Shown: positions 1-64,000 of the stretch, piece by piece | Numbering within the stretch: position 1 is the first letter of the stretch | Layout of the letters: each line of letters begins with the position of its first letter | Source of the DNA: Acetobacteraceae bacterium | Lineage (GTDB): Bacteria; Pseudomonadota; Alphaproteobacteria; Acetobacterales; Acetobacteraceae | Assembly (NCBI GenBank): GCA_947371015.1 | Contig: CANBNK010000004.1 | Span: 25,179 to 89,178 of the forward strand | DNA length: 64,000 bases | Direction: 5' to 3' | Position numbers and translations under genes: made by a program | Notes under the pieces: generated by a model | Told to the model about the DNA's origin: nothing | The model's input: only the letters and a program-made list of their open reading frames with translations | Databases searched by the model: none

Positions 1-945
1 GCCGGCCATGACGTCCGACTGGTCGATCGCCATTTGCGCGGCGCGGCGGATGGCGGGGTTGTTGAAGGGCGGCTGGGCGTGGTTCAGCGTCAGCACGCCG
101 AAGATCGAGGAGCGCCCGAGACCGGGGGTGACGACGACGTTGCGGTCGCGCTTCATGCGCTCCACGAAGTCGAGCGGGGCGCGTTCCAGCCAGTCGATCT
201 CGCCCTGTTGCAGCGCGGCGACGCGGGTGGAGCTGTCGGGCAGCGAGACGATATCGACGCGGTCCACATGCACCACCTTGCCGCCGGCCAGGCCATCGGC
301 CGGCTCCGCGCGTGGGCGGTAGCGGGTGTTGCGGCGCAGCACGGCGCGGTCGCCCGGGCGCCATTCGGCACGGTCGAAGGTGAAGGGGCCGCTGCCGATG
401 ATTTCCGGCAGTTGCGCGTTGGGGGAGGTTGCCGCCAGGCGCGCGGGCATCATGAAGGGGGCGTAAGGGGCGGATTTGCCCAGGGCCTCGATGACCTGGC
501 CGAAGGGGCGGGACAACTCCAGCACGAAGGTCTTGGCATCGACCACGCGGAGGTCACGCGCGGCGGCCAGCATCTGGCGGCCCAGGCCATCCTTGGCGCC
601 CCAGCGGCGCAGGCTGGCGACGCAGTCCTCGGCCGTCACAGGCGTACCGTCATGCCATTCCAGGCCGGGGCGCAATGTGAAGGTCCAGGTCAGGCGGTCG
701 GTGCTGGCTTCCCACTTGTCCAGCATCTGCGGGCGATAGACGCCCTTGCTGTCTTCGCCGACCAGCGTGTCCCAGACGAAGAAGCCGAAGGTGCGGGTGA
801 CGACCGAGACGGTCTGGACGGGGTCCAGGCTTTGCAACTCGTTGTTCATCACCAGCCGGATGACGCTTTCCTGCGCCGGGGCGCGGCCGATGCCGGCAAG
901 CAGCAGGGCGAGGGCAAGCCCAAGGGGACGGAACAGGCGACGCAT
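1..945 (-). CDS. ABC transporter substrate-binding protein, peptide/SBP_bac_5 type (3' part runs off the window edge)
   Basis: Minus-strand frame from ATG at 945 has a signal peptide (MRRLFRPLGLALALLLAGIGRAPAQ) and SBP_bac_5-like text (NNELQSLDPVQTVSVVTRTFGFFVWDTLV, WTFTLRPGLEWHDGTPVTAEDCVASLRRW). No stop before position 1. Confidence 0.88.
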   Translation of the reverse strand, partial: MRRLFRPLGLALALLLAGIGRAPAQESVIRLVMNNELQSLDPVQTVSVVTRTFGFFVWDTLVGEDSKGVYRPQMLDKWEASTDRLTWTFTLRPGLEWHDGTPVTAEDCVASLRRWGAKDGLGRQMLAAARDLRVVDAKTFVLELSRPFGQVIEALGKSAPYAPFMMPARLAATSPNAQLPEIIGSGPFTFDRAEWRPGDRAVLRRNTRYRPRAEPADGLAGGKVVHVDRVDIVSLPDSSTRVAALQQGEIDWLERAPLDFVERMKRDRNVVVTPGLGRSSIFGVLTLNHAQPPFNNPAIRRAAQMAIDQSDVMAG

Positions 946-956
946 GGGTCGGCTCC

Positions 957-1772
957 TCAATTGATCGGCGTGCGGCGCAGCGTGCGCGGCAGCGTTTCGT
1001 CGAACGGCGTTCTGGCGTGTTGCAGCGTGCGGTTGTTCCACAGCACCAGGTCGCCCGGCTGCCAGTGGTGGCGGTACTGGATGGCCTCGTCGTAGAGTGG
1101 GGCGCGGACCGCCTGCATCATGGCGCGGCCTTCGTCCGGCGTGCGGCCGAGGACCTCCACCGTGGTGAGCTTGTTCACCCAGAGGGCGCGGCTGTTCGTG
1201 CCGGGGACGGGCCAGAGCATCGGCTGGGTCTGCGAGAGGGTGGATTCCCGCACATTCCACTCCGCCGCCAGGGTGCCGGCGAAGGTATAGGCGTGGCGGC
1301 AGGTGGCGGCCTCGGCCTCTCGCCGCAGGTCTTCCGGCAGCAGGCCGGCGACGGCGGTGGCATCGGCGAAGACGGTATCGCCGCCCTCGGCCGGTACCTC
1401 GATGGCCGCCAGGATAAGCGCCTTCAGCGGCATCGGCTGGAACAGCTGGTCCAGGTGGAAATCCAGGTCGCCGCGGCCAAAGACGCCGTCGGCGCGCACG
1501 TTGGAGACGTGCTGCGTGTCGGGCTCCATGGCCTGGACCAGGTTCTTCTCGCGCAGTTCAACATCCCCGAACAGCCGGGCGAAGCGGGCCTGGTCGGCGG
1601 CGGTGCAGGGTTGGTCGCGCAGCAGCAGCAGGTGATGGCGGGCATAGGCGTCGCGCAGGGCGGCGGCGGTCGGCCCGTCATGCAGCCGGGACAGGTCGAG
1701 GCCAAGGATCTCGGCACCGACGCGGTCTGATAGGGGGCGGATTTCCAGCGCCGGCATGCGGGTTTGCTCCAC
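957..1772 (-). CDS. TauD/TfdA-family Fe(II)/2-oxoglutarate dioxygenase
   Basis: 271-aa ORF: LSDRVGAEILGLDLSRL, HLLLLRDQPC, FHLDQLFQPMPLKALIL, WQPGDLVLWNNRTLQHARTPF. Confidence 0.88.
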   Translation of the reverse strand: MEQTRMPALEIRPLSDRVGAEILGLDLSRLHDGPTAAALRDAYARHHLLLLRDQPCTAADQARFARLFGDVELREKNLVQAMEPDTQHVSNVRADGVFGRGDLDFHLDQLFQPMPLKALILAAIEVPAEGGDTVFADATAVAGLLPEDLRREAEAATCRHAYTFAGTLAAEWNVRESTLSQTQPMLWPVPGTNSRALWVNKLTTVEVLGRTPDEGRAMMQAVRAPLYDEAIQYRHHWQPGDLVLWNNRTLQHARTPFDETLPRTLRRTPIN

Positions 1773-1852
1773 GTTTTACCAAGTCTGCGGGCCGTTGCGG
1801 CGCGGCGTCAATCTTCCTGGCCGGCGCCGGCACCACCCTGCCGCATCAGGCA

Positions 1853-2839
1853 TCAGTCGGCGTACTGCCCGGCGGCAGTGATGATGGGGCGCCAGCGGGC
1901 GACATCCTCGGCCAGCTGGCGGGTGAAGAAGGCCGGGGTGGCCTGGTCCTGCGGGGCGGCCTCGGTGGCCAGGTCGCGGAAGCGGGAGAGCAGCTTTTCA
2001 TCCCGCAGCGCGGTCTGGATGGCGCGGGACAGGCGCTGCTGCACCGCCTCCGGCGTGCCCTTGGGTGCCAACATGCCCTGCCAGATCCGCATCAGCAGGC
2101 CCGGCGCCCCCTGTTCCAGCACGGTCGGCACCCCGGTCAGCCCCTCGAAGCGGGAGCGCGTGGGCGAGGTGATGGCGTAGGGCTTCATCCGGCCGGCGCG
2201 GATATGGGCGACGGTGCTGGTGGTCTGGCCGAAGAACAGGTCGATGCGGCCGGCGATGACCTCCGTGGTGGCGGGGGCGCTGCCGCGGAAGGAGACGGTG
2301 GTGATCTGCGCGCCGGCTTCGCGTTGCAGCAGCATGCCGCCGAGATGGTCGGTGCCGCCGAGGCCGGAATTGGCGGCCGTGATCTCCAGCCCGCGCGTCT
2401 TCATCATGGCCATCAGTTCCCGCAGGTCCTTGGCCGGGAAGTCGGCGCGGGCGCAGACCAGCAGGGGGACGTCGTTGATCAGGCCGAGCGGGGCGAAGCT
2501 GGCCTCAACATCATAGGGCAGCTTGCGGTAGAGCGTGGCGCTGGCGGCGTGGCCCAGGTGGTGCATCAGCAGCGTGGCGCCATCCGGCCGGGCATTGGCG
2601 ACGCGGGCGCTGCCGATGGTGCCGCCGGCGCCGCTGACATTCTCCACCACCACGCCGGGCACGCCATCGGGCGCCAGGTCGCGGGCCATGGCTTCGGCGG
2701 CCAGGCGGGCGACGGCGTCGGTCGGGCCGCCAGCGGGATAGGGCACCACCACGGTGATGGTGCGGTCGGGCATCTGCGCGCTGGCACGGGTGGCGAGCAG
2801 CAGGGCCGGCGTGGCCAGCAGCAGTGAACGACGATGCAC
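1853..2839 (-). CDS. Bug/TctC-family tripartite tricarboxylate transporter substrate-binding protein
   Basis: Probable GTG start at 2839 (VHRRSLLLATPALLLATRASAQ); VVPYPAGGPTDAVARLAAEAM; GLEITAANSGLGGTDHLGGMLL. Confidence 0.88.
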   Translation of the reverse strand: MHRRSLLLATPALLLATRASAQMPDRTITVVVPYPAGGPTDAVARLAAEAMARDLAPDGVPGVVVENVSGAGGTIGSARVANARPDGATLLMHHLGHAASATLYRKLPYDVEASFAPLGLINDVPLLVCARADFPAKDLRELMAMMKTRGLEITAANSGLGGTDHLGGMLLQREAGAQITTVSFRGSAPATTEVIAGRIDLFFGQTTSTVAHIRAGRMKPYAITSPTRSRFEGLTGVPTVLEQGAPGLLMRIWQGMLAPKGTPEAVQQRLSRAIQTALRDEKLLSRFRDLATEAAPQDQATPAFFTRQLAEDVARWRPIITAAGQYAD

Positions 2840-2962
2840 GGCGGTTCCCCCAAGGTCTTTGCGCGCAAACTGGCCAAGCGGGGCGGCTTGCACAAGGCGC
2901 CGAATTGTCGTTCCCTCGCCGTTGGGGACGCTGCGCTGGAAACAATTACCGGGAGACCGCCG

Positions 2963-3952
2963 ATGCTTCGCAACAGCATTCTGGCAGGGCTATGCGCGCT
3001 AGCATTGTCCGCCATCTATCCTGCCCGCGCCCAGGCGCCGGACCGTGTGTTGTTCCAGTTGGACTGGCTGGCCAGCGGCGAGCACGCCGCCTGGTATGCT
3101 GGCCTCGGGCAGGGCTTCTTCCGGCAGAATGGCATCGAGCTGTCGATCACCCGCGGCTATGGCAGCGGCGATACGGTGAACAAGATCGCCGCCGGCGCCG
3201 CCATGTTTGGCGTGGCGGATCTGGGCGCCGTGATGACGGCGCGGGCGCGGCAGAACATGCCGGTGAAGTCGCTCAGCATCACCTACACGCATTCGCCGCA
3301 TGCGCTGTTCGTGCTGCGCTCCTCCGGCATCACCAACTTCCGCGGGCTTGAGGGCAAGCGGATCAGCATCACGCCAGGCAACAGCCATCGGCTGTACTTC
3401 CCGGAAGTGGCGCGGCGCGCGGGCACCGACCCGGAGCGGATTACGTGGGTGAATACGGATGCCTCGGCCATGGCGGCCATGCTGATCACGCGGCGCGTCG
3501 ATGCGGCACCGTTCTATTCGATCCATTGGTACTACACCAACAAGGCGGCGCAGCGGGCGGGCGAGGAGATTGTGGTGCTGCCCTTCGTGCAGACCGGCTT
3601 CGCGATCTACGCCGCCACGCTGTTGGCGACCGACGAGACCATTCAGCGCAACCCGGACCTGACCAGGCGCTTCCTGCGCGCGGCGCATCAGAGCCTGGCC
3701 TGGAGCCGCGACAACCAGCCGGAGGCGTGCCGCATCCATGTGCGCGCCAACCCGGAAGTGGAGCAGGATGACTGCGAAGGCAGCCTGCGCGCGGTGATGG
3801 GCTTCGTGTTCAACGAGCATCAACAGCAGACCGGGCTGGGTCGCGCGGCGCCGGACCGGCTGGCCTTCACCTGGCGCGTGGTGGCGGAAAGCCAGCAGCT
3901 GGATGCCAGCTGGAATCCGGCGCAGGCGGTGGATACGAGCCTGCTGCCGTGA
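2963..3952 (+). CDS. ABC transporter substrate-binding protein (NMT1/THI5-like)
   Basis: MLRNSILAGLCALALSAIYPARAQ signal peptide; VLFQLDWLASGEHAAWYAGLGQGFFRQNGIELSI; followed by overlapping ABC ATPase and permease genes. Confidence 0.88.
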   Translation: MLRNSILAGLCALALSAIYPARAQAPDRVLFQLDWLASGEHAAWYAGLGQGFFRQNGIELSITRGYGSGDTVNKIAAGAAMFGVADLGAVMTARARQNMPVKSLSITYTHSPHALFVLRSSGITNFRGLEGKRISITPGNSHRLYFPEVARRAGTDPERITWVNTDASAMAAMLITRRVDAAPFYSIHWYYTNKAAQRAGEEIVVLPFVQTGFAIYAATLLATDETIQRNPDLTRRFLRAAHQSLAWSRDNQPEACRIHVRANPEVEQDDCEGSLRAVMGFVFNEHQQQTGLGRAAPDRLAFTWRVVAESQQLDASWNPAQAVDTSLLP

Positions 3953-4710
3953 TCCGGCTGGAAGGGGTTGGCAAGCGCTTCGCCCGCGGCGACGTGGAGG
4001 CGCTGCGCGACGTATCGCTGACCGTGGCGCCGGGGGAGTTCGTCGCCATCGTCGGCGCCTCCGGCTGCGGCAAGAGCACCTTGCTGCGGCTGGTCGCCGG
4101 CTTGGTGCCGGCTTCGTCCGGCCGGGTGGTGCTGGATGGCACGCCGGTGATGGGGCCACGCGCGGATACCGCCATGGTGTTCCAGGCGCCGACGCTGCTG
4201 CCCTGGGCGGATGTGCTGCGCAACGTGACCTTTCCGCTGCGGCTGATGAAGCAGGCCGGCGGCGACACCGAGGCACGGGCGCGGGCGCTGCTGGAAACGG
4301 CGGGGTTGCAGGGCTTCGAGAACCGGCTGCCGAAGGAGCTGAGCGGCGGCATGCAGCAGCGCGTGGCGATCTGCAGGGCGCTGCTGCAACAACCGCGCGT
4401 GCTGCTGATGGACGAACCCTTCGGCGCGCTGGATGCGTTGACGCGCGAGGAGATGAGCCTGGAGCTGCTGCGGATCTGGTCCGGGCTGAAGATGGCGGTG
4501 CTGTTCGTGACCCACAGCATCAGCGAGGCGGTGCTGCTGGCCGACCGGGTGGTGGTGATGTCGCCACGGCCGGGGCGGGTGGCGGAGGTGATCGAGGTGG
4601 GGCTCCCGCGTCCGCGTGGCTTCGAGCAGGAGGGCACGCCTGAATTCCAGGCGGCGGCGCAGCGGATTCGCGCGCTGATCTATGGCGAGAGGTTGCCGCG
4701 TGCTGCGTAG
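3949..4710 (+). CDS. ABC transporter ATP-binding protein (SsuB/TauB-like)
   Basis: Walker A GASGCGKSTLL, signature LSGGMQQRVAICRALL, Walker B VLLMDEPFGALD. Confidence 0.95.
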   Translation: MIRLEGVGKRFARGDVEALRDVSLTVAPGEFVAIVGASGCGKSTLLRLVAGLVPASSGRVVLDGTPVMGPRADTAMVFQAPTLLPWADVLRNVTFPLRLMKQAGGDTEARARALLETAGLQGFENRLPKELSGGMQQRVAICRALLQQPRVLLMDEPFGALDALTREEMSLELLRIWSGLKMAVLFVTHSISEAVLLADRVVVMSPRPGRVAEVIEVGLPRPRGFEQEGTPEFQAAAQRIRALIYGERLPRAA

Positions 4711-5467
4711 TTCGCTGCCTTCCCTGATTGCGCTGGTGCTGGTGGTGGCGGGGTGGGAAGCCGCCTGCCGCTTCCTGCACATCCGCGAATTCGTGCTGCC
4801 GGCGCCCAGCGCGATCTGGGCGCAGAGCTATGCTGCCTGGCCCAACGTGCTGCACCACACGCTGGCGACGCTGGGTACCGTCATGTGGGGCTTCATCGCC
4901 TCGGTGGTGATCTCGCTACCGCTGGCGATGCTGATCGCGGCGTCGCCGGCGATATCGGCCGCGATCTATCCGTTGCTGGTGGTGACGCAATCCATCCCCA
5001 AGGTGGCGCTGGCGCCGATCCTCATCATCGCGCTGGGCTCGAACGAGTTGCCGCGGATCATCGTGACCTTCCTCGTCGCCTTCTTCCCGCTGGTGGTCGG
5101 CACCGTGGCCGGGCTGCTGGCGACGCCGCCGGAGTTGATCGAGCTCGGCCGGTCCTGCCGTGCCAGCAAGTTGCAGGAGTTGACGCGGATACGTCTGCCC
5201 TTCGCGGTGCCCTTCGTGTTCGGCGGGCTGAAGGTGGCGGCGGCGCTGGCGGTGGTGGGCGCCGTGGTGGCGGAGTTCGTCGGCGCCGATGCCGGGCTGG
5301 GCTACCTGATCCAGACCAGCATGGCCTTCTTCAAGACGCCGCTGGCCTTCGGCGCAGTGGTGATATTGGCGGCCATGGGCATCGTGCTGTTCCAGGCGGT
5401 GACCTTGATCGAGAAGCTTTTGTTTCCATGGTCCAGCGGGGCGGACCAACCGCCCCCGGGCATGTAG
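4700..5467 (+). CDS. ABC transporter permease (SsuC/TauC-like)
   Basis: Multi-TM protein with BPD_transp_1 EAA-like region (ELIELGRSCRASKLQELTRIRLPFAVPFVFGGLKVAAALAVVGAVVAEFVGA). Likely GTG start at 4700 overlapping the ATPase stop. Confidence 0.9.
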   Translation: MLRSSLPSLIALVLVVAGWEAACRFLHIREFVLPAPSAIWAQSYAAWPNVLHHTLATLGTVMWGFIASVVISLPLAMLIAASPAISAAIYPLLVVTQSIPKVALAPILIIALGSNELPRIIVTFLVAFFPLVVGTVAGLLATPPELIELGRSCRASKLQELTRIRLPFAVPFVFGGLKVAAALAVVGAVVAEFVGADAGLGYLIQTSMAFFKTPLAFGAVVILAAMGIVLFQAVTLIEKLLFPWSSGADQPPPGM

Positions 5468-5480
5468 GAGGAGAGCCGTC

Positions 5481-6989
5481 ATGGCGCAGATTCAACCCGG
5501 CCACGTGCTGATCAAGGGCGCGCGGCTGATGGACCCGGGCAAGCGCCGGGCCGAGGCCACCGACGTGCTGGTGACCGATGGCGTCATCGCCGCCATAGGT
5601 GTTGGCCTGGCGACGCCGGAGGGGGCGCAGATCGTCGAGGCCGAGGGGATGATCATCCACCCCGGGCTGATCAACGCGCACACCCACGGCCATGGCGGCC
5701 TGGCGCGCGGCCAGGGCGACAAGTGGACGCTGGAGCTGCTGCTGGCGGCGGCACCGTGGATCACCGGCAATCGGGCGACAGCGGACAAGAAGCTGACGAC
5801 GCAGATCATCGCCGCCGAGATGGTCAGCAAGGGCTGCACCGCGGCCTATGACCTGTTCTACGAATTCCCGCTGCCGTCGCAGGATGGGCTGGATGCGGTG
5901 GCCGAGGCCTATGCGGAAGTCGGCATGCGCGCGGTCATCGCGCCGATGGTGGCCGACCGCACGATGTATGAGGCCATCCCCGGCCTGTACGACGCGCTGC
6001 CGAGCGGGTTGCAGGCGCGGGTGGACAAGCTGCGGCTGAAGCCGTTCGGCGATACGCTGGCGGCGATGGAAGGCGCGCTGAAGGCGTGGAAGTGGAACAG
6101 CGCGGACATCCGCTTCGCGGTGGCGCCGACCATTCCGCTGCATTGCGCGGACGCCTTCATGTGCGCCTGCGGCAAGCTGGCGCGGGAGCATGGCGTCGGC
6201 CTGCACAGCCATATCGGCGAGAGCAAGGTGCAGGCGGTGGCCGGCATGAAGCGCTACGGCAAGACGCTGGTGGCGCATCTGGACGGGCTTGGCCTGCTGG
6301 GGCCGGACTTCACCGCGGCGCACGCCATTTGGCTGGATGATGAGGACCTGAAGCGCATGGCGGCGCATGGCGCATCGCTGGCGCATAACCCGGGCAGCAA
6401 CATGCGGCTGGGCAATGGCATGTTCCGCTTCCGCCAGGCGGTGGATGCGGGCGTGAATGTCGGCATCGGCACTGATGGCGCCAATTGCTCCGACAACCAG
6501 AACATGTACGAGGCGATGCGCTACGCCTCCATGCTGTCGAAGGTGCAGACGCCGGACCCGCGCTTCTGGGCCAGCGTGGAGGAAGTGTATTCCGCGGCGA
6601 CCAAGGGCTCGGCGCAGGCCATGGGGTTCAAGGATATCGGCGAGATCGCGGTCGGCAAGAAGGCGGATATCGTCTTCCTCGGCCTGGATACGCTGAACTG
6701 GATTCCGCACAACTGGAGCGTGAACCAGGTGGTGCATACCGAGGACGGCACCGGCGTGCGCCATGTGATGATCGGCGGCCGCTTCGTGTTCAAGGACGGC
6801 AAGCATACCACGCTGGACCTGCGCAAGCTGGCGGTGGAGGCCGAGGCCGCGCGCGAGCGGCTGGAGGCGCTGAATGCCGAGAACAAGCAGATGTACGACA
6901 TGCTGGAGCCGGTGGTGGCCAGCTTCTGCCCCGGCCTGGCGGCGCAACCGTATCATCTGAAGCGGTATCTCTGCGACGCGCCGGCGTAG
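5481..6989 (+). CDS. Amidohydrolase family protein (AtzB/TrzA/guanine-deaminase-like)
   Basis: 502 aa; metal-ligand motifs INAHTHGHGGLARG, LHSHIGES, GTDGANCSDNQNMYEAMRYASML. Confidence 0.9.
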   Translation: MAQIQPGHVLIKGARLMDPGKRRAEATDVLVTDGVIAAIGVGLATPEGAQIVEAEGMIIHPGLINAHTHGHGGLARGQGDKWTLELLLAAAPWITGNRATADKKLTTQIIAAEMVSKGCTAAYDLFYEFPLPSQDGLDAVAEAYAEVGMRAVIAPMVADRTMYEAIPGLYDALPSGLQARVDKLRLKPFGDTLAAMEGALKAWKWNSADIRFAVAPTIPLHCADAFMCACGKLAREHGVGLHSHIGESKVQAVAGMKRYGKTLVAHLDGLGLLGPDFTAAHAIWLDDEDLKRMAAHGASLAHNPGSNMRLGNGMFRFRQAVDAGVNVGIGTDGANCSDNQNMYEAMRYASMLSKVQTPDPRFWASVEEVYSAATKGSAQAMGFKDIGEIAVGKKADIVFLGLDTLNWIPHNWSVNQVVHTEDGTGVRHVMIGGRFVFKDGKHTTLDLRKLAVEAEAARERLEALNAENKQMYDMLEPVVASFCPGLAAQPYHLKRYLCDAPA

Positions 6990-7031
6990 CCGCCCGGGCG
7001 CTGCCGGCATGCGTCTTGCTGGCTACGGCGC

Positions 7032-7991
7032 ATGTTCAAGCGCCGTACGTTCCTTCTCGCCGCCCTGCTCCCCCGCCCTGCCTTTGCGCAGTGGCAGCCG
7101 GAGCGCACCATCCGCATGGTCGCCCCCTTTGCTGCCGGGGGCGCCAGCGACCTGATCGCCCGCATGGTGGCGGAGGAGATGTCCCCGCTGCTCGGTCAGC
7201 AGGTGGTGGTGGAAAACCGCACCGGCGCCGGCGGCAGCGTTGGCACCGAAGCCGTGGTGCGGGCACGTCCGGATGGCCTGACCCTGCTGATGGGCAGCCA
7301 GGCCACCCACGCCACCAACCCTGCCTTGCAGAAGCTGAGCTTCGACCCGATCGCCGACCTCGCGGGCATCGGCCCGGTAGCCGGCGTGCCCGCCGTGATG
7401 GTGGTGCCGGCCGATTTGCCGGCCCGGAATCTGGCCGAGTTCATCGCGCTGGCCCGCGCGCGGCCCGGCGCGGTGACCTATGGCAGCGCCGGCATCGGCG
7501 CTTCCACACACCTGGCGGGGGCGTTGCTTGCGCAACTCGCGGGCATCGAGTTGCAGCATGTGCCCTACCGCGGCACCGCGCTGGCCATGCAGGACCTGAT
7601 CGCCGGGCGAATCAACATGATGATGGATACGCTGCCGACGGCGCTGCCGCATATCCATGGCGGGCGCATCCGGGCGCTGGCGGTCAGCACCACCGCGCGC
7701 AACCCGACATTGCCCGATGTGCCGACCGTGGCCGAGGCCGGCGTGCCCGGCTATGAGGCGCTGAACTGGTATGGGCTATACGCGCCGACGGCGACGCCGG
7801 AAGCCGCGGTGGCCCGGCTGAACCAGGTGCTGGCGGCGGTGGTGGCGCGGCCGGCCTTCCAGGCCAGGCTGGCGGCGCAGGGCATGCTGCCGATGGCGTT
7901 GGACCGCGCCGCCTTCACCGCCTATGCCACCGCCGACCGGCAGCGCTGGACCGACGTGGTCCGCACCGCCAACATCACGCCTGCCGACTGA
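7032..7991 (+). CDS. Bug/TctC-family substrate-binding protein
   Basis: MFKRRTFLLAALLPRPAFAQWQPERTIRMVAPFAAGGASDLIARMVAEEM; VVVENRTGAGGSVGTEAV; VPYRGTALAMQDLIAGRINMM. Confidence 0.93.
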   Translation: MFKRRTFLLAALLPRPAFAQWQPERTIRMVAPFAAGGASDLIARMVAEEMSPLLGQQVVVENRTGAGGSVGTEAVVRARPDGLTLLMGSQATHATNPALQKLSFDPIADLAGIGPVAGVPAVMVVPADLPARNLAEFIALARARPGAVTYGSAGIGASTHLAGALLAQLAGIELQHVPYRGTALAMQDLIAGRINMMMDTLPTALPHIHGGRIRALAVSTTARNPTLPDVPTVAEAGVPGYEALNWYGLYAPTATPEAAVARLNQVLAAVVARPAFQARLAAQGMLPMALDRAAFTAYATADRQRWTDVVRTANITPAD

Positions 7992-8002
7992 GGACTTTCC
8001 CC

Positions 8003-8968
8003 ATGTTTCGCCGTTCGCTGCTTGCCGCGCTCGCCGTGCCCGCCCTTGCCCGGGCCCAAGGGACCGCGGTTGGCTGGCCGGACCATCCGGTGCGCTGGAT
8101 CATCAACTTCCCGCCCGGGGGGGCCGCGGATACGCTGTCCCGTGCGCTGTGCGACAGCATCGGGGCGAAGCTGGGCCAGCCGCTGGTGCCGGAGAACCGG
8201 CCGGGCGCCGGCGGCATGGTCGGCGCCGACCTGGTGGCCAAGGCGCGCGGCGACCAGCACATCGTCATCATGTCCAACGCGGCGTCGCACGGCATCGGGC
8301 CGGTGCTGTACAACAACGTGCCCTACGACACGCTGCGAGACTTCCAGCATGTCGCGCTGGTCGGCACTTTTCCGAGTGTGCTGTGCGTGAACACCGATTT
8401 TCCGGCGCGGACCCTGGCCGAGTTCATCGCCGAGGCGAAGAAGCGCGGTGGCATCAGCTATGGCAGCGGCGGCAACGGCACCATGAACCACCTGTGCGGC
8501 CAGTTGCTCGGCAAGGCGGCGGGGGTGGAGCTGACGCATGTGCCCTACCGCGGCAGCGCGCCGGCGCTGACGGATACCATGGGCGGGCAGATCCCGGCCA
8601 TCATGGAGAGCCTGCCGATCGCACTGCCGCATATCCGCGCCGGGCGATTGCGGCCATTGGCCACCAGCGAGGCCACGCGGGCGGCGACCACGCCGGACGT
8701 GCAGACCTTCGCCGAGGCCGGCTTTGGCGCGGCGCAATCGACCAACTGGTTCGGGTTCTCGGTGCCGGCGGGCGTGCCGGCGGCGCTGGTGCAGCGCTGG
8801 GTGGAGGTGATCCACGCCGCACTGGCCGACCCGAAGACGCGGGAGCGCTTCGGCACTATCGGCGTGGTGCCGGGCACCGGCGGGCCGGCCGAGTACACCG
8901 CCCTGGTGACCAACGAGCTGGCCCGCTGGCGCGAGGTGATCCGCGCCGGCAACATCAAGGCGGAATAG
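8003..8968 (+). CDS. Bug/TctC-family substrate-binding protein
   Basis: INFPPGGAADTLSRALCDSIGAKLGQPLVPENRPGAGGMVGADLVAKA; HVPYRGSAPALTDTMGGQI. Confidence 0.93.
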   Translation: MFRRSLLAALAVPALARAQGTAVGWPDHPVRWIINFPPGGAADTLSRALCDSIGAKLGQPLVPENRPGAGGMVGADLVAKARGDQHIVIMSNAASHGIGPVLYNNVPYDTLRDFQHVALVGTFPSVLCVNTDFPARTLAEFIAEAKKRGGISYGSGGNGTMNHLCGQLLGKAAGVELTHVPYRGSAPALTDTMGGQIPAIMESLPIALPHIRAGRLRPLATSEATRAATTPDVQTFAEAGFGAAQSTNWFGFSVPAGVPAALVQRWVEVIHAALADPKTRERFGTIGVVPGTGGPAEYTALVTNELARWREVIRAGNIKAE

Positions 8969-8976
8969 GCCGCCTG

Positions 8977-9000
8977 GCCCCGGGCGAGGTGGCCCGGGGC
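8977..9000. terminator. Perfect 9-bp GC hairpin between convergent Bug genes (candidate bidirectional terminator, no U-tract)
   Basis: GCCCCGGGC-gaggtg-GCCCGGGGC between the + gene ending 8968 and the - gene ending 9035. Confidence 0.45.
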
Positions 9001-9034
9001 AATGGGCCGTTGCTGGGCGCGGCTGCCGTCGCCG

Positions 9035-9988
9035 CTACTGCGGCTCGATCCCCGCGGCGCGGGCGCGGTCCACCAGCAGCGGGATTTGCCGGCGCAGGGT
9101 CTCGGTGAACTTGGCGGGCTCGCCGGGGCCGGCGACGTAGCCCATGCCCTCCAGCTTGGCGATGATGGCGGGGTCCGCCAGCACCTTATTGATGGCCGCA
9201 TTGGCGCGGGCGACGATGGGGGCGGGCGTGGCCGCCGGCACCACCATGCCGAACCAGAAGACGAAGCCGTAGCCCGGCAGTACCGAAGATACCGGCGGCA
9301 CGCCCGGCAGCAGGCGGAAATCGGTGGGGTAGGTGCTGGCCAGCAGGCGGATGCGGCCTTCGCGCTGCTGCGCCAGGCCGGCGGGAATGTCGGTGAAGGT
9401 GCTGTCGATCCGCCCGGCCATCACGTCGGTCAGCGCTTCCGGCCCGCCGCGATAGGGAATGTTGGTCATCTCCACGCCGGCCATGCTGGCCAGCGTGGCG
9501 GAGGCGATGTGCGACGACGAATTGCCGGTGCTGTAGGTCAGCTTGCCCGGCGCCGCCTTGGCCATATCGATCAGCCCGCGCAGATCCTTCGCGGGGTGGT
9601 CGGCCTTCACTGCCAGCACATAGGGGTTGTCGGCGACGTAGCCGATGCTGGCAAAATCGCGCAGCGGGTCGTAGGGCAGGCGCTTCACGGTGTAGGTGTT
9701 CAGCGCGCCATTGGTGGTGCTGAGCACGGTCCAGGTATGGCCATCCGGCAGGGCACGGGCACCAGCCTCGGTGCCGACCACGCCATTGCCGCCGGCGCGG
9801 TTCTCGATGATGACGGGCTGGCCGAGTTCACGCGACAGCGGTTCCGCCAGGTTGCGGTGCAGCGTGTCCGTCACGCTGCCGGCGGGGAAGGCGACGATGA
9901 TGCGGATGGGACGGTCCGGCCACGCTTGCGCGCGGGCCAGGCTGGGCAACAGCAGGGGGGCGGCCAAGGCCGCGCGACGCGTGAGCAT
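9035..9988 (-). CDS. Bug/TctC-family substrate-binding protein
   Basis: MLTRRAALAAPLLLPSLARAQAWPDRPIRIIVAFPAGSVTDTLHRNLAEPLS; NIPYRGGPEALTDVMAGRI. Confidence 0.93.
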   Translation of the reverse strand: MLTRRAALAAPLLLPSLARAQAWPDRPIRIIVAFPAGSVTDTLHRNLAEPLSRELGQPVIIENRAGGNGVVGTEAGARALPDGHTWTVLSTTNGALNTYTVKRLPYDPLRDFASIGYVADNPYVLAVKADHPAKDLRGLIDMAKAAPGKLTYSTGNSSSHIASATLASMAGVEMTNIPYRGGPEALTDVMAGRIDSTFTDIPAGLAQQREGRIRLLASTYPTDFRLLPGVPPVSSVLPGYGFVFWFGMVVPAATPAPIVARANAAINKVLADPAIIAKLEGMGYVAGPGEPAKFTETLRRQIPLLVDRARAAGIEPQ

Positions 9989-10863
9989 CAGTGCATCTTC
10001 CCGAGGTAGCGATGGATTTCGGTGCAGTCGACCTTGGGGCCGAGCATGTCCACGGCTTCGTTGAACATCTCCAGCGTGGCCTTCAGCGCCACCGCGGGTT
10101 CGCCGGTTTCCTCGGCGATGGCGGCGGCCGTGGCCAGGTCCTTGCGCATCAGGCCCAGCTGGAAGCTGGGCGGGTAGGTCTGCTGGATCATCGCCTGGGC
10201 CTTCAGCTCGGTGGCCACGTTGCGGCCGGAGGAGGCGTTGATGACATCGGTCAGCACGTTCAGGTCCAGGCCGAGCTTTTCGCCCATGCGGAAGGCCTCG
10301 GCCGCCGCCAGTAGTCCGGCACCGTAGAGGAAGTTGTTCAGCGCCTTGGCAGCGTGGCCGGCGCCGGCGGCACCGCAGCGGATCAGCTGTTCGCCCATGC
10401 CGGCGAGTACCGGCTGGCCCTTGGCCCAGGCCGCGTCGTCGCCGCCGAACATGATGGCCAGCGTGCCGGACTTGGCCTTGGTGACGCCGCCGGAGACCGG
10501 CGCGTCGGCGTACATGGCGCCGGTGGCGGCGACGAGCGGCGCCAGGCGGCGGGTTTCCGCGGGCAGCGAGGAGGACATGTCGATGACCAGCTGGCCCGGC
10601 TTCAGCGCGGCGAGCAGGCCGCCCTGCCCTTCCATGACGGCCGAGACCACCTTGCTGTCCGGCAGCATCAGCACCACCACCTCGGCGCCGGCGGCGACCT
10701 CGGCGGGCGTCGCGGCGAAGGCGACCGCGGAGGTGCCTTCGGCCAGGGCGTCGCGGGCGGCGGGGTTGCTGTCGCAGCCCAGCACATGGTGGCCGTGGCG
10801 CAGCAGGCTGCGAGCCATGGGCAGGCCCATCATGCCGAGGCCTATGAAGCCGATGCGCGCCAT
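9988..10863 (-). CDS. NAD(P)-dependent oxidoreductase, beta-hydroxyacid dehydrogenase (HIBADH/GarR) family
   Basis: MARIGFIGLGMMGLPMARSLLRHGH; DAPVSGGVTKAKSGTLAIMFGG; AAGAGHAAKALNNFLYGAGLLAAAEAF. Confidence 0.93.
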   Translation of the reverse strand: MARIGFIGLGMMGLPMARSLLRHGHHVLGCDSNPAARDALAEGTSAVAFAATPAEVAAGAEVVVLMLPDSKVVSAVMEGQGGLLAALKPGQLVIDMSSSLPAETRRLAPLVAATGAMYADAPVSGGVTKAKSGTLAIMFGGDDAAWAKGQPVLAGMGEQLIRCGAAGAGHAAKALNNFLYGAGLLAAAEAFRMGEKLGLDLNVLTDVINASSGRNVATELKAQAMIQQTYPPSFQLGLMRKDLATAAAIAEETGEPAVALKATLEMFNEAVDMLGPKVDCTEIHRYLGKMH

Positions 10864-10948
10864 GGCGCTTCCTCCGTTATTTGTCTGCCCGATGTTTCGC
10901 CGCAGCGGCAGCGGATGGCAAGCGGGCCTGTCTCGAATGTTTGAGCGG

Positions 10949-10988
10949 GTGTTTCACGCCTTTCGGCGATTCCGCCTCAGGCGATCAC
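10949..10988 (-). repeat. Double-hairpin repeat family, hairpin-1 only, inverted copy
   Basis: GTGTTTCACGCCTTTCGGCGATTCCGCCTCAGGCGATCAC aligns over 40 nt with the reverse complement of hairpin 1 of the full copies. Confidence 0.75.
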
Positions 10989-10993
10989 AGGCT

Positions 10994-11096
10994 AGAGCCT
11001 GATCGGCTTAGGCGAAATCGCCGTAAGCCGTGAATCAGTCTCTCAAACAACAAGCCTAGGAGCGTGAGCGCTTCAGTCAGAAGCGATCACGCTCTA
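10994..11096 (+). repeat. Double-hairpin intergenic repeat, full copy
   Basis: AGAGCCTGATCGGCTTAGGCGAAATCGCCGTAAGCCGTGAATCAGTCTCTCAAACAACAAGCCTAGGAGCGTGAGCGCTTCAGTCAGAAGCGATCACGCTCTA; near-identical to copies at 15311 and 21281. Confidence 0.95.
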
Positions 11097-11106
11097 GGGT
11101 GGGATT

Positions 11107-12333
11107 GTGACGAAATTCCCCACCTGGGTGGCCGCGCTGGGCGCCACATTGCTGATGCAGGCGGTGGCCAGCTACCTCAGCCAGACCCTGCCCGTGGTGG
11201 CGCCGCTGCTGATGGCCAGCGCCGGGCTGCGGCCGGAAGCGATCGGGCTGCTGAACGGGCTGGGCTCCGCCGGGACGGTGCTGGTGCTGCTGTGCGGCGG
11301 GCCGCTGCTGGCGCGGTTCGGGCCGGTGCGGGCGTTGCAGGGCGGCGCGGTGCTCTCGGCGCTGGGGCTGCTGCTGGCCATGCTCGGCGCGCTGCCAGCG
11401 CTGGTGCTCGGCTCCCTGCTGCTGGGCGCGGGGTATGGGCCTTCGGCGCCGGCGGGCAGCCGGATATTGGCGGCGACGGCACCACCCGGGCGACGCACGC
11501 TGATCTTTTCCATCAAGCAATCCGGCGCGCTGCTGGGCGGCGGCGCGGCGGGGCTGCTGGCGCCGCTGGCCGCGGGCTGGGGCGGCTGGCCGGCGGCGAT
11601 GCTGTTGGGCGTGGCGATCTCCGGCCTGGCGGCCTGGGCCATTCAACCGTTGCGCGCACAGCTGGACGCGGAGCGCGAGCCGGCGACGGTGATCCGGCTC
11701 GGCGCGATCTTCAGCTTCGCCAACCTGGCCTCCCCGTTGCGGGCGCTGCGGCTGGACCCGCTGCTGTGGCCGCTGACGGTGCTCGGCATGGCCTTCGCGG
11801 TGGTGCAGGGCTGCCTGTTCAGCTTCACCGTCTCCTGGCTGGTGGACCAGCGCGGGCTGTCGCTGGCGGCGGCGGGTGGCGCCTTCGCGGCCATGCAGGG
11901 CTGCGGCATGGTGGCGCGCATCGCGCTGGCCATGCTGGCGGACCGCACCGGCAACACCGCCCGCAACCTGGTGCTGCAGGCCTTCCTGGCGGCGGGGGTG
12001 ATCGCCGCGCTGGCGCTGGTGCCGGCCGATGCCGGGTACGGCGTATTGCTGCTGCTGTGCGGGCTGGGCGGGCTGCTCGGCGCCAGCTGGAACGGGCTGA
12101 TGCTGGCCGAGGTGGCGCGGCTGGTGCCACCCGCAAAAATCTCGGATGCGACCAGCGGCTGCACGCTGATGATTTTTTGCGGGTACACGGTGGGGCCGGC
12201 GGGGTTTGCCGCGCTGGTGGGGGCAACGGCGGATTGGCGGCTGGCCTTCCTGATCGTCGCAGCGCAGGTGGGGCTGGCCGGGTTGGTGGTGGGCGGGCTG
12301 TTGTTGCGCCGGCGTCGCCCGCTTGCGGGCTGA
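11107..12333 (+). CDS. MFS transporter
   Basis: 408-aa 12-TM-like protein; LLGAGYGPSAPAGSRILAATAPPGRRTLIFSIKQSGALLGGGAAGLLAP. Confidence 0.88.
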   Translation: MTKFPTWVAALGATLLMQAVASYLSQTLPVVAPLLMASAGLRPEAIGLLNGLGSAGTVLVLLCGGPLLARFGPVRALQGGAVLSALGLLLAMLGALPALVLGSLLLGAGYGPSAPAGSRILAATAPPGRRTLIFSIKQSGALLGGGAAGLLAPLAAGWGGWPAAMLLGVAISGLAAWAIQPLRAQLDAEREPATVIRLGAIFSFANLASPLRALRLDPLLWPLTVLGMAFAVVQGCLFSFTVSWLVDQRGLSLAAAGGAFAAMQGCGMVARIALAMLADRTGNTARNLVLQAFLAAGVIAALALVPADAGYGVLLLLCGLGGLLGASWNGLMLAEVARLVPPAKISDATSGCTLMIFCGYTVGPAGFAALVGATADWRLAFLIVAAQVGLAGLVVGGLLLRRRRPLAG

Positions 12334-12395
12334 GCCACCCGGCCGCAGAGTGGGTCGCAACAACACGCCGTCACGCCGAACCCGGAGAGTTGAGA

Positions 12396-13586
12396 ATGTC
12401 GGTTACGCATGCGCCGGTGATCGTGGCGGGCGCGGGCCCGGTTGGGCTGGCCGCGGCGGCGGAGTTGCTGCGCCACGGCGTGGATGTGCTGGTGCTGGAG
12501 GCCGAGGCCGGCCTGCCCTATGAGCTGCGCGCCAGCACCTTCCATGCGCCCACGCTGGACATGCTGGACGCCTATGGCGCGACGGCGCCGATGATCGCGC
12601 AGGGTCTGGTGGCGCCCTTCGTGCAGTATCGCACGCGCGACCAGCAGATGATCGCGGAGTTCGACTTCCGCTGCCTGGCCGATGTGGCGAAGCACCCCTA
12701 CCGGGTGCAGGTGGAGCAGTTCAAGCTGACCCACATATTGGCCGGGCTGCTGGCGGAAAAACCGGGCTTCCAGCTGCGCTTCAACGCCAAGGTAGAGAGT
12801 GCGGAGGATGACGGCGACCAGGTGCGGGTGACGCTGGCCGATGGCACGGTGCTGCACACGCCCTGGCTGATCGGCGCCGATGGCGCGCACAGCGCGGTGC
12901 GCCGCAGCCAGGGCATCGAGTTCGAGGGCTTCACCTGGTCCGAGCGCTTCCTGGTGCTGTCCACGCCGTTCGAGTTCGCCGACGTGATCCCGAACCTGGC
13001 GGACGTGACCTATTACGCCGACCCCGGCGAGTGGTTTTTCCTGCTGCGCGTGCCCGGGCTGTGGCGGGCGATGTTTCCGGTGGCGGCTGACGTGAGCGAG
13101 GAGGAGGTGATGACCGACGCCTTCGCCGAGGAACGCATGGCCGGCGTGCTGCAGGGGCGCCGCGCGTACGAGATCAAGCACCGCACGCTGTACCGGGTGC
13201 ATCAGCGGGTGGCGAAGACCTTCCGCCAGGGGCGCGTGCTGCTGGCTGGCGATGCCGCGCATATCAACAACCCGCTCGGCGGCATGGGGCTGAATGGCGG
13301 CGTGCATGACGCGGTGAATCTCGGCGCCAAGCTGGCCCGGGTGGTGCATGGCGAAAGCGATGCGCTGCTGGATTTGTATGACCGCCAGCGCCGCGGCGTG
13401 ACGGTGGAACACGTGCAGAAGCAGACCATCCTGAACAAGCAGAACCTGGAAGCCAAGGACCCCGAGGCGGCGCGCGCCTTCCGCCAGCGCTTGAGCGAGA
13501 CGGCCGCCGACCCGGCCCGCGCGCGCGAATACCTGTTCGGCATCTCCATGCTGGGCAGCCTGAAGCGCGCCGAGGAAATCCAGTGA
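12396..13586 (+). CDS. FAD-dependent monooxygenase (PHBH/UbiH-like)
   Basis: MSVTHAPVIVAGAGPVGLAAAAELLRHGVDVLVLEAEAGL (GxGxxG); DGAHSAVRRSQGIEF; GRVLLAGDAAHINNPLGGMGLNGGVHDAVNLGAKL. Confidence 0.94.
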   Translation: MSVTHAPVIVAGAGPVGLAAAAELLRHGVDVLVLEAEAGLPYELRASTFHAPTLDMLDAYGATAPMIAQGLVAPFVQYRTRDQQMIAEFDFRCLADVAKHPYRVQVEQFKLTHILAGLLAEKPGFQLRFNAKVESAEDDGDQVRVTLADGTVLHTPWLIGADGAHSAVRRSQGIEFEGFTWSERFLVLSTPFEFADVIPNLADVTYYADPGEWFFLLRVPGLWRAMFPVAADVSEEEVMTDAFAEERMAGVLQGRRAYEIKHRTLYRVHQRVAKTFRQGRVLLAGDAAHINNPLGGMGLNGGVHDAVNLGAKLARVVHGESDALLDLYDRQRRGVTVEHVQKQTILNKQNLEAKDPEAARAFRQRLSETAADPARAREYLFGISMLGSLKRAEEIQ

Positions 13587-14542
13587 TCGCGCGCCGCGCG
13601 CTGGCAGCGCTGCCATTCGCAACGCCGGTGTTGGCGCAAGGGGAATGGCCTTCGCGGTCGCTGCGCTTCGTGGTGCCGTATCCGCCGGGAGGCGCCAGCG
13701 ACTTCATCGCGCGCATCGCCGCCGAGCACATGTCCCGCACGCTGGGCCAGGCGATCGTCATCGAAAATCGCGGTGGCGCGGCGGGCAATCTCGGCACCGA
13801 GCAGGTGGCGCGGGCGGCGGCGGATGGCTACACCCTGGGCCTGGGCGCCATCGGCACGCTGGCGGTGAACCGCTTTCTGTTCCACAGCCTGCCGTACAAC
13901 CCGGACAATGACTTCATCCCCGTGTCGCTGCTGGCGCTGGTGCCGAACCTGATGGTGGTGCCGCCTGCCCTGCCGGTGAACTCGGTGCCGGAATTCGTCG
14001 CCTGGGCGAAGGCGCAGGGCACGGCGGTGAACTTCGGCAGCATCGGCAATGGTACGTCGCAGCATTTGGCCGGCGTGCAGTTCAACATGCTGACCGGCAC
14101 GCAGATGGTGCATGTGCCGTATCGCGAATCCGCCCAGGTGAACACGGACCTGATGGAAGGCCGCGTGCAGGTGCTGTTCCAGTCCATCTCCGGCGCGGTG
14201 ACGGACCTGGCCAAGACCGGGCGGATGAAGGCGCTGGCCGTCACCGGGGAAGACCGCGTGCCGGCCTTTGCCGAGTTGCCGACGCTGAAGGAGGCGGGGA
14301 TCAACGTCACCACCGTCGGCTGGTTCGGGCTTGTCGTGCCGGCCGGCGTGCCGCAGCGCGTGGTGGACAAGCTGGAAGCCGCCGCGGAAGCCGCGATGCG
14401 CGACCCCGCCGTGGTGGCGCGCGTCACCGCCAGCGGCAGCGTGGCGCGGGCGCAGGGCAGTTCCGCGTTTACCGTTTTCATTGCCGAGGAAACCGAGCGG
14501 CTGCGCGCGATTGTGCGGGCTTCCGGCGCGACGGCGGATTAG
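13583..14542 (+). CDS. Bug/TctC-family substrate-binding protein
   Basis: LRFVVPYPPGGASDFIARIAAEHMSRTLGQAIVIENRGGAAGNLGTEQVARA; HVPYRESAQVNTDLMEGRVQVLF. Confidence 0.92.
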   Translation: MIARRALAALPFATPVLAQGEWPSRSLRFVVPYPPGGASDFIARIAAEHMSRTLGQAIVIENRGGAAGNLGTEQVARAAADGYTLGLGAIGTLAVNRFLFHSLPYNPDNDFIPVSLLALVPNLMVVPPALPVNSVPEFVAWAKAQGTAVNFGSIGNGTSQHLAGVQFNMLTGTQMVHVPYRESAQVNTDLMEGRVQVLFQSISGAVTDLAKTGRMKALAVTGEDRVPAFAELPTLKEAGINVTTVGWFGLVVPAGVPQRVVDKLEAAAEAAMRDPAVVARVTASGSVARAQGSSAFTVFIAEETERLRAIVRASGATAD

Positions 14543-14628
14543 GGGCCAGGCCAACCGGCGGCCAGAGGGCGCAGCGCGCAGCGCGAGCACCTGGAGGCCT
14601 CGCCGGTGGTCCAGACGAGGGAAAACCC

Positions 14629-15312
14629 ATGCATCACCTGAACTTCGAATTCCGCAGCAAGGGCGCCAGCGAGCATCGCAGCGTGCCGATCCGCGACCTG
14701 GTCATCGCCGGGTGGACCGGGCGCGACGCGCACAAGGTGCAGGAGCATATTGAGGAGTTGGCCGCGATCGGCGTGGCGCCGCCACCCAGCGTGCCCTGCT
14801 TCTATCGCGGCTCGACGCTGCTGCTGACGACGGACGAACACATCGACTGCCTGGGGCCGGAGAGCAGCGGCGAGGCCGAGTTCTTCCTGCTGCTGCGGGA
14901 GGATGGCTGGTGGGTCGGTGCCGGTAGTGACCATACCGACCGCAAGGTGGAGGCGTATTCGATCACCGTTTCCAAGCAGATGTGCCCGAAGCCGGTCGCG
15001 CCGGTGCTGTGGAAGTTCGAGGACGTGGCCGCGCATTGGGACCAGCTGGTGATCCACTCCGAGGTGGATGACGGCAGTGGCTTCGTCACCTACCAGCAGG
15101 GCAGCATCGCGGCGATGCGCGACCCGCGCGACCTGATTGCGCGCTACGAAGCAGCGGTGGGCCAGCCGGGGCCGGATACGCTGATGTTCGGCGGCACGCT
15201 GCCGGTGCATGGTGGCATCCGTGCGCGGCAAAAATTCCGGCTTTCGCTGCATGACCCGGTGCGCGGTGAGACGATCCGCCACGCCTACACCACCCGCTGG
15301 CTGCCGAACTAG
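14629..15312 (+). CDS. DUF2848-family protein
   Basis: 227 aa; LVIAGWTGRDAHKVQEHIEELAAIGVAPPPSVPCFYRGS, GSDHTDRKVEAYSITVSKQMCPKP resemble DUF2848. Confidence 0.8.
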   Translation: MHHLNFEFRSKGASEHRSVPIRDLVIAGWTGRDAHKVQEHIEELAAIGVAPPPSVPCFYRGSTLLLTTDEHIDCLGPESSGEAEFFLLLREDGWWVGAGSDHTDRKVEAYSITVSKQMCPKPVAPVLWKFEDVAAHWDQLVIHSEVDDGSGFVTYQQGSIAAMRDPRDLIARYEAAVGQPGPDTLMFGGTLPVHGGIRARQKFRLSLHDPVRGETIRHAYTTRWLPN

Positions 15313-15412
15313 AGCCTGATCGGCTTAGGCGGAATCGCCGTAAGCCGTGAATCAGTCTCTCAAACAACAAGGCTAGAGCGTGAGCGCTTCAGTCAGAAGC
15401 GATCACGCTCTA
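15311..15412 (+). repeat. Double-hairpin intergenic repeat, full copy (overlaps the DUF2848 stop codon)
   Basis: AGAGCCTGATCGGCTTAGGCGGAATCGCCGTAAGCCGTGAATCAGTCTCTCAAACAACAAGGCTAGAGCGTGAGCGCTTCAGTCAGAAGCGATCACGCTCTA. Confidence 0.95.
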
Positions 15413-15419
15413 GCGTCCG

Positions 15420-15453
15420 GTCGCCGGAGGGCCGCAGGGCCCGGAGGCGTGAA
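15420..15453 (+). repeat. Second short palindromic repeat, copy 1
   Basis: GTCGCCGGAGGGCCGCAGGGCCCGGAGGCGTGAA; CGCC/GGCG and GGGCC/GGCCC arms; closely similar to 28402-28436. Confidence 0.6.
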
Positions 15454-15484
15454 CCGGCCGCTCATTTTCCGAGGGGATACGACG

Positions 15485-15871
15485 ATGGCGATCGAGAAAG
15501 AGCACCTGGAATTCCACAAGCCGGACCTCAGCGAGGGCTGGCACAACCCGGGCTACTACCCCGACGGGATCGAGCAGAAAATCCTGGCGGGCTTCCTGGA
15601 TGAGGGGAACAAGCGCGGCCACCGCACCCGGCTCCTGCGCTTCGCGCCCGGCAAGTTCACCACGGCGCCCTTCGTGCATGACTACTGGGAAGAGGTGTGG
15701 CTGGTCAGCGGCGACCTGATTGTCGGCAACGACGCGGATGGCAAGGGCGGCGAAAGCTTCACCGAGATGGCCTATGCCTGCCGCCCGCCCGGCGTCGCGC
15801 ACGGCCCGTTCAAGAGCGAGACCGGCTGCGTGCTGATGGAATCGCACTACTACGACGAGACGAAGAAGTAG
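15485..15871 (+). CDS. Cupin domain-containing protein
   Basis: MAIEKEHLEFHKPDLSEGWHNPGYYPDGIEQKIL; FVHDYWEEVWLVSGDLIVG; YACRPPGVAHGPFKSETGCVLME. Confidence 0.85.
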   Translation: MAIEKEHLEFHKPDLSEGWHNPGYYPDGIEQKILAGFLDEGNKRGHRTRLLRFAPGKFTTAPFVHDYWEEVWLVSGDLIVGNDADGKGGESFTEMAYACRPPGVAHGPFKSETGCVLMESHYYDETKK

Positions 15872-15881
15872 CCACGCGCGG

Positions 15882-15984
15882 CTGGACAGTGATCACCGCT
15901 GACTGAAGCGGTAATCACTGTCCAGCTTCCTTCGAGAGACTGATTCACGGCTTTCGGCGATACCGCCTAAGCCGATCAGGCTCA
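15882..15984 (-). repeat. Double-hairpin intergenic repeat, full inverted copy with rewritten hairpin-2 arms
   Basis: Minus strand: GAGCCTGATCGGCTTAGGCGGTATCGCCGAAAGCCGTGAATCAGTCTCTCGAAGGAAGCTGGACAGTGATTACCGCTTCAGTCAGCGGTGATCACTGTCCAG. Hairpin 1 is conserved; hairpin 2 (15882-15925) keeps the TTCAGTCAG core but has new complementary arms. Confidence 0.9.
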
Positions 15985-16434
15985 AAGCGCGTGGCGGTAG
16001 ATGATGAAGCCGGAGCGTTCCGCCAGCTTGTTGTACAGCGCCTGGGCGGTCGTGTTGGTCTCATGCGTCTGCCAGTACACGCGGAAGGCGCCGGCCTGCG
16101 TGGCGCGGGCATAGACCGCCTCGATCAAGGCGCGGCCGACGCCCTGGCCGCGCGTCTCCGGCGTGGTGAACAGGTCCGCCAGGTAGCAGTTCGGCTCCAC
16201 CATGTTGGTGCTGCGGTGGAACAGGTAGTGCACCAGGCCGACCAGCCTGCCGTCCTGTTCCGCCACCAGCGCATGCATCGGCTCGGCGGGGTCCAGGAAG
16301 CGCGCCCAGGTTATCAGGGTGGTGGCTTCCGGCACCGCTGTCGGGCCGCTGCGCTCATAGAAGGCATTGTAGCCGGCCCAGAGCGGCGCCCAGCCGGCGT
16401 AGTCGGCGGCGGAGACGGCGCGGATCAGCATCAC
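15982..16434 (-). CDS. GNAT family N-acetyltransferase
   Basis: 150 aa; LADLFTTPETRGQGVGRALIEAVYARATQAGAFRVYWQTHETNTTAQALYNKLAERSGFIIYR. Confidence 0.92.
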   Translation of the reverse strand: MMLIRAVSAADYAGWAPLWAGYNAFYERSGPTAVPEATTLITWARFLDPAEPMHALVAEQDGRLVGLVHYLFHRSTNMVEPNCYLADLFTTPETRGQGVGRALIEAVYARATQAGAFRVYWQTHETNTTAQALYNKLAERSGFIIYRHAL

Positions 16435-17225
16435 ACCACCCAGCTCGGCTTGCGCTTTTCCTTGAAGGCGGCGATGCCCTCGGCCGCTTCCGGGCTGCTG
16501 GCGGTGCGGCCGAAGCTGGCGGCGCCGGCCTCGGCGTAGCCATCCGGCGACAGCGGCCCGAGCGCGCGCAGCAGCAGCTTGGTTTCCGCCAGGGCGTTGG
16601 GGGCGCCTTCCAGCACGTCGCGCGCGCTGCGCTGCACCAGGGCTTCCAGCGCCGCGGCGTCGGCCACCACCTCATGCACCAAGCCGATGCGGCCGGCTTC
16701 CGTGGCGTCGATCACCCGGCCTTCCAGCACCATGCGGGTTGCATTGGCGCGGCCCATGCGGCGGACCATCCAGGGCAGGATCTGCGCCGGCACCAGGCCG
16801 CGGCGCGTCTCCGGCGCGGCGAAGCGGGCGTTGGCAGTGGCGAAGGCGATGTCGGCACAGCAGTTGAAGCCCAAGCCGCCGGCGTGGCAGCTGCCCTCGA
16901 TGGCGGCGATGACCACCTGCGGCAATTCGGAGATGCCGACGAAGCGGGCGCCGGTCTTGGCGTTGCGCTCGCGCTGGGCTTCCAGCTTGGCCTCGGGGGA
17001 CATCGGCTTCTGCACCTCGGTCAGGTCCAGGCCGGCGCAGAAATGGCCGCCGGCGCCGCTGATGACCAGCACGCGGGCGGTCTTGTCCTCGCGCAGCTCG
17101 GCCAGCAGGGCGGACCAGGCTTCGCCCATGGCGGTGCTGATGCTGTTGCGGCGGTCCGGCCGGTTCATGATGGCGCGGACCACCGGGCCTTCGCGCTGGA
17201 TCAGCAGGGGGTTTTCGTCGGCCAT
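16431..17225 (-). CDS. Enoyl-CoA hydratase/isomerase family protein
   Basis: MNRPDRRNSISTAMGEAWSALLAEL; GAGGHFCAGLDLTEV; AAIEGSCHAGGLGFNCCADIAFATANARFAAPETRRGLVP. ATGA overlap with the GNAT gene. Confidence 0.93.
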   Translation of the reverse strand: MADENPLLIQREGPVVRAIMNRPDRRNSISTAMGEAWSALLAELREDKTARVLVISGAGGHFCAGLDLTEVQKPMSPEAKLEAQRERNAKTGARFVGISELPQVVIAAIEGSCHAGGLGFNCCADIAFATANARFAAPETRRGLVPAQILPWMVRRMGRANATRMVLEGRVIDATEAGRIGLVHEVVADAAALEALVQRSARDVLEGAPNALAETKLLLRALGPLSPDGYAEAGAASFGRTASSPEAAEGIAAFKEKRKPSWVV

Positions 17226-17312
17226 GGGGTGGTTCCTCCGGGTTTTCGGAAACAGGTTACGCGGCGGGCCGGAATGCGGCTAGGCTTCCCCAAAACACGG
17301 GGAGAAAACGCC

Positions 17313-18248
17313 ATGCGAAGCGTCGCTTTCGTGCTTGCCCTGCTGCTGACGGCGCCGCTTGCCCGCGCCCAGCCGCAGCCCATCACCCTGGTGGTGAACT
17401 ACGTCGCCGGCGGCGCCACCGACATCATCGCCCGGATCATGCAGCCAGCCTTGATCGAGGCTTGGGGCACCCAGGTCGTCATCAAGAACAGCGCCGGGGC
17501 GTCGGGGGCCATCGGCGGGGCGGAGGTGGCGCGGGCGCGGCCGGATGGGCTGACGCTGCTCCTCTCGCCCTCCGGCGGCAGCGTCATTGCGCCGAACTTC
17601 CAGCGGCCGGCGCCCTATACCATCGCCAGCTTCGCGCCGATCTGCCAGGTGGTGGAGACGCCGATGGTGACGATGACGCCGCCCACGACCGGGCTGCGCA
17701 CCATGGCGCAGTTCATGGATCGGGCGCGGGAAGGCAATGGCGGCTACGCCTATTCCACCGCCGGCGTCGGCAGCGGGCCGCATCTGGCGATGATCGCGCT
17801 GGCCCGGCTGACGCGGACGCCGATGAACCACATTCCGTTCCGTGGCAGCGGCGAGGCGGTGCAGGCGATGCTGGCCGGGACCGTCGAGACGCTGTCCGAC
17901 CAGGCCAGCCTTGTCCGGCAATACGGGCTGCACCCGGTGGTGGTGTGGTCCGCCCAGCGCGCCGCGCAGTTCCCGGACACGCCGACGATGCGGGAGGCCG
18001 GGTACGACCTGGAATTCGATATCTGGACCGGCATCTTCGCGCCCGCCGGCACGCCGGATGCGCTGCTGGCGCGGTATGAGGCCGGCTGCGAGCGGATGCT
18101 GCGCAACCCCGCCGTGGTGGCCGGGCTGGCGCGGGTGGACATGAACATCCGCTGGCGCAACCGGGTGGAGCTGGGGCGCTTCATGCAGGCGGAGGACGTG
18201 AAGTTCCGCACGCTGATCGACAGCGCGGGGCTGCGCCGGGGCGAATAG
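17313..18248 (+). CDS. Bug/TctC-family substrate-binding protein
   Basis: MRSVAFVLALLLTAPLARAQPQPITLVVNYVAGGATDIIARIMQPALIEAWGTQVVIKNSAGASGAIGGAEVARARPDG. Confidence 0.9.
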   Translation: MRSVAFVLALLLTAPLARAQPQPITLVVNYVAGGATDIIARIMQPALIEAWGTQVVIKNSAGASGAIGGAEVARARPDGLTLLLSPSGGSVIAPNFQRPAPYTIASFAPICQVVETPMVTMTPPTTGLRTMAQFMDRAREGNGGYAYSTAGVGSGPHLAMIALARLTRTPMNHIPFRGSGEAVQAMLAGTVETLSDQASLVRQYGLHPVVVWSAQRAAQFPDTPTMREAGYDLEFDIWTGIFAPAGTPDALLARYEAGCERMLRNPAVVAGLARVDMNIRWRNRVELGRFMQAEDVKFRTLIDSAGLRRGE

Positions 18249-18336
18249 CGCCGGCTTCCGGTGGTTGGCTTCCGGTGGTTGGCTTCCCCTGGGGCGCCGG
18301 CTGGCGGATGCTGGTGGCAACCCGTGGAGGAACCCG

Positions 18337-19215
18337 ATGCCCGACCCTCGCGCCGCAGCGCTGCGCGCCGCCCTGAATGTCCATCGCCCGGCCGTGGCGA
18401 TGGCGGCGCATAGCCCGCTTTCCGCCAGGTTGGCGGAGGAAGCCGGGTTCGAGGCGATCTGGGCCAGCGGGTTCGAGCTTTCGGCGCTGCACGCGGTGCC
18501 GGATGCGAACATCCTCTCCATGGGCACGCAGCTGGAGAATGTGCGCGCCATGGCGGCGGCGGTGCGGATACCCGTGGTGGCGGATATCGACACCGGCTTC
18601 GGCAATGCGGTGAATGTGCATTACCTGGTGCCGCAATTCGTGGCCGCCGGGGCAGCCGCCATTGTCATGGAAGACAAGACCTTCCCGAAGGACAGCAGCC
18701 TGCGGCCCGGCGGGCGGCAGCATTTGGTGCCGGTGGCGGAGTTCCAGGGCAAGATCGCCGCCGCCTGCGCGGCCCGCGGCGACAGCGGCTGCCTGGTGGT
18801 GGCGCGGACCGAGGCGCTGATCGCCGGGCTGGGCGAGGACGAGGCGCTGGCGCGGGGCGCCGCCTATGCCGAGGCGGGCGCGGATGCGGTGCTGATCCAC
18901 AGCAAGCAGAAGACGCCGGAGGAGATCGTCAGCTTCTGCCGCGCCTGGTCCGGCCGGGTGCCGCTGGTGCTGGTGCCGACCAGCTATCCGCAGCTGGACG
19001 AGGCGGCGATCGGCGCCCTGGGCAAGGTCGGGCTGGTGATCTGCGGCAATCACGCCATCCGCGCCGCCGTGGCCGCCATGCGGTCCACCTTCAAGCGGAT
19101 CAGGGCGGAACGCAGCATCGCGGGCGTGGAGGGGGAGATCGCCAGCGTGCAGGAGGTGTTCGACCTGCAGGGCGACGCGGCGATGCGCGGGGTGGAGCAG
19201 CGTTTCCTGCGCTAG
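18337..19215 (+). CDS. PEP mutase/isocitrate lyase superfamily enzyme, probable phosphonopyruvate hydrolase
   Basis: DIDTGFGNAVNVHYLVPQFVAAGAAAIVMEDKTFPKDSSLRPGGRQHLVPVAEFQGKIAAACAARGDSGCLVVARTEALIAGLGEDEAL. EDKTFPKDSSL resembles, from memory, phosphonopyruvate hydrolase rather than the PEP mutase EDK-x5-NS motif. Confidence 0.85.
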   Translation: MPDPRAAALRAALNVHRPAVAMAAHSPLSARLAEEAGFEAIWASGFELSALHAVPDANILSMGTQLENVRAMAAAVRIPVVADIDTGFGNAVNVHYLVPQFVAAGAAAIVMEDKTFPKDSSLRPGGRQHLVPVAEFQGKIAAACAARGDSGCLVVARTEALIAGLGEDEALARGAAYAEAGADAVLIHSKQKTPEEIVSFCRAWSGRVPLVLVPTSYPQLDEAAIGALGKVGLVICGNHAIRAAVAAMRSTFKRIRAERSIAGVEGEIASVQEVFDLQGDAAMRGVEQRFLR

Positions 19216-19299
19216 GTGGCGCCGGGCGATGCAGACTCGCGCCGGGCGTTGTAAGCAGTGCAGCGCAAGGCTATGGTACCCGCCTCAGGGGAACAAGAC

Positions 19300-21282
19300 A
19301 TGAACGATTTGTTCGGTGGCAAGCGGCCGCCGAAGGGCGGCGCCGCCGAACCCGACTCCTACTCCGCCAAGGATATCGAAGTGCTGGAGGGGCTGGAGCC
19401 CGTCCGTCGCCGCCCTGGCATGTATATCGGCGGCACCGATGAGAACGCGCTGCACCACCTGGCCTCCGAGATCATCGACAACGCGATGGACGAGGCGGTG
19501 GCCGGGCATGCCAACTTCATCGAAGTGACGCTGGAGCCGGGCAACTGGCTGACGGTGCGCGACAATGGCCGCGGCATCCCGACCGACCCGCACCCGAAAT
19601 TCCCCAAGCAATCGGCGTTGGAGGTGATCCTCACCACGCTGCATTCCGGCGGCAAGTTCTCCGGCAAGGCCTATGAGACCTCGGGCGGGTTGCACGGCGT
19701 GGGGTCGTCAGTGGTCAATGCGCTGAGCGAACGGCTGGAGGTGGAGGTGGCGCGCGACCGCGTGCTGTACACCATGGCGTTTGCGCGAGGCGTGCCGCAG
19801 GGCAAGCTGAAGAATGCCGGGGCGGTGCATAACCGGCGCGGGACCGTCATCCGGTTCAAGCCGGACCCGGAGATCTTCGCCAAGCATGAGTTCAGCGCGG
19901 CCCGGCTGTACCGGTTCTGCCGCAGCAAGGCGTACCTGTACCGGGGCGTGGAAATACGCTGGGCCTGTGACGCGTCGCTGGCCAAGGACGAGACGCCAGC
20001 CAGCGCGGTGCTGCATTTCCCCGGCGGTCTCGGCGACTTTTTGGCCGCGGCGGTGCAGGGCAAGGCGCCAGTGGTGCCAGCGCCCTGGTGCGGCGGGGGT
20101 GACTTCCCTGAGGGCCAGGGCAGGTGCGAGTGGGCAGTGACCTGGCTGGACCATGCCGAGGGCTTCCTCAACACCTACGCCAACACCATCCCGACCCCGC
20201 AGGGCGGCACGCATGAGGCGGGGTTGCGGGCGGCGCTCGTCAAGGGCCTGCGGGCCTATGGCGAGATGAAGAAGGAAAAGCGCGCGGCGACGATCACGGC
20301 CGAGGACCTGCTGACTGGCATGGCCGGCATGTTGTCTGTGTTCATTCGCGAACCGCAATTCCAGGGCCAGACCAAGGACCGGCTGACCAGCCCCGAGGCC
20401 ACGCGCTACGTGGAGCAGGCGCTGCGCGACCACTTCGACCATTGGCTGACCGGCGACCCCGCGACTGCGGACAATCTGCTGGCCTGGGCGATCGAGCGGG
20501 CCGAAGACCGGATCAGGCGGCGGGAACAGAAGGACACGCCGCGCAAATCCGCCACGCGCAAGCTGCGGTTGCCGGGCAAGTTGGCCGATTGCGCGCGGGA
20601 AAGCGCCGAGGGGACCGAGCTTTTTCTTGTTGAGGGTGACTCGGCCGGTGGTTCCGCCAAGCAGGCGCGCGACCGGGAGACCCAGGCGGTGCTGCCGCTG
20701 CGGGGGAAAATCCTCAATGTTGCCAGTGCCAGCACGGAAAAGCTGCGCGGCAACCAGGAGCTGAAGGACCTGATCGAGGCGCTGGGCTGCGGCGTCGGCG
20801 AGAAATTCGACCTGGCCCGCCTGCGCTATGGCCGTGTCGTCATCATGACGGACGCCGATGTGGACGGCGCCCACATTGCGGCCTTGCTGATGACGTTCTT
20901 CTACAAGGAACTGCCGGTGCTGGTGCGGGAGGGCCGCGTCTTCCTGGCGCAGCCGCCGCTGTACCGGCTGCAGCATGGCGGCAAGAGCATCTATGCCAAG
21001 GACGATGCCGACCGCGAGCGGCTGATGAAGAAGGAGTTCAAGGCCAACGCCAAGGTGGAGGTCAGCCGCTTCAAGGGCCTGGGCGAGATGCCGCCGGCCG
21101 CCCTGAAGGAGACCACGATGGACCCGAAGAAGCGCACCCTGCTGAAGGTGGTGCTGCCGGCCGAGGACCGCGCCGCCACCGCCGAGCTGATGGAGGCGCT
21201 GATGGGCCGCAAGCCGGAGCTGCGCTTCAAGTTCATCCAGGACAATGCCGCCCGGATGGATGCCGAGGCGGTGGACGCCTAG
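19300..21282 (+). CDS. parE: DNA topoisomerase IV subunit B
   Basis: GHKL motifs EIIDNAMDEAVAGHA, DNGRGIPTDPHP, GGLHGVGSSVVNALSE; Toprim ELFLVEGDSAGGSAKQARDRETQAVLPLRGKILNV; DADVDGAHIAALL. Confidence 0.96.
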   Translation: MNDLFGGKRPPKGGAAEPDSYSAKDIEVLEGLEPVRRRPGMYIGGTDENALHHLASEIIDNAMDEAVAGHANFIEVTLEPGNWLTVRDNGRGIPTDPHPKFPKQSALEVILTTLHSGGKFSGKAYETSGGLHGVGSSVVNALSERLEVEVARDRVLYTMAFARGVPQGKLKNAGAVHNRRGTVIRFKPDPEIFAKHEFSAARLYRFCRSKAYLYRGVEIRWACDASLAKDETPASAVLHFPGGLGDFLAAAVQGKAPVVPAPWCGGGDFPEGQGRCEWAVTWLDHAEGFLNTYANTIPTPQGGTHEAGLRAALVKGLRAYGEMKKEKRAATITAEDLLTGMAGMLSVFIREPQFQGQTKDRLTSPEATRYVEQALRDHFDHWLTGDPATADNLLAWAIERAEDRIRRREQKDTPRKSATRKLRLPGKLADCARESAEGTELFLVEGDSAGGSAKQARDRETQAVLPLRGKILNVASASTEKLRGNQELKDLIEALGCGVGEKFDLARLRYGRVVIMTDADVDGAHIAALLMTFFYKELPVLVREGRVFLAQPPLYRLQHGGKSIYAKDDADRERLMKKEFKANAKVEVSRFKGLGEMPPAALKETTMDPKKRTLLKVVLPAEDRAATAELMEALMGRKPELRFKFIQDNAARMDAEAVDA

Positions 21283-21382
21283 CGTCTGATCGGCTTAGGC
21301 GGAATCGCCGTAAGCCGTGAATCAGTCTCTACAACAACATGCCTGGAGCGTGAGCGCTTCAATCAGAAGCGATCACGGTCTA
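21281..21382 (+). repeat. Double-hairpin intergenic repeat, full copy (overlaps the parE stop codon)
   Basis: AGCGTCTGATCGGCTTAGGCGGAATCGCCGTAAGCCGTGAATCAGTCTCTACAACAACATGCCTGGAGCGTGAGCGCTTCAATCAGAAGCGATCACGGTCTA. Confidence 0.94.
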
Positions 21383-21389
21383 GCGCCGC

Positions 21390-21905
21390 TCAGCCATCCA
21401 CATTGGTGGTGTTGCGCGGCACGCCCACGGCCTTCCAGGCGTTGCGGATCACCTCGGAGACGCGGATCGGGCTGGGAACGCCGCGGAGGATGTGGACTTC
21501 CTCGGGCTGGCCGCGGCCCTCGGTGGCCTTGATGGTGACGTCGCCGATGCCGAGCAGGCGCTGCCACAGGCTGCGGGTGACCACCACGTCGCGGATGCGG
21601 AACACTTCCACGTCGTCGCGCACCTTGTTCCAGAAGCCGGTTTCCACCAACACACGTTCATTGCTGACGGTGATGTGCTGCCGGCCGAGGAAGCTGAGCC
21701 ACCACAACAACAGCAGGAAGGCGCCGGCACCGACGCCGGCGGCCACTTCCAGCATGGGGTCGAGGCTGAGGAATTGCATTTCCAGCAGGGGCAGGCCGGC
21801 CATCAGCGCCAGGCACAGCAGCGGCGCCACCAGGCCGTAGAAGAAGCCGGCGGAGCGCCGGGTCTCGCGGGTTTCCAGCAAGCGCTGCTCTGGGGGGGTG
21901 GACAT
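21390..21905 (-). CDS. PH (bPH2-like) domain membrane protein
   Basis: 171 aa; two TM segments then FLGRQHITVSNERVLVETGFWNKVRDDVEVFRIRDVVVTRSLWQRLLGIGDVTIKATEG. Confidence 0.82.
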   Translation of the reverse strand: MSTPPEQRLLETRETRRSAGFFYGLVAPLLCLALMAGLPLLEMQFLSLDPMLEVAAGVGAGAFLLLLWWLSFLGRQHITVSNERVLVETGFWNKVRDDVEVFRIRDVVVTRSLWQRLLGIGDVTIKATEGRGQPEEVHILRGVPSPIRVSEVIRNAWKAVGVPRNTTNVDG

Positions 21906-21955
21906 GGTCGCAGCCTCGCTTCGGTTGCAGCGGTGGCCTGGCGCCAGCCCGCCCG

Positions 21956-22297
21956 ATGATCTTCGACCCAGGGTTTAGGCCGCGAACCCCAGGCGCCGCA
22001 ACCATTGCGGCGGCGGTGTTGCTGGCCATGGTCGCCACCGCCGCCTGGCCGGCGGAACCCCAGCGCGCCGGGGCCAGCGCGGCGGCGCAGCAGGCGGCGC
22101 GGCAGTTCCTGTGCCCGCATGGCGGCAGCCCAAGCTGGGGCGGGCGCTGCCGGCCGGGCAGCGGCGGCGAGGCGCAGCTGCGGGGCTGGGATCGCGGGCT
22201 GCCGCCGGCCGCGCATGTCCAGGCCGGCTGCCCGCCCGGCACCCAGGCCGAACCGGCGTTGGGCGCCGCGGCCCAGCGCTGCCGGCCATTGCCGTAG
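21956..22297 (+). CDS. Small putative secreted hypothetical protein
   Basis: 113 aa with N-terminal hydrophobic segment (TIAAAVLLAMVATAAWPAEP) and four Cys; no family recognised. Confidence 0.45.
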   Translation: MIFDPGFRPRTPGAATIAAAVLLAMVATAAWPAEPQRAGASAAAQQAARQFLCPHGGSPSWGGRCRPGSGGEAQLRGWDRGLPPAAHVQAGCPPGTQAEPALGAAAQRCRPLP

Positions 22298-22403
22298 CGC
22301 TGGGTCGGCATCGGCGGCGTCGCCCTGGCGGCGGCCCGGCCGCCCAGGCAACCCAGTGGATCACCCGATACCGTCCCCGGCGCCGCGCGACCCAGCCAGC
22401 CGG

Positions 22404-23501
22404 TCACCCATCCTGCCGGGCCAAGGCCGGCAGGCCCGCCGGCCCCCGGGCGGCGATCAGCCGCCGGCCCAGCGCAATGCCCGGCAGTTCCACCCAGCGG
22501 TGGATCGCCATGGCCGCCAGCAGCATCAACCCCAGGCTCAGCGCCAGCCGCAGCGCTGCCCGCGGCAGGTCGCCGTCCACCGGCGGCAGCACCAGCAGCA
22601 CCGCCTGGATCGCCGGCAGATGCGCCAAGTACAGGCAGTAGGACAGGGTACCGAGCCCCTGCAACGGCGCCAGCCGCATCACCCGCCGCAGCGGCTGCGC
22701 CAAGGGGTCCGCTACCGCCAGGCTGGCGTAGAGCGCGGCAATCCAGGGCAGCAGCACCGGCAGTTGCTGCGGCACGGCAAAGGCGAAGCCCTGCGCCAGC
22801 GTCGCCGCCGCCGCCAGCCGCACAACCTGCGGCGTGGCGCGGCGCAGTTCCAGCCAGGCGAAGGCCGAGAGGATGCCCACCAGAAAATGCCCCAGCCGCA
22901 TCGGCAGGAAGCTGGTGGTGCCGCAGAAGCTGAGGTTGCGCCAGGCCAGCCAGCCGCCCAGTATGGCCAGCCCCGCCACCACCAGCACCCGCCCCGGCCG
23001 CACCTGCCGGCCGCCGATGAAGCCGATCAGCGCCGGCGCCACCAGATAGAACTGCCATTCCAGCGAAATGCTCCAGGCCGGGCCGAGGATGGAGCGGGCG
23101 CCACATTCCAGCAGGGCATCCGGCACCAGCCCCTGCACCATGCCCAGCACCAGCAGCGTCCGCAGCAAGGTCTCGCCGGGCGCGCTGAAGTCTGCATGGT
23201 TCAGCCCCGCGCCCAGCGCCGCCAGCAGCAGCATCAGCGCCAGGCAGGCCGCCAGCACCGGGAACAGCCGGAAGAAACGACGCAGCAGGAAGGCACTGTA
23301 GGTGGTGCCGCGGCCTTGCAGCGCCATGGTGATGACGAAGCCGGACAGCAGGATGAAGCCATCCACCGCCAGGCCGCCATAGCTGACCAGGTGCAGCAGT
23401 GGGTTGCTCTGACCCTCCGGCAGCAGGTGCGACGCCACCACCCAGGCCGCCAACAGGCCGCGCAACGCGTGCAGTTCCGGCACGAATTCCGGCTTGGTCA
23501 T
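22404..23501 (-). CDS. Acyltransferase 3 family membrane protein (OafA/YrhL-like)
   Basis: [90 protein letters not shown]. Confidence 0.9.
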
Positions 23502-23662
23502 GCTTGGTCCCGCAACATCAGGGGCGCAACCTATCAGCGCCGCCCGACGCTGCCGCTTCACAGCCGGCGGCTTGGCATCACGTCCCGGCCAGCGGGACAT
23601 CCAGCGCTCAGGCCTCGACGCGCCGGGAGGCAGCCCCCACATTGGCAGCGGAGTGCCGCCGC

Positions 23663-25912
<2,250 letters not shown>

Positions 25913-25962
25913 AATGCCGCGCGCACAAGCGGCAGCGGTGGAACAGCCCCGCCGGATCGTCG

Positions 25963-25989
25963 TTCTCCTGCCTGGTAACCGCAGGAGAA
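25963..25989 (+). promoter_or_regulatory. Perfect 9-bp hairpin covering the Shine-Dalgarno of the Mn-catalase gene
   Basis: TTCTCCTGC-ctggtaacc-GCAGGAGAA; the right arm holds AGGAGA, five nt upstream of ATG 25994. Confidence 0.6.
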
Positions 25990-25993
25990 GCCT

Positions 25994-26773
25994 ATGTTTT
26001 TTCATCGCAAGGAACTGATGTTCCCGGTCAAGGTCGGCACCCCCAACGCGCGCTTCGGCCAGTTTCTGCTGGAGCAATTCGGCGGCGCCACCGGCGAACT
26101 CACCGCCTCGCTGCAATACTGGGTGCAGTCCTTCCACGTGCAGGATGCCGGTATCCGCGACATGCTGCAGGACATTGCCATCGAGGAGTTCAGCCACCTG
26201 GAAATGGTCGGCCGGATGATCGAGCTGCATTGCCAGGGGCCGAAGCGCCAGGCCGCCGAGCAATCGACGCTCTTTGCCATCCGCGGTATCGGCCCGCACT
26301 TCCTGGACAGCCAGGGCCAGGCCTGGACCGCGGCCTACATCAATGAAGGCGGCAACGTCGTGCGCGACCTGCGCGCCAACATCGCCTCCGAGGCTGGCGC
26401 CCGGCAAACCTACGAGGCGCTGATCAATGCCTGCGACGACGCCGGCACCAAGGAAGCGCTGACCTTCCTGCTGACGCGCGAGATCAGCCACACGCAGATG
26501 TTCATGCAGGCGCTGCACAGCATGGGCAAGCTGGACGAGCCGATGTTCGGCACGGTGCAGCCGGACGAGACGGTGGATCTGTACTTCAACCTGTCGCGCA
26601 ACGGCGCGCTGGACCGGCGCGGCGCCTGGAACCAGGAGCCAACCTTCCGCTACGTGGATGACCCCTCCCCGCAGGGCCAGGTGCCGGCCGAGGTGGTCAA
26701 CCCCGATGACGAGAAGATGGCCACCCCGGGGGGCCAGGGGGCCAAGGCCAAGGCCGCCAGCACCACGCGCTGA
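25994..26773 (+). CDS. Manganese (non-heme) catalase family protein
   Basis: MFFHRKELMFPVKVGTPNARFGQFLLEQFGGATGELTASLQYWVQSF; IAIEEFSHLEMVGRMIELH; ASEAGARQTYEAL; REISHTQMFMQAL. Confidence 0.93.
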   Translation: MFFHRKELMFPVKVGTPNARFGQFLLEQFGGATGELTASLQYWVQSFHVQDAGIRDMLQDIAIEEFSHLEMVGRMIELHCQGPKRQAAEQSTLFAIRGIGPHFLDSQGQAWTAAYINEGGNVVRDLRANIASEAGARQTYEALINACDDAGTKEALTFLLTREISHTQMFMQALHSMGKLDEPMFGTVQPDETVDLYFNLSRNGALDRRGAWNQEPTFRYVDDPSPQGQVPAEVVNPDDEKMATPGGQGAKAKAASTTR

Positions 26774-26837
26774 CGCAACCGCAGCGGCCACCGCGCGTTG
26801 CCGGCCTCTATGGGATTGCGCGGGGGCTGTGGCGGCA

Positions 26838-27338
26838 ATGGGTGACTATACCGGCAGGATCGATATCCACCGTCCGGCCGAGGAGGCTTTCGCCTTCCTG
26901 GCCGATATCGGCAACATGCCGCGCTACCTGCCCTCGGTGCGCCAGGCGCGGGCCGAAGGCGGCGACCGGATCGTGCTGGATGGCGAGGCCGAGGGCCGTG
27001 CCTGGCAGGCCGAGGGCTGGATGGACGTGGACCCCGAGCGCCGGCAGATGCGCTGGGGCAGCGATGCGCTGGTCTATTACAAGGGCGAGTTGCAGGTGAC
27101 CGGCCAGGGCGACCGTTGCCAGGTGGAGCTGCGCCTGCACCTGGTGCCGCTGCCGCATATCGCCGCCCGCATGGTGGAGAAATCCGGCAGCGTCGAGGCC
27201 GGGTTGAAGCACGCGCTGGAACGCACGCTGGAGAGCATCCGCCAGGCGGTGGAGGGCAGCGGCCCCATGCGCGGCAAGCAGCAGCCCGGCGCCAAGCTGT
27301 TCGGCCGCGGCGCCATGATGAAGCCGGAGAGCCGCTGA
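26838..27338 (+). CDS. SRPBCC/polyketide cyclase family protein
   Basis: MGDYTGRIDIHRPAEEAFAFLADIGNMPRYLPSVRQAR; C-terminal HIAARMVEKSGSVEAGLKHALERTLESIRQAVE. Confidence 0.82.
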   Translation: MGDYTGRIDIHRPAEEAFAFLADIGNMPRYLPSVRQARAEGGDRIVLDGEAEGRAWQAEGWMDVDPERRQMRWGSDALVYYKGELQVTGQGDRCQVELRLHLVPLPHIAARMVEKSGSVEAGLKHALERTLESIRQAVEGSGPMRGKQQPGAKLFGRGAMMKPESR

Positions 27339-27428
27339 CCTCCCGCGCCGAACTGCCCAGGCCGCGATCAATGCTTCAGCGGGCGGTGATCCGGGTCTAG
27401 CCTGCCCTCAACGAAGCAGGAGGGGGCG

Positions 27429-28397
27429 GTGGTGGCACATCTCGGAAGGCGGGCGCTGATCGGCGGCCTGGCGCTGCCAGCCCTGGCCCGGGCGCAGGGC
27501 GAATGGCCCACGCGGCCGTTGCGCATCATCGCGCCCTATACCCCCGGCGGCGGCATCGACACCACGGCGCGGCTGCTGGCCCTGGTGATGGGCCGCGAGC
27601 TGGGCCAGCCGGTGGTGGTGGAGAACCGGCCGGGTTCCGCCGGCATGATCGGCGCCGCCGAGGCATCCCGCGGCCAGCCGGACGGCTACACGCTGCTGGT
27701 GGATGCGATCCCGCATGTTGCCAATCCGCAGGTGCTGACGGGCATTCCCTTCGACTACCTGACCGCCTTCGCGCCGGTCTCGCTCAGCGTCATCGTGCCG
27801 CATGTGATGGTGGTGCCGCTGTCCTCGCCGGCTCGTACGGTCGCGGAGTTCATCGCGCTGGCCAAGGCGCGGCCGGGCCAGCTGGCCTACGGCACCCCGG
27901 GCGCGCTGACCGCCAGCCACTTCGCCAGCGCGCTGCTGGCCAATCGGGCGGGGATTGAGCTGGTCCACGTGCCGTATCGGGGCGGCACCGCTGCACTGCC
28001 GGACCTGATGAGCGGCAACATCGCCATGATGATGGGCACCGTCTCCTCCTCCGTCCCGCTGGTGACGGAAGGCCGCATCCGCTGCATCGGCGTCACCACC
28101 AAGACGCGGCTGGCCAACCTGCCGGAGGTGCCGACCATCGCCGAGCAGGGCCTGCCGGGCTACGAGATGAACGAATGGAACGGCCTGTTCACCGTGGCCG
28201 GCACGCCGCCGGCGGTGCTGGCGCGGCTCAGCGCCGCGGCCCAGGCGACCATGCGCGACCCCGTGGTGCAGGCACGCATGGCCACGCTGGGGCTGATCCC
28301 CGTCGGCAGCACGGCGGAGGATTTCGCCAGCTTCATCGCCGGTCAGCGGGAGATTGTCCGCACGCTGATCGCGGACAACCGGATGAGTGCGGGCTGA
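27429..28397 (+). CDS. Bug/TctC-family substrate-binding protein
   Basis: LRIIAPYTPGGGIDTTARLLALVMGRELGQPVVVENRPGSAGMIGAAEASRGQPDGYTLLV. Confidence 0.93.
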   Translation: MVAHLGRRALIGGLALPALARAQGEWPTRPLRIIAPYTPGGGIDTTARLLALVMGRELGQPVVVENRPGSAGMIGAAEASRGQPDGYTLLVDAIPHVANPQVLTGIPFDYLTAFAPVSLSVIVPHVMVVPLSSPARTVAEFIALAKARPGQLAYGTPGALTASHFASALLANRAGIELVHVPYRGGTAALPDLMSGNIAMMMGTVSSSVPLVTEGRIRCIGVTTKTRLANLPEVPTIAEQGLPGYEMNEWNGLFTVAGTPPAVLARLSAAAQATMRDPVVQARMATLGLIPVGSTAEDFASFIAGQREIVRTLIADNRMSAG

Positions 28398-28401
28398 GGT
28401 C

Positions 28402-28440
28402 GGATCGCCGCAGGGCCGCAAGGCCCGCAGGCGTGAAGCC
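28402..28440 (+). repeat. Second short palindromic repeat, copy 2
   Basis: GGATCGCCGCAGGGCCGCAAGGCCCGCAGGCGTGAAGCC; CGCC/GGCG and GGGCC/GGCCC arms around GCAA. Confidence 0.6.
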
Positions 28441-28448
28441 GCCCGCCG

Positions 28449-29990
28449 TCACGCCTTCCGCATGTTCCAGAACACGGTGAAGGGCGCTTCCAGCGCGCCC
28501 TGCACATTGCTGCGCCGGGCGATGGGCCAGACATAGCTGCCCATGTTGCCGAAGGGCGGGTTGGCGTAGTAGCGGCGCTGGATATCCGCCGCCTTGGCCT
28601 GCTGTGCCGGCAGGTCCGGCGCCTGGAACCAGGCCTCGACCAGCGCCACCATCTCGGGGTCCGGTGCCTGACCCAGCAGCGGCACATGCGCGGCGGGCGA
28701 AGCGGTACCCACGCCCTGCCAGGTCAGCGGGAAGCAGGACCAGTTGGTGCTCTCGCTGCGGTCGCGGCTGCGCCAGCGGCTGAACATGGTGCCGAGGTCC
28801 ATCGCCTGGAAATCCACGTTCAGGCCAAGCCCGGTCATCATCTGCTGCGCCACCAGGCCCATGGCATTCAGGTGCGGCGCGTCGCTTGGTACCATCAGCA
28901 CCACGCGCTCACCCTTGTAGCCGCTCTCGGCCACCAGGCGGCGCAAGGCGGCGGGGTCGCGGGCGGGCAGCGTCTCCTGCCCCGCCTTGGTGTCCATCAG
29001 TGACCCCGGCGTGTAGATGCCGGTGCCGGTGTGGAACAGCGAGGTATCGTCGCCGACCGCGGCCTGCATGAACTCGCGCTGGTCGATGGCGGCGATGACG
29101 GCGCGGCGCAGCGCCACGTTGTCGAACGGCGCGACCGCGTTGTTGAAGTGCAGATAGGCCGACCAGCCATAGATATCGGTCTTCTGCATCTGCACGTCGC
29201 GCTGCCGGCGCAGCCGCGGCATCAGGTCGAACAGCGGGCGTTCGACGTAATCCACCTCGCCGCGTTGCAGCGCCGCGGCGGCGCCGGCCGCGTCCGGCAT
29301 CGTGGTCCACTCGACACGGTCGAAATGCACCACCTTGCCGCCGGCCAGGTAGTTCGGCGGTTCGTTGCGCGGGATGTAGTCGGGGTTGCGGCGGAACGCG
29401 GCGGAGGCGCCGCTGACCCATTCATCCTTCTGCCACAGGAAGGGGCCGGAGCCGATGATCTCCTTCACCTCGGTGAAGGCGGTGATCTTGCTGACCCGCT
29501 CCGGCATCACCCAGGGTTCGGTCAGGCCGCGCAGCATCTGCGGGAAGGGCCGCTTCAGCCGGATCTCGAAGCGCTTGTCGTCCAGCGCCTTCATCTCCTC
29601 CACCAGCGGCGTCATCCGCTGGCCGATCGGCCGGCGCTGCGCCCAGCGGGCGATGGAGGCGACGCAGTCGATGGCGAGCACCGGCTCCCCGGTGCTGAAC
29701 TTCAGCCCATCGCGCAGCGTGAAGTTCCAGCGCAGGCCATCGGCGGAGACTTCCTCGCCGGCGACCATCTGGCGCTGCGCGGTCAGCGTCGGGTCCAGCC
29801 CGTACAGGCAATCATAGACCATCAACGAGGCGGTCAGCGCCACGGCGCTGGAGGACCAGATGAAGTCCAGCGAGAACAAATCCGTGCTGGGCACGTAGCG
29901 CAGCACGCGGGGGTTGCCCTGCGCCAGGGCGGGGCGCGCCAGCATTCCGGCGGCAAGCGCGGGCAAGGCACGGCGAGGCAGAGTCAACAT
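28449..29990 (-). CDS. ABC transporter substrate-binding protein, peptide/SBP_bac_5 type
   Basis: 513 aa; MLTLPRRALPALAAGMLARPALAQ; RWNFTLRDGLKFSTGEPVLAIDCVASIARW; FNNAVAPFDNVALRRAVIAAIDQREFM. Confidence 0.93.
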   Translation of the reverse strand: MLTLPRRALPALAAGMLARPALAQGNPRVLRYVPSTDLFSLDFIWSSSAVALTASLMVYDCLYGLDPTLTAQRQMVAGEEVSADGLRWNFTLRDGLKFSTGEPVLAIDCVASIARWAQRRPIGQRMTPLVEEMKALDDKRFEIRLKRPFPQMLRGLTEPWVMPERVSKITAFTEVKEIIGSGPFLWQKDEWVSGASAAFRRNPDYIPRNEPPNYLAGGKVVHFDRVEWTTMPDAAGAAAALQRGEVDYVERPLFDLMPRLRRQRDVQMQKTDIYGWSAYLHFNNAVAPFDNVALRRAVIAAIDQREFMQAAVGDDTSLFHTGTGIYTPGSLMDTKAGQETLPARDPAALRRLVAESGYKGERVVLMVPSDAPHLNAMGLVAQQMMTGLGLNVDFQAMDLGTMFSRWRSRDRSESTNWSCFPLTWQGVGTASPAAHVPLLGQAPDPEMVALVEAWFQAPDLPAQQAKAADIQRRYYANPPFGNMGSYVWPIARRSNVQGALEAPFTVFWNMRKA

Positions 29991-30090
29991 GGGGCGGCTC
30001 CCGGCAGGGTTGCCGCAAGGCTAGGCGGCGACGCGGCGGCGCCACAAGGGCAATGCGTGCCCCGTGATGCCGCCGCGCCGTACGTGCTGC

Positions 30091-31395
30091 CTAAGCCGCA
30101 GGCCAGGCCACCGCCGGCAGCACAACGCCGCGGCATTCGCCGAAGCCGATGCCGACCGCGCCGGCTTTCTCGGCCCGCGCCCGGAAGATCACCTCGTCGC
30201 CGTCTTCCAGCCACAGCCGCTGCTCGCCATTCGGCAGCGTGATGGCGTCCTTGCCGCGGGTGATCTCGCTCATGCAGGCGCGGCTGTCATCGGTGGGGCC
30301 GGAGCAGGTGCCACTGGCCATGACGTCGCCGGGGCGCAGGTTGCAGCCATTGCTGGCGTGGTGCGTCAGCATCTGCGCCAGCGTCCAGTACATGTGGCGG
30401 AAGTTGGTGTTGACCACCTGCGCCGGCGCCTGGCCGCCCGCGCGCATCGCCGGCGTCTGGTACAGCACCTCCATGCCCAGATCGAGGCCGCCCGCGGCCT
30501 GGTCCTTGGCGCCGACGAAGTGCGGCAGCGCGGCGGGATCACCCTCGGGCCGCACCGGGCCAGGGATGCGGAACGGCGCCAAGGCCTCCAGCGTGATGAC
30601 CCAAGGGGAAACGCTGGTCATCGCGGACTTGCCGAGGAAGGGGCCGAGCGGCGCACTCTCGAAGCGCTGCACATCGCGGGTGGACCAATCGTTCAGCAGG
30701 CACAGGCCGAAGATGTGGTCCTCCGCCGCATCCACGTTGATCGGCTGGCCGAGGCGATTGCCGGCACCGACGAAGAAGCCCAGCTCCAGCTCGAAGTCCT
30801 GGGAAACGGTCGGGCCGAACACCACGCTGCCATCGGCGTTCTGGCGGATACCGTTGGGCCGCACGAAGGGCTGCGGGCTGGCCACCAGCGAGGATGCACG
30901 GCTGTTGTAGGCGATGGGGAGGTGCTTGAAGGCCGGCGGCAACTGGCCATTCGGGTCGCGCGATTTGATGCCGCGCCACATGTGGTGGATGCTGGTCAGG
31001 AAGTCGGTGAAGGCGCCGGGCGCGCTCGGCGCGTGCATGGTGGCTTCGCTCATCGGTACCAGCAGGTCGGGGCGCGGCGTGGCGCCCTCGGCCAGCAGCG
31101 CGGAGACCTGGGCGCGCAGGGCGCTGGCCGGCAGGTTGCCCATGGCCATCAGCTTGTTCAGCGTCGGCTCGCAGGCCGCTTCCGCCGCCGCCGCCGCCAG
31201 CCCGGTGAAGACGCCGGCCGCCAGCGCGTCCTGCAGGCACAGCACCTGGTCGCCGATGGCGATGCCGCCATGCGGCGCGCTGCCGCCATGGCTGAACACG
31301 CCAAAGGGCAGGTTCTGGATCGGGAAGTCGCAGCCAGCGACATTCGCGCTGGCGACCCAGCTGCGCAGCGCCGGGTTGTGGGTGGCGTTCAACAT
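30091..31395 (-). CDS. fahA: Fumarylacetoacetase
   Basis: 434 aa; MLNATHNPALRSWVASANVAGCDFPIQNLPFGVFS; QDFELELGFFVGAGNRLGQPINVDAAEDHIFGLCLLNDWSTRDVQRFESAPLGPFLGKSAMTSVSPWV. Confidence 0.9.
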   Translation of the reverse strand: MLNATHNPALRSWVASANVAGCDFPIQNLPFGVFSHGGSAPHGGIAIGDQVLCLQDALAAGVFTGLAAAAAEAACEPTLNKLMAMGNLPASALRAQVSALLAEGATPRPDLLVPMSEATMHAPSAPGAFTDFLTSIHHMWRGIKSRDPNGQLPPAFKHLPIAYNSRASSLVASPQPFVRPNGIRQNADGSVVFGPTVSQDFELELGFFVGAGNRLGQPINVDAAEDHIFGLCLLNDWSTRDVQRFESAPLGPFLGKSAMTSVSPWVITLEALAPFRIPGPVRPEGDPAALPHFVGAKDQAAGGLDLGMEVLYQTPAMRAGGQAPAQVVNTNFRHMYWTLAQMLTHHASNGCNLRPGDVMASGTCSGPTDDSRACMSEITRGKDAITLPNGEQRLWLEDGDEVIFRARAEKAGAVGIGFGECRGVVLPAVAWPAA

Positions 31396-32354
31396 GATTT
31401 TTCCTTGGCTTCCAACAGAACTTCGATGGCGCAGCGCATGGCGGCGTCCTCGGCCCGGCCCTGGCCGGCGATATCGTGGGATGTACCATGCGCGACGCTG
31501 CTGAACAGAATGGGCAGCCCGATGGTCAACGCCGCCGCACCGCGCGGCGACAGCATCTTCACCGCCACATGCCCCTGGTCGTGGATCATCGCCACGCCGA
31601 TGTCGTAGCGCTGCCCCGGCAGCACCAGGTCGGCGCCGAAGGGGCCATGCGCGTCGATGCCCTCGGCCTGCGCCGCACGCACCGCGGGCAGCACCAGCCG
31701 GTCATCCTCGTCGCCGAACAGCCCGCCCTCGCCGGCATGCGGGTTCAGGCCGCAGACGCCAATGCGTGGCCTGGCGTAGCCCAGCATGAGGCCGGCCTGG
31801 TGGCTGGCGCGGATCGCGTGCAGCACCGTCTCGGTCCGCAGGTCCGCAATGGCCGACGACAGCGACTGGTGCAGCGTGACATGCGTGACGCGCAGGCCGG
31901 GGCAGGACAGCATCAGGAAGGTCTGGTCCAGTGCGACGCCCAGCTTGCGCGCGAGATAGCCGGGATAGCCGGCGAAGGTCACGCCGCTGGCGTTGACCGC
32001 CGTCTCGTTGTGCGGGCCGCTGATGACGGCATCCGCCGCGCCGGATTGCGCCAGCGCGACAGCGGCATCGAGGAAGGCCAGCGTCGCCGCGCCCGCCTCA
32101 GCGGAGATGCGCCCGAGCGCGGGCATCGCCATCAGCGGCACGGCGTGGAAGCCGACCTCGCCGCCCGCCAGCCTGATGCCCGTATTGGTGAACTCCAGCG
32201 GCAGCCCCAACCCGGCGGCATGGGCGCGCAGCACGTCCGCGTCGCCCACCAGCGTGATCGCGGCGCGCGCCCGCAACGCCGGGTCGGCCGCCGCGCGCAA
32301 CGCAATCTCCGGCCCGATGCCCGAGGGGTCGCCCAGCGCGATAGCGAGCCTCAC
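31389..32354 (-). CDS. pdxA: PdxA-family dehydrogenase (4-hydroxythreonine-4-phosphate dehydrogenase family)
   Basis: 321 aa; MRLAIALGDPSGIGPEIALRA; ISGPHNETAVNASG; GVCGLNPHAGEGGLFGDED; YDIGVAMIHDQGHVAVKML. Context suggests a catabolic TphB-like role rather than B6 synthesis. Confidence 0.88.
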   Translation of the reverse strand: MRLAIALGDPSGIGPEIALRAAADPALRARAAITLVGDADVLRAHAAGLGLPLEFTNTGIRLAGGEVGFHAVPLMAMPALGRISAEAGAATLAFLDAAVALAQSGAADAVISGPHNETAVNASGVTFAGYPGYLARKLGVALDQTFLMLSCPGLRVTHVTLHQSLSSAIADLRTETVLHAIRASHQAGLMLGYARPRIGVCGLNPHAGEGGLFGDEDDRLVLPAVRAAQAEGIDAHGPFGADLVLPGQRYDIGVAMIHDQGHVAVKMLSPRGAAALTIGLPILFSSVAHGTSHDIAGQGRAEDAAMRCAIEVLLEAKEKSC

Positions 32355-32827
32355 AGCGGTATCGCCAGCAGCGTATCCACGCGGCGGTTGTCGTAAACCA
32401 CGACGCGCTCGGCAAACAGCGGCCCCGCCTTGGTGAACTTGATGCGGTCGAGGTAGCGCCCGCAGCTGAACAGCAGCGTCGAGCCGTCCTGCATGATGCG
32501 CGTGACCTGATAGTTGGAGACGACGCGGGCTTCGTCGCGGTGGAAATGCGTGACAAGCGTCGCGCTCAGCATGTGGCGGTAGGACTGCGCCTCATAGATG
32601 TTGGCCTCGCGCAGGCTGGTCACGCGGTCCTGCAGCATGGCCCTGTTGTCGCAGTGGATCAGCCCGATCGGCCGCTTCAGTGCCCAATTCTCGGCGGATA
32701 TCACCTGGTACAGGCAGTCCTCGGTGAACAGCGCCGGCCATTCCTCCAGCCGGTCATCGTCGATGGTGTGCGCGTAGCGCGCGAACAGGTCCTCAATGGC
32801 GAGGCGCGTGCCGACATCCACGATCAC
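32351..32827 (-). CDS. Aromatic-ring-hydroxylating dioxygenase subunit beta
   Basis: 158 aa; IEDLFARYAHTIDDDRLEEWPALFTEDCLYQVI; HMLSATLVTHFHRDEARVVSNYQVTRIMQDGSTLLFSCGRYLDRI. Confidence 0.9.
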   Translation of the reverse strand: MIVDVGTRLAIEDLFARYAHTIDDDRLEEWPALFTEDCLYQVISAENWALKRPIGLIHCDNRAMLQDRVTSLREANIYEAQSYRHMLSATLVTHFHRDEARVVSNYQVTRIMQDGSTLLFSCGRYLDRIKFTKAGPLFAERVVVYDNRRVDTLLAIPL

Positions 32828-34059
32828 GGCGCAAACCCCATGGTCTCGCGGTACTGGTTCCAGAAGCCACGGACAGAGGCTTCGGAGACGCGGCTGTCGC
32901 TGCTGGCATGGCCGGCGCCGCCCATCTCCACCACGCTGTCATCGGCCTCGCTGCCCTGGATGGCGCGCTGCACCCAGCCACCCACGCAGCCATCCTCCAT
33001 GCTGATATAGCCCGCCGGCCCCACCAGGTTGGCCTGCTTCAGCCGCATGCGCTGCATCTCCGCGTCGTCATCCTCGAAGCCGAGGAAGGTCCACAGCAGT
33101 TCGGTCTCGTCCACGCCCTTCGGCAGCACCTGGCGCAGCGCGATGCTGTTGTGCACCTGCTGCAGGATGAAGTTCGGGAAGACCGAGAGGATCTGCACGG
33201 TGATGCCGTCGCCGAACTCATCCCGTGCGCCGAAGATGGAGGCATCCTGCAAGCCGAAGCCATCTATGGCGGAGCGCAGGCCGACATACTCGCCGCCATC
33301 CGTGTCCTGCTTGTTGCGCGAATGGCTGGCGTGGTTGCCGCCACCCTCGCTGACATGGATGCCGCCCGTCGCCGTCAGCCGCAAAATCTTGAAGGTGGAG
33401 AAGAAGCTGTGCAGCAGGGAGGCGTGGTAGGTGTCCTTGGTGTTCTCGACGTAGAGCTTCCAGTTGTTGTGCAGGTATTGGCTGGTGGTGCCCAGCACCT
33501 TCAGCTTGCGGTTGCCCAGCACGCGCTGCATCCGCCCGCCGATCAACTCGCCGATGTGTTCCTCCAGCGGCGGCGCCTCCGCCGATAGGCTGCCGAACAC
33601 CAGGCCGCAAGTCTCCTCGACGCGCAGCCGCTTCAGCCCATGCTGCTTCAGGTCGAAGCTGTCGGGCATGCCGCCCTTGCCCTCGATGCCGCGCCTGAAC
33701 GGCACGCCCTGCAGGTTGCCATCCAGGTCGAAGGCCCAGGAGTGATAGACGCAGGTCAGCGACGTGCCGGTGTTCCCCTGGTTCTTCAGCGCCACCAGCG
33801 AACCGCGATGGCTGCACCGATTGACCAGCGCGTTGATGCCGCCGTCCTTGCGGCGCACCACCACGACAGGCACCTCGCCGAGGAAGGTGGTCTTGTAGTC
33901 GCCAGCCTCGGGTATCTCCGTGGCCGCACACAGAAAGCCCCAGGTCGGGCCGGCGAAAATCTTCGCCTTCTCGCGCTCATGGTTCTCGGCGTCGGTATAG
34001 ACCCGATACGGCACGCGGGTATTGCCACCCGCGGGCCACGCAAAGGCCGGTGCATCCAT
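32824..34059 (-). CDS. Aromatic-ring-hydroxylating dioxygenase subunit alpha (Rieske)
   Basis: Rieske motif NRCSHRGSLVALKNQGNTGTSLTCVYHSWAFDLDGNLQGVPF; NWKLYVENTKDTYHASLLHSFF. Confidence 0.94.
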   Translation of the reverse strand: MDAPAFAWPAGGNTRVPYRVYTDAENHEREKAKIFAGPTWGFLCAATEIPEAGDYKTTFLGEVPVVVVRRKDGGINALVNRCSHRGSLVALKNQGNTGTSLTCVYHSWAFDLDGNLQGVPFRRGIEGKGGMPDSFDLKQHGLKRLRVEETCGLVFGSLSAEAPPLEEHIGELIGGRMQRVLGNRKLKVLGTTSQYLHNNWKLYVENTKDTYHASLLHSFFSTFKILRLTATGGIHVSEGGGNHASHSRNKQDTDGGEYVGLRSAIDGFGLQDASIFGARDEFGDGITVQILSVFPNFILQQVHNSIALRQVLPKGVDETELLWTFLGFEDDDAEMQRMRLKQANLVGPAGYISMEDGCVGGWVQRAIQGSEADDSVVEMGGAGHASSDSRVSEASVRGFWNQYRETMGFAP

Positions 34060-34073
34060 GGTCGTCACTCCCG

Positions 34074-35033
34074 TCACTCGATCCGGATGCCGGCGGTACG
34101 TACCACCCGGCCCCATCTCTCGGTTTCCAGCCGCATGAAGGCGGCCATGTCCGCGGCGCTGCCGCCGGCCGCCACGGTGCCGACCGTGCGCAGCTTCTCC
34201 GCCGCTTCCGGCGTGGCCAGGCCGCGCTGCAATTCGCCGTTCAGCCGCGCCACGATCTCGGCCGGCGTGCGCGCCGGCGCCACCAGGCCGAACCAGCTCT
34301 GCACATCCACCTGCGGCGCGCCGGCTTCCGCCATGCTCGGCACTTCCGGCAGGTCCGGCCAGCGCGTCGGTGCGGTGACCGCCAGCGCCTTCTCCATGCC
34401 AGCACGCACCTGCACCACCGCCTGCGCCATACTGTCAAAGATGACCTGGATTTCGCCCTTGATCAGCGCCTCCAGCGTCGCGGTATTGCCGCGATACGGC
34501 ACATGGACGATCTCCACGCCGAAATGCTGCTTGAACAGTTCGGCGGCGAGATGCGGCGAGGTGCCAATCCCCGGCGAGCCGAAGTTCAGCGCCCCCGGCC
34601 GCGCCTTCGCCAGCGCCACCAATTCGGCCACGCTGTTCACCGGCAACGCAGGCGGCACCACCAGCACGTTGGGCGCCTTGCCCAGCATCACCACGGGGGC
34701 GAAGTCGCGCAGCGGCTCATAGGGCAGGCTGACATAGAGGCTCGGGTTCACCGTCAGCGGGCCGACACTGCCCAGCAGCAGCGTGTAGCCATCCGGCGCC
34801 GCCTTCGCCACTAGGTCGGTGCCCAGCGAGCCGCCGCCACCGGGCCGATTCTCGATGACGACCGGCTGACCCCAGGCGCGTTGCAGGTGCTCGCCGGCGA
34901 TGCGCGCCATCACGTCATTCGCGCCACCTGGCGGCCAGGGCACGATGATGCGCAGCGGCCGCGTGGGAAAGGCAGGCTGGGCCAGCGCCGGCGTGGCCAG
35001 CACGGCGCCCAGCAGCGCGCGCCTGTCGATCAC
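34074..35033 (-). CDS. Bug/TctC-family substrate-binding protein
   Basis: Probable GTG start at 35033 (VIDRRALLGAVLATPALAQPAFPTRPLRIIVPWPPGGANDVMARIAGEHLQRAWG); VPYRGNTATLEALIKGEIQVIF. Confidence 0.9.
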   Translation of the reverse strand: MIDRRALLGAVLATPALAQPAFPTRPLRIIVPWPPGGANDVMARIAGEHLQRAWGQPVVIENRPGGGGSLGTDLVAKAAPDGYTLLLGSVGPLTVNPSLYVSLPYEPLRDFAPVVMLGKAPNVLVVPPALPVNSVAELVALAKARPGALNFGSPGIGTSPHLAAELFKQHFGVEIVHVPYRGNTATLEALIKGEIQVIFDSMAQAVVQVRAGMEKALAVTAPTRWPDLPEVPSMAEAGAPQVDVQSWFGLVAPARTPAEIVARLNGELQRGLATPEAAEKLRTVGTVAAGGSAADMAAFMRLETERWGRVVRTAGIRIE

Positions 35034-35122
35034 TGGCTTCGGTTCCGTTTTGCCATGGCGTCTCTCCCGTTCCTGCCATGCTGCCACGGCGCGCGGCGCT
35101 GGCCCAGGGGATGCTGGCTGGA

Positions 35123-35680
35123 TCAGCGCGACAAGGCGCGCAGATCCTCGGCGGTATCCACGTCCCGCAGCCGCCGCAGCAGCGCCACCCGATACCCGGC
35201 GCAGTTCCGCACCGTATCCGCCAGGGTTTCGGCGCAGGACCAGCGCACACCCGCAAAAGGCTGCTCCGGCCGGCGTGGGCCGAAGCCGACCAGCCAATAG
35301 CCGCCATCCTCCGCCGGGCCGAACACCGCATCCGCCCGGCCCAGCGCGCGGAAAGCGGCGGCAATGTCTTCCCGCCCCACACCCGGGATATCGCACCCCA
35401 CCAGCACCGCCCGCCGAGACCGGGCCAAGGCCCGCTGCATCCGCTGACCCAGATCGCCGCGCCCCTGCGGGTACTGCGCGAAGGGCGCGCGCAGGAAGGC
35501 GCGGTCCGGGGTCACCGCCAGCACCGTCCGCCAGCGCCGCTCGCCCCGCATCATACGCAGCAGCCGGCCGAGTTGCCCGCGGTGGAACCGCAGCGCCGCC
35601 ACCGGCCCGATGCCCGCCGCCAGCCGCCGCTTCACCCGGCCCAGCCGCGGCGCCCGGACGAATAGGATCAGCGTATCCAT
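35123..35680 (-). CDS. TIGR04282-type glycosyltransferase (DUF2064)
   Basis: MDTLILFVRAPRLGRVKRRLAAGIGP; RAVLVGCDIPGVGREDIAAAFRALGRADAVFGPAEDGGYWLVGF. Confidence 0.87.
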   Translation of the reverse strand: MDTLILFVRAPRLGRVKRRLAAGIGPVAALRFHRGQLGRLLRMMRGERRWRTVLAVTPDRAFLRAPFAQYPQGRGDLGQRMQRALARSRRAVLVGCDIPGVGREDIAAAFRALGRADAVFGPAEDGGYWLVGFGPRRPEQPFAGVRWSCAETLADTVRNCAGYRVALLRRLRDVDTAEDLRALSR

Positions 35681-36348
35681 CAATACAGCTTGGCGATGAC
35701 GCGCGGCGGCACGCCGAGATACCACAGCGACAGGCACGCCAGGTTCCGCGCCGAACGCTTCCGCCAGCCATCCCGCCGCCACTTCTCGGCCGAGGTCAGC
35801 GCCGCCACCTCCAGCCCGCGCAGCCTGGCCCGGCCCAAGCGGCGCACCAGGTCCACATCCTCCATCAGCGGCAGCGGCCGGAAGCCGCCGACCTGGTCGT
35901 ACAGCGCCCGCGAAATCAGCAGCCCCTGGTCGCCATAGGGCAGCGCCAGCCTGCGGCAACGCCAGGCCACCAGGCGTTCCAGCCGCCGCGCCTCGTCGGA
36001 ATGGTCGTCCAGCGCGAAGCGGAAATACGCGGCCAAGGTGGGGTGTTCCGCCATGTGTGCCCGCGCGGCGGCGAACCAGCCGCGCTGCAACAGCGTGTCC
36101 GCGTGCAGGAACAGCAACCACTCCGCCCGCACCGCCGCCGCGCCGGCAGCCAGTTGCGGCCCCCGCCCGCGCGGCGCAGCGACCACCCGCGCCCCCAGCG
36201 CCCGGGCCAGCTCCGGCGTGCCATCGGTGCTGCCGCCATCGGCCACCACCACCGGCGCCCAGGTCTCGGCGCAGGCTTCCAGCACCGCCGGCAGGGTGCG
36301 CGCCGCATTCAGCGTCGGGATGATGATCGCAAGCAAGTGAGTTCCCAT
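35680..36348 (-). CDS. TIGR04283-type family 2 glycosyltransferase
   Basis: MGTHLLAIIIPTLNAARTLPAVLEAC; VVVADGGSTDGTPELARALGARVVAAPRGRGPQLAAGAAAVRAEWLLFLHADTLL. ATGA overlap with the downstream gene. Confidence 0.9.
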   Translation of the reverse strand: MGTHLLAIIIPTLNAARTLPAVLEACAETWAPVVVADGGSTDGTPELARALGARVVAAPRGRGPQLAAGAAAVRAEWLLFLHADTLLQRGWFAAARAHMAEHPTLAAYFRFALDDHSDEARRLERLVAWRCRRLALPYGDQGLLISRALYDQVGGFRPLPLMEDVDLVRRLGRARLRGLEVAALTSAEKWRRDGWRKRSARNLACLSLWYLGVPPRVIAKLY

Positions 36349-36412
36349 TCTGTTCTTGACGCGCCGCGCCGCCACGGGCAATTTGCCCTGGAACAGACGA
36401 GGAACGGAGCCC

Positions 36413-37543
36413 ATGCCCGACGGTACTGTGCACCACGGTCTCCTGCCGCCAGCCTCGGCGATCCCCCCTGGCATGCGCAAGGGGCGGGGCGCCGTCTCCA
36501 ACCCGGCCAACCGGTTTGAGAGCCAGTCGCGCGAGGCCTTCGACGATGGCTGGGACAGCCTGGCGGACCTGGCTGACCTGCCGCCGCTGCCGACCACGCT
36601 GATCCGCGAACGCGCAAAGTCGGCGATGAGCTGGAACGAGAGCCCCGATATCGGCTTCGACCGCTCGCTGAACCCCTATCGCGGCTGCGAGCATGGCTGC
36701 GTCTATTGCTACGCCCGGCCCAGCCACGCCTATGTCGGCTACTCGCCGGGCCTGGATTTCGAAACCAAGCTGATGTTCAAGCCGGACCTGCCGGCGCTGC
36801 TGGAAAAGGAGCTGTCCCGCCCCGGCTACATCGCCAAGCCGGTCGCGCTGGGCGCCAATACGGACCCCTACCAGCCGATCGAGCGCACCTTGCAGATCAC
36901 CCGCCAGGTGCTGGAGGTGCTGGAGCGCTTCGGCCACCCCGTGACCATCGTGACCAAGTCGGCCGGGGTGCTGCGGGACCTGGACATTTTGAAGCGGCTG
37001 GCCGCCCGCCGACTGGTGCATGTCTGCCTCAGCGTCACCACGCTGGACGCCAACCTGGCGCGGCGCATGGAACCCCGCGCCGCCACGCCGATGCGCCGGC
37101 TGGCCGCGATCCAGGCGCTGGCCCAGGCCGGCATACCCGTCGGCGTGCTGGCGGCGCCGATGATCCCCGGCCTGAACGACTCGGAGTTGGAGCGGATCAT
37201 CGAACGCTGCGTCGCCCATGGCGCCACCCGCGCCGGTTATGTGCTGCTGCGCCTGCCGCTGGAGATCAAGCAGTTGTTCGAGGAATGGCTGCAGGAACAT
37301 TTCCCGGACCGCGCCGCCAAGGTGCTGGCGCTGGTGCGGCAGACCCGCGGCGGCAAGCTGTACGATAGCCAGTTCGGCCAGCGCCAATCCGGCACCGGGG
37401 TCTATGCGGATATGCTGGCCCGGCGCTTCGCCATGACGGTGCAGCGGCTGGGCATCGGCCGCGGCAATGTTTCCGGCCAGGGGCTGGACGCCACGCAATT
37501 CGCCGTGCCGCGCGTACCGGACCGGCAACTCGCGCTGCTGTAG
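36413..37543 (+). CDS. PA0069-family radical SAM protein
   Basis: [39 protein letters not shown] (CxxxCxYC); [26 protein letters not shown]. Confidence 0.94.
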
Positions 37544-37620
37544 GCGGTCACGTCAGGTGGCCGCGCCCATGCCGCGCGCCGATGCCGTGGCCCTGCCGGC
37601 GTTTGCGCTATGCTGCCGCC

Positions 37621-38268
37621 ATGCCGCATTACCGCATGGAGTCGCAGGCCGGGGGCCGGGTTGCCGGGGTGGACGAGGCCGGGCGGGGTCCGCTCGCCGG
37701 CCCGGTCATGGCCGCCGCCGTGGTGTTCACCGCCGGCGTGCCGCGTGGCCTCGGCGCCCTGCTGGACGACAGCAAGAAGCTCTCGGCCACGGCGCGGGAA
37801 GCCGCCTTCACCGCGCTGCTGGCCGCCGCCGCGAAGGGCCGGCTGGAATATGCCGTGGCAGCCGCCTCGGCCGCCGAGATCGGCCGGATCAACATCCTCC
37901 GCGCCACACACCTGGCCATGGCCCGCGCCATCGCCCGGCTGACGATGTTGCCGGATCTGGCGCTGGTGGATGGCAACCAGCCGCCGCCGCTGCCATGCCG
38001 GGTGCAATGCGTCATCGGCGGCGATGCCGAGAGCTTTTCCATCGCCGCCGCCAGCATATTGGCCAAGGTCATTCGGGACCGCGCCATGGCCAGGCTGCAT
38101 CCGCGCTGGCCGCTCTATGGCTTCGCCCGGCATGCCGGTTACCCCACCGCGCAGCACCGTGCGGCGCTGGCGGAACATGGCCCCAGCCCGCACCATCGCC
38201 GCGGCTTCGCCCCGGTGGACCGGGCCTGGTTGCTGACCGCGCCACCGGTCGCCGCGCTGCCGGACTGA
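37621..38268 (+). CDS. rnhB: Ribonuclease HII
   Basis: [80 protein letters not shown]. Confidence 0.96.
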
Positions 38269-38278
38269 CCCGCGCCAG

Positions 38279-38494
38279 GGATTTGTCCGAGGCGCGCGGT
38301 GCCCTGCACACGGCGCGCGATTCGCCCGCGGCAAGCACTGGCCAACCCGGCGGCTTGTCCGAAACCTACGGCCGCTTGAATCCGGCACGGAGTGCGCCGC
38401 TGGCGGTCAGCGGCCACGCTGGGGATTTGTCCGAAGCGCGCGGTGCCCTACATCTGGCGCGGGCCAAGCCGCCGACGTTCAGTGGCCGCGCCCC
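38279..38494. repeat. Three-copy 72-bp tandem repeat between convergent genes
   Basis: TTGTCCGA recurs at 38283, 38355 and 38427 (spacing exactly 72). Units 1 and 3 share GGATTTGTCCGA[G/A]GCGCGCGGTGCCCT[G/A]CA; unit 2 is more diverged. Confidence 0.9.
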
Positions 38495-38528
38495 GGCACC
38501 GCTCGGCGCAGCCCGCCGGGCAGAGTCG

Positions 38529-39161
38529 CTACGCGCCCAGCAACCGCCGCAGCTTGCGAATCGCGCTCTCGGGCGTGGTCAGCACCGGGCGGCCGGTCGC
38601 GGCCTCCACCAGCGGCTTGGCCCGCGCCAGGCTGAACTGCGCCAGCGCGATCACGTCGCAATCCGCCAGCTCCTTCGCCGCCTCGGCCGCCAGCCGGTCA
38701 TGTTCGGCGAAGTCACCGCGGTCCATCGCCGCCAGGGCGCCCTCGGCCAGCTTGCACTTCACTTCCACGCCGGCGGGGAATTCCGGCGGCATGCTGGTCA
38801 GGGTCGGGCCGAAGGTGGCCAGCAGGCCGATCTTCTTCCCCATCGCCACCGCTTCCTCGATCATCGCCTCGTTCGGCTTCAGCACCGGCATCGCGCCGCG
38901 CTCGGCCGCCACCGCCTCGATGCACGGCCCAAACGCCGAGCAGGTGAACAGGATGGCATCCGCCCCGGTGCCCACGGCGTAGCGCGACAGGTTCAGGAAG
39001 CGGTCGGTCATCACCTGGTCCAGCGTGCCGGTCTTCGCCAGGTCGGCCGAAAGGCTGTCATCCAGCAGGTTCATCAGCGTGGCTTCGGGCCAGGCCGCCT
39101 TGAACGCCGCCTCGATCGGCGGCGGCGAATGGCGGAGGGCATGGATCAGGGCAATGCGCAT
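38529..39161 (-). CDS. Aspartate/glutamate/hydantoin racemase-family protein
   Basis: 210 aa; MRIALIHALRHSPPPIEAAFKAAWPEATLMNLLDDSLSADL; GADAILFTCSAFGPCIEAV; CDVIALAQFSLARAKPLVE. Confidence 0.85.
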   Translation of the reverse strand: MRIALIHALRHSPPPIEAAFKAAWPEATLMNLLDDSLSADLAKTGTLDQVMTDRFLNLSRYAVGTGADAILFTCSAFGPCIEAVAAERGAMPVLKPNEAMIEEAVAMGKKIGLLATFGPTLTSMPPEFPAGVEVKCKLAEGALAAMDRGDFAEHDRLAAEAAKELADCDVIALAQFSLARAKPLVEAATGRPVLTTPESAIRKLRRLLGA

Positions 39162-39230
39162 CGGTCGGTCCTCAAGGCCAACGCCGGGGGGGGCGGATGG
39201 CCCGCCGGCGCTGTCGGCTGGTTATGTCGG

Positions 39231-39668
39231 CTATTTGCAGCGGCGCAGCGGCGAGGGGAACTCGGTGCAGCCGGGGAAGACGATCTCGTCCGGCCCGCGC
39301 CGTTCCACCCGCAGCAGGTTGGGGTTGCTGGCGCAGCCGAAGGCGAAATCCGGCGGAATCCGGCCGGCGCCCAGCGGGGTGAAGCGAAACTCCAGCCCAT
39401 TCGGTGTCAGCGCCACGGTCTCGATCACGCGCTGGCGCAACGCCAGATCCAGCGCCGTCGCCCGCATCACCAGGTCCCGGGTGAAGATGACGGTGGGGGC
39501 GCCGACGCATTCCGGGCCGCTGCCGTCGCCGGGCGGGAATTGCCCGCCGGTCCAGCTGCCGAACACCCAGGCGTGCGGCGGCGGTTGGCGGGGCCGCTGC
39601 GCCAGCGCCGGGGCCGCCAGCATGAGGCCCGGTGCCACCAGGCCGCCGAGCAGGAACCTGCGCCGCAT
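39231..39668 (-). CDS. Hypothetical secreted protein
   Basis: MRRRFLLGGLVAPGLMLAAPALAQRPRQPPPHAWVFGSWTGGQFPPGDGSGPECVGAPTVIFTRDLVMRA; Tat/Sec-like leader. Confidence 0.7.
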   Translation of the reverse strand: MRRRFLLGGLVAPGLMLAAPALAQRPRQPPPHAWVFGSWTGGQFPPGDGSGPECVGAPTVIFTRDLVMRATALDLALRQRVIETVALTPNGLEFRFTPLGAGRIPPDFAFGCASNPNLLRVERRGPDEIVFPGCTEFPSPLRRCK

Positions 39669-40036
39669 GCATCGCCTCCACCACCAAGGGCGCCCTTTTA
39701 GCGCGCCTGCCGCGGAAGGCCAGCGGGGGGCGGCAGCACCAGCCCGCCGGGGACCGGTAGCTGCCGTCCTCCGGGAGAGGGCAAACCCGGAACGCGCCGG
39801 GCAACGGCACCATGGGTGTGACTGGCGGTCCGCAACCTGCCGGCAGCCGCGGACTGCCACCGCGGGTCCAGGCACGCTCCAGCCAGCCCAGACCCCGGCG
39901 AGCTTCGGCCGGCCGGCGGCCCTGGAGGTGGCAAGCCAACGCGTCCGCCGCCGGGCACCTGGCCAAGCACCTGGGCAAGCCGTGAGTTGCGTCCCCGGCC
40001 CGGGCATGCCAAGCCCAGCCCCGCAACAAGCGGGCC

Positions 40037-40621
40037 ATGTGCATGCTGCGAGACCTCTACAATCGCGTCCTCGCCCTGGCGGCGCATCCACGCGCGCCGA
40101 CCTGGCTGGGTGTGGTCAGCTTCGCCGAGAGCAGCTTCTTCCCGATTCCGCCGGACGCCATGCTGGTGCCGATGTGCCTGGCCCGGCCGGACCGGGCGCT
40201 GCGCTATGCCGCCATCTGCACCATCGCCTCGGTGCTGGGGGGCGTGCTGGGCTATGCCATCGGCTTCTGGCTGTTCGACGCGCTGGCCATGCCGGTGTTG
40301 CGCACCTATGGCTATGCCGATGCGCTGGCCCGCTTCACCGCCTGGTACGACCAGTGGGGCGTCTGGGTCATCCTGATCAAGGGGTTGACGCCGATCCCGT
40401 ACAAGATCGTCACCATCGCCAGCGGTGCCGCGCATTTCGACTTCATGACCTTCCTGCTGGCCAGCGTGGTGACGCGGGGTGCCCGGTTCTTCATCCTGGC
40501 GCTGCTGCTGCGCCGGTTCGGGGAGCCGATCCGCGGGTTCATCGAAAAGCGCCTGACGCTGATCACCACCGTGGCCGCGGCTGGCATCGTCGGCGGTTTC
40601 CTGGTGCTGAAGCTGCTGTAG
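40037..40621 (+). CDS. YqaA/DedA-like (SNARE-associated) membrane protein
   Basis: 194 aa; WLGVVSFAESSFFPIPPDAMLVPMCLARPDRALRYAAICTIASVLGGVLGYAIGFWLFD; PIPYKIVTIASGAAHFDFMTFLLAS. Confidence 0.9.
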   Translation: MCMLRDLYNRVLALAAHPRAPTWLGVVSFAESSFFPIPPDAMLVPMCLARPDRALRYAAICTIASVLGGVLGYAIGFWLFDALAMPVLRTYGYADALARFTAWYDQWGVWVILIKGLTPIPYKIVTIASGAAHFDFMTFLLASVVTRGARFFILALLLRRFGEPIRGFIEKRLTLITTVAAAGIVGGFLVLKLL

Positions 40622-40657
40622 CGGCGGCCGGCGCGCAGCCGTCCCCAGGAGAGACCC

Positions 40658-41650
40658 ATGGCAGCAACCACCAGGCGCCTCCTCCTCGGCATGGCAAGCG
40701 GTACCGCCATGGCAGCGCCTCGGTTGGCCCGCGCCCAGGGGCTACCAAGGCTTGGCGTTCTGATGCTGCCGGCCGAGGATGACCCCGGCGCCACCCAGCG
40801 CCGCGACGCCCTGCTGCTTCGGCTGGCAGCCCTAGGCTGGAAGGATGGCGAGACCATCCGCATCACGCTGCGCTGGGCCGGCGCCGAGCCGGGACGGGTC
40901 GCCCGGCTGGCGCAGGAGATGGTGGACCTGGCGCCCAACGTCATCCTGGCCAATGGCACGCCCATCATCAGCGCGCTGCGGCCGCTGACCCGCAGCATCC
41001 CGATCGTCTGCGCCCAGGTGATCGACCCGGTCGGCCTGGGCGTGGCGGAGAGCCTGGCGCGGCCGGGCGGCAACATCACCGGCTTCACCTTCATCAACCC
41101 CAACCTCATCGGCAAATGGCGCAGCCTGCTGCATGAGGCGGCGCCCGGGCTGAGCCGCGCCGTGGTGTTCTTCAACCCCGCCGCCAACCCCTGGTATCCC
41201 CGCGCCCTGGCCGAACTGGCGCAAGGGCCGCCCAGCCCGGGGCCGGAGCTGGAACTGGTCGCGGTCCGCAGCACCGAGGAGTTGCTGGCCCGCCTGGCGG
41301 AAGCGGCGCGGCGGCCCAGCACCGGGCTGATCGTCGGGCCGGAGCAGATCGTGCTCGGCAGCCAGCGCGACGTGGTGAGAGCCGCCCGGGCTCAGCGGCT
41401 GCCCGGGGTTTCCGTCTATCCGCAATTCGCCGCCGCGGGCGGGCTGATGTCCTATGGTCCCGACGTGCCCGATATCTTCCGCCAGGCGGCCGGCTATGTG
41501 GACCGCATCCTGCGCGGCGCCAGCCCGGCGACGCTGCCGATCCAGCAGCCGGTGCGGTTCGAGTTCACCGTCAACCTGGTGACCGCGACGGCGTTGGGGC
41601 TGCGCCTTCCGTCCAGCCTGCTGGCCGCGGCGGACAACGTCATCGACTGA
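40658..41650 (+). CDS. ABC transporter substrate-binding protein (ABC_sub_bind family)
   Basis: RLGVLMLPAEDDPGATQRRDALLLRLAALGWKDGETIRITLRWAGAEPGRVARLAQEMVDLAPNVILANGTPIISAL; YVDRILRGASPATLPIQQPVRFEFTVNLVTATALGL. Confidence 0.92.
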   Translation: MAATTRRLLLGMASGTAMAAPRLARAQGLPRLGVLMLPAEDDPGATQRRDALLLRLAALGWKDGETIRITLRWAGAEPGRVARLAQEMVDLAPNVILANGTPIISALRPLTRSIPIVCAQVIDPVGLGVAESLARPGGNITGFTFINPNLIGKWRSLLHEAAPGLSRAVVFFNPAANPWYPRALAELAQGPPSPGPELELVAVRSTEELLARLAEAARRPSTGLIVGPEQIVLGSQRDVVRAARAQRLPGVSVYPQFAAAGGLMSYGPDVPDIFRQAAGYVDRILRGASPATLPIQQPVRFEFTVNLVTATALGLRLPSSLLAAADNVID

Positions 41651-41955
41651 CACCGAGCGCGGACGAGGCTGCCCCCTCTCGTGCGCACGCAATCGCCGGG
41701 CGGCTGCTGCGCGCTTGCGGCACCGGGCCGCAGCGCCGCCGCCAGTGCCGCAGGCACGGAAACAATCCCCCACTGATGCTTTCCCGGGCGGCCCGCCGGT
41801 GCAATGATGCCGCGCCGCCCTGACCCACAGCGCCGCCGCCCGGCGCTGGGATCACATTTGACTGAACATCCGCCAGCCAGGCCGCTTGCGCGATACAGTA
41901 GCACGGCAGCGGTGCTTTGGTGGAGTTGAGCCTCCCACCCTCCCGCCAGGCGTTC

Positions 41956-44733
41956 ATGTCCGCAGTCCTTGCTTCGCCTCGCCTGCCAGTCCTGGTTCGC
42001 CTGCTGCCCTGGGCCGCGGTGCTGCTGCCGCTGTTGATGCTGGCGGTCGGCGCGCTTGTCACCTGGCGCTCGACCTGGCGCGACAGCCAGGCGGAACTGG
42101 TGCGCAGTGCCGATGCCGCCGCCGAATACGGCACCCGCGTGCTCAGTGCCCACCTGCTGCTGACCGGCCGGATGAACGACCTGGTGCGCGGGATGAGCGA
42201 CGACCAGCTCCGCGCCAGCGAAGCCCGGCTGCATGCCGCGCTGGGCCGGCTGTTGACGGAGTTGCCCCAGGCGGATGCCAGCTATGTCGTCAGCGCCAGC
42301 GGGGAGCCACTGGTCTCCAGCAACCTGTTCCCGCTGCCGCGCGGCATCAATACCGCGGCGGACCGGGACTTCTTCAGGGCGCTGGCGCAGCCGGACGCAC
42401 CCGCCGTACATGTCAGCCGGCCCTATATCGGCCGGCTCGACAACCTGCCCTTCTTCGCGGTCAGCCGGCGGCGGGAGGGGACGGGCAACCTGCCGACGTC
42501 CAGCGGCTTCGATGGGCTGGTCAATGTCTCGGTGCGGCCGGCGCCGCTGGCGGACAGCATGCGCCTGATGCTGGGCAACCCGGCCGACACGGCGACGCTG
42601 GTGCGCAGCGACGGCCAGATGCTGGTCCGGACCAATAGCGAAGAAGGCCACCTGCCCAGCATCCGCCCTGGCAGCCAGTTCGGCGCCGTGGCCGCTTCCG
42701 GCCAGCGCGACGCGGCCTACCAGGCCATTTCGACAGTGACCGGCCAGCCGGTGCTGGTAGCGCTGCGCAAGCTGGAGGGCTTCCCCGTCTATGCCTCGGT
42801 GAACCGGCCGCGTTCGGCCATTGTGGCGGCGTGGCAGGAGGGCTTCGCCGCCCATCTCGTGTTCCGCGGGCCGGCCACGCTGGCGCTGCTGCTGCTGGCC
42901 CTGAAGGTGCGGCGCGACCATTGGCGCCTGGTGCGGGCCAATGCGTCGCTGGAACGGCGGGTGGAGGCGCGCACCACGGACCTGCGGGAGCTGTCCGACG
43001 CGCTGGACCTTTCTGCCACGATGATCATGCTGCCGGATGGCATCATCCTGCATTGGTCGCTGGGCTGTGAGCGGCTGTATGGCCACACCGTCGGCGAGAT
43101 CGAGGGGCGCAGCCGGCACATGCTGACCGACTACGCACCGGGAGAGCGGGAGGCGATCCTGGCCGCGGTGGAGCGGTACGGCGAATGGCGCGGCGCGCTG
43201 CGCCAGCGGCACAAGAACGGCACGTCGATGGTGGTGCTCTCGCACTGGATCGCGCGGCAGGGGCCGGAGGGCATGCGCCTGGTGGTGAACCAGACCGACA
43301 TCACCGACCGGCATGAGTTGCAGGCGGCGCTGGCGCTGAGCGAGGAACGCTTCCGCGCCACCTTCGAGCAGGCCGCGATCGGCATGGCGCATGTGGCACT
43401 GGATGGCCGCTGGCTGCGGGTGAACGACCAGCTCTGCGCCATGCTGGGCTTCACCCGTCCGGAGTTGCTGGCCGGCCGCTTCCAGGACACCACCCATGCC
43501 GAGGACCTGGCCGGGGTGGTGGGCCAGGTGCAGCGCCTGCTGGCGCGGGACGCGGCGGTGGTCTTCCTGGAATGCCGCTATCAGCGGCGCGACCGTGACG
43601 TGCTGTGGGTGAATGTCACGGCCTCGGTGCTGCAGGACCAGGCCGGGCGGCCGCTGCACTTCGTCTTCGCGATCGATGACATCACCGACCGCAAGCTGGC
43701 CGAGGACGCGCTGGCCGAAAGCGAGAAGCGGCTGCGGCTGGCGCAGGAGGCCGCGGGCATCGGCACCTGGGAGGTGCTGGTCCCCGGCGGGGAGCTGCGG
43801 TGGTCGGCGCAGAGCTTCGCGCTATGGGGCTTTGCGGCGGATGGCCCACAGCCGACCGGGCCGGAAGCGCTGGACCGGGTGCATCCGCAGGACCGCCCGC
43901 GGGTGGGCGCCGAATTGGCCGCCGCCCTGGCCGGGGGCGAGTTCCGCAGCGAGTTCCGCGTGCTGCACACGCTGCCCGGCGGCGGCGCCCGGCTGGTTTG
44001 GCTGGCCGGCTTGGGGCGTTGCTTTCGCGCGGCCAGCGGCGAGGGCCACCGGCTGCTGGGGGTGAATTACGACATCACCGAACGTAAACGCTCGGAGGAG
44101 AACAACACGTTGCTGATGCGCGAGGTGGACCACCGGGCCAAGAACGCGCTGGCGGTGGTGCAGGCGGCGTTGCGGCTGACCAAGGCGAACAACCAGCCAG
44201 ACTACATCCGTGCAGTGGAAGGCCGCGTGGCCGCGCTGGCCCGCGCCCATACCGCGTTGGCCCACCGCCGCTGGCAGGGCGCCGAGCTGCGCGCGCTGCT
44301 GGAGGGCGAGTTGCAGCGCTTCCTGGCGCTGGACCCCGCGTCCGGCGGCTGCCGCGCCGAGCTGGATGGCCCGCCGGTGATGCTGGAGGCCGGCGCCACC
44401 CAGGCGCTGTGCATGGCGCTGCATGAACTGGCGACCAATGCGGTGAAGTATGGCGCCCTGTCGCAGCCGAGCGGGGTGGTTTCGGTCCGCTGGCAGGTCT
44501 GTGACCGGCGCTTGCGGCTGACCTGGCGCGAGACCGGCGGCCCGCCCACGGCGACACCGACCCAGCGCAGCTTCGGCTCGCGTGTCATCGAGCAGACCAT
44601 ACAGGGCCAGCTTGGCGGCAAGCTGGAGCGGCACTGGACCGCCGAGGGGCTGCTGGTGGAGCTGAGCGTGCCGCACGGACCGCTGCTGGCGGCGCGGCCC
44701 TGGCCGGCCGGCGCACCGAAAGCCGCAGAGTAG
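41956..44733 (+). CDS. PAS-domain sensor histidine kinase, HWE/HisKA_2 class
   Basis: N-terminal TM/extracytoplasmic region, three PAS-like segments, H-box LMREVDHRAKNALAVVQAALRL, N-box ALHELATNAVKYGALS, LTWRETGGPP. Confidence 0.92.
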   Translation: MSAVLASPRLPVLVRLLPWAAVLLPLLMLAVGALVTWRSTWRDSQAELVRSADAAAEYGTRVLSAHLLLTGRMNDLVRGMSDDQLRASEARLHAALGRLLTELPQADASYVVSASGEPLVSSNLFPLPRGINTAADRDFFRALAQPDAPAVHVSRPYIGRLDNLPFFAVSRRREGTGNLPTSSGFDGLVNVSVRPAPLADSMRLMLGNPADTATLVRSDGQMLVRTNSEEGHLPSIRPGSQFGAVAASGQRDAAYQAISTVTGQPVLVALRKLEGFPVYASVNRPRSAIVAAWQEGFAAHLVFRGPATLALLLLALKVRRDHWRLVRANASLERRVEARTTDLRELSDALDLSATMIMLPDGIILHWSLGCERLYGHTVGEIEGRSRHMLTDYAPGEREAILAAVERYGEWRGALRQRHKNGTSMVVLSHWIARQGPEGMRLVVNQTDITDRHELQAALALSEERFRATFEQAAIGMAHVALDGRWLRVNDQLCAMLGFTRPELLAGRFQDTTHAEDLAGVVGQVQRLLARDAAVVFLECRYQRRDRDVLWVNVTASVLQDQAGRPLHFVFAIDDITDRKLAEDALAESEKRLRLAQEAAGIGTWEVLVPGGELRWSAQSFALWGFAADGPQPTGPEALDRVHPQDRPRVGAELAAALAGGEFRSEFRVLHTLPGGGARLVWLAGLGRCFRAASGEGHRLLGVNYDITERKRSEENNTLLMREVDHRAKNALAVVQAALRLTKANNQPDYIRAVEGRVAALARAHTALAHRRWQGAELRALLEGELQRFLALDPASGGCRAELDGPPVMLEAGATQALCMALHELATNAVKYGALSQPSGVVSVRWQVCDRRLRLTWRETGGPPTATPTQRSFGSRVIEQTIQGQLGGKLERHWTAEGLLVELSVPHGPLLAARPWPAGAPKAAE

Positions 44734-44743
44734 CTGGGTCCGG

Positions 44744-45391
44744 TCAGGCCCGGCGGAACACCACCGAGAGGTTGTTGGCCGGCATCGGGGTGACGGCGGG
44801 CGGGCCGAAGCCCTGCGCTGCGGCGGCGGCGGCCACCGCCTCCAGGTCGCGGATGCCCCATGCCGGGTTGCGGTCGCGCAGGCTGGCGTCGAAGGCGGCG
44901 TTGCTCGCGGCGAAGGGCTGCCCGGCCTGGCGGTAGGGGCCGTAGAGGTAGAGCGGCGCGCCGGCCGGCAGCGCGGCGGCGGCACCGGCCAGCAGGCCGA
45001 GCGTGGCCGCCCAGGGGCTGATATGCACCATGTTGATGCAGAGCACCGCCTGCGCCCGCAGGGCTGGCCACGGCGCCAAGGCCCGCGCCGCGCCGTCCAG
45101 CGCCAGGCAGTCCAGTGCCAGGGCGGGGGCCACGTTCGGCAGGCCGGCGCACCAGGCGTCGATGCTGGCGCGGGCATCCGGGTCGGGGTCGCTGGGCTGG
45201 AAGCGCAGCCCCGGCAGCGCCTGGGCCAGGAAGGCGCAATGCTCACCGGAGCCGCTGGCCACTTCCAGCACCTCACCCTCGGCCGGCAGCACGCCGCGCA
45301 GCACGGCCAGGATGGCGTCGCGGTTGCGCAGCGTGGCGGGGGCGTGGCGCTGCGGGCCGGAGGGCGCGGGGATGCGGGCGGTTTCGGTCAT
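44744..45391 (-). CDS. DUF938 SAM-dependent methyltransferase-like protein
   Basis: HAPATLRNRDAILAVLRGVLPAEGEVLEVASGSGEHCAFLAQALPGLRFQPSDPD; NMVHISPWAATLGLLAGAAAALP. Confidence 0.9.
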   Translation of the reverse strand: MTETARIPAPSGPQRHAPATLRNRDAILAVLRGVLPAEGEVLEVASGSGEHCAFLAQALPGLRFQPSDPDPDARASIDAWCAGLPNVAPALALDCLALDGAARALAPWPALRAQAVLCINMVHISPWAATLGLLAGAAAALPAGAPLYLYGPYRQAGQPFAASNAAFDASLRDRNPAWGIRDLEAVAAAAAAQGFGPPAVTPMPANNLSVVFRRA

Positions 45392-45528
45392 GGGTGCTGC
45401 TGTATCGGGCAGCGGCGGCGTGGCGCAAGCCTGTGGCGCCGCAAGCCGCATTGACCGCGGCTTGGCCGGCACCGCAGGATACCCGCCGGCGGCGCGATCC
45501 CTTCCGGTGGGTTGCGCTGCCGGCCTGG

Positions 45529-45632
45529 CTAGAGGCTGATCGGCTTAGGCGGCATCGCCAAAAGCCGTGAATCGGTCTCTCAAACAACAAAGCCAGAGCG
45601 CGAGCGCTTCTGCCAGAAGCGATCACGCTCTG
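45529..45632 (+). repeat. Double-hairpin intergenic repeat, full copy (diverged)
   Basis: CTAGAGGCTGATCGGCTTAGGCGGCATCGCCAAAAGCCGTGAATCGGTCTCTCAAACAACAAAGCCAGAGCGCGAGCGCTTCTGCCAGAAGCGATCACGCTCTG. Confidence 0.93.
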
Positions 45633-45680
45633 GGGTGACTGGTCCACCGCGGCGGGCCGGGCGCCGGGAATGGAGAATGC

Positions 45681-46487
45681 ATGGCGGTTCGGGGCGCGCG
45701 CGTGCTGTTCGGCGCATCGGTGGCGGGTGCCTATGCCCTGGTGCTGGCGCCGGTGCTGGCCGTGGTGGTCATCAGCGTGTTCCGGCAGGAGATCGTGAGC
45801 TTCCCGCCCGAGGGCTTCACGCTGCGCTGGTACGCCAATGCCTGGGACAAGCGCGAATTCGCCCGCGGCTTCATCACCAGCCTGCAGGTGGCGCTGGTGG
45901 CCACGGCCATCGGGGTGCCCTTCGGTACCGCCGCCGCCTATGCGCTGGCGCGGGCGCGCCTGCCGGCCAAGGGGGCGCTCAACACGCTGCTGCTGGGGCC
46001 GCTGGCGGTGCCGGGCGTGGTGGCGGGCACCGCGCTGTACCTGTTCTATGTACGCGCCGAGTTCTGGGTGGATGACGACATCAAGGGCACCACGCTGGGG
46101 CTGGTGGCGGCGCATGTGCTGCTGACCATTCCCTGGACGGTGCGGCTGGTTTCCGCCGCGCTGGCCGGGCTGGACCGCAGCGCCGAGGAAGCCGCCGCCA
46201 ACCTGGGCGCGCGGCCCTTCACCGTGTTCCGCCGGGTGACGCTGCCCATGCTGCGGCCGGGGGTGGTGGCGGCCTGCCTGTTCAGCTTCATCCAAAGCTT
46301 CGAGAACCTGGAACTGACCCTGCTGCTGGTGGGGCCGGGGCGGATCACCCTGCCGGTGGCCATGCTGAACTACCTGGAATTCCGCGTGGACCCGACGCTC
46401 GCCGCCGTGGCCACCGTGCAGATCGTGCTTGTGGGAGCCTTGATGCTGATCACCGACCGCTTCGTCTCGCTGTCCCGGGTGGTGTGA
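45681..46487 (+). CDS. ABC transporter permease (PotC-like)
   Basis: SFPPEGFTLRWYANAWDKREFARGFITSLQVALVATAIGVPFGTAAAYALAR; EEAAANLGARPFTVFRRVTLPMLRPGVVAACLFSFIQSFENLELTLLL. Confidence 0.94.
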   Translation: MAVRGARVLFGASVAGAYALVLAPVLAVVVISVFRQEIVSFPPEGFTLRWYANAWDKREFARGFITSLQVALVATAIGVPFGTAAAYALARARLPAKGALNTLLLGPLAVPGVVAGTALYLFYVRAEFWVDDDIKGTTLGLVAAHVLLTIPWTVRLVSAALAGLDRSAEEAAANLGARPFTVFRRVTLPMLRPGVVAACLFSFIQSFENLELTLLLVGPGRITLPVAMLNYLEFRVDPTLAAVATVQIVLVGALMLITDRFVSLSRVV

Positions 46488-47545
46488 TGGGCACGTTGCA
46501 GTTGCAGGGCCTGACCCGGCGCTACGGCGCCAACACCGTGGTCGATGGCGTGGACCTGGATGTGGCCGAGGGCGAGCTGGTGGCGCTGCTGGGGCCTTCC
46601 GGCTGCGGCAAGACCACCACGCTGCGGATGGTCGCCGGCTTCGTCGAGCCCAGCGCCGGCACGGTGCGGATTGCCGGCAAGGACGTCACCCACGCGCCGC
46701 CGCATGGGCGGGACACCGGCATGGTGTTCCAGAGCTACGCACTGTTCCCGCACATGACCGTGGCGGGCAATGTCGCCTTCGGGCTGGAAATGCGCGGCGT
46801 GGGCAAGGCCGAGCGCGAGGCGCGCGTGCTGGAGGCGCTGCGCCTGGTGCGGCTGGACGGGCTGGCCGAGCGGCTGCCGCGCCAGCTTTCCGGCGGCCAG
46901 CAGCAGCGCGTGGCGCTGGCCCGGGCGCTGGTGGTGAACCCCGCGGTGTTCCTGCTGGATGAGCCGCTGTCCAACCTGGATGCCAAGCTTCGGGCGGAGG
47001 TTCGCGTCGAAATCCGCAACCTGCAGCAGCGGCTGGGGCTGACCACGCTGTTCGTGACCCATGACCAGGAGGAGGCGCTGACCATGGCCGACCGCCTGGT
47101 GGTGATGGAGGGCGGTCGCGTGCGGCAGGTGGGCACCGCCGAGGAGCTGTATGAGCGCCCGGCCGACCTGTTCGTGGCCAACTTCATCGGCCGGGTGAAT
47201 GCGCTGGCCGGCGAGGTCGCGGCGCCCGGCGCGTTCCGCACCACCGATGGCACCACCCTGCCCTGCCCGCGCGACGCCGCGCCCGGCCGCGCCACGCTGT
47301 GCCTGCGGCCGGAAAAGCTGCGCTTCCAGCCCTGGGCGTCAGCGGGCGTGCCGGCGAAGCTGGAACGCACCGTCTATCTGGGCGGGCAGACCGAATATCA
47401 CTTCACCCTGGCCGGCATGGCGGTGATGGCGCTGCGCGAGACCCCGCCGGAAGGCGACCGGCTGCGCAGCCTGCGGCCGGGCGACCAGGTGACGCTGGAT
47501 TGGCTGGGCGAGGATGCCCGCCTGCTGCCGGAGGCTGCGCGATGA
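46484..47545 (+). CDS. ABC transporter ATP-binding protein (PotA-like)
   Basis: LGPSGCGKTTTLRMVAGF; LSGGQQQRVALARALVVNPAVFLLDEPLSNLDAKLR; C-terminal TOBE-like region. Confidence 0.96.
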   Translation: MMGTLQLQGLTRRYGANTVVDGVDLDVAEGELVALLGPSGCGKTTTLRMVAGFVEPSAGTVRIAGKDVTHAPPHGRDTGMVFQSYALFPHMTVAGNVAFGLEMRGVGKAEREARVLEALRLVRLDGLAERLPRQLSGGQQQRVALARALVVNPAVFLLDEPLSNLDAKLRAEVRVEIRNLQQRLGLTTLFVTHDQEEALTMADRLVVMEGGRVRQVGTAEELYERPADLFVANFIGRVNALAGEVAAPGAFRTTDGTTLPCPRDAAPGRATLCLRPEKLRFQPWASAGVPAKLERTVYLGGQTEYHFTLAGMAVMALRETPPEGDRLRSLRPGDQVTLDWLGEDARLLPEAAR

Positions 47546-48555
47546 TCGCTCGACGAGGGTTGCTGGGGGCGGCGCTGGCGGCGCCGGCCATTGCCCATGC
47601 CCAGGCCAATGAGGTGATCATCGGCACCTGGGGCGGCGACTATGGCGCGCTGCTGGCCAGCGAGGTGGATGCGCCGCTGGTCCGGCCGCTCGGCCTGACC
47701 CCGGTGCAGGACCTGGGGTCCCCCAGCGCGCGCAAGACCAAGCTGATCGCCGAACGCAGCGCCCGGCGTGGCAGCCAGGACGTGGTCTGCCTGGGCGACG
47801 CCGATTGCTACGCCATGGCTGAACTCGGGCTGGTGGAGGAGTTGACACCGGACAAGGTACCGAACATCGCGCATGTGCTGCCGGCGCTGCGCTCCCCCTT
47901 TGTGCTGCCGCACATCTATTCGGTGCGGGTGATGCTGACCAACCCGGCGGTGATCTCGCCGGCGCCGGTCAGCTACGCCGACATGTGGGATGAGCGCTTC
48001 CGCAACCGCATCGGCTTTTCCGACCTGCTGTACCAGAGCATCAGCGAGGCCGCGGCGCTGGCCGGCGGCGGCAACGAGAGCGATTTCGCGCCGGGCCAGG
48101 CGCGGCTGCGCGGGCTGAAGGCGCTGGGCGCGCGGGTGTACAGCGCCAACGAGAACCTGGCTGCCGCGCTGAAATCCGGCGAGGTCGCGGCGACCATCAT
48201 GTGGCTGGCGCGCGGCTATGCCTGGCGCCGGGCCGGCATTGCCGTGCAGGCGACCTTCCCGGCCGAGGGGGCGACGCCCTATGTCTCAGCCGCCGTGGTG
48301 CCGAAGAATGCGCGCAACAAGCAGGCCGCCTATGCTTATCTGAACGCCATGCTGGACCCGCGCGCCGCGCTCGGCTTCGGCGAACGCATGGGGTATTTGC
48401 CGACAACGACGCTGGCGACGCTGCCGGCCCCGCTGCTGGCTGAGATTGGCGTGCCAGCGGAGCAGCTGGCGAAGCTGCGGCGGCCGGATTTTGGCTATAC
48501 CGCGCGCAATGCCGCGGAAATCCTGGCGTTCTGGGAACGCGAGTTCAAGGCATGA
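47542..48555 (+). CDS. ABC transporter substrate-binding protein (PotD/SBP_bac_8-like), paralog 1 of 3
   Basis: MIARRGLLGAALAAPAIAHAQANEVIIGTWGGDYGALLASEVDAPLV; APVSYADMWDERFRNRIGFSDLLYQ; AATIMWLARGYAWRRAGI. Confidence 0.92.
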   Translation: MIARRGLLGAALAAPAIAHAQANEVIIGTWGGDYGALLASEVDAPLVRPLGLTPVQDLGSPSARKTKLIAERSARRGSQDVVCLGDADCYAMAELGLVEELTPDKVPNIAHVLPALRSPFVLPHIYSVRVMLTNPAVISPAPVSYADMWDERFRNRIGFSDLLYQSISEAAALAGGGNESDFAPGQARLRGLKALGARVYSANENLAAALKSGEVAATIMWLARGYAWRRAGIAVQATFPAEGATPYVSAAVVPKNARNKQAAYAYLNAMLDPRAALGFGERMGYLPTTTLATLPAPLLAEIGVPAEQLAKLRRPDFGYTARNAAEILAFWEREFKA

Positions 48556-48569
48556 AAGGGGAGACTGGC

Positions 48570-49592
48570 ATGAACATCACCCGTCGTACCGCATTGGGCG
48601 CCACGCTTGCTGCGGGCCTGCCCGGCCTTGCCAGCGCGCAGGCCGCGCCGGTCATCGTCGGTACCTGGGGCGGTGACTATGGCGAGTTGCTGGCCAGCAA
48701 CATCGACGTGCCGATCCTGCGCCCCGCCGGGGTGGAGGTGCAGCAGGATGTCGGGCCGCAGGACCCGCGCAAGACCAAGCTGATCGCCGAGCGGCAGAGC
48801 CGGCGCGGCACCATGGATATCTGCTGCCTGTCCGACGTGGACATGTACAGCATGGCGCAGCAGGACGTGTTCGAGCCGATCACCCAGGCGCAGGTGCCCA
48901 ACCTGGCGCATGCGATCCCGACGCTGAAGCGGCCCTACAGCGCGCCGCACATCTATTCGGCCAAGGTTATACTTTATAATCCGTCCAAGGTGCCGGTGGC
49001 GCCCAAGGGCTATGCTGATCTGTGGGACCCCAAATACAAGGGCCGCGTCGGCCTGGTCGATATCCTCTACCTGGCGAATACCGAGGCGGCGGCGCTGGTC
49101 GGCGGTGGCAGCGAGACCAACTGGGCGCCGGCCAAGGGCAAGCTGATGGAGCTGCGCCGCAACGACGTGAAGCTGTACCCGAGCAATGAGGCCCTGGCCG
49201 CCGCGCTGAAGAGCGAGGAAGTCTGGATGACCATCATGTGGCTGGCGCGCGGCTTCATGTGGAAGAAGGCCGGCATTCCCGTGACGCATGCGGTGCCGGA
49301 GGAAGGCGCGACGAGCATCACCTTCGAGATGTCGGTGCCGAAGAACTCGCGCAACAAGGAAGGCGCGATGAAGTACCTGAACGCGGCGCTGGACCCGCGG
49401 GCGCAGGCCGGCTTCGCCGACCGCATGGGGTATGCGCCAACCGTCACCAACGCCACGCTGCCGCCGGAGCTGGCGGCGCAGATCACGCTGAACCCGGCGC
49501 AACAGGCAAAACTGCGGACACCGAACTATGCGTACACGGCGGCGCACACCGCAGAATATCTCGACTTCTGGAACAAGGAGTTCAAGGGTTGA
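48570..49592 (+). CDS. ABC transporter substrate-binding protein, paralog 2 of 3
   Basis: MNITRRTALGATLAAGLPGLASAQAAPVIVGTWGGDYGELLASNIDVPIL; YADLWDPKYKGRVGLVDILYL; WMTIMWLARGFMWKKAGIPVTHAVPEEGATSITFEM. Confidence 0.93.
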   Translation: MNITRRTALGATLAAGLPGLASAQAAPVIVGTWGGDYGELLASNIDVPILRPAGVEVQQDVGPQDPRKTKLIAERQSRRGTMDICCLSDVDMYSMAQQDVFEPITQAQVPNLAHAIPTLKRPYSAPHIYSAKVILYNPSKVPVAPKGYADLWDPKYKGRVGLVDILYLANTEAAALVGGGSETNWAPAKGKLMELRRNDVKLYPSNEALAAALKSEEVWMTIMWLARGFMWKKAGIPVTHAVPEEGATSITFEMSVPKNSRNKEGAMKYLNAALDPRAQAGFADRMGYAPTVTNATLPPELAAQITLNPAQQAKLRTPNYAYTAAHTAEYLDFWNKEFKG

Positions 49593-50599
49593 TCAGCCGC
49601 CGCGCCCTTGGGGCCGCCGCTCTACTCCCATTGTCGGCGCGGGCGCAGGATGCCCGCGTTGTCATGGGCACCTGGGGCGGCGACTACGGCGAAATCCTGC
49701 GCCAGGGCGTGGACGTGGCCGTCGCCACGCCGCGCGGGCTGGAGGTGGTGCAGGAGATCGCGCCGGCGCCAACCCGCAAGACCAAGCTGCTGGCGGAACG
49801 CCAGGCGCGGCGCGGCAGCATGGATGTCGTGGGCCTCTCCGACGTGGACATGTATGAGCTGGCGCAGTTGGGTCTGTTCGAGCCGGTGCCGGAGGGCGCG
49901 GTGCCGGGGCTGGGGCGGGTGATCCCCTCGCTGCGGCGGGCCTATGCGGTGCCGCACATCTATTCGGCGCGCGTCATCCTGTACAACCCGAACCTGGTGC
50001 CGGTGCCGCCGCGCAGCTACGCGGATTTGTGGGACGCGAAATACCGGGGGAAGATCGGCCTCTCGGATTTGCTGTACGCGCAGTATGTCGAGACGGCGGC
50101 GATCGTCGGCGGCGGCGGGCCGAGTAACTTCGAGCCGGCCTGGGCCAAGCTGCGGGAATGGAAGGCGCTGGGGGCGCGGGTCTATTCCTCCAACGAGCAG
50201 CTGGCCGCCGCGCTGAAAAGCGAGGAAGTCGCCGTGACCGTCATGTGGCTGGCGCGCGGCTTCATGTGGAAGCAGGCGGGCATTCCACTGGAACATGTGG
50301 TGCCGGAGGAAGGCGCCACCAGTATCACCTATGAAATGGCGGTGCCGAAGAACGCCCGCAACCAGGCCGGCGGCTGGCGGTATGTAGACGCCATGCTGGA
50401 CGTGCGCGGCCAGGCGGCCTTTGCCGCCCGCATGGGCTATGTGCCGACCGTGACCGACGCGCCGCTGCCGGTGGACCTCGCCCGGCAGATCAGCCTGACC
50501 GAGGCGCAGCAGGCAAAACTGCGGACGCCGGATTATGCCTACCAGGCCAGCATGGCCGGGCGGCTGCTGGACTTCTGGAACAAGGAGTTCAAGGGCTGA
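49589..50599 (+). CDS. ABC transporter substrate-binding protein, paralog 3 of 3
   Basis: Probable TTG start at 49589 overlapping the preceding TGA; ISRRALGAAALLPLSARAQDARVVMGTWGGDYGEILRQGVDVAV; VTVMWLARGFMWKQAGIPLEHVVPEEGATSITYEM. Confidence 0.91.
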   Translation: MISRRALGAAALLPLSARAQDARVVMGTWGGDYGEILRQGVDVAVATPRGLEVVQEIAPAPTRKTKLLAERQARRGSMDVVGLSDVDMYELAQLGLFEPVPEGAVPGLGRVIPSLRRAYAVPHIYSARVILYNPNLVPVPPRSYADLWDAKYRGKIGLSDLLYAQYVETAAIVGGGGPSNFEPAWAKLREWKALGARVYSSNEQLAAALKSEEVAVTVMWLARGFMWKQAGIPLEHVVPEEGATSITYEMAVPKNARNQAGGWRYVDAMLDVRGQAAFAARMGYVPTVTDAPLPVDLARQISLTEAQQAKLRTPDYAYQASMAGRLLDFWNKEFKG

Positions 50600-50639
50600 T
50601 GCTCGGCTTGGCGGGCAGCATGGGCGTGGTTGGGCGCTG

Positions 50640-51470
50640 ATGGCGGCGCTGATCCTTCCCGCCGGGCTGCTGGTGCTGCTGCTGCTGGTAGCGCCGATGG
50701 TGATGCTGTTCCGCATCAGCCTGAATGAGTACAGCCCGACGCAGCTGATGATCGAGGCGCTGCAACCCGGGAACTACCTGCGCGCCCTGGCGGACCCCTA
50801 CTACCAGGGCGTCATGGGCACCACGATGACGGTGGCGCTGTCCTGCACCGCCATCTGCCTGATCATCGGTTTTCCGGCGGCCTGGTGGCTGGCGCGGATG
50901 GACAGCAAGCAGAAATCGCTGGCGGTCATCCTGACCGTGTTTCCGCTGCTGGTCGGCAATGTGGTGCGCTCGGCGGGGTGGATGGCGCTGCTGGGGCGGG
51001 ATGGCGCGATCAACGCTGCGTTGCGCGGGTTGGGCATCATCAGTGAGCCCTTACAGCTGCTGTACACCCAGGGCGCGGTGATCGTGGGCATTGTCGCCGT
51101 GGTGGCGCCCTACATGATCCTGACGCTGTCGGCGGTCATCGAGGGGATACCGCGCAACCTGGAGGAAGCCGCCGCCAATCTCGGCGCCGGGCCGCTGACC
51201 GCCTTCCGCCGCGTGGTGCTGCCGCTGGCGGTGCCGGGCGTGGTGGCAGGCAGCGTGCTGGTCTTCATTCTGTGCATGAACGCCTATGCCACGCCGGTGC
51301 TGCTGGGCGGGCCGCAGTTCAAGATGATGGCGCCGGCGGTGTATGACCAGTTCGTGCGCGGCACCAACTGGCCGTTCGGTGCGGCGCTGGCCTTCCTGCT
51401 GCTGATGGTGACGCTGGTGCTGACGGTGCTGGGCAGCGCGGTGGTGGGGCGCAGATACAAGGCTCAGTAA
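50640..51470 (+). CDS. ABC transporter permease (PotB-like)
   Basis: MAALILPAGLLVLLLLVAPMVMLFRISLNEYSPTQLM; EEAAANLGAGPLTAFRRVVLPLAVPGVVAGSVLVFILCMNAYATPVLLGG. Confidence 0.93.
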   Translation: MAALILPAGLLVLLLLVAPMVMLFRISLNEYSPTQLMIEALQPGNYLRALADPYYQGVMGTTMTVALSCTAICLIIGFPAAWWLARMDSKQKSLAVILTVFPLLVGNVVRSAGWMALLGRDGAINAALRGLGIISEPLQLLYTQGAVIVGIVAVVAPYMILTLSAVIEGIPRNLEEAAANLGAGPLTAFRRVVLPLAVPGVVAGSVLVFILCMNAYATPVLLGGPQFKMMAPAVYDQFVRGTNWPFGAALAFLLLMVTLVLTVLGSAVVGRRYKAQ

Positions 51471-51670
51471 TGCGCCACCAGCGTCCCCGCGTCGTCGGCG
51501 GCGGAGACGGTTATGGGCAGGCACACCACGCGGTAGCCAAGTGGCAGGTTGGCACGGAGCACCGCCTGCTCGCAGCCTTCCTCGGTCAGGAAGAACTGGT
51601 GCTGCAGCGGCGGCGGCGGGCGGTCCACCAGCGATGGGGTGGCCAGCAACAGCATGACGTATTCCAGCAT
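51464..51670 (-). CDS. Small hypothetical protein (68 aa)
   Basis: MLEYVMLLLATPSLVDRPPPPLQHQFFLTEEGCEQAVLRANLPLGYRVVCLPITVSAADDAGTLVAHY; lower-GC region upstream. No family recognised. Confidence 0.5.
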   Translation of the reverse strand: MLEYVMLLLATPSLVDRPPPPLQHQFFLTEEGCEQAVLRANLPLGYRVVCLPITVSAADDAGTLVAHY

Positions 51671-51785
51671 GGGCCTGCCTCCGACGCCGGCTGCGCTGCA
51701 GAAGGGCAGCACAGCCGGGGCGTGTAGACACGATCGCGCCGAATTTTGCATTCTGTCGACTGTATTCGTTTTGTGTTGCCCGGCC

Positions 51786-52976
51786 TCACGCGATTGTTTG
51801 GCTGCGGATGTCCTTTGGGGCGCGGGTCAGCACCTCCGGCGTTTCGCCCACCACCACCGTGTCGTCCAGGCGGAAGCCGCCGAGGCCCCATTCATACAGG
51901 CCGGGTTCGGCGGAATAGACCTCGTTGGCCATCAGCGCGCGGGTGTTGAAGGCCATGTCTTCCGGGAACTCATGCCCCAGGGTGCCCATGCCGTGGCCGG
52001 TGCGGTGCAGCATCAGGTGGGCCAGGCCGGCCTTTTCGATGACGGCCTGGGCGGCTTCGTCGATGCCGCAGACCGGGCGGCCAGTCACCGCCGCTTCGCA
52101 GGCGGCCTCGTTGGCGGCGCGGGCGGTCTCGAACAGCAGGCGCTGGCGGTCCGAGGGCGGGCCGACGAACCAGGTGCGTTCATTCTCCACCACCAGGCCG
52201 TTCAGCCGGGGTATCACGATGTTGACGATACCGTGGCCACGCTCGATCCGCGCGCCGGCGCTGCGGCCATCGCCATGCGGGGCGGCGGAGGCGGGGCCGG
52301 AGAGGGTCCAGCAGCGCAGGATTTCCAGGTTCTCGCCGGGAAAGCGACGGCCGCCTTCCTCCGCCACCAGGGCGGCCATCTGCATGTCCAGCACCATGGG
52401 CTGGGCGCCTTCGCGGATGTTCTCGCGGTAGCGGTCCTGCACCCAGTCGGTCAGGCTGGCGATCTCGCGCATCAGGGCGAGTTCCTCGGGGTGCTTGACC
52501 AGGCGCAGCGCGCGCATTTCCGCGGTGGCGGGTTGCAGGGTCAGGCCGGGGAGCATGCCGGGGACGCGGGCCAGCGGGGCGTTCATCGCATCCAGGCCGA
52601 TCCGGGCGCGCCCCAGGCCGCGGGCCTTCAGGGCCTCCGCGCACATCTCCGCCCATTGCGGCAGCAGCGGCACGCGGTTGGTCAGGCGGGGGTGCTCGGC
52701 GTAGAATTGGGTGTCCTGCACCCACAGTTTGTGGGCCTCGGCGCCGAAGCGCCAATGGTTGGTGCTGAGTTCGTTGAGCAGGGCGAAGGGCTCGCCGTTG
52801 CGCGGCAGCACCATCAGGATCGGGCGTTCCCAGGTCTGCACATCGGTGTGGAAGTTGCTGGCGAATTGGAAGAAATCCGCCGTGGTGAAGCCGATGGCGT
52901 CCCAATTGTTGCGGTCCATGGCGTCGCGCATCAGGCCCCAGCGCCAGTCGCGCACCGCCTTGCCGAGGAATGCCAT
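51786..52976 (-). CDS. M24-family metallopeptidase (Xaa-Pro peptidase-like)
   Basis: 396 aa; ALRLVKHPEELALMREIASLTD; LMLHRTGHGMGTLGHEFPEDMAFN; ANEVYSAEPGLYEWGLGGFRLDDTVVVGE. Confidence 0.91.
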   Translation of the reverse strand: MAFLGKAVRDWRWGLMRDAMDRNNWDAIGFTTADFFQFASNFHTDVQTWERPILMVLPRNGEPFALLNELSTNHWRFGAEAHKLWVQDTQFYAEHPRLTNRVPLLPQWAEMCAEALKARGLGRARIGLDAMNAPLARVPGMLPGLTLQPATAEMRALRLVKHPEELALMREIASLTDWVQDRYRENIREGAQPMVLDMQMAALVAEEGGRRFPGENLEILRCWTLSGPASAAPHGDGRSAGARIERGHGIVNIVIPRLNGLVVENERTWFVGPPSDRQRLLFETARAANEAACEAAVTGRPVCGIDEAAQAVIEKAGLAHLMLHRTGHGMGTLGHEFPEDMAFNTRALMANEVYSAEPGLYEWGLGGFRLDDTVVVGETPEVLTRAPKDIRSQTIA

Positions 52977-53061
52977 AGGTCGTCTCCCGATGAAGCCTGC
53001 TTGTAGGTTCCATCAGGATATTCCATCGGACAACCCCCGCACCCCAGGGTAGATTGGCCGC

Positions 53062-55983
53062 ATGAACGCCTTCACCATCCCCAAGGACCGCATCGGCGAC
53101 AGCAAGCTGGCCGGGCGGCTGCAACGCGAGACCGAAGGCGAGGTGCTGTTCGGCGCCGCCGACCGCGGGCGCTACAGCACGGATGCCAGCATCTACCAGA
53201 TGGAGCCGGTGGGCGTGCTGATCCCGCGCAGCATCGGCGATGTGCAGGCGGCGATGGCGATCTGCCGGGAGGAAGGCATTCCCGTGCTGCCGCGCGGCGG
53301 CGGCACCAGCCAGTGCGGGCAGACAGTGAACCGCGCGCTGGTGATCGATACTTCCAAATATTTGCGCCGCGTGTTGAGCGTGGATGCCGAGGCGCAGACG
53401 GCGACAGTGGAACCGGGCATCGCACTCGGCGCGCTTAATGCAGAGATTGCACGTGCAAAACTGTTCTTCGCGGTTGATCCCTCCACGCATGCGCGCTGCA
53501 CCATCGGTGGCATGGCCGGCAACAACAGCTGCGGCGGCAAGTCGATCCGCTACGGGCTGATGGCGGACAACGTGGTCTCCATCGACGCGCTGCTGGCGGA
53601 TGGCTCGCAGTTCCGCTTCGGCGAGTTGCCGGACAATCTGGGCGCCGAAGTGCCGGCCGCCACCGCCGACCTGATCCAGCGGCTGCGGGCATTGGGCGCG
53701 CGGGAGGCGGCGGAGATCGAGGCGCGCTTCCCGAAGCAGTTGCGCCGCGTGGGCGGCTACAACATCGACGCGCTGACGCCGGCCGCGCGCCAGAACGGCC
53801 GCAGCAACCTGGCCCGCCTGCTGGTGGGCAGCGAGGGGACGCTGGCCTACAGCGCCGCGCTGACCCTGCAACTGCACCGGGTAAAGCCGCGCAAGGTCAT
53901 GGGCATCTGCCAGTTCCCGAGCTTCCGCAAGGCGATGGAAGCCAGCCAGCACCTGGTGACGCTGATGCCGGAAGCGGTGGAACTGGTGGACCGGACGATG
54001 ATCGACCTGGGCCGGTCCATCGCCATGTTCCGCAGCACCATCGACAGCATTCTGATCGGCGAGCCCGACAGCCTGCTGATCGTGGAGTTCCACGGCGAGG
54101 ACGACGCCACCCTGCTGCGCCAGCTGGACGCGCTGGAGGTGATGATGGCGGATCTGGGCCACCCGAAGCAGGTGGTGCGGGTGGTGGACCCGGCCTTCAT
54201 GGCGGCGATCGCCGAGGTGCGCGAGGCCGGGCTGAACATCATGATGAGCATGAAGGGGGATGGGAAGCCGGTCTCCTTCATTGAGGATTGCGCCGTCGCG
54301 CTGGACGACCTGGCCGACTACACTGAGCGGCTGAACGACGTGTTTGCGAAGCACGGCACCAAGGGCACCTGGTACGCCCATGCCTCGGTCGGCTGCCTGC
54401 ATGTGCGGCCGGTGCTGAACATGAAGGATGGTAGCGACGTCAAGCTGATGCGGACCATCGCGGAGGAATGCTTCGCGCTGGTGCGGGAATACAAGGGCAG
54501 CCATTCCGGCGAGCATGGCGACGGCATCGTCCGGTCCGAATTCAACGAGACGATGTTCGGCAGCCGCATCGCCCGCACCTTTGAGCAGGTGAAGGACGCC
54601 TTCGACCCGCAGGGCATGCTGAACCCCAACCGCGTGGTGCGGCCGCCGCGGATGGATGACCGCAGCCTGTTCCGCTACGCGCCGGACTATGCGCCGATCA
54701 ACGTGACGCCGGCCTTGGATTGGAGCGCCTATCCGGGTCCGCAGCAGGGCCTGCTGAGCGCCGTGGAGATGTGCAACAACAACGGCACCTGCCGGAAGTT
54801 CGACGCCGCGGTGATGTGCCCGAGCTTCCGCGCCACACGGGACGAACAGCATCTGACACGCGGGCGGGCCAATACGCTGCGCCTGGCGCTGACCGGGCAG
54901 ATCGAGGGCGGCCTGGGCGGCGATGCAGTGGCCGACGCGATGGCGCTTTGCGTTTCCTGCAAGGGCTGCCGGCGGGAATGCCCGACCGGCGTGGACATGG
55001 CCAAGCTGAAGATCGAGCATCTGGCGGCGCGGGTGGCGACGCACGGGCTTTCGCTGAAGGACAGGGTGCTGGCGGGCATGCCGCATTGGGCGCCGTTTGC
55101 CGCCATGCTGGCACCGCTCAGCAATGCGCGGGAATGGGTGCCGGGGGCGCGCTGGGTGGCGCAGGCCCTGCTGGGCATCAGCGCCACGCGCGCCCTGCCG
55201 CGCTTCCGGCGGGACGCTTTCCATGACGCCGAACTGCCCTGGCCTTCCGGCGCAGCGGGCGAGGTGATCCTGCTGCCGGACCTGTTCAACCGCTACTACG
55301 AACCCGAGAACCTGCGCGCCGCCGCCCGCGTGCTGCGCGCCGCCGGCTATACGCCCTGCGTGGCGCGGCCGGCCCGCGGCGCCCGCCCCCTGGATGAGGG
55401 ACGCACGCTGCTGGCCGCCGGGCTTGTGGCCAAGGCGCGGGCCGAGGCGGCGCGGACCCTGGCGGCGCTGGATGCTTTCCCCAACACGCCGGTCATCGGG
55501 ATCGAGCCGTCCTGCCTGCTGACGCTGCGCGACGAGTTCCTGGCGCTGCTGCCTGGCCCCGCCACCGAGGCGCTGGCCGCGCGCAGCTTCCTGCTGGCCG
55601 AGTTCCTGGCCAAGGAGAAGGCGACCCTGCCGCTCGGCCGGGTAGAGGCGACCGTGCATGTGCATGGCCATTGCCACCAGAAGGCCTTCGCCGCCTTCGC
55701 GCCGACCTTGGCACTGTTGCAACGGGTGCCGGGGCTCAAGGTGAAGCCGATCACCTCCTCCTGCTGCGGCATGGCCGGGTCCTTCGGGTACGAGGCGGCG
55801 AACCAGGCGACGTCCCGTGCCATGGCCGAGCTTTCCCTGCTGCCGGCGGTACGGGCCGCGGCGCCGGGCGATTTCGTGCTGGCGGATGGCACGTCGTGCC
55901 GGCATCAGATCGAGGGCCTGGCCGGGCGCGACGCGCTGCACAGCGTTCGGTTGCTTGACCAGGCGATCCGCGCCGACCGATAG
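53062..55983 (+). CDS. FAD-linked oxidase fused to (4Fe-4S)/CCG-domain protein (YdiJ/D-lactate or D-2-hydroxyglutarate dehydrogenase-like)
   Basis: 973 aa; VLPRGGGTSQCGQTVNRALVIDTSKYL; GGMAGNNSCGGKSIRYG; LCVSCKGCRRECPTGVDMAKLK; HGHCHQKAF and TSSCCGMAGSFGYE. Confidence 0.94.
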   Translation: MNAFTIPKDRIGDSKLAGRLQRETEGEVLFGAADRGRYSTDASIYQMEPVGVLIPRSIGDVQAAMAICREEGIPVLPRGGGTSQCGQTVNRALVIDTSKYLRRVLSVDAEAQTATVEPGIALGALNAEIARAKLFFAVDPSTHARCTIGGMAGNNSCGGKSIRYGLMADNVVSIDALLADGSQFRFGELPDNLGAEVPAATADLIQRLRALGAREAAEIEARFPKQLRRVGGYNIDALTPAARQNGRSNLARLLVGSEGTLAYSAALTLQLHRVKPRKVMGICQFPSFRKAMEASQHLVTLMPEAVELVDRTMIDLGRSIAMFRSTIDSILIGEPDSLLIVEFHGEDDATLLRQLDALEVMMADLGHPKQVVRVVDPAFMAAIAEVREAGLNIMMSMKGDGKPVSFIEDCAVALDDLADYTERLNDVFAKHGTKGTWYAHASVGCLHVRPVLNMKDGSDVKLMRTIAEECFALVREYKGSHSGEHGDGIVRSEFNETMFGSRIARTFEQVKDAFDPQGMLNPNRVVRPPRMDDRSLFRYAPDYAPINVTPALDWSAYPGPQQGLLSAVEMCNNNGTCRKFDAAVMCPSFRATRDEQHLTRGRANTLRLALTGQIEGGLGGDAVADAMALCVSCKGCRRECPTGVDMAKLKIEHLAARVATHGLSLKDRVLAGMPHWAPFAAMLAPLSNAREWVPGARWVAQALLGISATRALPRFRRDAFHDAELPWPSGAAGEVILLPDLFNRYYEPENLRAAARVLRAAGYTPCVARPARGARPLDEGRTLLAAGLVAKARAEAARTLAALDAFPNTPVIGIEPSCLLTLRDEFLALLPGPATEALAARSFLLAEFLAKEKATLPLGRVEATVHVHGHCHQKAFAAFAPTLALLQRVPGLKVKPITSSCCGMAGSFGYEAANQATSRAMAELSLLPAVRAAAPGDFVLADGTSCRHQIEGLAGRDALHSVRLLDQAIRADR

Positions 55984-56092
55984 CTGTGGGTAAGCGTTCA
56001 AGCCCTGGTGAACATTAACCCGGCCTCTGCTAGAGCTATTGCCAAGGGAATCGACCGGGGCGCCCGCGCTCCGTGGCCGGAGGGTTGGCTTT

Positions 56093-57298
56093 ATGCAGTT
56101 CAGGCAGATACTGGTGGCCGCGACGATGTTCGGGCTGCCGCTGATGGCGGCGTCCGGCGCGCAGGCCCAGGTGAACGGGCTGTATATCGGCAGCGCGGTC
56201 GGCGGGGCCTTGTCGTCCTCGGCCTCTACGAAAAACCACCCGATCGGCCTGTATAGCCAGGACCAGACCAGCAACAGCTTCGGCAAGGGCTTTACCGGCA
56301 ACTTCAGCACCGGCTTCGGTGGCGTGGTCAATATGGGCTACGGCTTCGGCAACGGCTTCCGTGCTGAAGTAGAAGGCTTCTACCGCAGCAACGGCATCAA
56401 CAACATCACCATGTACACCGGGGCTGTTGGCCAGGGTAACCTGACCACCAACTCCGGCACGTTGCGCAACTACGGCTTCATGCTGAATGCCTATTATGAC
56501 GTTGACCCGAACTTCTTCCCTGAAGGCGCCCGCTTCTTCCAGCCCTATATCGGCATCGGCCTGGGCTACGGCTACGCGCAGTTCCAGGGCGTGGCGGCGC
56601 GCGAGCCGAACCGCAACCAGAACCAGGGTCAGCAGCAGAACAACTACCTGGAATCGCAGCTGGGCGCCGGCGCCGGCAACCTGGCCTACCAGGGCATCAT
56701 CGGTGCCGCCTTCGCCATCGACAGCGTGGCCCCCGGCTTGGCCGTCACGGCGGAGTATCGCTACCAGGGCATGCTGGGCGCGCCGGTGCAGGCCAAGGTT
56801 TACCAGGTGAACACGAATAACGGCCAGGGCACCGAACGCCGGCTGGCCTCGACCGACAGCTTCCGCCCGACGCTGCATGGCAGTTCCGTGCTGCTGGGCC
56901 TGCGCTACGCGCTGGAGCCGGACAATAGCCCCGCGGCGGCGCCGAACCTGCCGGTGGGCTGGTCCGCCCCAGCCGCGGCGCCGGCGGCACGCACCTATAT
57001 GGTGTTCTTCGCCAATAACAGCGCGGCGCTGGACGCCGCCGGCCGCCAGGTGGTGGCCGAAGCTGTGCAATCCGCCCGGCAGGTGCCGACCACCAGCATC
57101 CAGCTGATGGGCCACGCCGACGCCACCGGCCGCAACCCGCACAACCAGGTGCTGTCCAGCCAGCGGGTGCAGAGCGTGACCGCGGAACTCGCCCGGCTGG
57201 GCGTACCGCGCAGCGCCATTTCGGGCATGGGCACCGGCGCCGCGGGGTCCAGCGGGGCCGACCCACAGTCTCGCCGGGTCGATATCACGCTGCGCTGA
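56093..57298 (+). CDS. Outer-membrane beta-barrel/OmpA-like fusion protein, paralog 1
   Basis: MQFRQILVAATMFGLPLMAASGAQAQVNGLYIGSAVGG; OmpA C-terminal QLMGHADATGRNPHNQVLSSQRVQSVTAELARLGVPRSAISGMGTGAAGSSGADPQSRRVDITLR. Confidence 0.92.
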   Translation: MQFRQILVAATMFGLPLMAASGAQAQVNGLYIGSAVGGALSSSASTKNHPIGLYSQDQTSNSFGKGFTGNFSTGFGGVVNMGYGFGNGFRAEVEGFYRSNGINNITMYTGAVGQGNLTTNSGTLRNYGFMLNAYYDVDPNFFPEGARFFQPYIGIGLGYGYAQFQGVAAREPNRNQNQGQQQNNYLESQLGAGAGNLAYQGIIGAAFAIDSVAPGLAVTAEYRYQGMLGAPVQAKVYQVNTNNGQGTERRLASTDSFRPTLHGSSVLLGLRYALEPDNSPAAAPNLPVGWSAPAAAPAARTYMVFFANNSAALDAAGRQVVAEAVQSARQVPTTSIQLMGHADATGRNPHNQVLSSQRVQSVTAELARLGVPRSAISGMGTGAAGSSGADPQSRRVDITLR

Positions 57299-57419
57299 GG
57301 CACAGACGGCGCGCCGCAAGCCTAGTGTGTGCACAGAATGCTGCAGTGTTGCCGACGGAGCACACTGCGACTGACCTGGGTTCGGCGTCAGCGTCAGGCG
57401 CGTGGCGACGCCATTTCGG

Positions 57420-57545
57420 TAAACTTACCAGCAAGTTAGTTACTTTCGTCTGATTAATTCAGATGAAAGCTTTTAGAATACAATATTTTTCAATATTTTT
57501 TGATACATTCCAAATTCTTGAGGCTCCCGGGTCGGTTGTGTACTG
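57420..57545 (+). promoter_or_regulatory. AT-rich upstream region of the second OmpA-like gene (putative promoter/leader)
   Basis: Markedly A/T-rich (e.g. AATACAATATTTTTCAATATTTTTTGATACATTCCAAATTC) in a high-GC window. Confidence 0.45.
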
Positions 57546-57588
57546 TCTCCACTTGAAGACGGGCGATAAGAGGCCCTGGAGAGATTGC

Positions 57589-58761
57589 ATGCGCCTTATT
57601 CACAAAGCGGTCTTCGCTGCCTCCCTGGTCCTGCCCGTTGCAGCCGGAGCGCAGACCACCCAGGGCTTCTACCTGTCGGGTGCCGCTGGCCCCAACATGC
57701 GGGAAAGCTTCAACATTTCCGGCGCGCAGCAGATGAGCGGGCTGATGGGCTCGCCGGCACAGCGCAGTGGCAAGGCGTATGTGACCAGCCAGATCGGCTG
57801 GACCGGCGTCGCGGCGGTCGGCTACGGCTGGCGCACCGACCTGATGGGCATGCAAAACGGCATCCGGCTTGAACTCGAAGGCCATTATCGTGGCAACGAG
57901 GTCAACAAGATGAAAGAGTTCGGCCAGAACCTGACCCGTACCAGCGGCACCACCCGGACCTACGGCGCCATCGCCAACGTCTATGGCGATGTCTCGCTCG
58001 GCCAGGTGGCCGGCGTCTCGGTGGCCCCCTACCTCGGCTTCGGTGTAGGCTTCGCCAATGTCCAGTTCGAGCGGGTTCGCGGCACGCTGGCGTCCAACAA
58101 CACCAATACCCGCATCGACAGCCAGTCGAACGCGACCCTGGCCTACAACCTGATGGCCGGTACCAGCTTCGGGCTTGACAGCGTAACGCCGGGCCTCTCG
58201 GCCACGCTGGAATGGCGCTACTTCACCGCCATCAATCTGCCGCAGCAGACCTACGTGAACAATCCCGGTACCTCGCCGCTCGGCACCAATGCCACGCTGC
58301 ACCGGACCTCGACGCCGAATTGCTGCCACGACAACAGCCTGATGCTGGGCCTGCGCTACGCCTTCGGCGCCACCGCGGCGCCTGTACCGGCCGCCGCCCG
58401 GGCCGCCGCTCCGGCCGCTGCGCCGGGCGTGGCCCGCACCTACCTGGTGTTCTTCGACTGGGATCGCGCCGACCTGACGGCCCGCGCCCGCGACATCATC
58501 AAGGAAGCGGCGACCAATGCGCAGCGCGCCAACGTCACCCGCATCGAAGTGGCCGGCCATGCCGACCGTTCGGGCGACGCGGCGTACAACCAGCGCCTGT
58601 CGCAGCGCCGCGCTGAGGCGGTTGCCGCCCAGTTGGTGCGTGACGGCGTTGCCCGCGGCGCGATCAGCGTCCAGGCGTTCGGCGAGAGCCGCCCGCTGGT
58701 GCCGACGGCCGACAACGTCCGCGAACCGCAGAACCGCCGCGTCGAGATCGTGCTGCGCTGA
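57589..58761 (+). CDS. Outer-membrane beta-barrel/OmpA-like fusion protein, paralog 2
   Basis: MRLIHKAVFAASLVLPVAAGAQTTQGFYLSGAAGPNMRESFN; VAGHADRSGDAAYNQRLSQRRAEAVAAQLVRDGVARGAISVQAFGESRPLVPTADNVREPQNRRVEIVLR. Confidence 0.93.
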   Translation: MRLIHKAVFAASLVLPVAAGAQTTQGFYLSGAAGPNMRESFNISGAQQMSGLMGSPAQRSGKAYVTSQIGWTGVAAVGYGWRTDLMGMQNGIRLELEGHYRGNEVNKMKEFGQNLTRTSGTTRTYGAIANVYGDVSLGQVAGVSVAPYLGFGVGFANVQFERVRGTLASNNTNTRIDSQSNATLAYNLMAGTSFGLDSVTPGLSATLEWRYFTAINLPQQTYVNNPGTSPLGTNATLHRTSTPNCCHDNSLMLGLRYAFGATAAPVPAAARAAAPAAAPGVARTYLVFFDWDRADLTARARDIIKEAATNAQRANVTRIEVAGHADRSGDAAYNQRLSQRRAEAVAAQLVRDGVARGAISVQAFGESRPLVPTADNVREPQNRRVEIVLR

Positions 58762-58795
58762 TCCTCGGCTCACGAAGCTTCACAAATCGGGCGGT

Positions 58796-58818
58796 GGGCG
58801 GCAGCCTGCCGCCCTTGC
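58796..58818 (+). terminator. GC-rich hairpin with a short T/A-rich tail after OmpA paralog 2
   Basis: GGGCGGCAG-c-CTGCCGCCC followed by TTGCTAATT, 35 nt after the stop. Confidence 0.4.
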
Positions 58819-58842
58819 TAATTCAACCGGAGGATACGCCCG

Positions 58843-59451
58843 ATGCAGTTGATCGGCCGCACCATGAGCCCCTTTGTCCGTCGCGTGGCGGCGACGCTGA
58901 ACCTTTATGGCTATGCCTATGAGAACCTGCCCTTCGCCACGGCGACCCAGGGCGCCGAGATTGCCCGCTTCAACCCGGTGGGCCGGGTGCCGGCGCTGGT
59001 GACGGATGCCGGCGAGAGCATCGTGGATTCCGCCGCCATCATCGACTGGCTGGACCATCAGGTGGGTGCCGACCGCGCGCTGACCCCGCTGGCCGGGCCG
59101 GACCGTTTCGCGGTGACCAAGTGCCTGGCGCTGGCGCTGGGCGCGGTGGAAAAGGCAGTGCTGGCGACCTATGAGAAGGATCGCCGCCCGGCCGACAAGG
59201 TGTGGCCGGAGCAGGTGGACAAGCTGCTAGGCCAGGCGCGCGGCGGGTTCGAGGCGCTGGAGGCGCAGTTGACCGGGGAATGGCTGGTGCTGGGCCGCAT
59301 GACGCAGGCCGACGTGACCACCGGCATCGCGCTGGATTCCGCCGAAATGTTCAACAAGCCGGCCTATGAGGGCCGCCTGCCGAAGCTGAAGGCGCTGCGC
59401 GACCGGCTGAACGCCATTCCCGCGATCGGTTCGACTGGCTTCAAGGGCTGA
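58843..59451 (+). CDS. Glutathione S-transferase family protein
   Basis: 202 aa; MQLIGRTMSPFVRRVAATLNLYGYAYENLPF; ARFNPVGRVPALVTDAGESIVDSAAIIDWLDH. Confidence 0.93.
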   Translation: MQLIGRTMSPFVRRVAATLNLYGYAYENLPFATATQGAEIARFNPVGRVPALVTDAGESIVDSAAIIDWLDHQVGADRALTPLAGPDRFAVTKCLALALGAVEKAVLATYEKDRRPADKVWPEQVDKLLGQARGGFEALEAQLTGEWLVLGRMTQADVTTGIALDSAEMFNKPAYEGRLPKLKALRDRLNAIPAIGSTGFKG

Positions 59452-59463
59452 TTCCTGGCCGGA

Positions 59464-59501
59464 CATGCTGCGCTGCAACATTTCTCTTGCAGCGCAGCAT
59501 G
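59464..59501. terminator. Perfect 15-bp-arm inverted repeat downstream of GST (no U-tract)
   Basis: CATGCTGCGCTGCAA-catttctc-TTGCAGCGCAGCATG. Confidence 0.5.
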
Positions 59502-59566
59502 GGACAGCTAAACTGACATGATGTTGGGGAGTAACGCGGGTACCGGCCTCACTGAGTGGGGTTCCG

Positions 59567-60313
59567 ATGCACCGACGCCTTTTTCTGGTCAGTACGCTGG
59601 CCGCACCTGCCCTGCTGCTGCGTCCCCGCGCCCTGCGCGCCGCCCACCCGGTGGATGTCGAGTTGATCCTGGCCGTGGATGTCAGCCGTTCGGTTGATAC
59701 CCAGGAGCAGGAATTGCAGTTCAAGGGCTATGAGGCCGCGTTCCGCGACGCCCGGCTGGCCGAGGGCGTGGCCGGTGGGCCGGTCGGCAGCATTGGCGTG
59801 CTGTTCTTCACCTGGTCGGGCTGGAACCAGCAGGAGATCCTGGTGCCCTGGACCCGGCTTTCCGGCCCGGCGGACTGCCACGCCTTCGCCGATGCGCTGG
59901 CCGAGGCGCCGCGCAAGACGCACCTTTACACCAGCATCTCTGGTGCGATGGACTTCGCTGCCCAGCAATTCGGCCAGGCCTTCGAGGGCACGCGCCAGGT
60001 GGTGGATATCTCCGGCGACGGGGTCAACAACTCCGGCCGGCCGGTGGCGGAGGCGCGCGAGGCCGCGTTGGCCAAGGGCATCGTGCTGAACGGGTTGGCG
60101 GTGATCGACAATACGCCGCTGCCCCCTGCCCTGGCCGCCGGCCTGCCACCGCTGGAGGATTACTACCGCGACGAGGTCATCGGCGGCCCCGGCGCCTTCC
60201 TGGTGGTGGCCGAGGGCTTTGATAGTTTCGAGACCGCGGTACGCCGGAAGATCATCCGCGAGATCGCGCTGAACGCTCCGGCCGGGCCGCTGGTGGAACG
60301 GGTGGTGGTGTAG
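59567..60313 (+). CDS. DUF1194 (VWA-like) domain protein
   Basis: DVELILAVDVSRSVDTQEQELQFKGYEAAFRD; VDISGDGVNNSGRPV; NGLAVIDNTPLPP; YYRDEVIGGPGAFLVVAEGFDSFETAVRRKIIREI. Confidence 0.93.
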   Translation: MHRRLFLVSTLAAPALLLRPRALRAAHPVDVELILAVDVSRSVDTQEQELQFKGYEAAFRDARLAEGVAGGPVGSIGVLFFTWSGWNQQEILVPWTRLSGPADCHAFADALAEAPRKTHLYTSISGAMDFAAQQFGQAFEGTRQVVDISGDGVNNSGRPVAEAREAALAKGIVLNGLAVIDNTPLPPALAAGLPPLEDYYRDEVIGGPGAFLVVAEGFDSFETAVRRKIIREIALNAPAGPLVERVVV

Positions 60314-60454
60314 CGCCTGCGCCACCGGATGGCGGCGCGGCAAGCCGGTTCCTCGGACCTTCAACCAAGCCACCCCGCCATAGGGTAGCAAATTCTTCAC
60401 TATAGGGATGATTTGCTTGCCCCTGGCCATCAAGGCCTGACGGGAGCGGGCAGG

Positions 60455-61366
60455 ATGCCCTTCGACCAACCAGGGCCGGAAAAACCCACGACGGATGCGC
60501 AGTCGGCGCCCGCCAGGACGGCGGATGCCGCGCTTGCCCAGTCGATGCGGCCCAGCCTGGACCTGGCCGCCGGCCAGCTTTCCCACGCGCTGCGGCGCAA
60601 GATTTCGCAGGAACTCCGCACCGCGCTGGAAGCCGGCACCCTGGCGCTGCACTACCAGCCGCGGGTGACGCTGGAGGATGGCCGCGCCTGCGGCGCCGAG
60701 GCGCTGCTGCGTTGGAACCACGCCAGGCGCGGCAATATCCCGCCCGGGCTGTTCATCCCCATCGCCGAGGCGTCGGACCTGATCACCGATATCGGCGGCT
60801 GGGTGCTGAAGCAGGCGACCAAGGAAGCCGCTGGCTGGTTGCAGAACCCGGCGGCGCGGCAGGTGCCGGCGGTAGTTTCGGTGAATGTCTCGGCCCGGCA
60901 ATTGCGCGGCGGCGTGCTGCTGGGCCAGGTGGCTCGCGCGCTGGAGGAAAGCGGGCTGCCGCCGGAACGGCTGGAACTGGAGCTGACCGAGAGCATGCTG
61001 GTGGACGGCTCCACCGACACGCTGCTGACCCTGGCGGCGATCCGCGACCTGGGCGTCGGGCTGGCGCTGGATGATTTCGGCACCGGCTATGCGTCGCTGT
61101 CCGTGCTGAAGCGGCTGCCGCTGAACACCATCAAGCTGGACCGCGCCTTCGTGCGGGACCTGCCGCATGACGCCGAGGATACCGCCATCGTCCGCGCGGT
61201 GCAGAGCATCGCCCGTGCGCTGAAGCTGGAAGTGGTGGCCGAGGGCGTGGAGACCGAAGACCAGCGCGCCTTCCTGTCCGGCATCGGCTGCGATGAGGCG
61301 CAGGGGTATTTGTTCGGCCGGCCGGCGGCCGCGGAGCATCTGCGGAAGACGCTGCGCGAGGGATAG
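60455..61366 (+). CDS. EAL-domain (cyclic-di-GMP phosphodiesterase-like) protein
   Basis: GAEALLRWNHARRGNIPPGLFIPIAEASDLI; SVNVSARQL; ELTESMLV; LALDDFGTGYASLSVLKRLPLNTIKLDRAFV; VVAEGVETEDQ. Confidence 0.95.
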   Translation: MPFDQPGPEKPTTDAQSAPARTADAALAQSMRPSLDLAAGQLSHALRRKISQELRTALEAGTLALHYQPRVTLEDGRACGAEALLRWNHARRGNIPPGLFIPIAEASDLITDIGGWVLKQATKEAAGWLQNPAARQVPAVVSVNVSARQLRGGVLLGQVARALEESGLPPERLELELTESMLVDGSTDTLLTLAAIRDLGVGLALDDFGTGYASLSVLKRLPLNTIKLDRAFVRDLPHDAEDTAIVRAVQSIARALKLEVVAEGVETEDQRAFLSGIGCDEAQGYLFGRPAAAEHLRKTLREG

Positions 61367-61451
61367 AGCCTGTCAGAAGCGCCTGACAGACTCCAGCGGT
61401 TGTCCGAGCGGCTGATTCACGCTGCCGGTGATGCCACCCGGCGACGATCAG
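61366..61451 (-). repeat. Double-hairpin intergenic repeat, diverged inverted copy
   Basis: Hairpin-2-like GAGCCTGTCAGAAGCGCCTGACAGACTC, then CTGATTCACGCTGCCGGTGATGCCACCCGGCGACGATCAG, the same 40-nt length and ends as hairpin 1 in reverse. Confidence 0.7.
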
Positions 61452-61617
61452 ACGCTGACGCCCAGCGGCGGCGGCCGACGCAGGTCGGCGGGACGCAAGC
61501 CTCAAATCGCTGAGCCCAATGCCGGAACTGCCAGCAGACCGCTCCAGCTGAACGGAGATCGCGCGACGGGCCGGCGCATGCTGGCAGCGCCGCGCCGCAA
61601 CGGCTAACCTGCCGCGG

Positions 61618-61920
61618 ATGCCCCACTCCGAAGATCCCTACGGCCCGCCGCCGCCCCGCGCCCTGCCCTCGGCCGACGACCTGACCGCGGAAATCCTGCG
61701 GCAGGCCACCGAACGGGGCGCCGGTAAAAGCATCTGCCCCAGCGACGTCGCCCGCGCCCTGGGTGGCGAGGACTGGCACCCGCTGATGACGCCGGTGCGC
61801 AACGCCGCCGTGGCCCTGGCCGAGGCCGGGCAGTTGCTGGTCCTGCGCAAGGGCAAGCCGGTGGCGCCGACCGGCGTGAAGGGCGTGATCCGCCTGGCGA
61901 TACCGGGAGACCCCGCATGA
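61618..61920 (+). CDS. DUF3253-family protein
   Basis: 100 aa; LTAEILRQATERGAGKSICPSDVARALGGEDWHPLMTPVRNAAVALAEAGQLLVLRKGKPV. Confidence 0.88.
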   Translation: MPHSEDPYGPPPPRALPSADDLTAEILRQATERGAGKSICPSDVARALGGEDWHPLMTPVRNAAVALAEAGQLLVLRKGKPVAPTGVKGVIRLAIPGDPA

Positions 61921-62408
61921 CCAACCCGCTGCTGCTGCTTCGCCGGGGTGCCGGTGGGCTGACGCCGGTGGCACCGGTGCGCTTCGATGGGCTGGAGCTG
62001 CCCGCCTCGCCGAATACCTGCCTGGTCGGGCCGGCCAGCTATGCCGGGCCGAAGCACCTGACCCGGGCGCCCTGGCCGGTGACGCCGGCGGTGCTGTGGG
62101 CCACGCTCAATCGCGTCGCCGCTGGCTTTCCGCGGACGTACAAGCTGGGCGAGTTCCCCGACCTGGATGGGCCGGCCCAGCCTGGCGCGTCCGGCGGCGC
62201 GCCGGTCATCGGCCGGGCGCAGGGCCAATGGGTGGAACGCTCCGCGCTGATGAACTACCCCGACATCATCGCTGCCGAGGTGCGCCCGGCCCCCGAAGGC
62301 GCCGGCCTGCTGCTGTACAGCCGCAGCCTGTTCGGCTGGTCGGACCTCGGCGTCAACAAGGCCCGGGCGGAGCGCTGGCTTGCCGCGCTGGATGCCGCAC
62401 TGCAATAA
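61917..62408 (+). CDS. Conserved-looking hypothetical protein
   Basis: 163-aa ORF overlapping the DUF3253 stop (ATGA); MTNPLLLLRRGAGGLTPVAPVRFDGLELPASPNTCLVGPASYAGPKHL. Confidence 0.7.
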   Translation: MTNPLLLLRRGAGGLTPVAPVRFDGLELPASPNTCLVGPASYAGPKHLTRAPWPVTPAVLWATLNRVAAGFPRTYKLGEFPDLDGPAQPGASGGAPVIGRAQGQWVERSALMNYPDIIAAEVRPAPEGAGLLLYSRSLFGWSDLGVNKARAERWLAALDAALQ

Positions 62409-62419
62409 CGACGACAGGC

Positions 62420-62459
62420 TGATCCACGCCCTGCGGCGATGACGTCCCAGGCGATCAGG
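62420..62459 (-). repeat. Double-hairpin repeat family, hairpin-1-only diverged copy
   Basis: CTGATCCACGCCCTGCGGCGATGACGTCCCAGGCGATCAG: 40 nt with CTGAT...CACG...CGGCGAT...GATCAG as in inverted hairpin 1. Confidence 0.65.
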
Positions 62460-62482
62460 CTTCAACCCGAGGATACCCCGGA

Positions 62483-64000
62483 TGCGCCGAGTGCTGGTTT
62501 CGCTGCGGGATGCCTGGGCGCTGGCCGCACCGTTCTGGAAGAGCGAGGAGCGCGGCCCTGCCCTGCTGATGCTGGCCGGGCTGGTCGGGCTTAACCTGTT
62601 CCTGGTGGCGATGAACGTGCTGAACAGCTTCTGGGGGCGGGAGTTCTTCAACAGCCTGCAGAACAAGGACCAGGACGCCTTCATCAACCTGCTGCTGTTC
62701 TGGCATCGGGGGGAGACCGGGCTGCTGCCGGGCTTCGTCTGGATCGCGGCGGTGTTCATCCTGGTGGCCGTGTATCAGCTGTACCTGCGCATGGCCTTGC
62801 AGATCCGCTGGCGCCGCTGGCTGACCCGGCACTACCTGGACAACTGGATGGACGCCCGCGCCTATTACCGCGTGGCGCTGACCGACCCGGGCACCGACAA
62901 CCCGGACCAGCGCATCGCCGAGGATATCCGCGCCTTCGTCGATGACACGCTGGTGCTGGGCTTCGGCATGCTGCGCAACGTGGTCACGCTGGTCAGCTTC
63001 GTCGCCGTGCTCTGGGGGCTGAGCGGCGCGATGACGCTGTTCGGCATCAGCGTGCCTGGCTACCTGGTGTGGGTGGCGCTGGTCTATTCCATCATCGGTA
63101 CCGCCTTCGCGCATTGGATCGGGCGGCGGCTGATCCCGCTCAACTTCAACCAGCAGAAGGTCGAGGCCGACTTCCGCTTCGCCCTGGTGCGGCTGCGGGA
63201 GAATACCGAGGGGGTGGCGCTGTATGGCGGCGAGGCAGAGGAAAAGGCCGGGCTGGTCAGGCGCTTCAATGCGCTGGTGGGCAATTGGTGGTCGATCATG
63301 GTCGCCACCAAGCAGCTGACCTTCTTCACCGCCGGCTTCAACCAGGTGGCCAACATCTTCCCCTATGTCGTGGCGTCGCCGGCCTATTTCTCCGGCGCCG
63401 TGCCGCTGGGCGTGCTGAGCCAGACCGCGAGCAGCTTCGGCGAGGTGCAGGGCGCGCTGAGCTGGTTCGTCGATAACTACCGCAGCGTGGCGGAATGGCG
63501 GGCCACGGTGGCGCGGCTCAGCGGGTTCCGCGGTGCGCTGGCCAGTGCGCATGCCGAGCAGGGCGCCGGGGTGCGCGCCGTGCCGGCAGCCGGCGCCAAC
63601 CTGCGGCTGGAAGGCGTGACCCTGGCGCTGCCGGATGGCCGCGTGCTGCTGGCCGACGCCATGGCCGAGATTGCGCCGGGCGAGAAGGTGCTGATCTCCG
63701 GGGCGTCCGGCTCCGGCAAGTCCACGCTGTTCCGCGCCATCGCCGGCATCTGGCCGTTCGGCAGCGGCACCGTGCATGTGCCGGCCGCCGGCCATGTGCT
63801 GTTCCTGCCGCAGCGCGCCTACCTGCCGCTGGGCAGCCTGCGCCATGCGTTGTGCTATCCGCGCGGCGAGGACCAGTTCAGCGAGGCCGAGATCCTGGCG
63901 GTGCTGGCGGAGTGCGGCCTGGCCCACCTGGCGCCGCGGCTGGATGAGGAGGATGCCTGGGACCGTAGGCTTTCCGGTGGCGAGCAGCAGCGCGTGGCCC
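62483..64000 (+). CDS. ABC transporter ATP-binding/permease protein (ABC_membrane_2, SbmA/YddA-like), truncated by the window end
   Basis: FWGREFFNSLQNKDQDAFINLL; RWRRWLTRHYLDNWMDARAYYR; NPDQRIAEDIRAFVDDTL; ISGASGSGKSTLFRAIAGIWPFGSG; LSGGEQQRVA at the edge. Confidence 0.93.

Follow-up and report, generated by a model that had tools for sequence, protein, structure and literature searches.

A CIR-like two-armed palindromic repeat of Acetobacteraceae: stem pairing across subfamilies and insertion at TA sites

Described repeat systems and the copy at 15882-15986

In 2003, Chen and Shapiro reportedly described the CcrM-associated intergenic repeats (CIR), with CIR1-CIR4 in Caulobacter and Brucella. 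The CIR of these genera are composed of two arms and a linker, have TA ends, are intergenic and contain GANTC sites, and a 2007 review on small mobile repeats in bacteria left the mechanism of their movement open, as requiring more information (PMC2229807). Judged from the published description, the element reported here is similar in its length (~110 bp), its two inverted-repeat arms and connecting linker, its GANTC sites (one at the terminal loop), its TA ends (here TAGAGC / GCTCTA), its confinement to intergenic DNA and its alphaproteobacterial host with CcrM. It differs in being found in Acetobacteraceae and in its arm 2, a near-perfect palindrome from which GANTC is usually absent. By analogy, we file the element as a putative new Acetobacteraceae-wide member of the CIR kind. 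RUP of Streptococcus pneumoniae and Correia/NEMIS of Neisseria (IS630/TA-type), compared by description only, are also ~105 bp long and foldable, with terminal inverted repeats and TA ends, and for RUP mobilization in trans by an IS630-family transposase has been proposed; unlike these, the present element has two independent arms instead of one end-paired long stem, GANTC sites and stop-codon fusion. REP/BIME with RAYT are likewise high-copy extragenic imperfect palindromes, some in tandem and often located behind genes, but no Y1 transposase was found in the carriers searched (G000 and 11 relatives), and the element itself has terminal inverted repeats, a TA target and about twice the unit length.

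The window, the whole 64,000-nucleotide stretch that was analysed, is C4:25179-89178 of a 5.37-Mb, 248-contig draft genome (G000). The copy on which we focused has the following parts:

15882-15986, minus strand: complete two-hairpin element, ~105 bp, recognized by its sequence, its match to the hairpin-1 covariance model R1 and an orthologous copy in the sister genome G004
15934-15986, minus strand: hairpin 1 (arm 1), 72.5 bits with R1
15926-15933, minus strand: linker of 8 nt joining both hairpins, read from the sequence
15882-15925, minus strand: hairpin 2, 44 nt, with the subfamily B arms GTGATnACCGC / GCGGTGATCAC
15942-15946, plus strand: GATTC, an instance of the CcrM methylation motif GANTC, in the 3' arm of hairpin 1

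The minus strand reads CTTTGAGCCTGATCGGCTTAGGCGGTATCGCCGAAAGCCGTGAATCAGTCTCTCGAAGGAAG followed by CTGGACAGTGATTACCGCTTCAGTCAGCGGTGATCACTGTCCAG. An earlier sequence-only reading had stated that this copy keeps hairpin 1 and still forms a 12+6-bp stem with one mismatch in hairpin 2. Both statements were confirmed: hairpin 1 is intact by its covariance-model score, and hairpin 2 pairs over 12 bp, one T.G and a further 6 bp, with a predicted RNA fold of -67.4 kcal/mol for 15880-15988. The GANTC of the loop has been lost and reads GTATC. At the 5' end of the copy, TTGAGCC overlaps the TGA stop of a GNAT acetyltransferase gene (15982-16434, minus strand). As G004 has the orthologous copy between the same cupin and GNAT genes, the copy is older than the split from G004; no such element was seen at this site in G003, G005, G002 or G001.

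The hairpin-2 arms had also been described as rewritten in this copy, which does not hold, as they belong to a second hairpin-2 subfamily. Arms of the GTGATCACCGC type are also found behind hairpin 1 at L033, L037 and L046 of G000 and at loci of G003, G004 and G005. The arms are a subfamily trait, present at no fewer than three other G000 loci and several sister-genome loci, and not a private rewrite. An unrelated adjacent palindrome, the origin that the same reading had allowed for, was ruled out, as the same arm type trails hairpin 1 at several loci and species. Orthologous copies were too few for an in-place compensation test; between the 15882 copy and its G004 ortholog, a manual reading found five differing hairpin-2 pairs, all changed on one side only, with one pair broken. 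The 15882 copy belongs to hairpin-2 subfamily B and is an older, orthologous resident at the end of the GNAT gene; nothing special attaches to its minus orientation.

Copies in the window, in the genome and across the family

The window holds six copies, complete or half, between 10.9 and 45.6 kb, and three degenerate hairpin-1 copies elsewhere. This repetition is far beyond chance (7 matches vs 0.33 expected). Besides the 15882 copy, these are:

10943-10995, minus strand: older half-copy (10938-10995) with hairpin 1 only, GCCTGA/AAAGGC subfamily, also present in G004
10992-11098, plus strand: complete element of subfamily A, inserted at the end of the older half-copy
15309-15415, plus strand: complete element of subfamily A, its TAG end being the stop codon of gene 14629-15312 (DUF2848)
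15410-15463, plus strand: GC-rich degenerate hairpin-1 relative adjoining the 15309 copy, 42 bits with R1
21279-21386, plus strand: complete element, its TAG end serving as stop codon for gene 19300-21282 (gyrase/topoisomerase IV subunit B)
45529-45634, plus strand: complete element with CCAG...CTGG hairpin-2 ends
61406-61458, minus strand: degenerate hairpin-1 copy, 45.9 bits with R1
62413-62465, minus strand: degenerate hairpin-1 copy, 54.6 bits with R1

Two of these copies had been cited as supporting compensatory change. In the 10938-10995 half-copy, the swaps from C-G to G-C and from G-C to C-G are present, but they are a trait of the other subfamily and not compensation in a single copy. 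For the 45529 copy, the change of a hairpin-2 T-A pair to C-G was verified; in this copy, pair 9 also has a T to C change that is not compensated. The GC-rich repeat at 15410-15463 (CGTCCGGTCGCCGGAGGG...) was also seen at L123:3008-3056, G003:C1:144150, G004:C8:107696 and G005:C304:4242, and in Paeniroseomonas aquatica. A direct 74-nt repeat at 38270-38343 and 38414-38487 (73% identical, 144 nt apart) is apparently unrelated to the element.

In G000, a 103-base query gave at least 40 scored copies, and R1 gave 31 matches in 461 kb, which extrapolates to ~360 hairpin-1 copies per genome. None of 42 full copies lay within a called gene. Among the matches listed, R1 was found in 97 of 250 genomes of the order, covering 30 of the 58 genera sampled, and at lower scores in 20/288 other genomes of the class. 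Several other orders have two inverted hairpin-1-type arms joined by a linker, of the form TAGAGC..GATCG-stem-CGTGAATC..CTCTA. A search of Rfam 15 at gathering and relaxed thresholds gave nothing credible and nothing above any family's gathering threshold, a plasmid collection gave no match to the element, and literature searches for palindromic repeats of Acetobacteraceae/Roseomonas and for stop-codon-targeting MITEs returned nothing specific. Hairpin 1 also occurs by itself in tandem arrays at ~54-57-nt spacing (L069:18115-18281, L076:4524-4683 and 5793-5897), with further arrays at G116:C23:72907-73013 and G177:C26:183454-183615. Another small palindromic repeat, of the AGAGCAATATCCG...CGGATATTGCTATAG type, has similar TAGAGC ends (L161:870-906, and L227 after 1761).

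Insertion at TA, stop codons and candidate transposases

Several copies could be compared with empty sites in sister genomes. The 15309 copy is absent from G004, G003 and G005, and G004 reads AACTAG|CGTCC where G000 reads AACTAG-element-CTAGCGTCC. The 10992 copy is absent from G004 and G003, its empty site being a CTA within the older half-copy, and the site of the 21279 copy is empty in G005. Empty sites of the N-TAG form were found for L018 (CTAG, in G004), L137 (TTAG, in G003) and L041 (TTAG, in G003). All empty sites are consistent with insertion at TA, preferably N-TAG, and retention of TA on either side. As the ends of the element themselves read TAG, the TA target-site duplication is partly hidden.

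Since the element begins with TA-GAGC and finishes with GCTC-TA, a stop codon that is struck by an insertion is rebuilt as TAG. Consequently, the first bases of the element form the stop codon of the upstream gene in 16 of the 39 copies with a called upstream gene. Read from the sequences, 15 of these fused stops are TAG and one is TGA, and there are a few more fusions at the element's 3' end. Outside the elements, TAG stops account for 12% of the TA sites and 21% of the CTAG sites in noncoding DNA, so stop codons are over-represented among the insertions, an enrichment that comes from a simple home-made gene caller and whose baseline is perhaps diluted by other CTAG-containing repeats. The excess may reflect target preference or selection against other sites. 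Stop codons thereby emerge as safe landing sites that are rebuilt by the element itself. Of the 81 flanking genes, 54 end towards the element; these 3'-facing flanks meet its two ends about equally (28 vs 26), with no orientation preference. The gyrase/topoisomerase IV subunit B stop codon is supplied by the element at 21279-21386, and the sister genomes use TGA there. The TAG stop at L033 (G000:C111:9622) and its orthologs at L214 (G003) and L226 (G004) bear three different small palindromic elements.

For mobilization, we considered IS630-family elements, which in genomes of the family have TAGAGCnTGAT-type ends ~1050 bp apart and are recognized by the DDE_3 profile. Their reading frames are split in two here, as is common among IS630 elements (IS630 frameshifting). 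For other subfamilies in genomes of the family, the termini of IS and element are identical over 14-15 bases: TAGAGCGTGATGAC is common to the IS at L191 (G022) and the element at L262 of the same genome, and TAGAGTCTGTCAGGC to the IS at L187 (G005) and element ends in G000. No IS with subfamily A or B ends was found in genomes of the family, and no autonomous IS630 with subfamily-A-identical ends was found in the genus, where many IS copies lie at contig ends and the absence is weak evidence. On the strength of these shared ends, IS630-family (Tc1/mariner-type) transposases, whose own elements have TAGAGCnTGAT ends, would move the element in trans, and mobilization by transposases of this type is probable. 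The movement of CIR can now be tested, considering the empty sites in sister genomes, the TA/TAG target, the matching IS630 ends and the family-wide copies.

Base pairing across subfamilies, decay of resident copies and competing explanations

Pairing is preserved in both arms from one subfamily to another, whereas resident copies drift. In hairpin 1, 29 diverse sequences gave 61 double-change cells vs 20 when shuffled, and 51 diverse sequences of the family gave 126 vs 44; the signal was gone when the partner was slid by one to three columns, and RNAalifold, unprompted, predicted the same fold. Covariation was scored with a home-made script imitating R-scape, in which Fitch ancestral states on a FastTree tree were used, substitutions were replayed at random columns and an APC-corrected G statistic was calculated. 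In a first run, in which near-identical copies from a single genome predominated, no pair had E < 0.5 when all pairs were tested, although six of the top 12 belonged to the structure; the result became positive once diverse subfamilies were added. With the 51 sequences, in an alignment whose first rows were hand-picked for diversity, the top six of 1378 column pairs were all in the proposed fold, three pairs had E < 0.05 over all pairs, six had E < 0.05 over the 19 proposed pairs, and no pair outside the fold reached E < 0.05. Hairpin 2 covaries similarly, a figure that is biased upwards as its arms were located by maximizing pairing. The covariation in a larger alignment that had been anticipated from the sequence alone was therefore seen for both hairpins. 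Hairpin 1 also keeps its asymmetries across the family, namely a 3-nt TGA bulge, a bulged G and a GAAT loop, and the CGTGAATC side of the bulge is also found in other orders.

Young copies show a different pattern (44 near-identical subfamily-A copies for hairpin 1, and 33 such copies for hairpin 2). In hairpin 1, we counted 65 one-sided changes and two two-sided changes, one of them compensated; change rates were 4.1% per paired vs 4.8% per unpaired site, and 16 G.U vs 19 A.C products indicated no G.U excess. In hairpin 2, 17 compensated double changes kept Watson-Crick pairing, several of them inherited in common. Hairpin 1 of young resident copies is decaying like neutral DNA, so its structure is apparently preserved in the lineages that propagate and not locus by locus. 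By inference, lineages that give rise to new copies require or regenerate pairing, whereas ordinary loci do not maintain it. The sequence-only reading had concluded from covariation that the folded form is functional, and the covariation stands at the level of the family; the function of resident copies does not, considering the decay of the 44 young ones. Here lies a trap: a repeat family can show strong covariation even as every resident copy decays, and covariation by itself is no proof of a structural function at a given locus. The paired arm changes are real, but they mark repeat subfamilies and are no evidence that the 15882 copy serves the cell.

We therefore read the 15882 feature, with a probability of roughly 70%, as a copy of a non-autonomous two-armed palindromic element of the CIR kind that inserts at TA, has arms paired across subfamilies and is probably mobilized by IS630. 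It is unlikely that the hairpins instead act as RNA at each locus, as a 3' untranslated part that stabilizes the mRNA, stops transcription or slows translation near the stop. Such a role would suit the strong family covariation, the copies whose hairpin 1 begins at a stop codon (16/39) and the flanking genes that end towards the element (54/81), and REPs located no more than 15 nt from a stop codon do stall ribosomes in E. coli (PMC5082802, PMC12306157). However, resident copies are without constraint, their G.U products do not exceed A.C, the two element ends meet 3'-facing flanks equally and there is no T-run for an intrinsic terminator. Similarly improbable as the full account is a mutational origin of the apparent compensation, in which template switching during replication lets one palindrome arm correct the other, without selection on the fold. 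The abundance of compensated changes in the near-perfect young hairpin 2 (17) and their near absence from the imperfect young hairpin 1 (one) are what it would produce. Arm-to-arm correction would nevertheless erase the hairpin-1 asymmetries that are kept family-wide, which argues that it is not the whole story, and hairpin 1 covaries strongly between subfamilies.

A REP-like element that a hairpin-recognizing Y1 transposase (RAYT or IS200/IS605) mobilizes in single-stranded form could explain the imperfect hairpins with conserved bulges, the tandem hairpin-1 arrays and the fixed short target adjoining insertions. We regard it as very improbable: a search for Y1 (PF01797)/RAYT transposases, for which E. 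coli and Caulobacter as positive controls gave matches, found none in G000 or in 11 relatives carrying the element, and terminal inverted repeats with TA targets suit IS630 better. Under the CIR-kind reading with IS630-type mobilization, the arms would be maintained only in copies that seed new copies, where folded or symmetric arms would help propagation, and hairpin 2, as a near-perfect palindrome, may also be homogenized by template switching.

A further idea concerns CcrM, which is active on GAnTC in double- and single-stranded DNA and not on ssRNA (PMC6787082). G000 encodes this enzyme, its protein matching the solved CcrM 6pbd with E 1.4e-143. Hairpin 1 has GANTC in the loop in 32 of 51 sequences and in the 3' arm in 45 of 51, and 27 hairpin-1 copies (1431 bp) contained 27 GANTC vs 0.9 expected from the genome density. 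In young resident copies, GANTC positions are not especially conserved. That CcrM gates movement, with methylation of the GANTC in the arm-1 loop and bulge, or their single-strandedness at the replication fork, timing the action of an IS630-type transposase on the ends, is a speculative and rather doubtful proposal; if true, the repeat would spread in step with the cell cycle. In the window together with L057-L076 (461 kb of G000), both motifs are strongly depleted: GANTC occurs once per 1590 bp and CTAG once per 4154 bp, where composition would predict one per ~360 bp.
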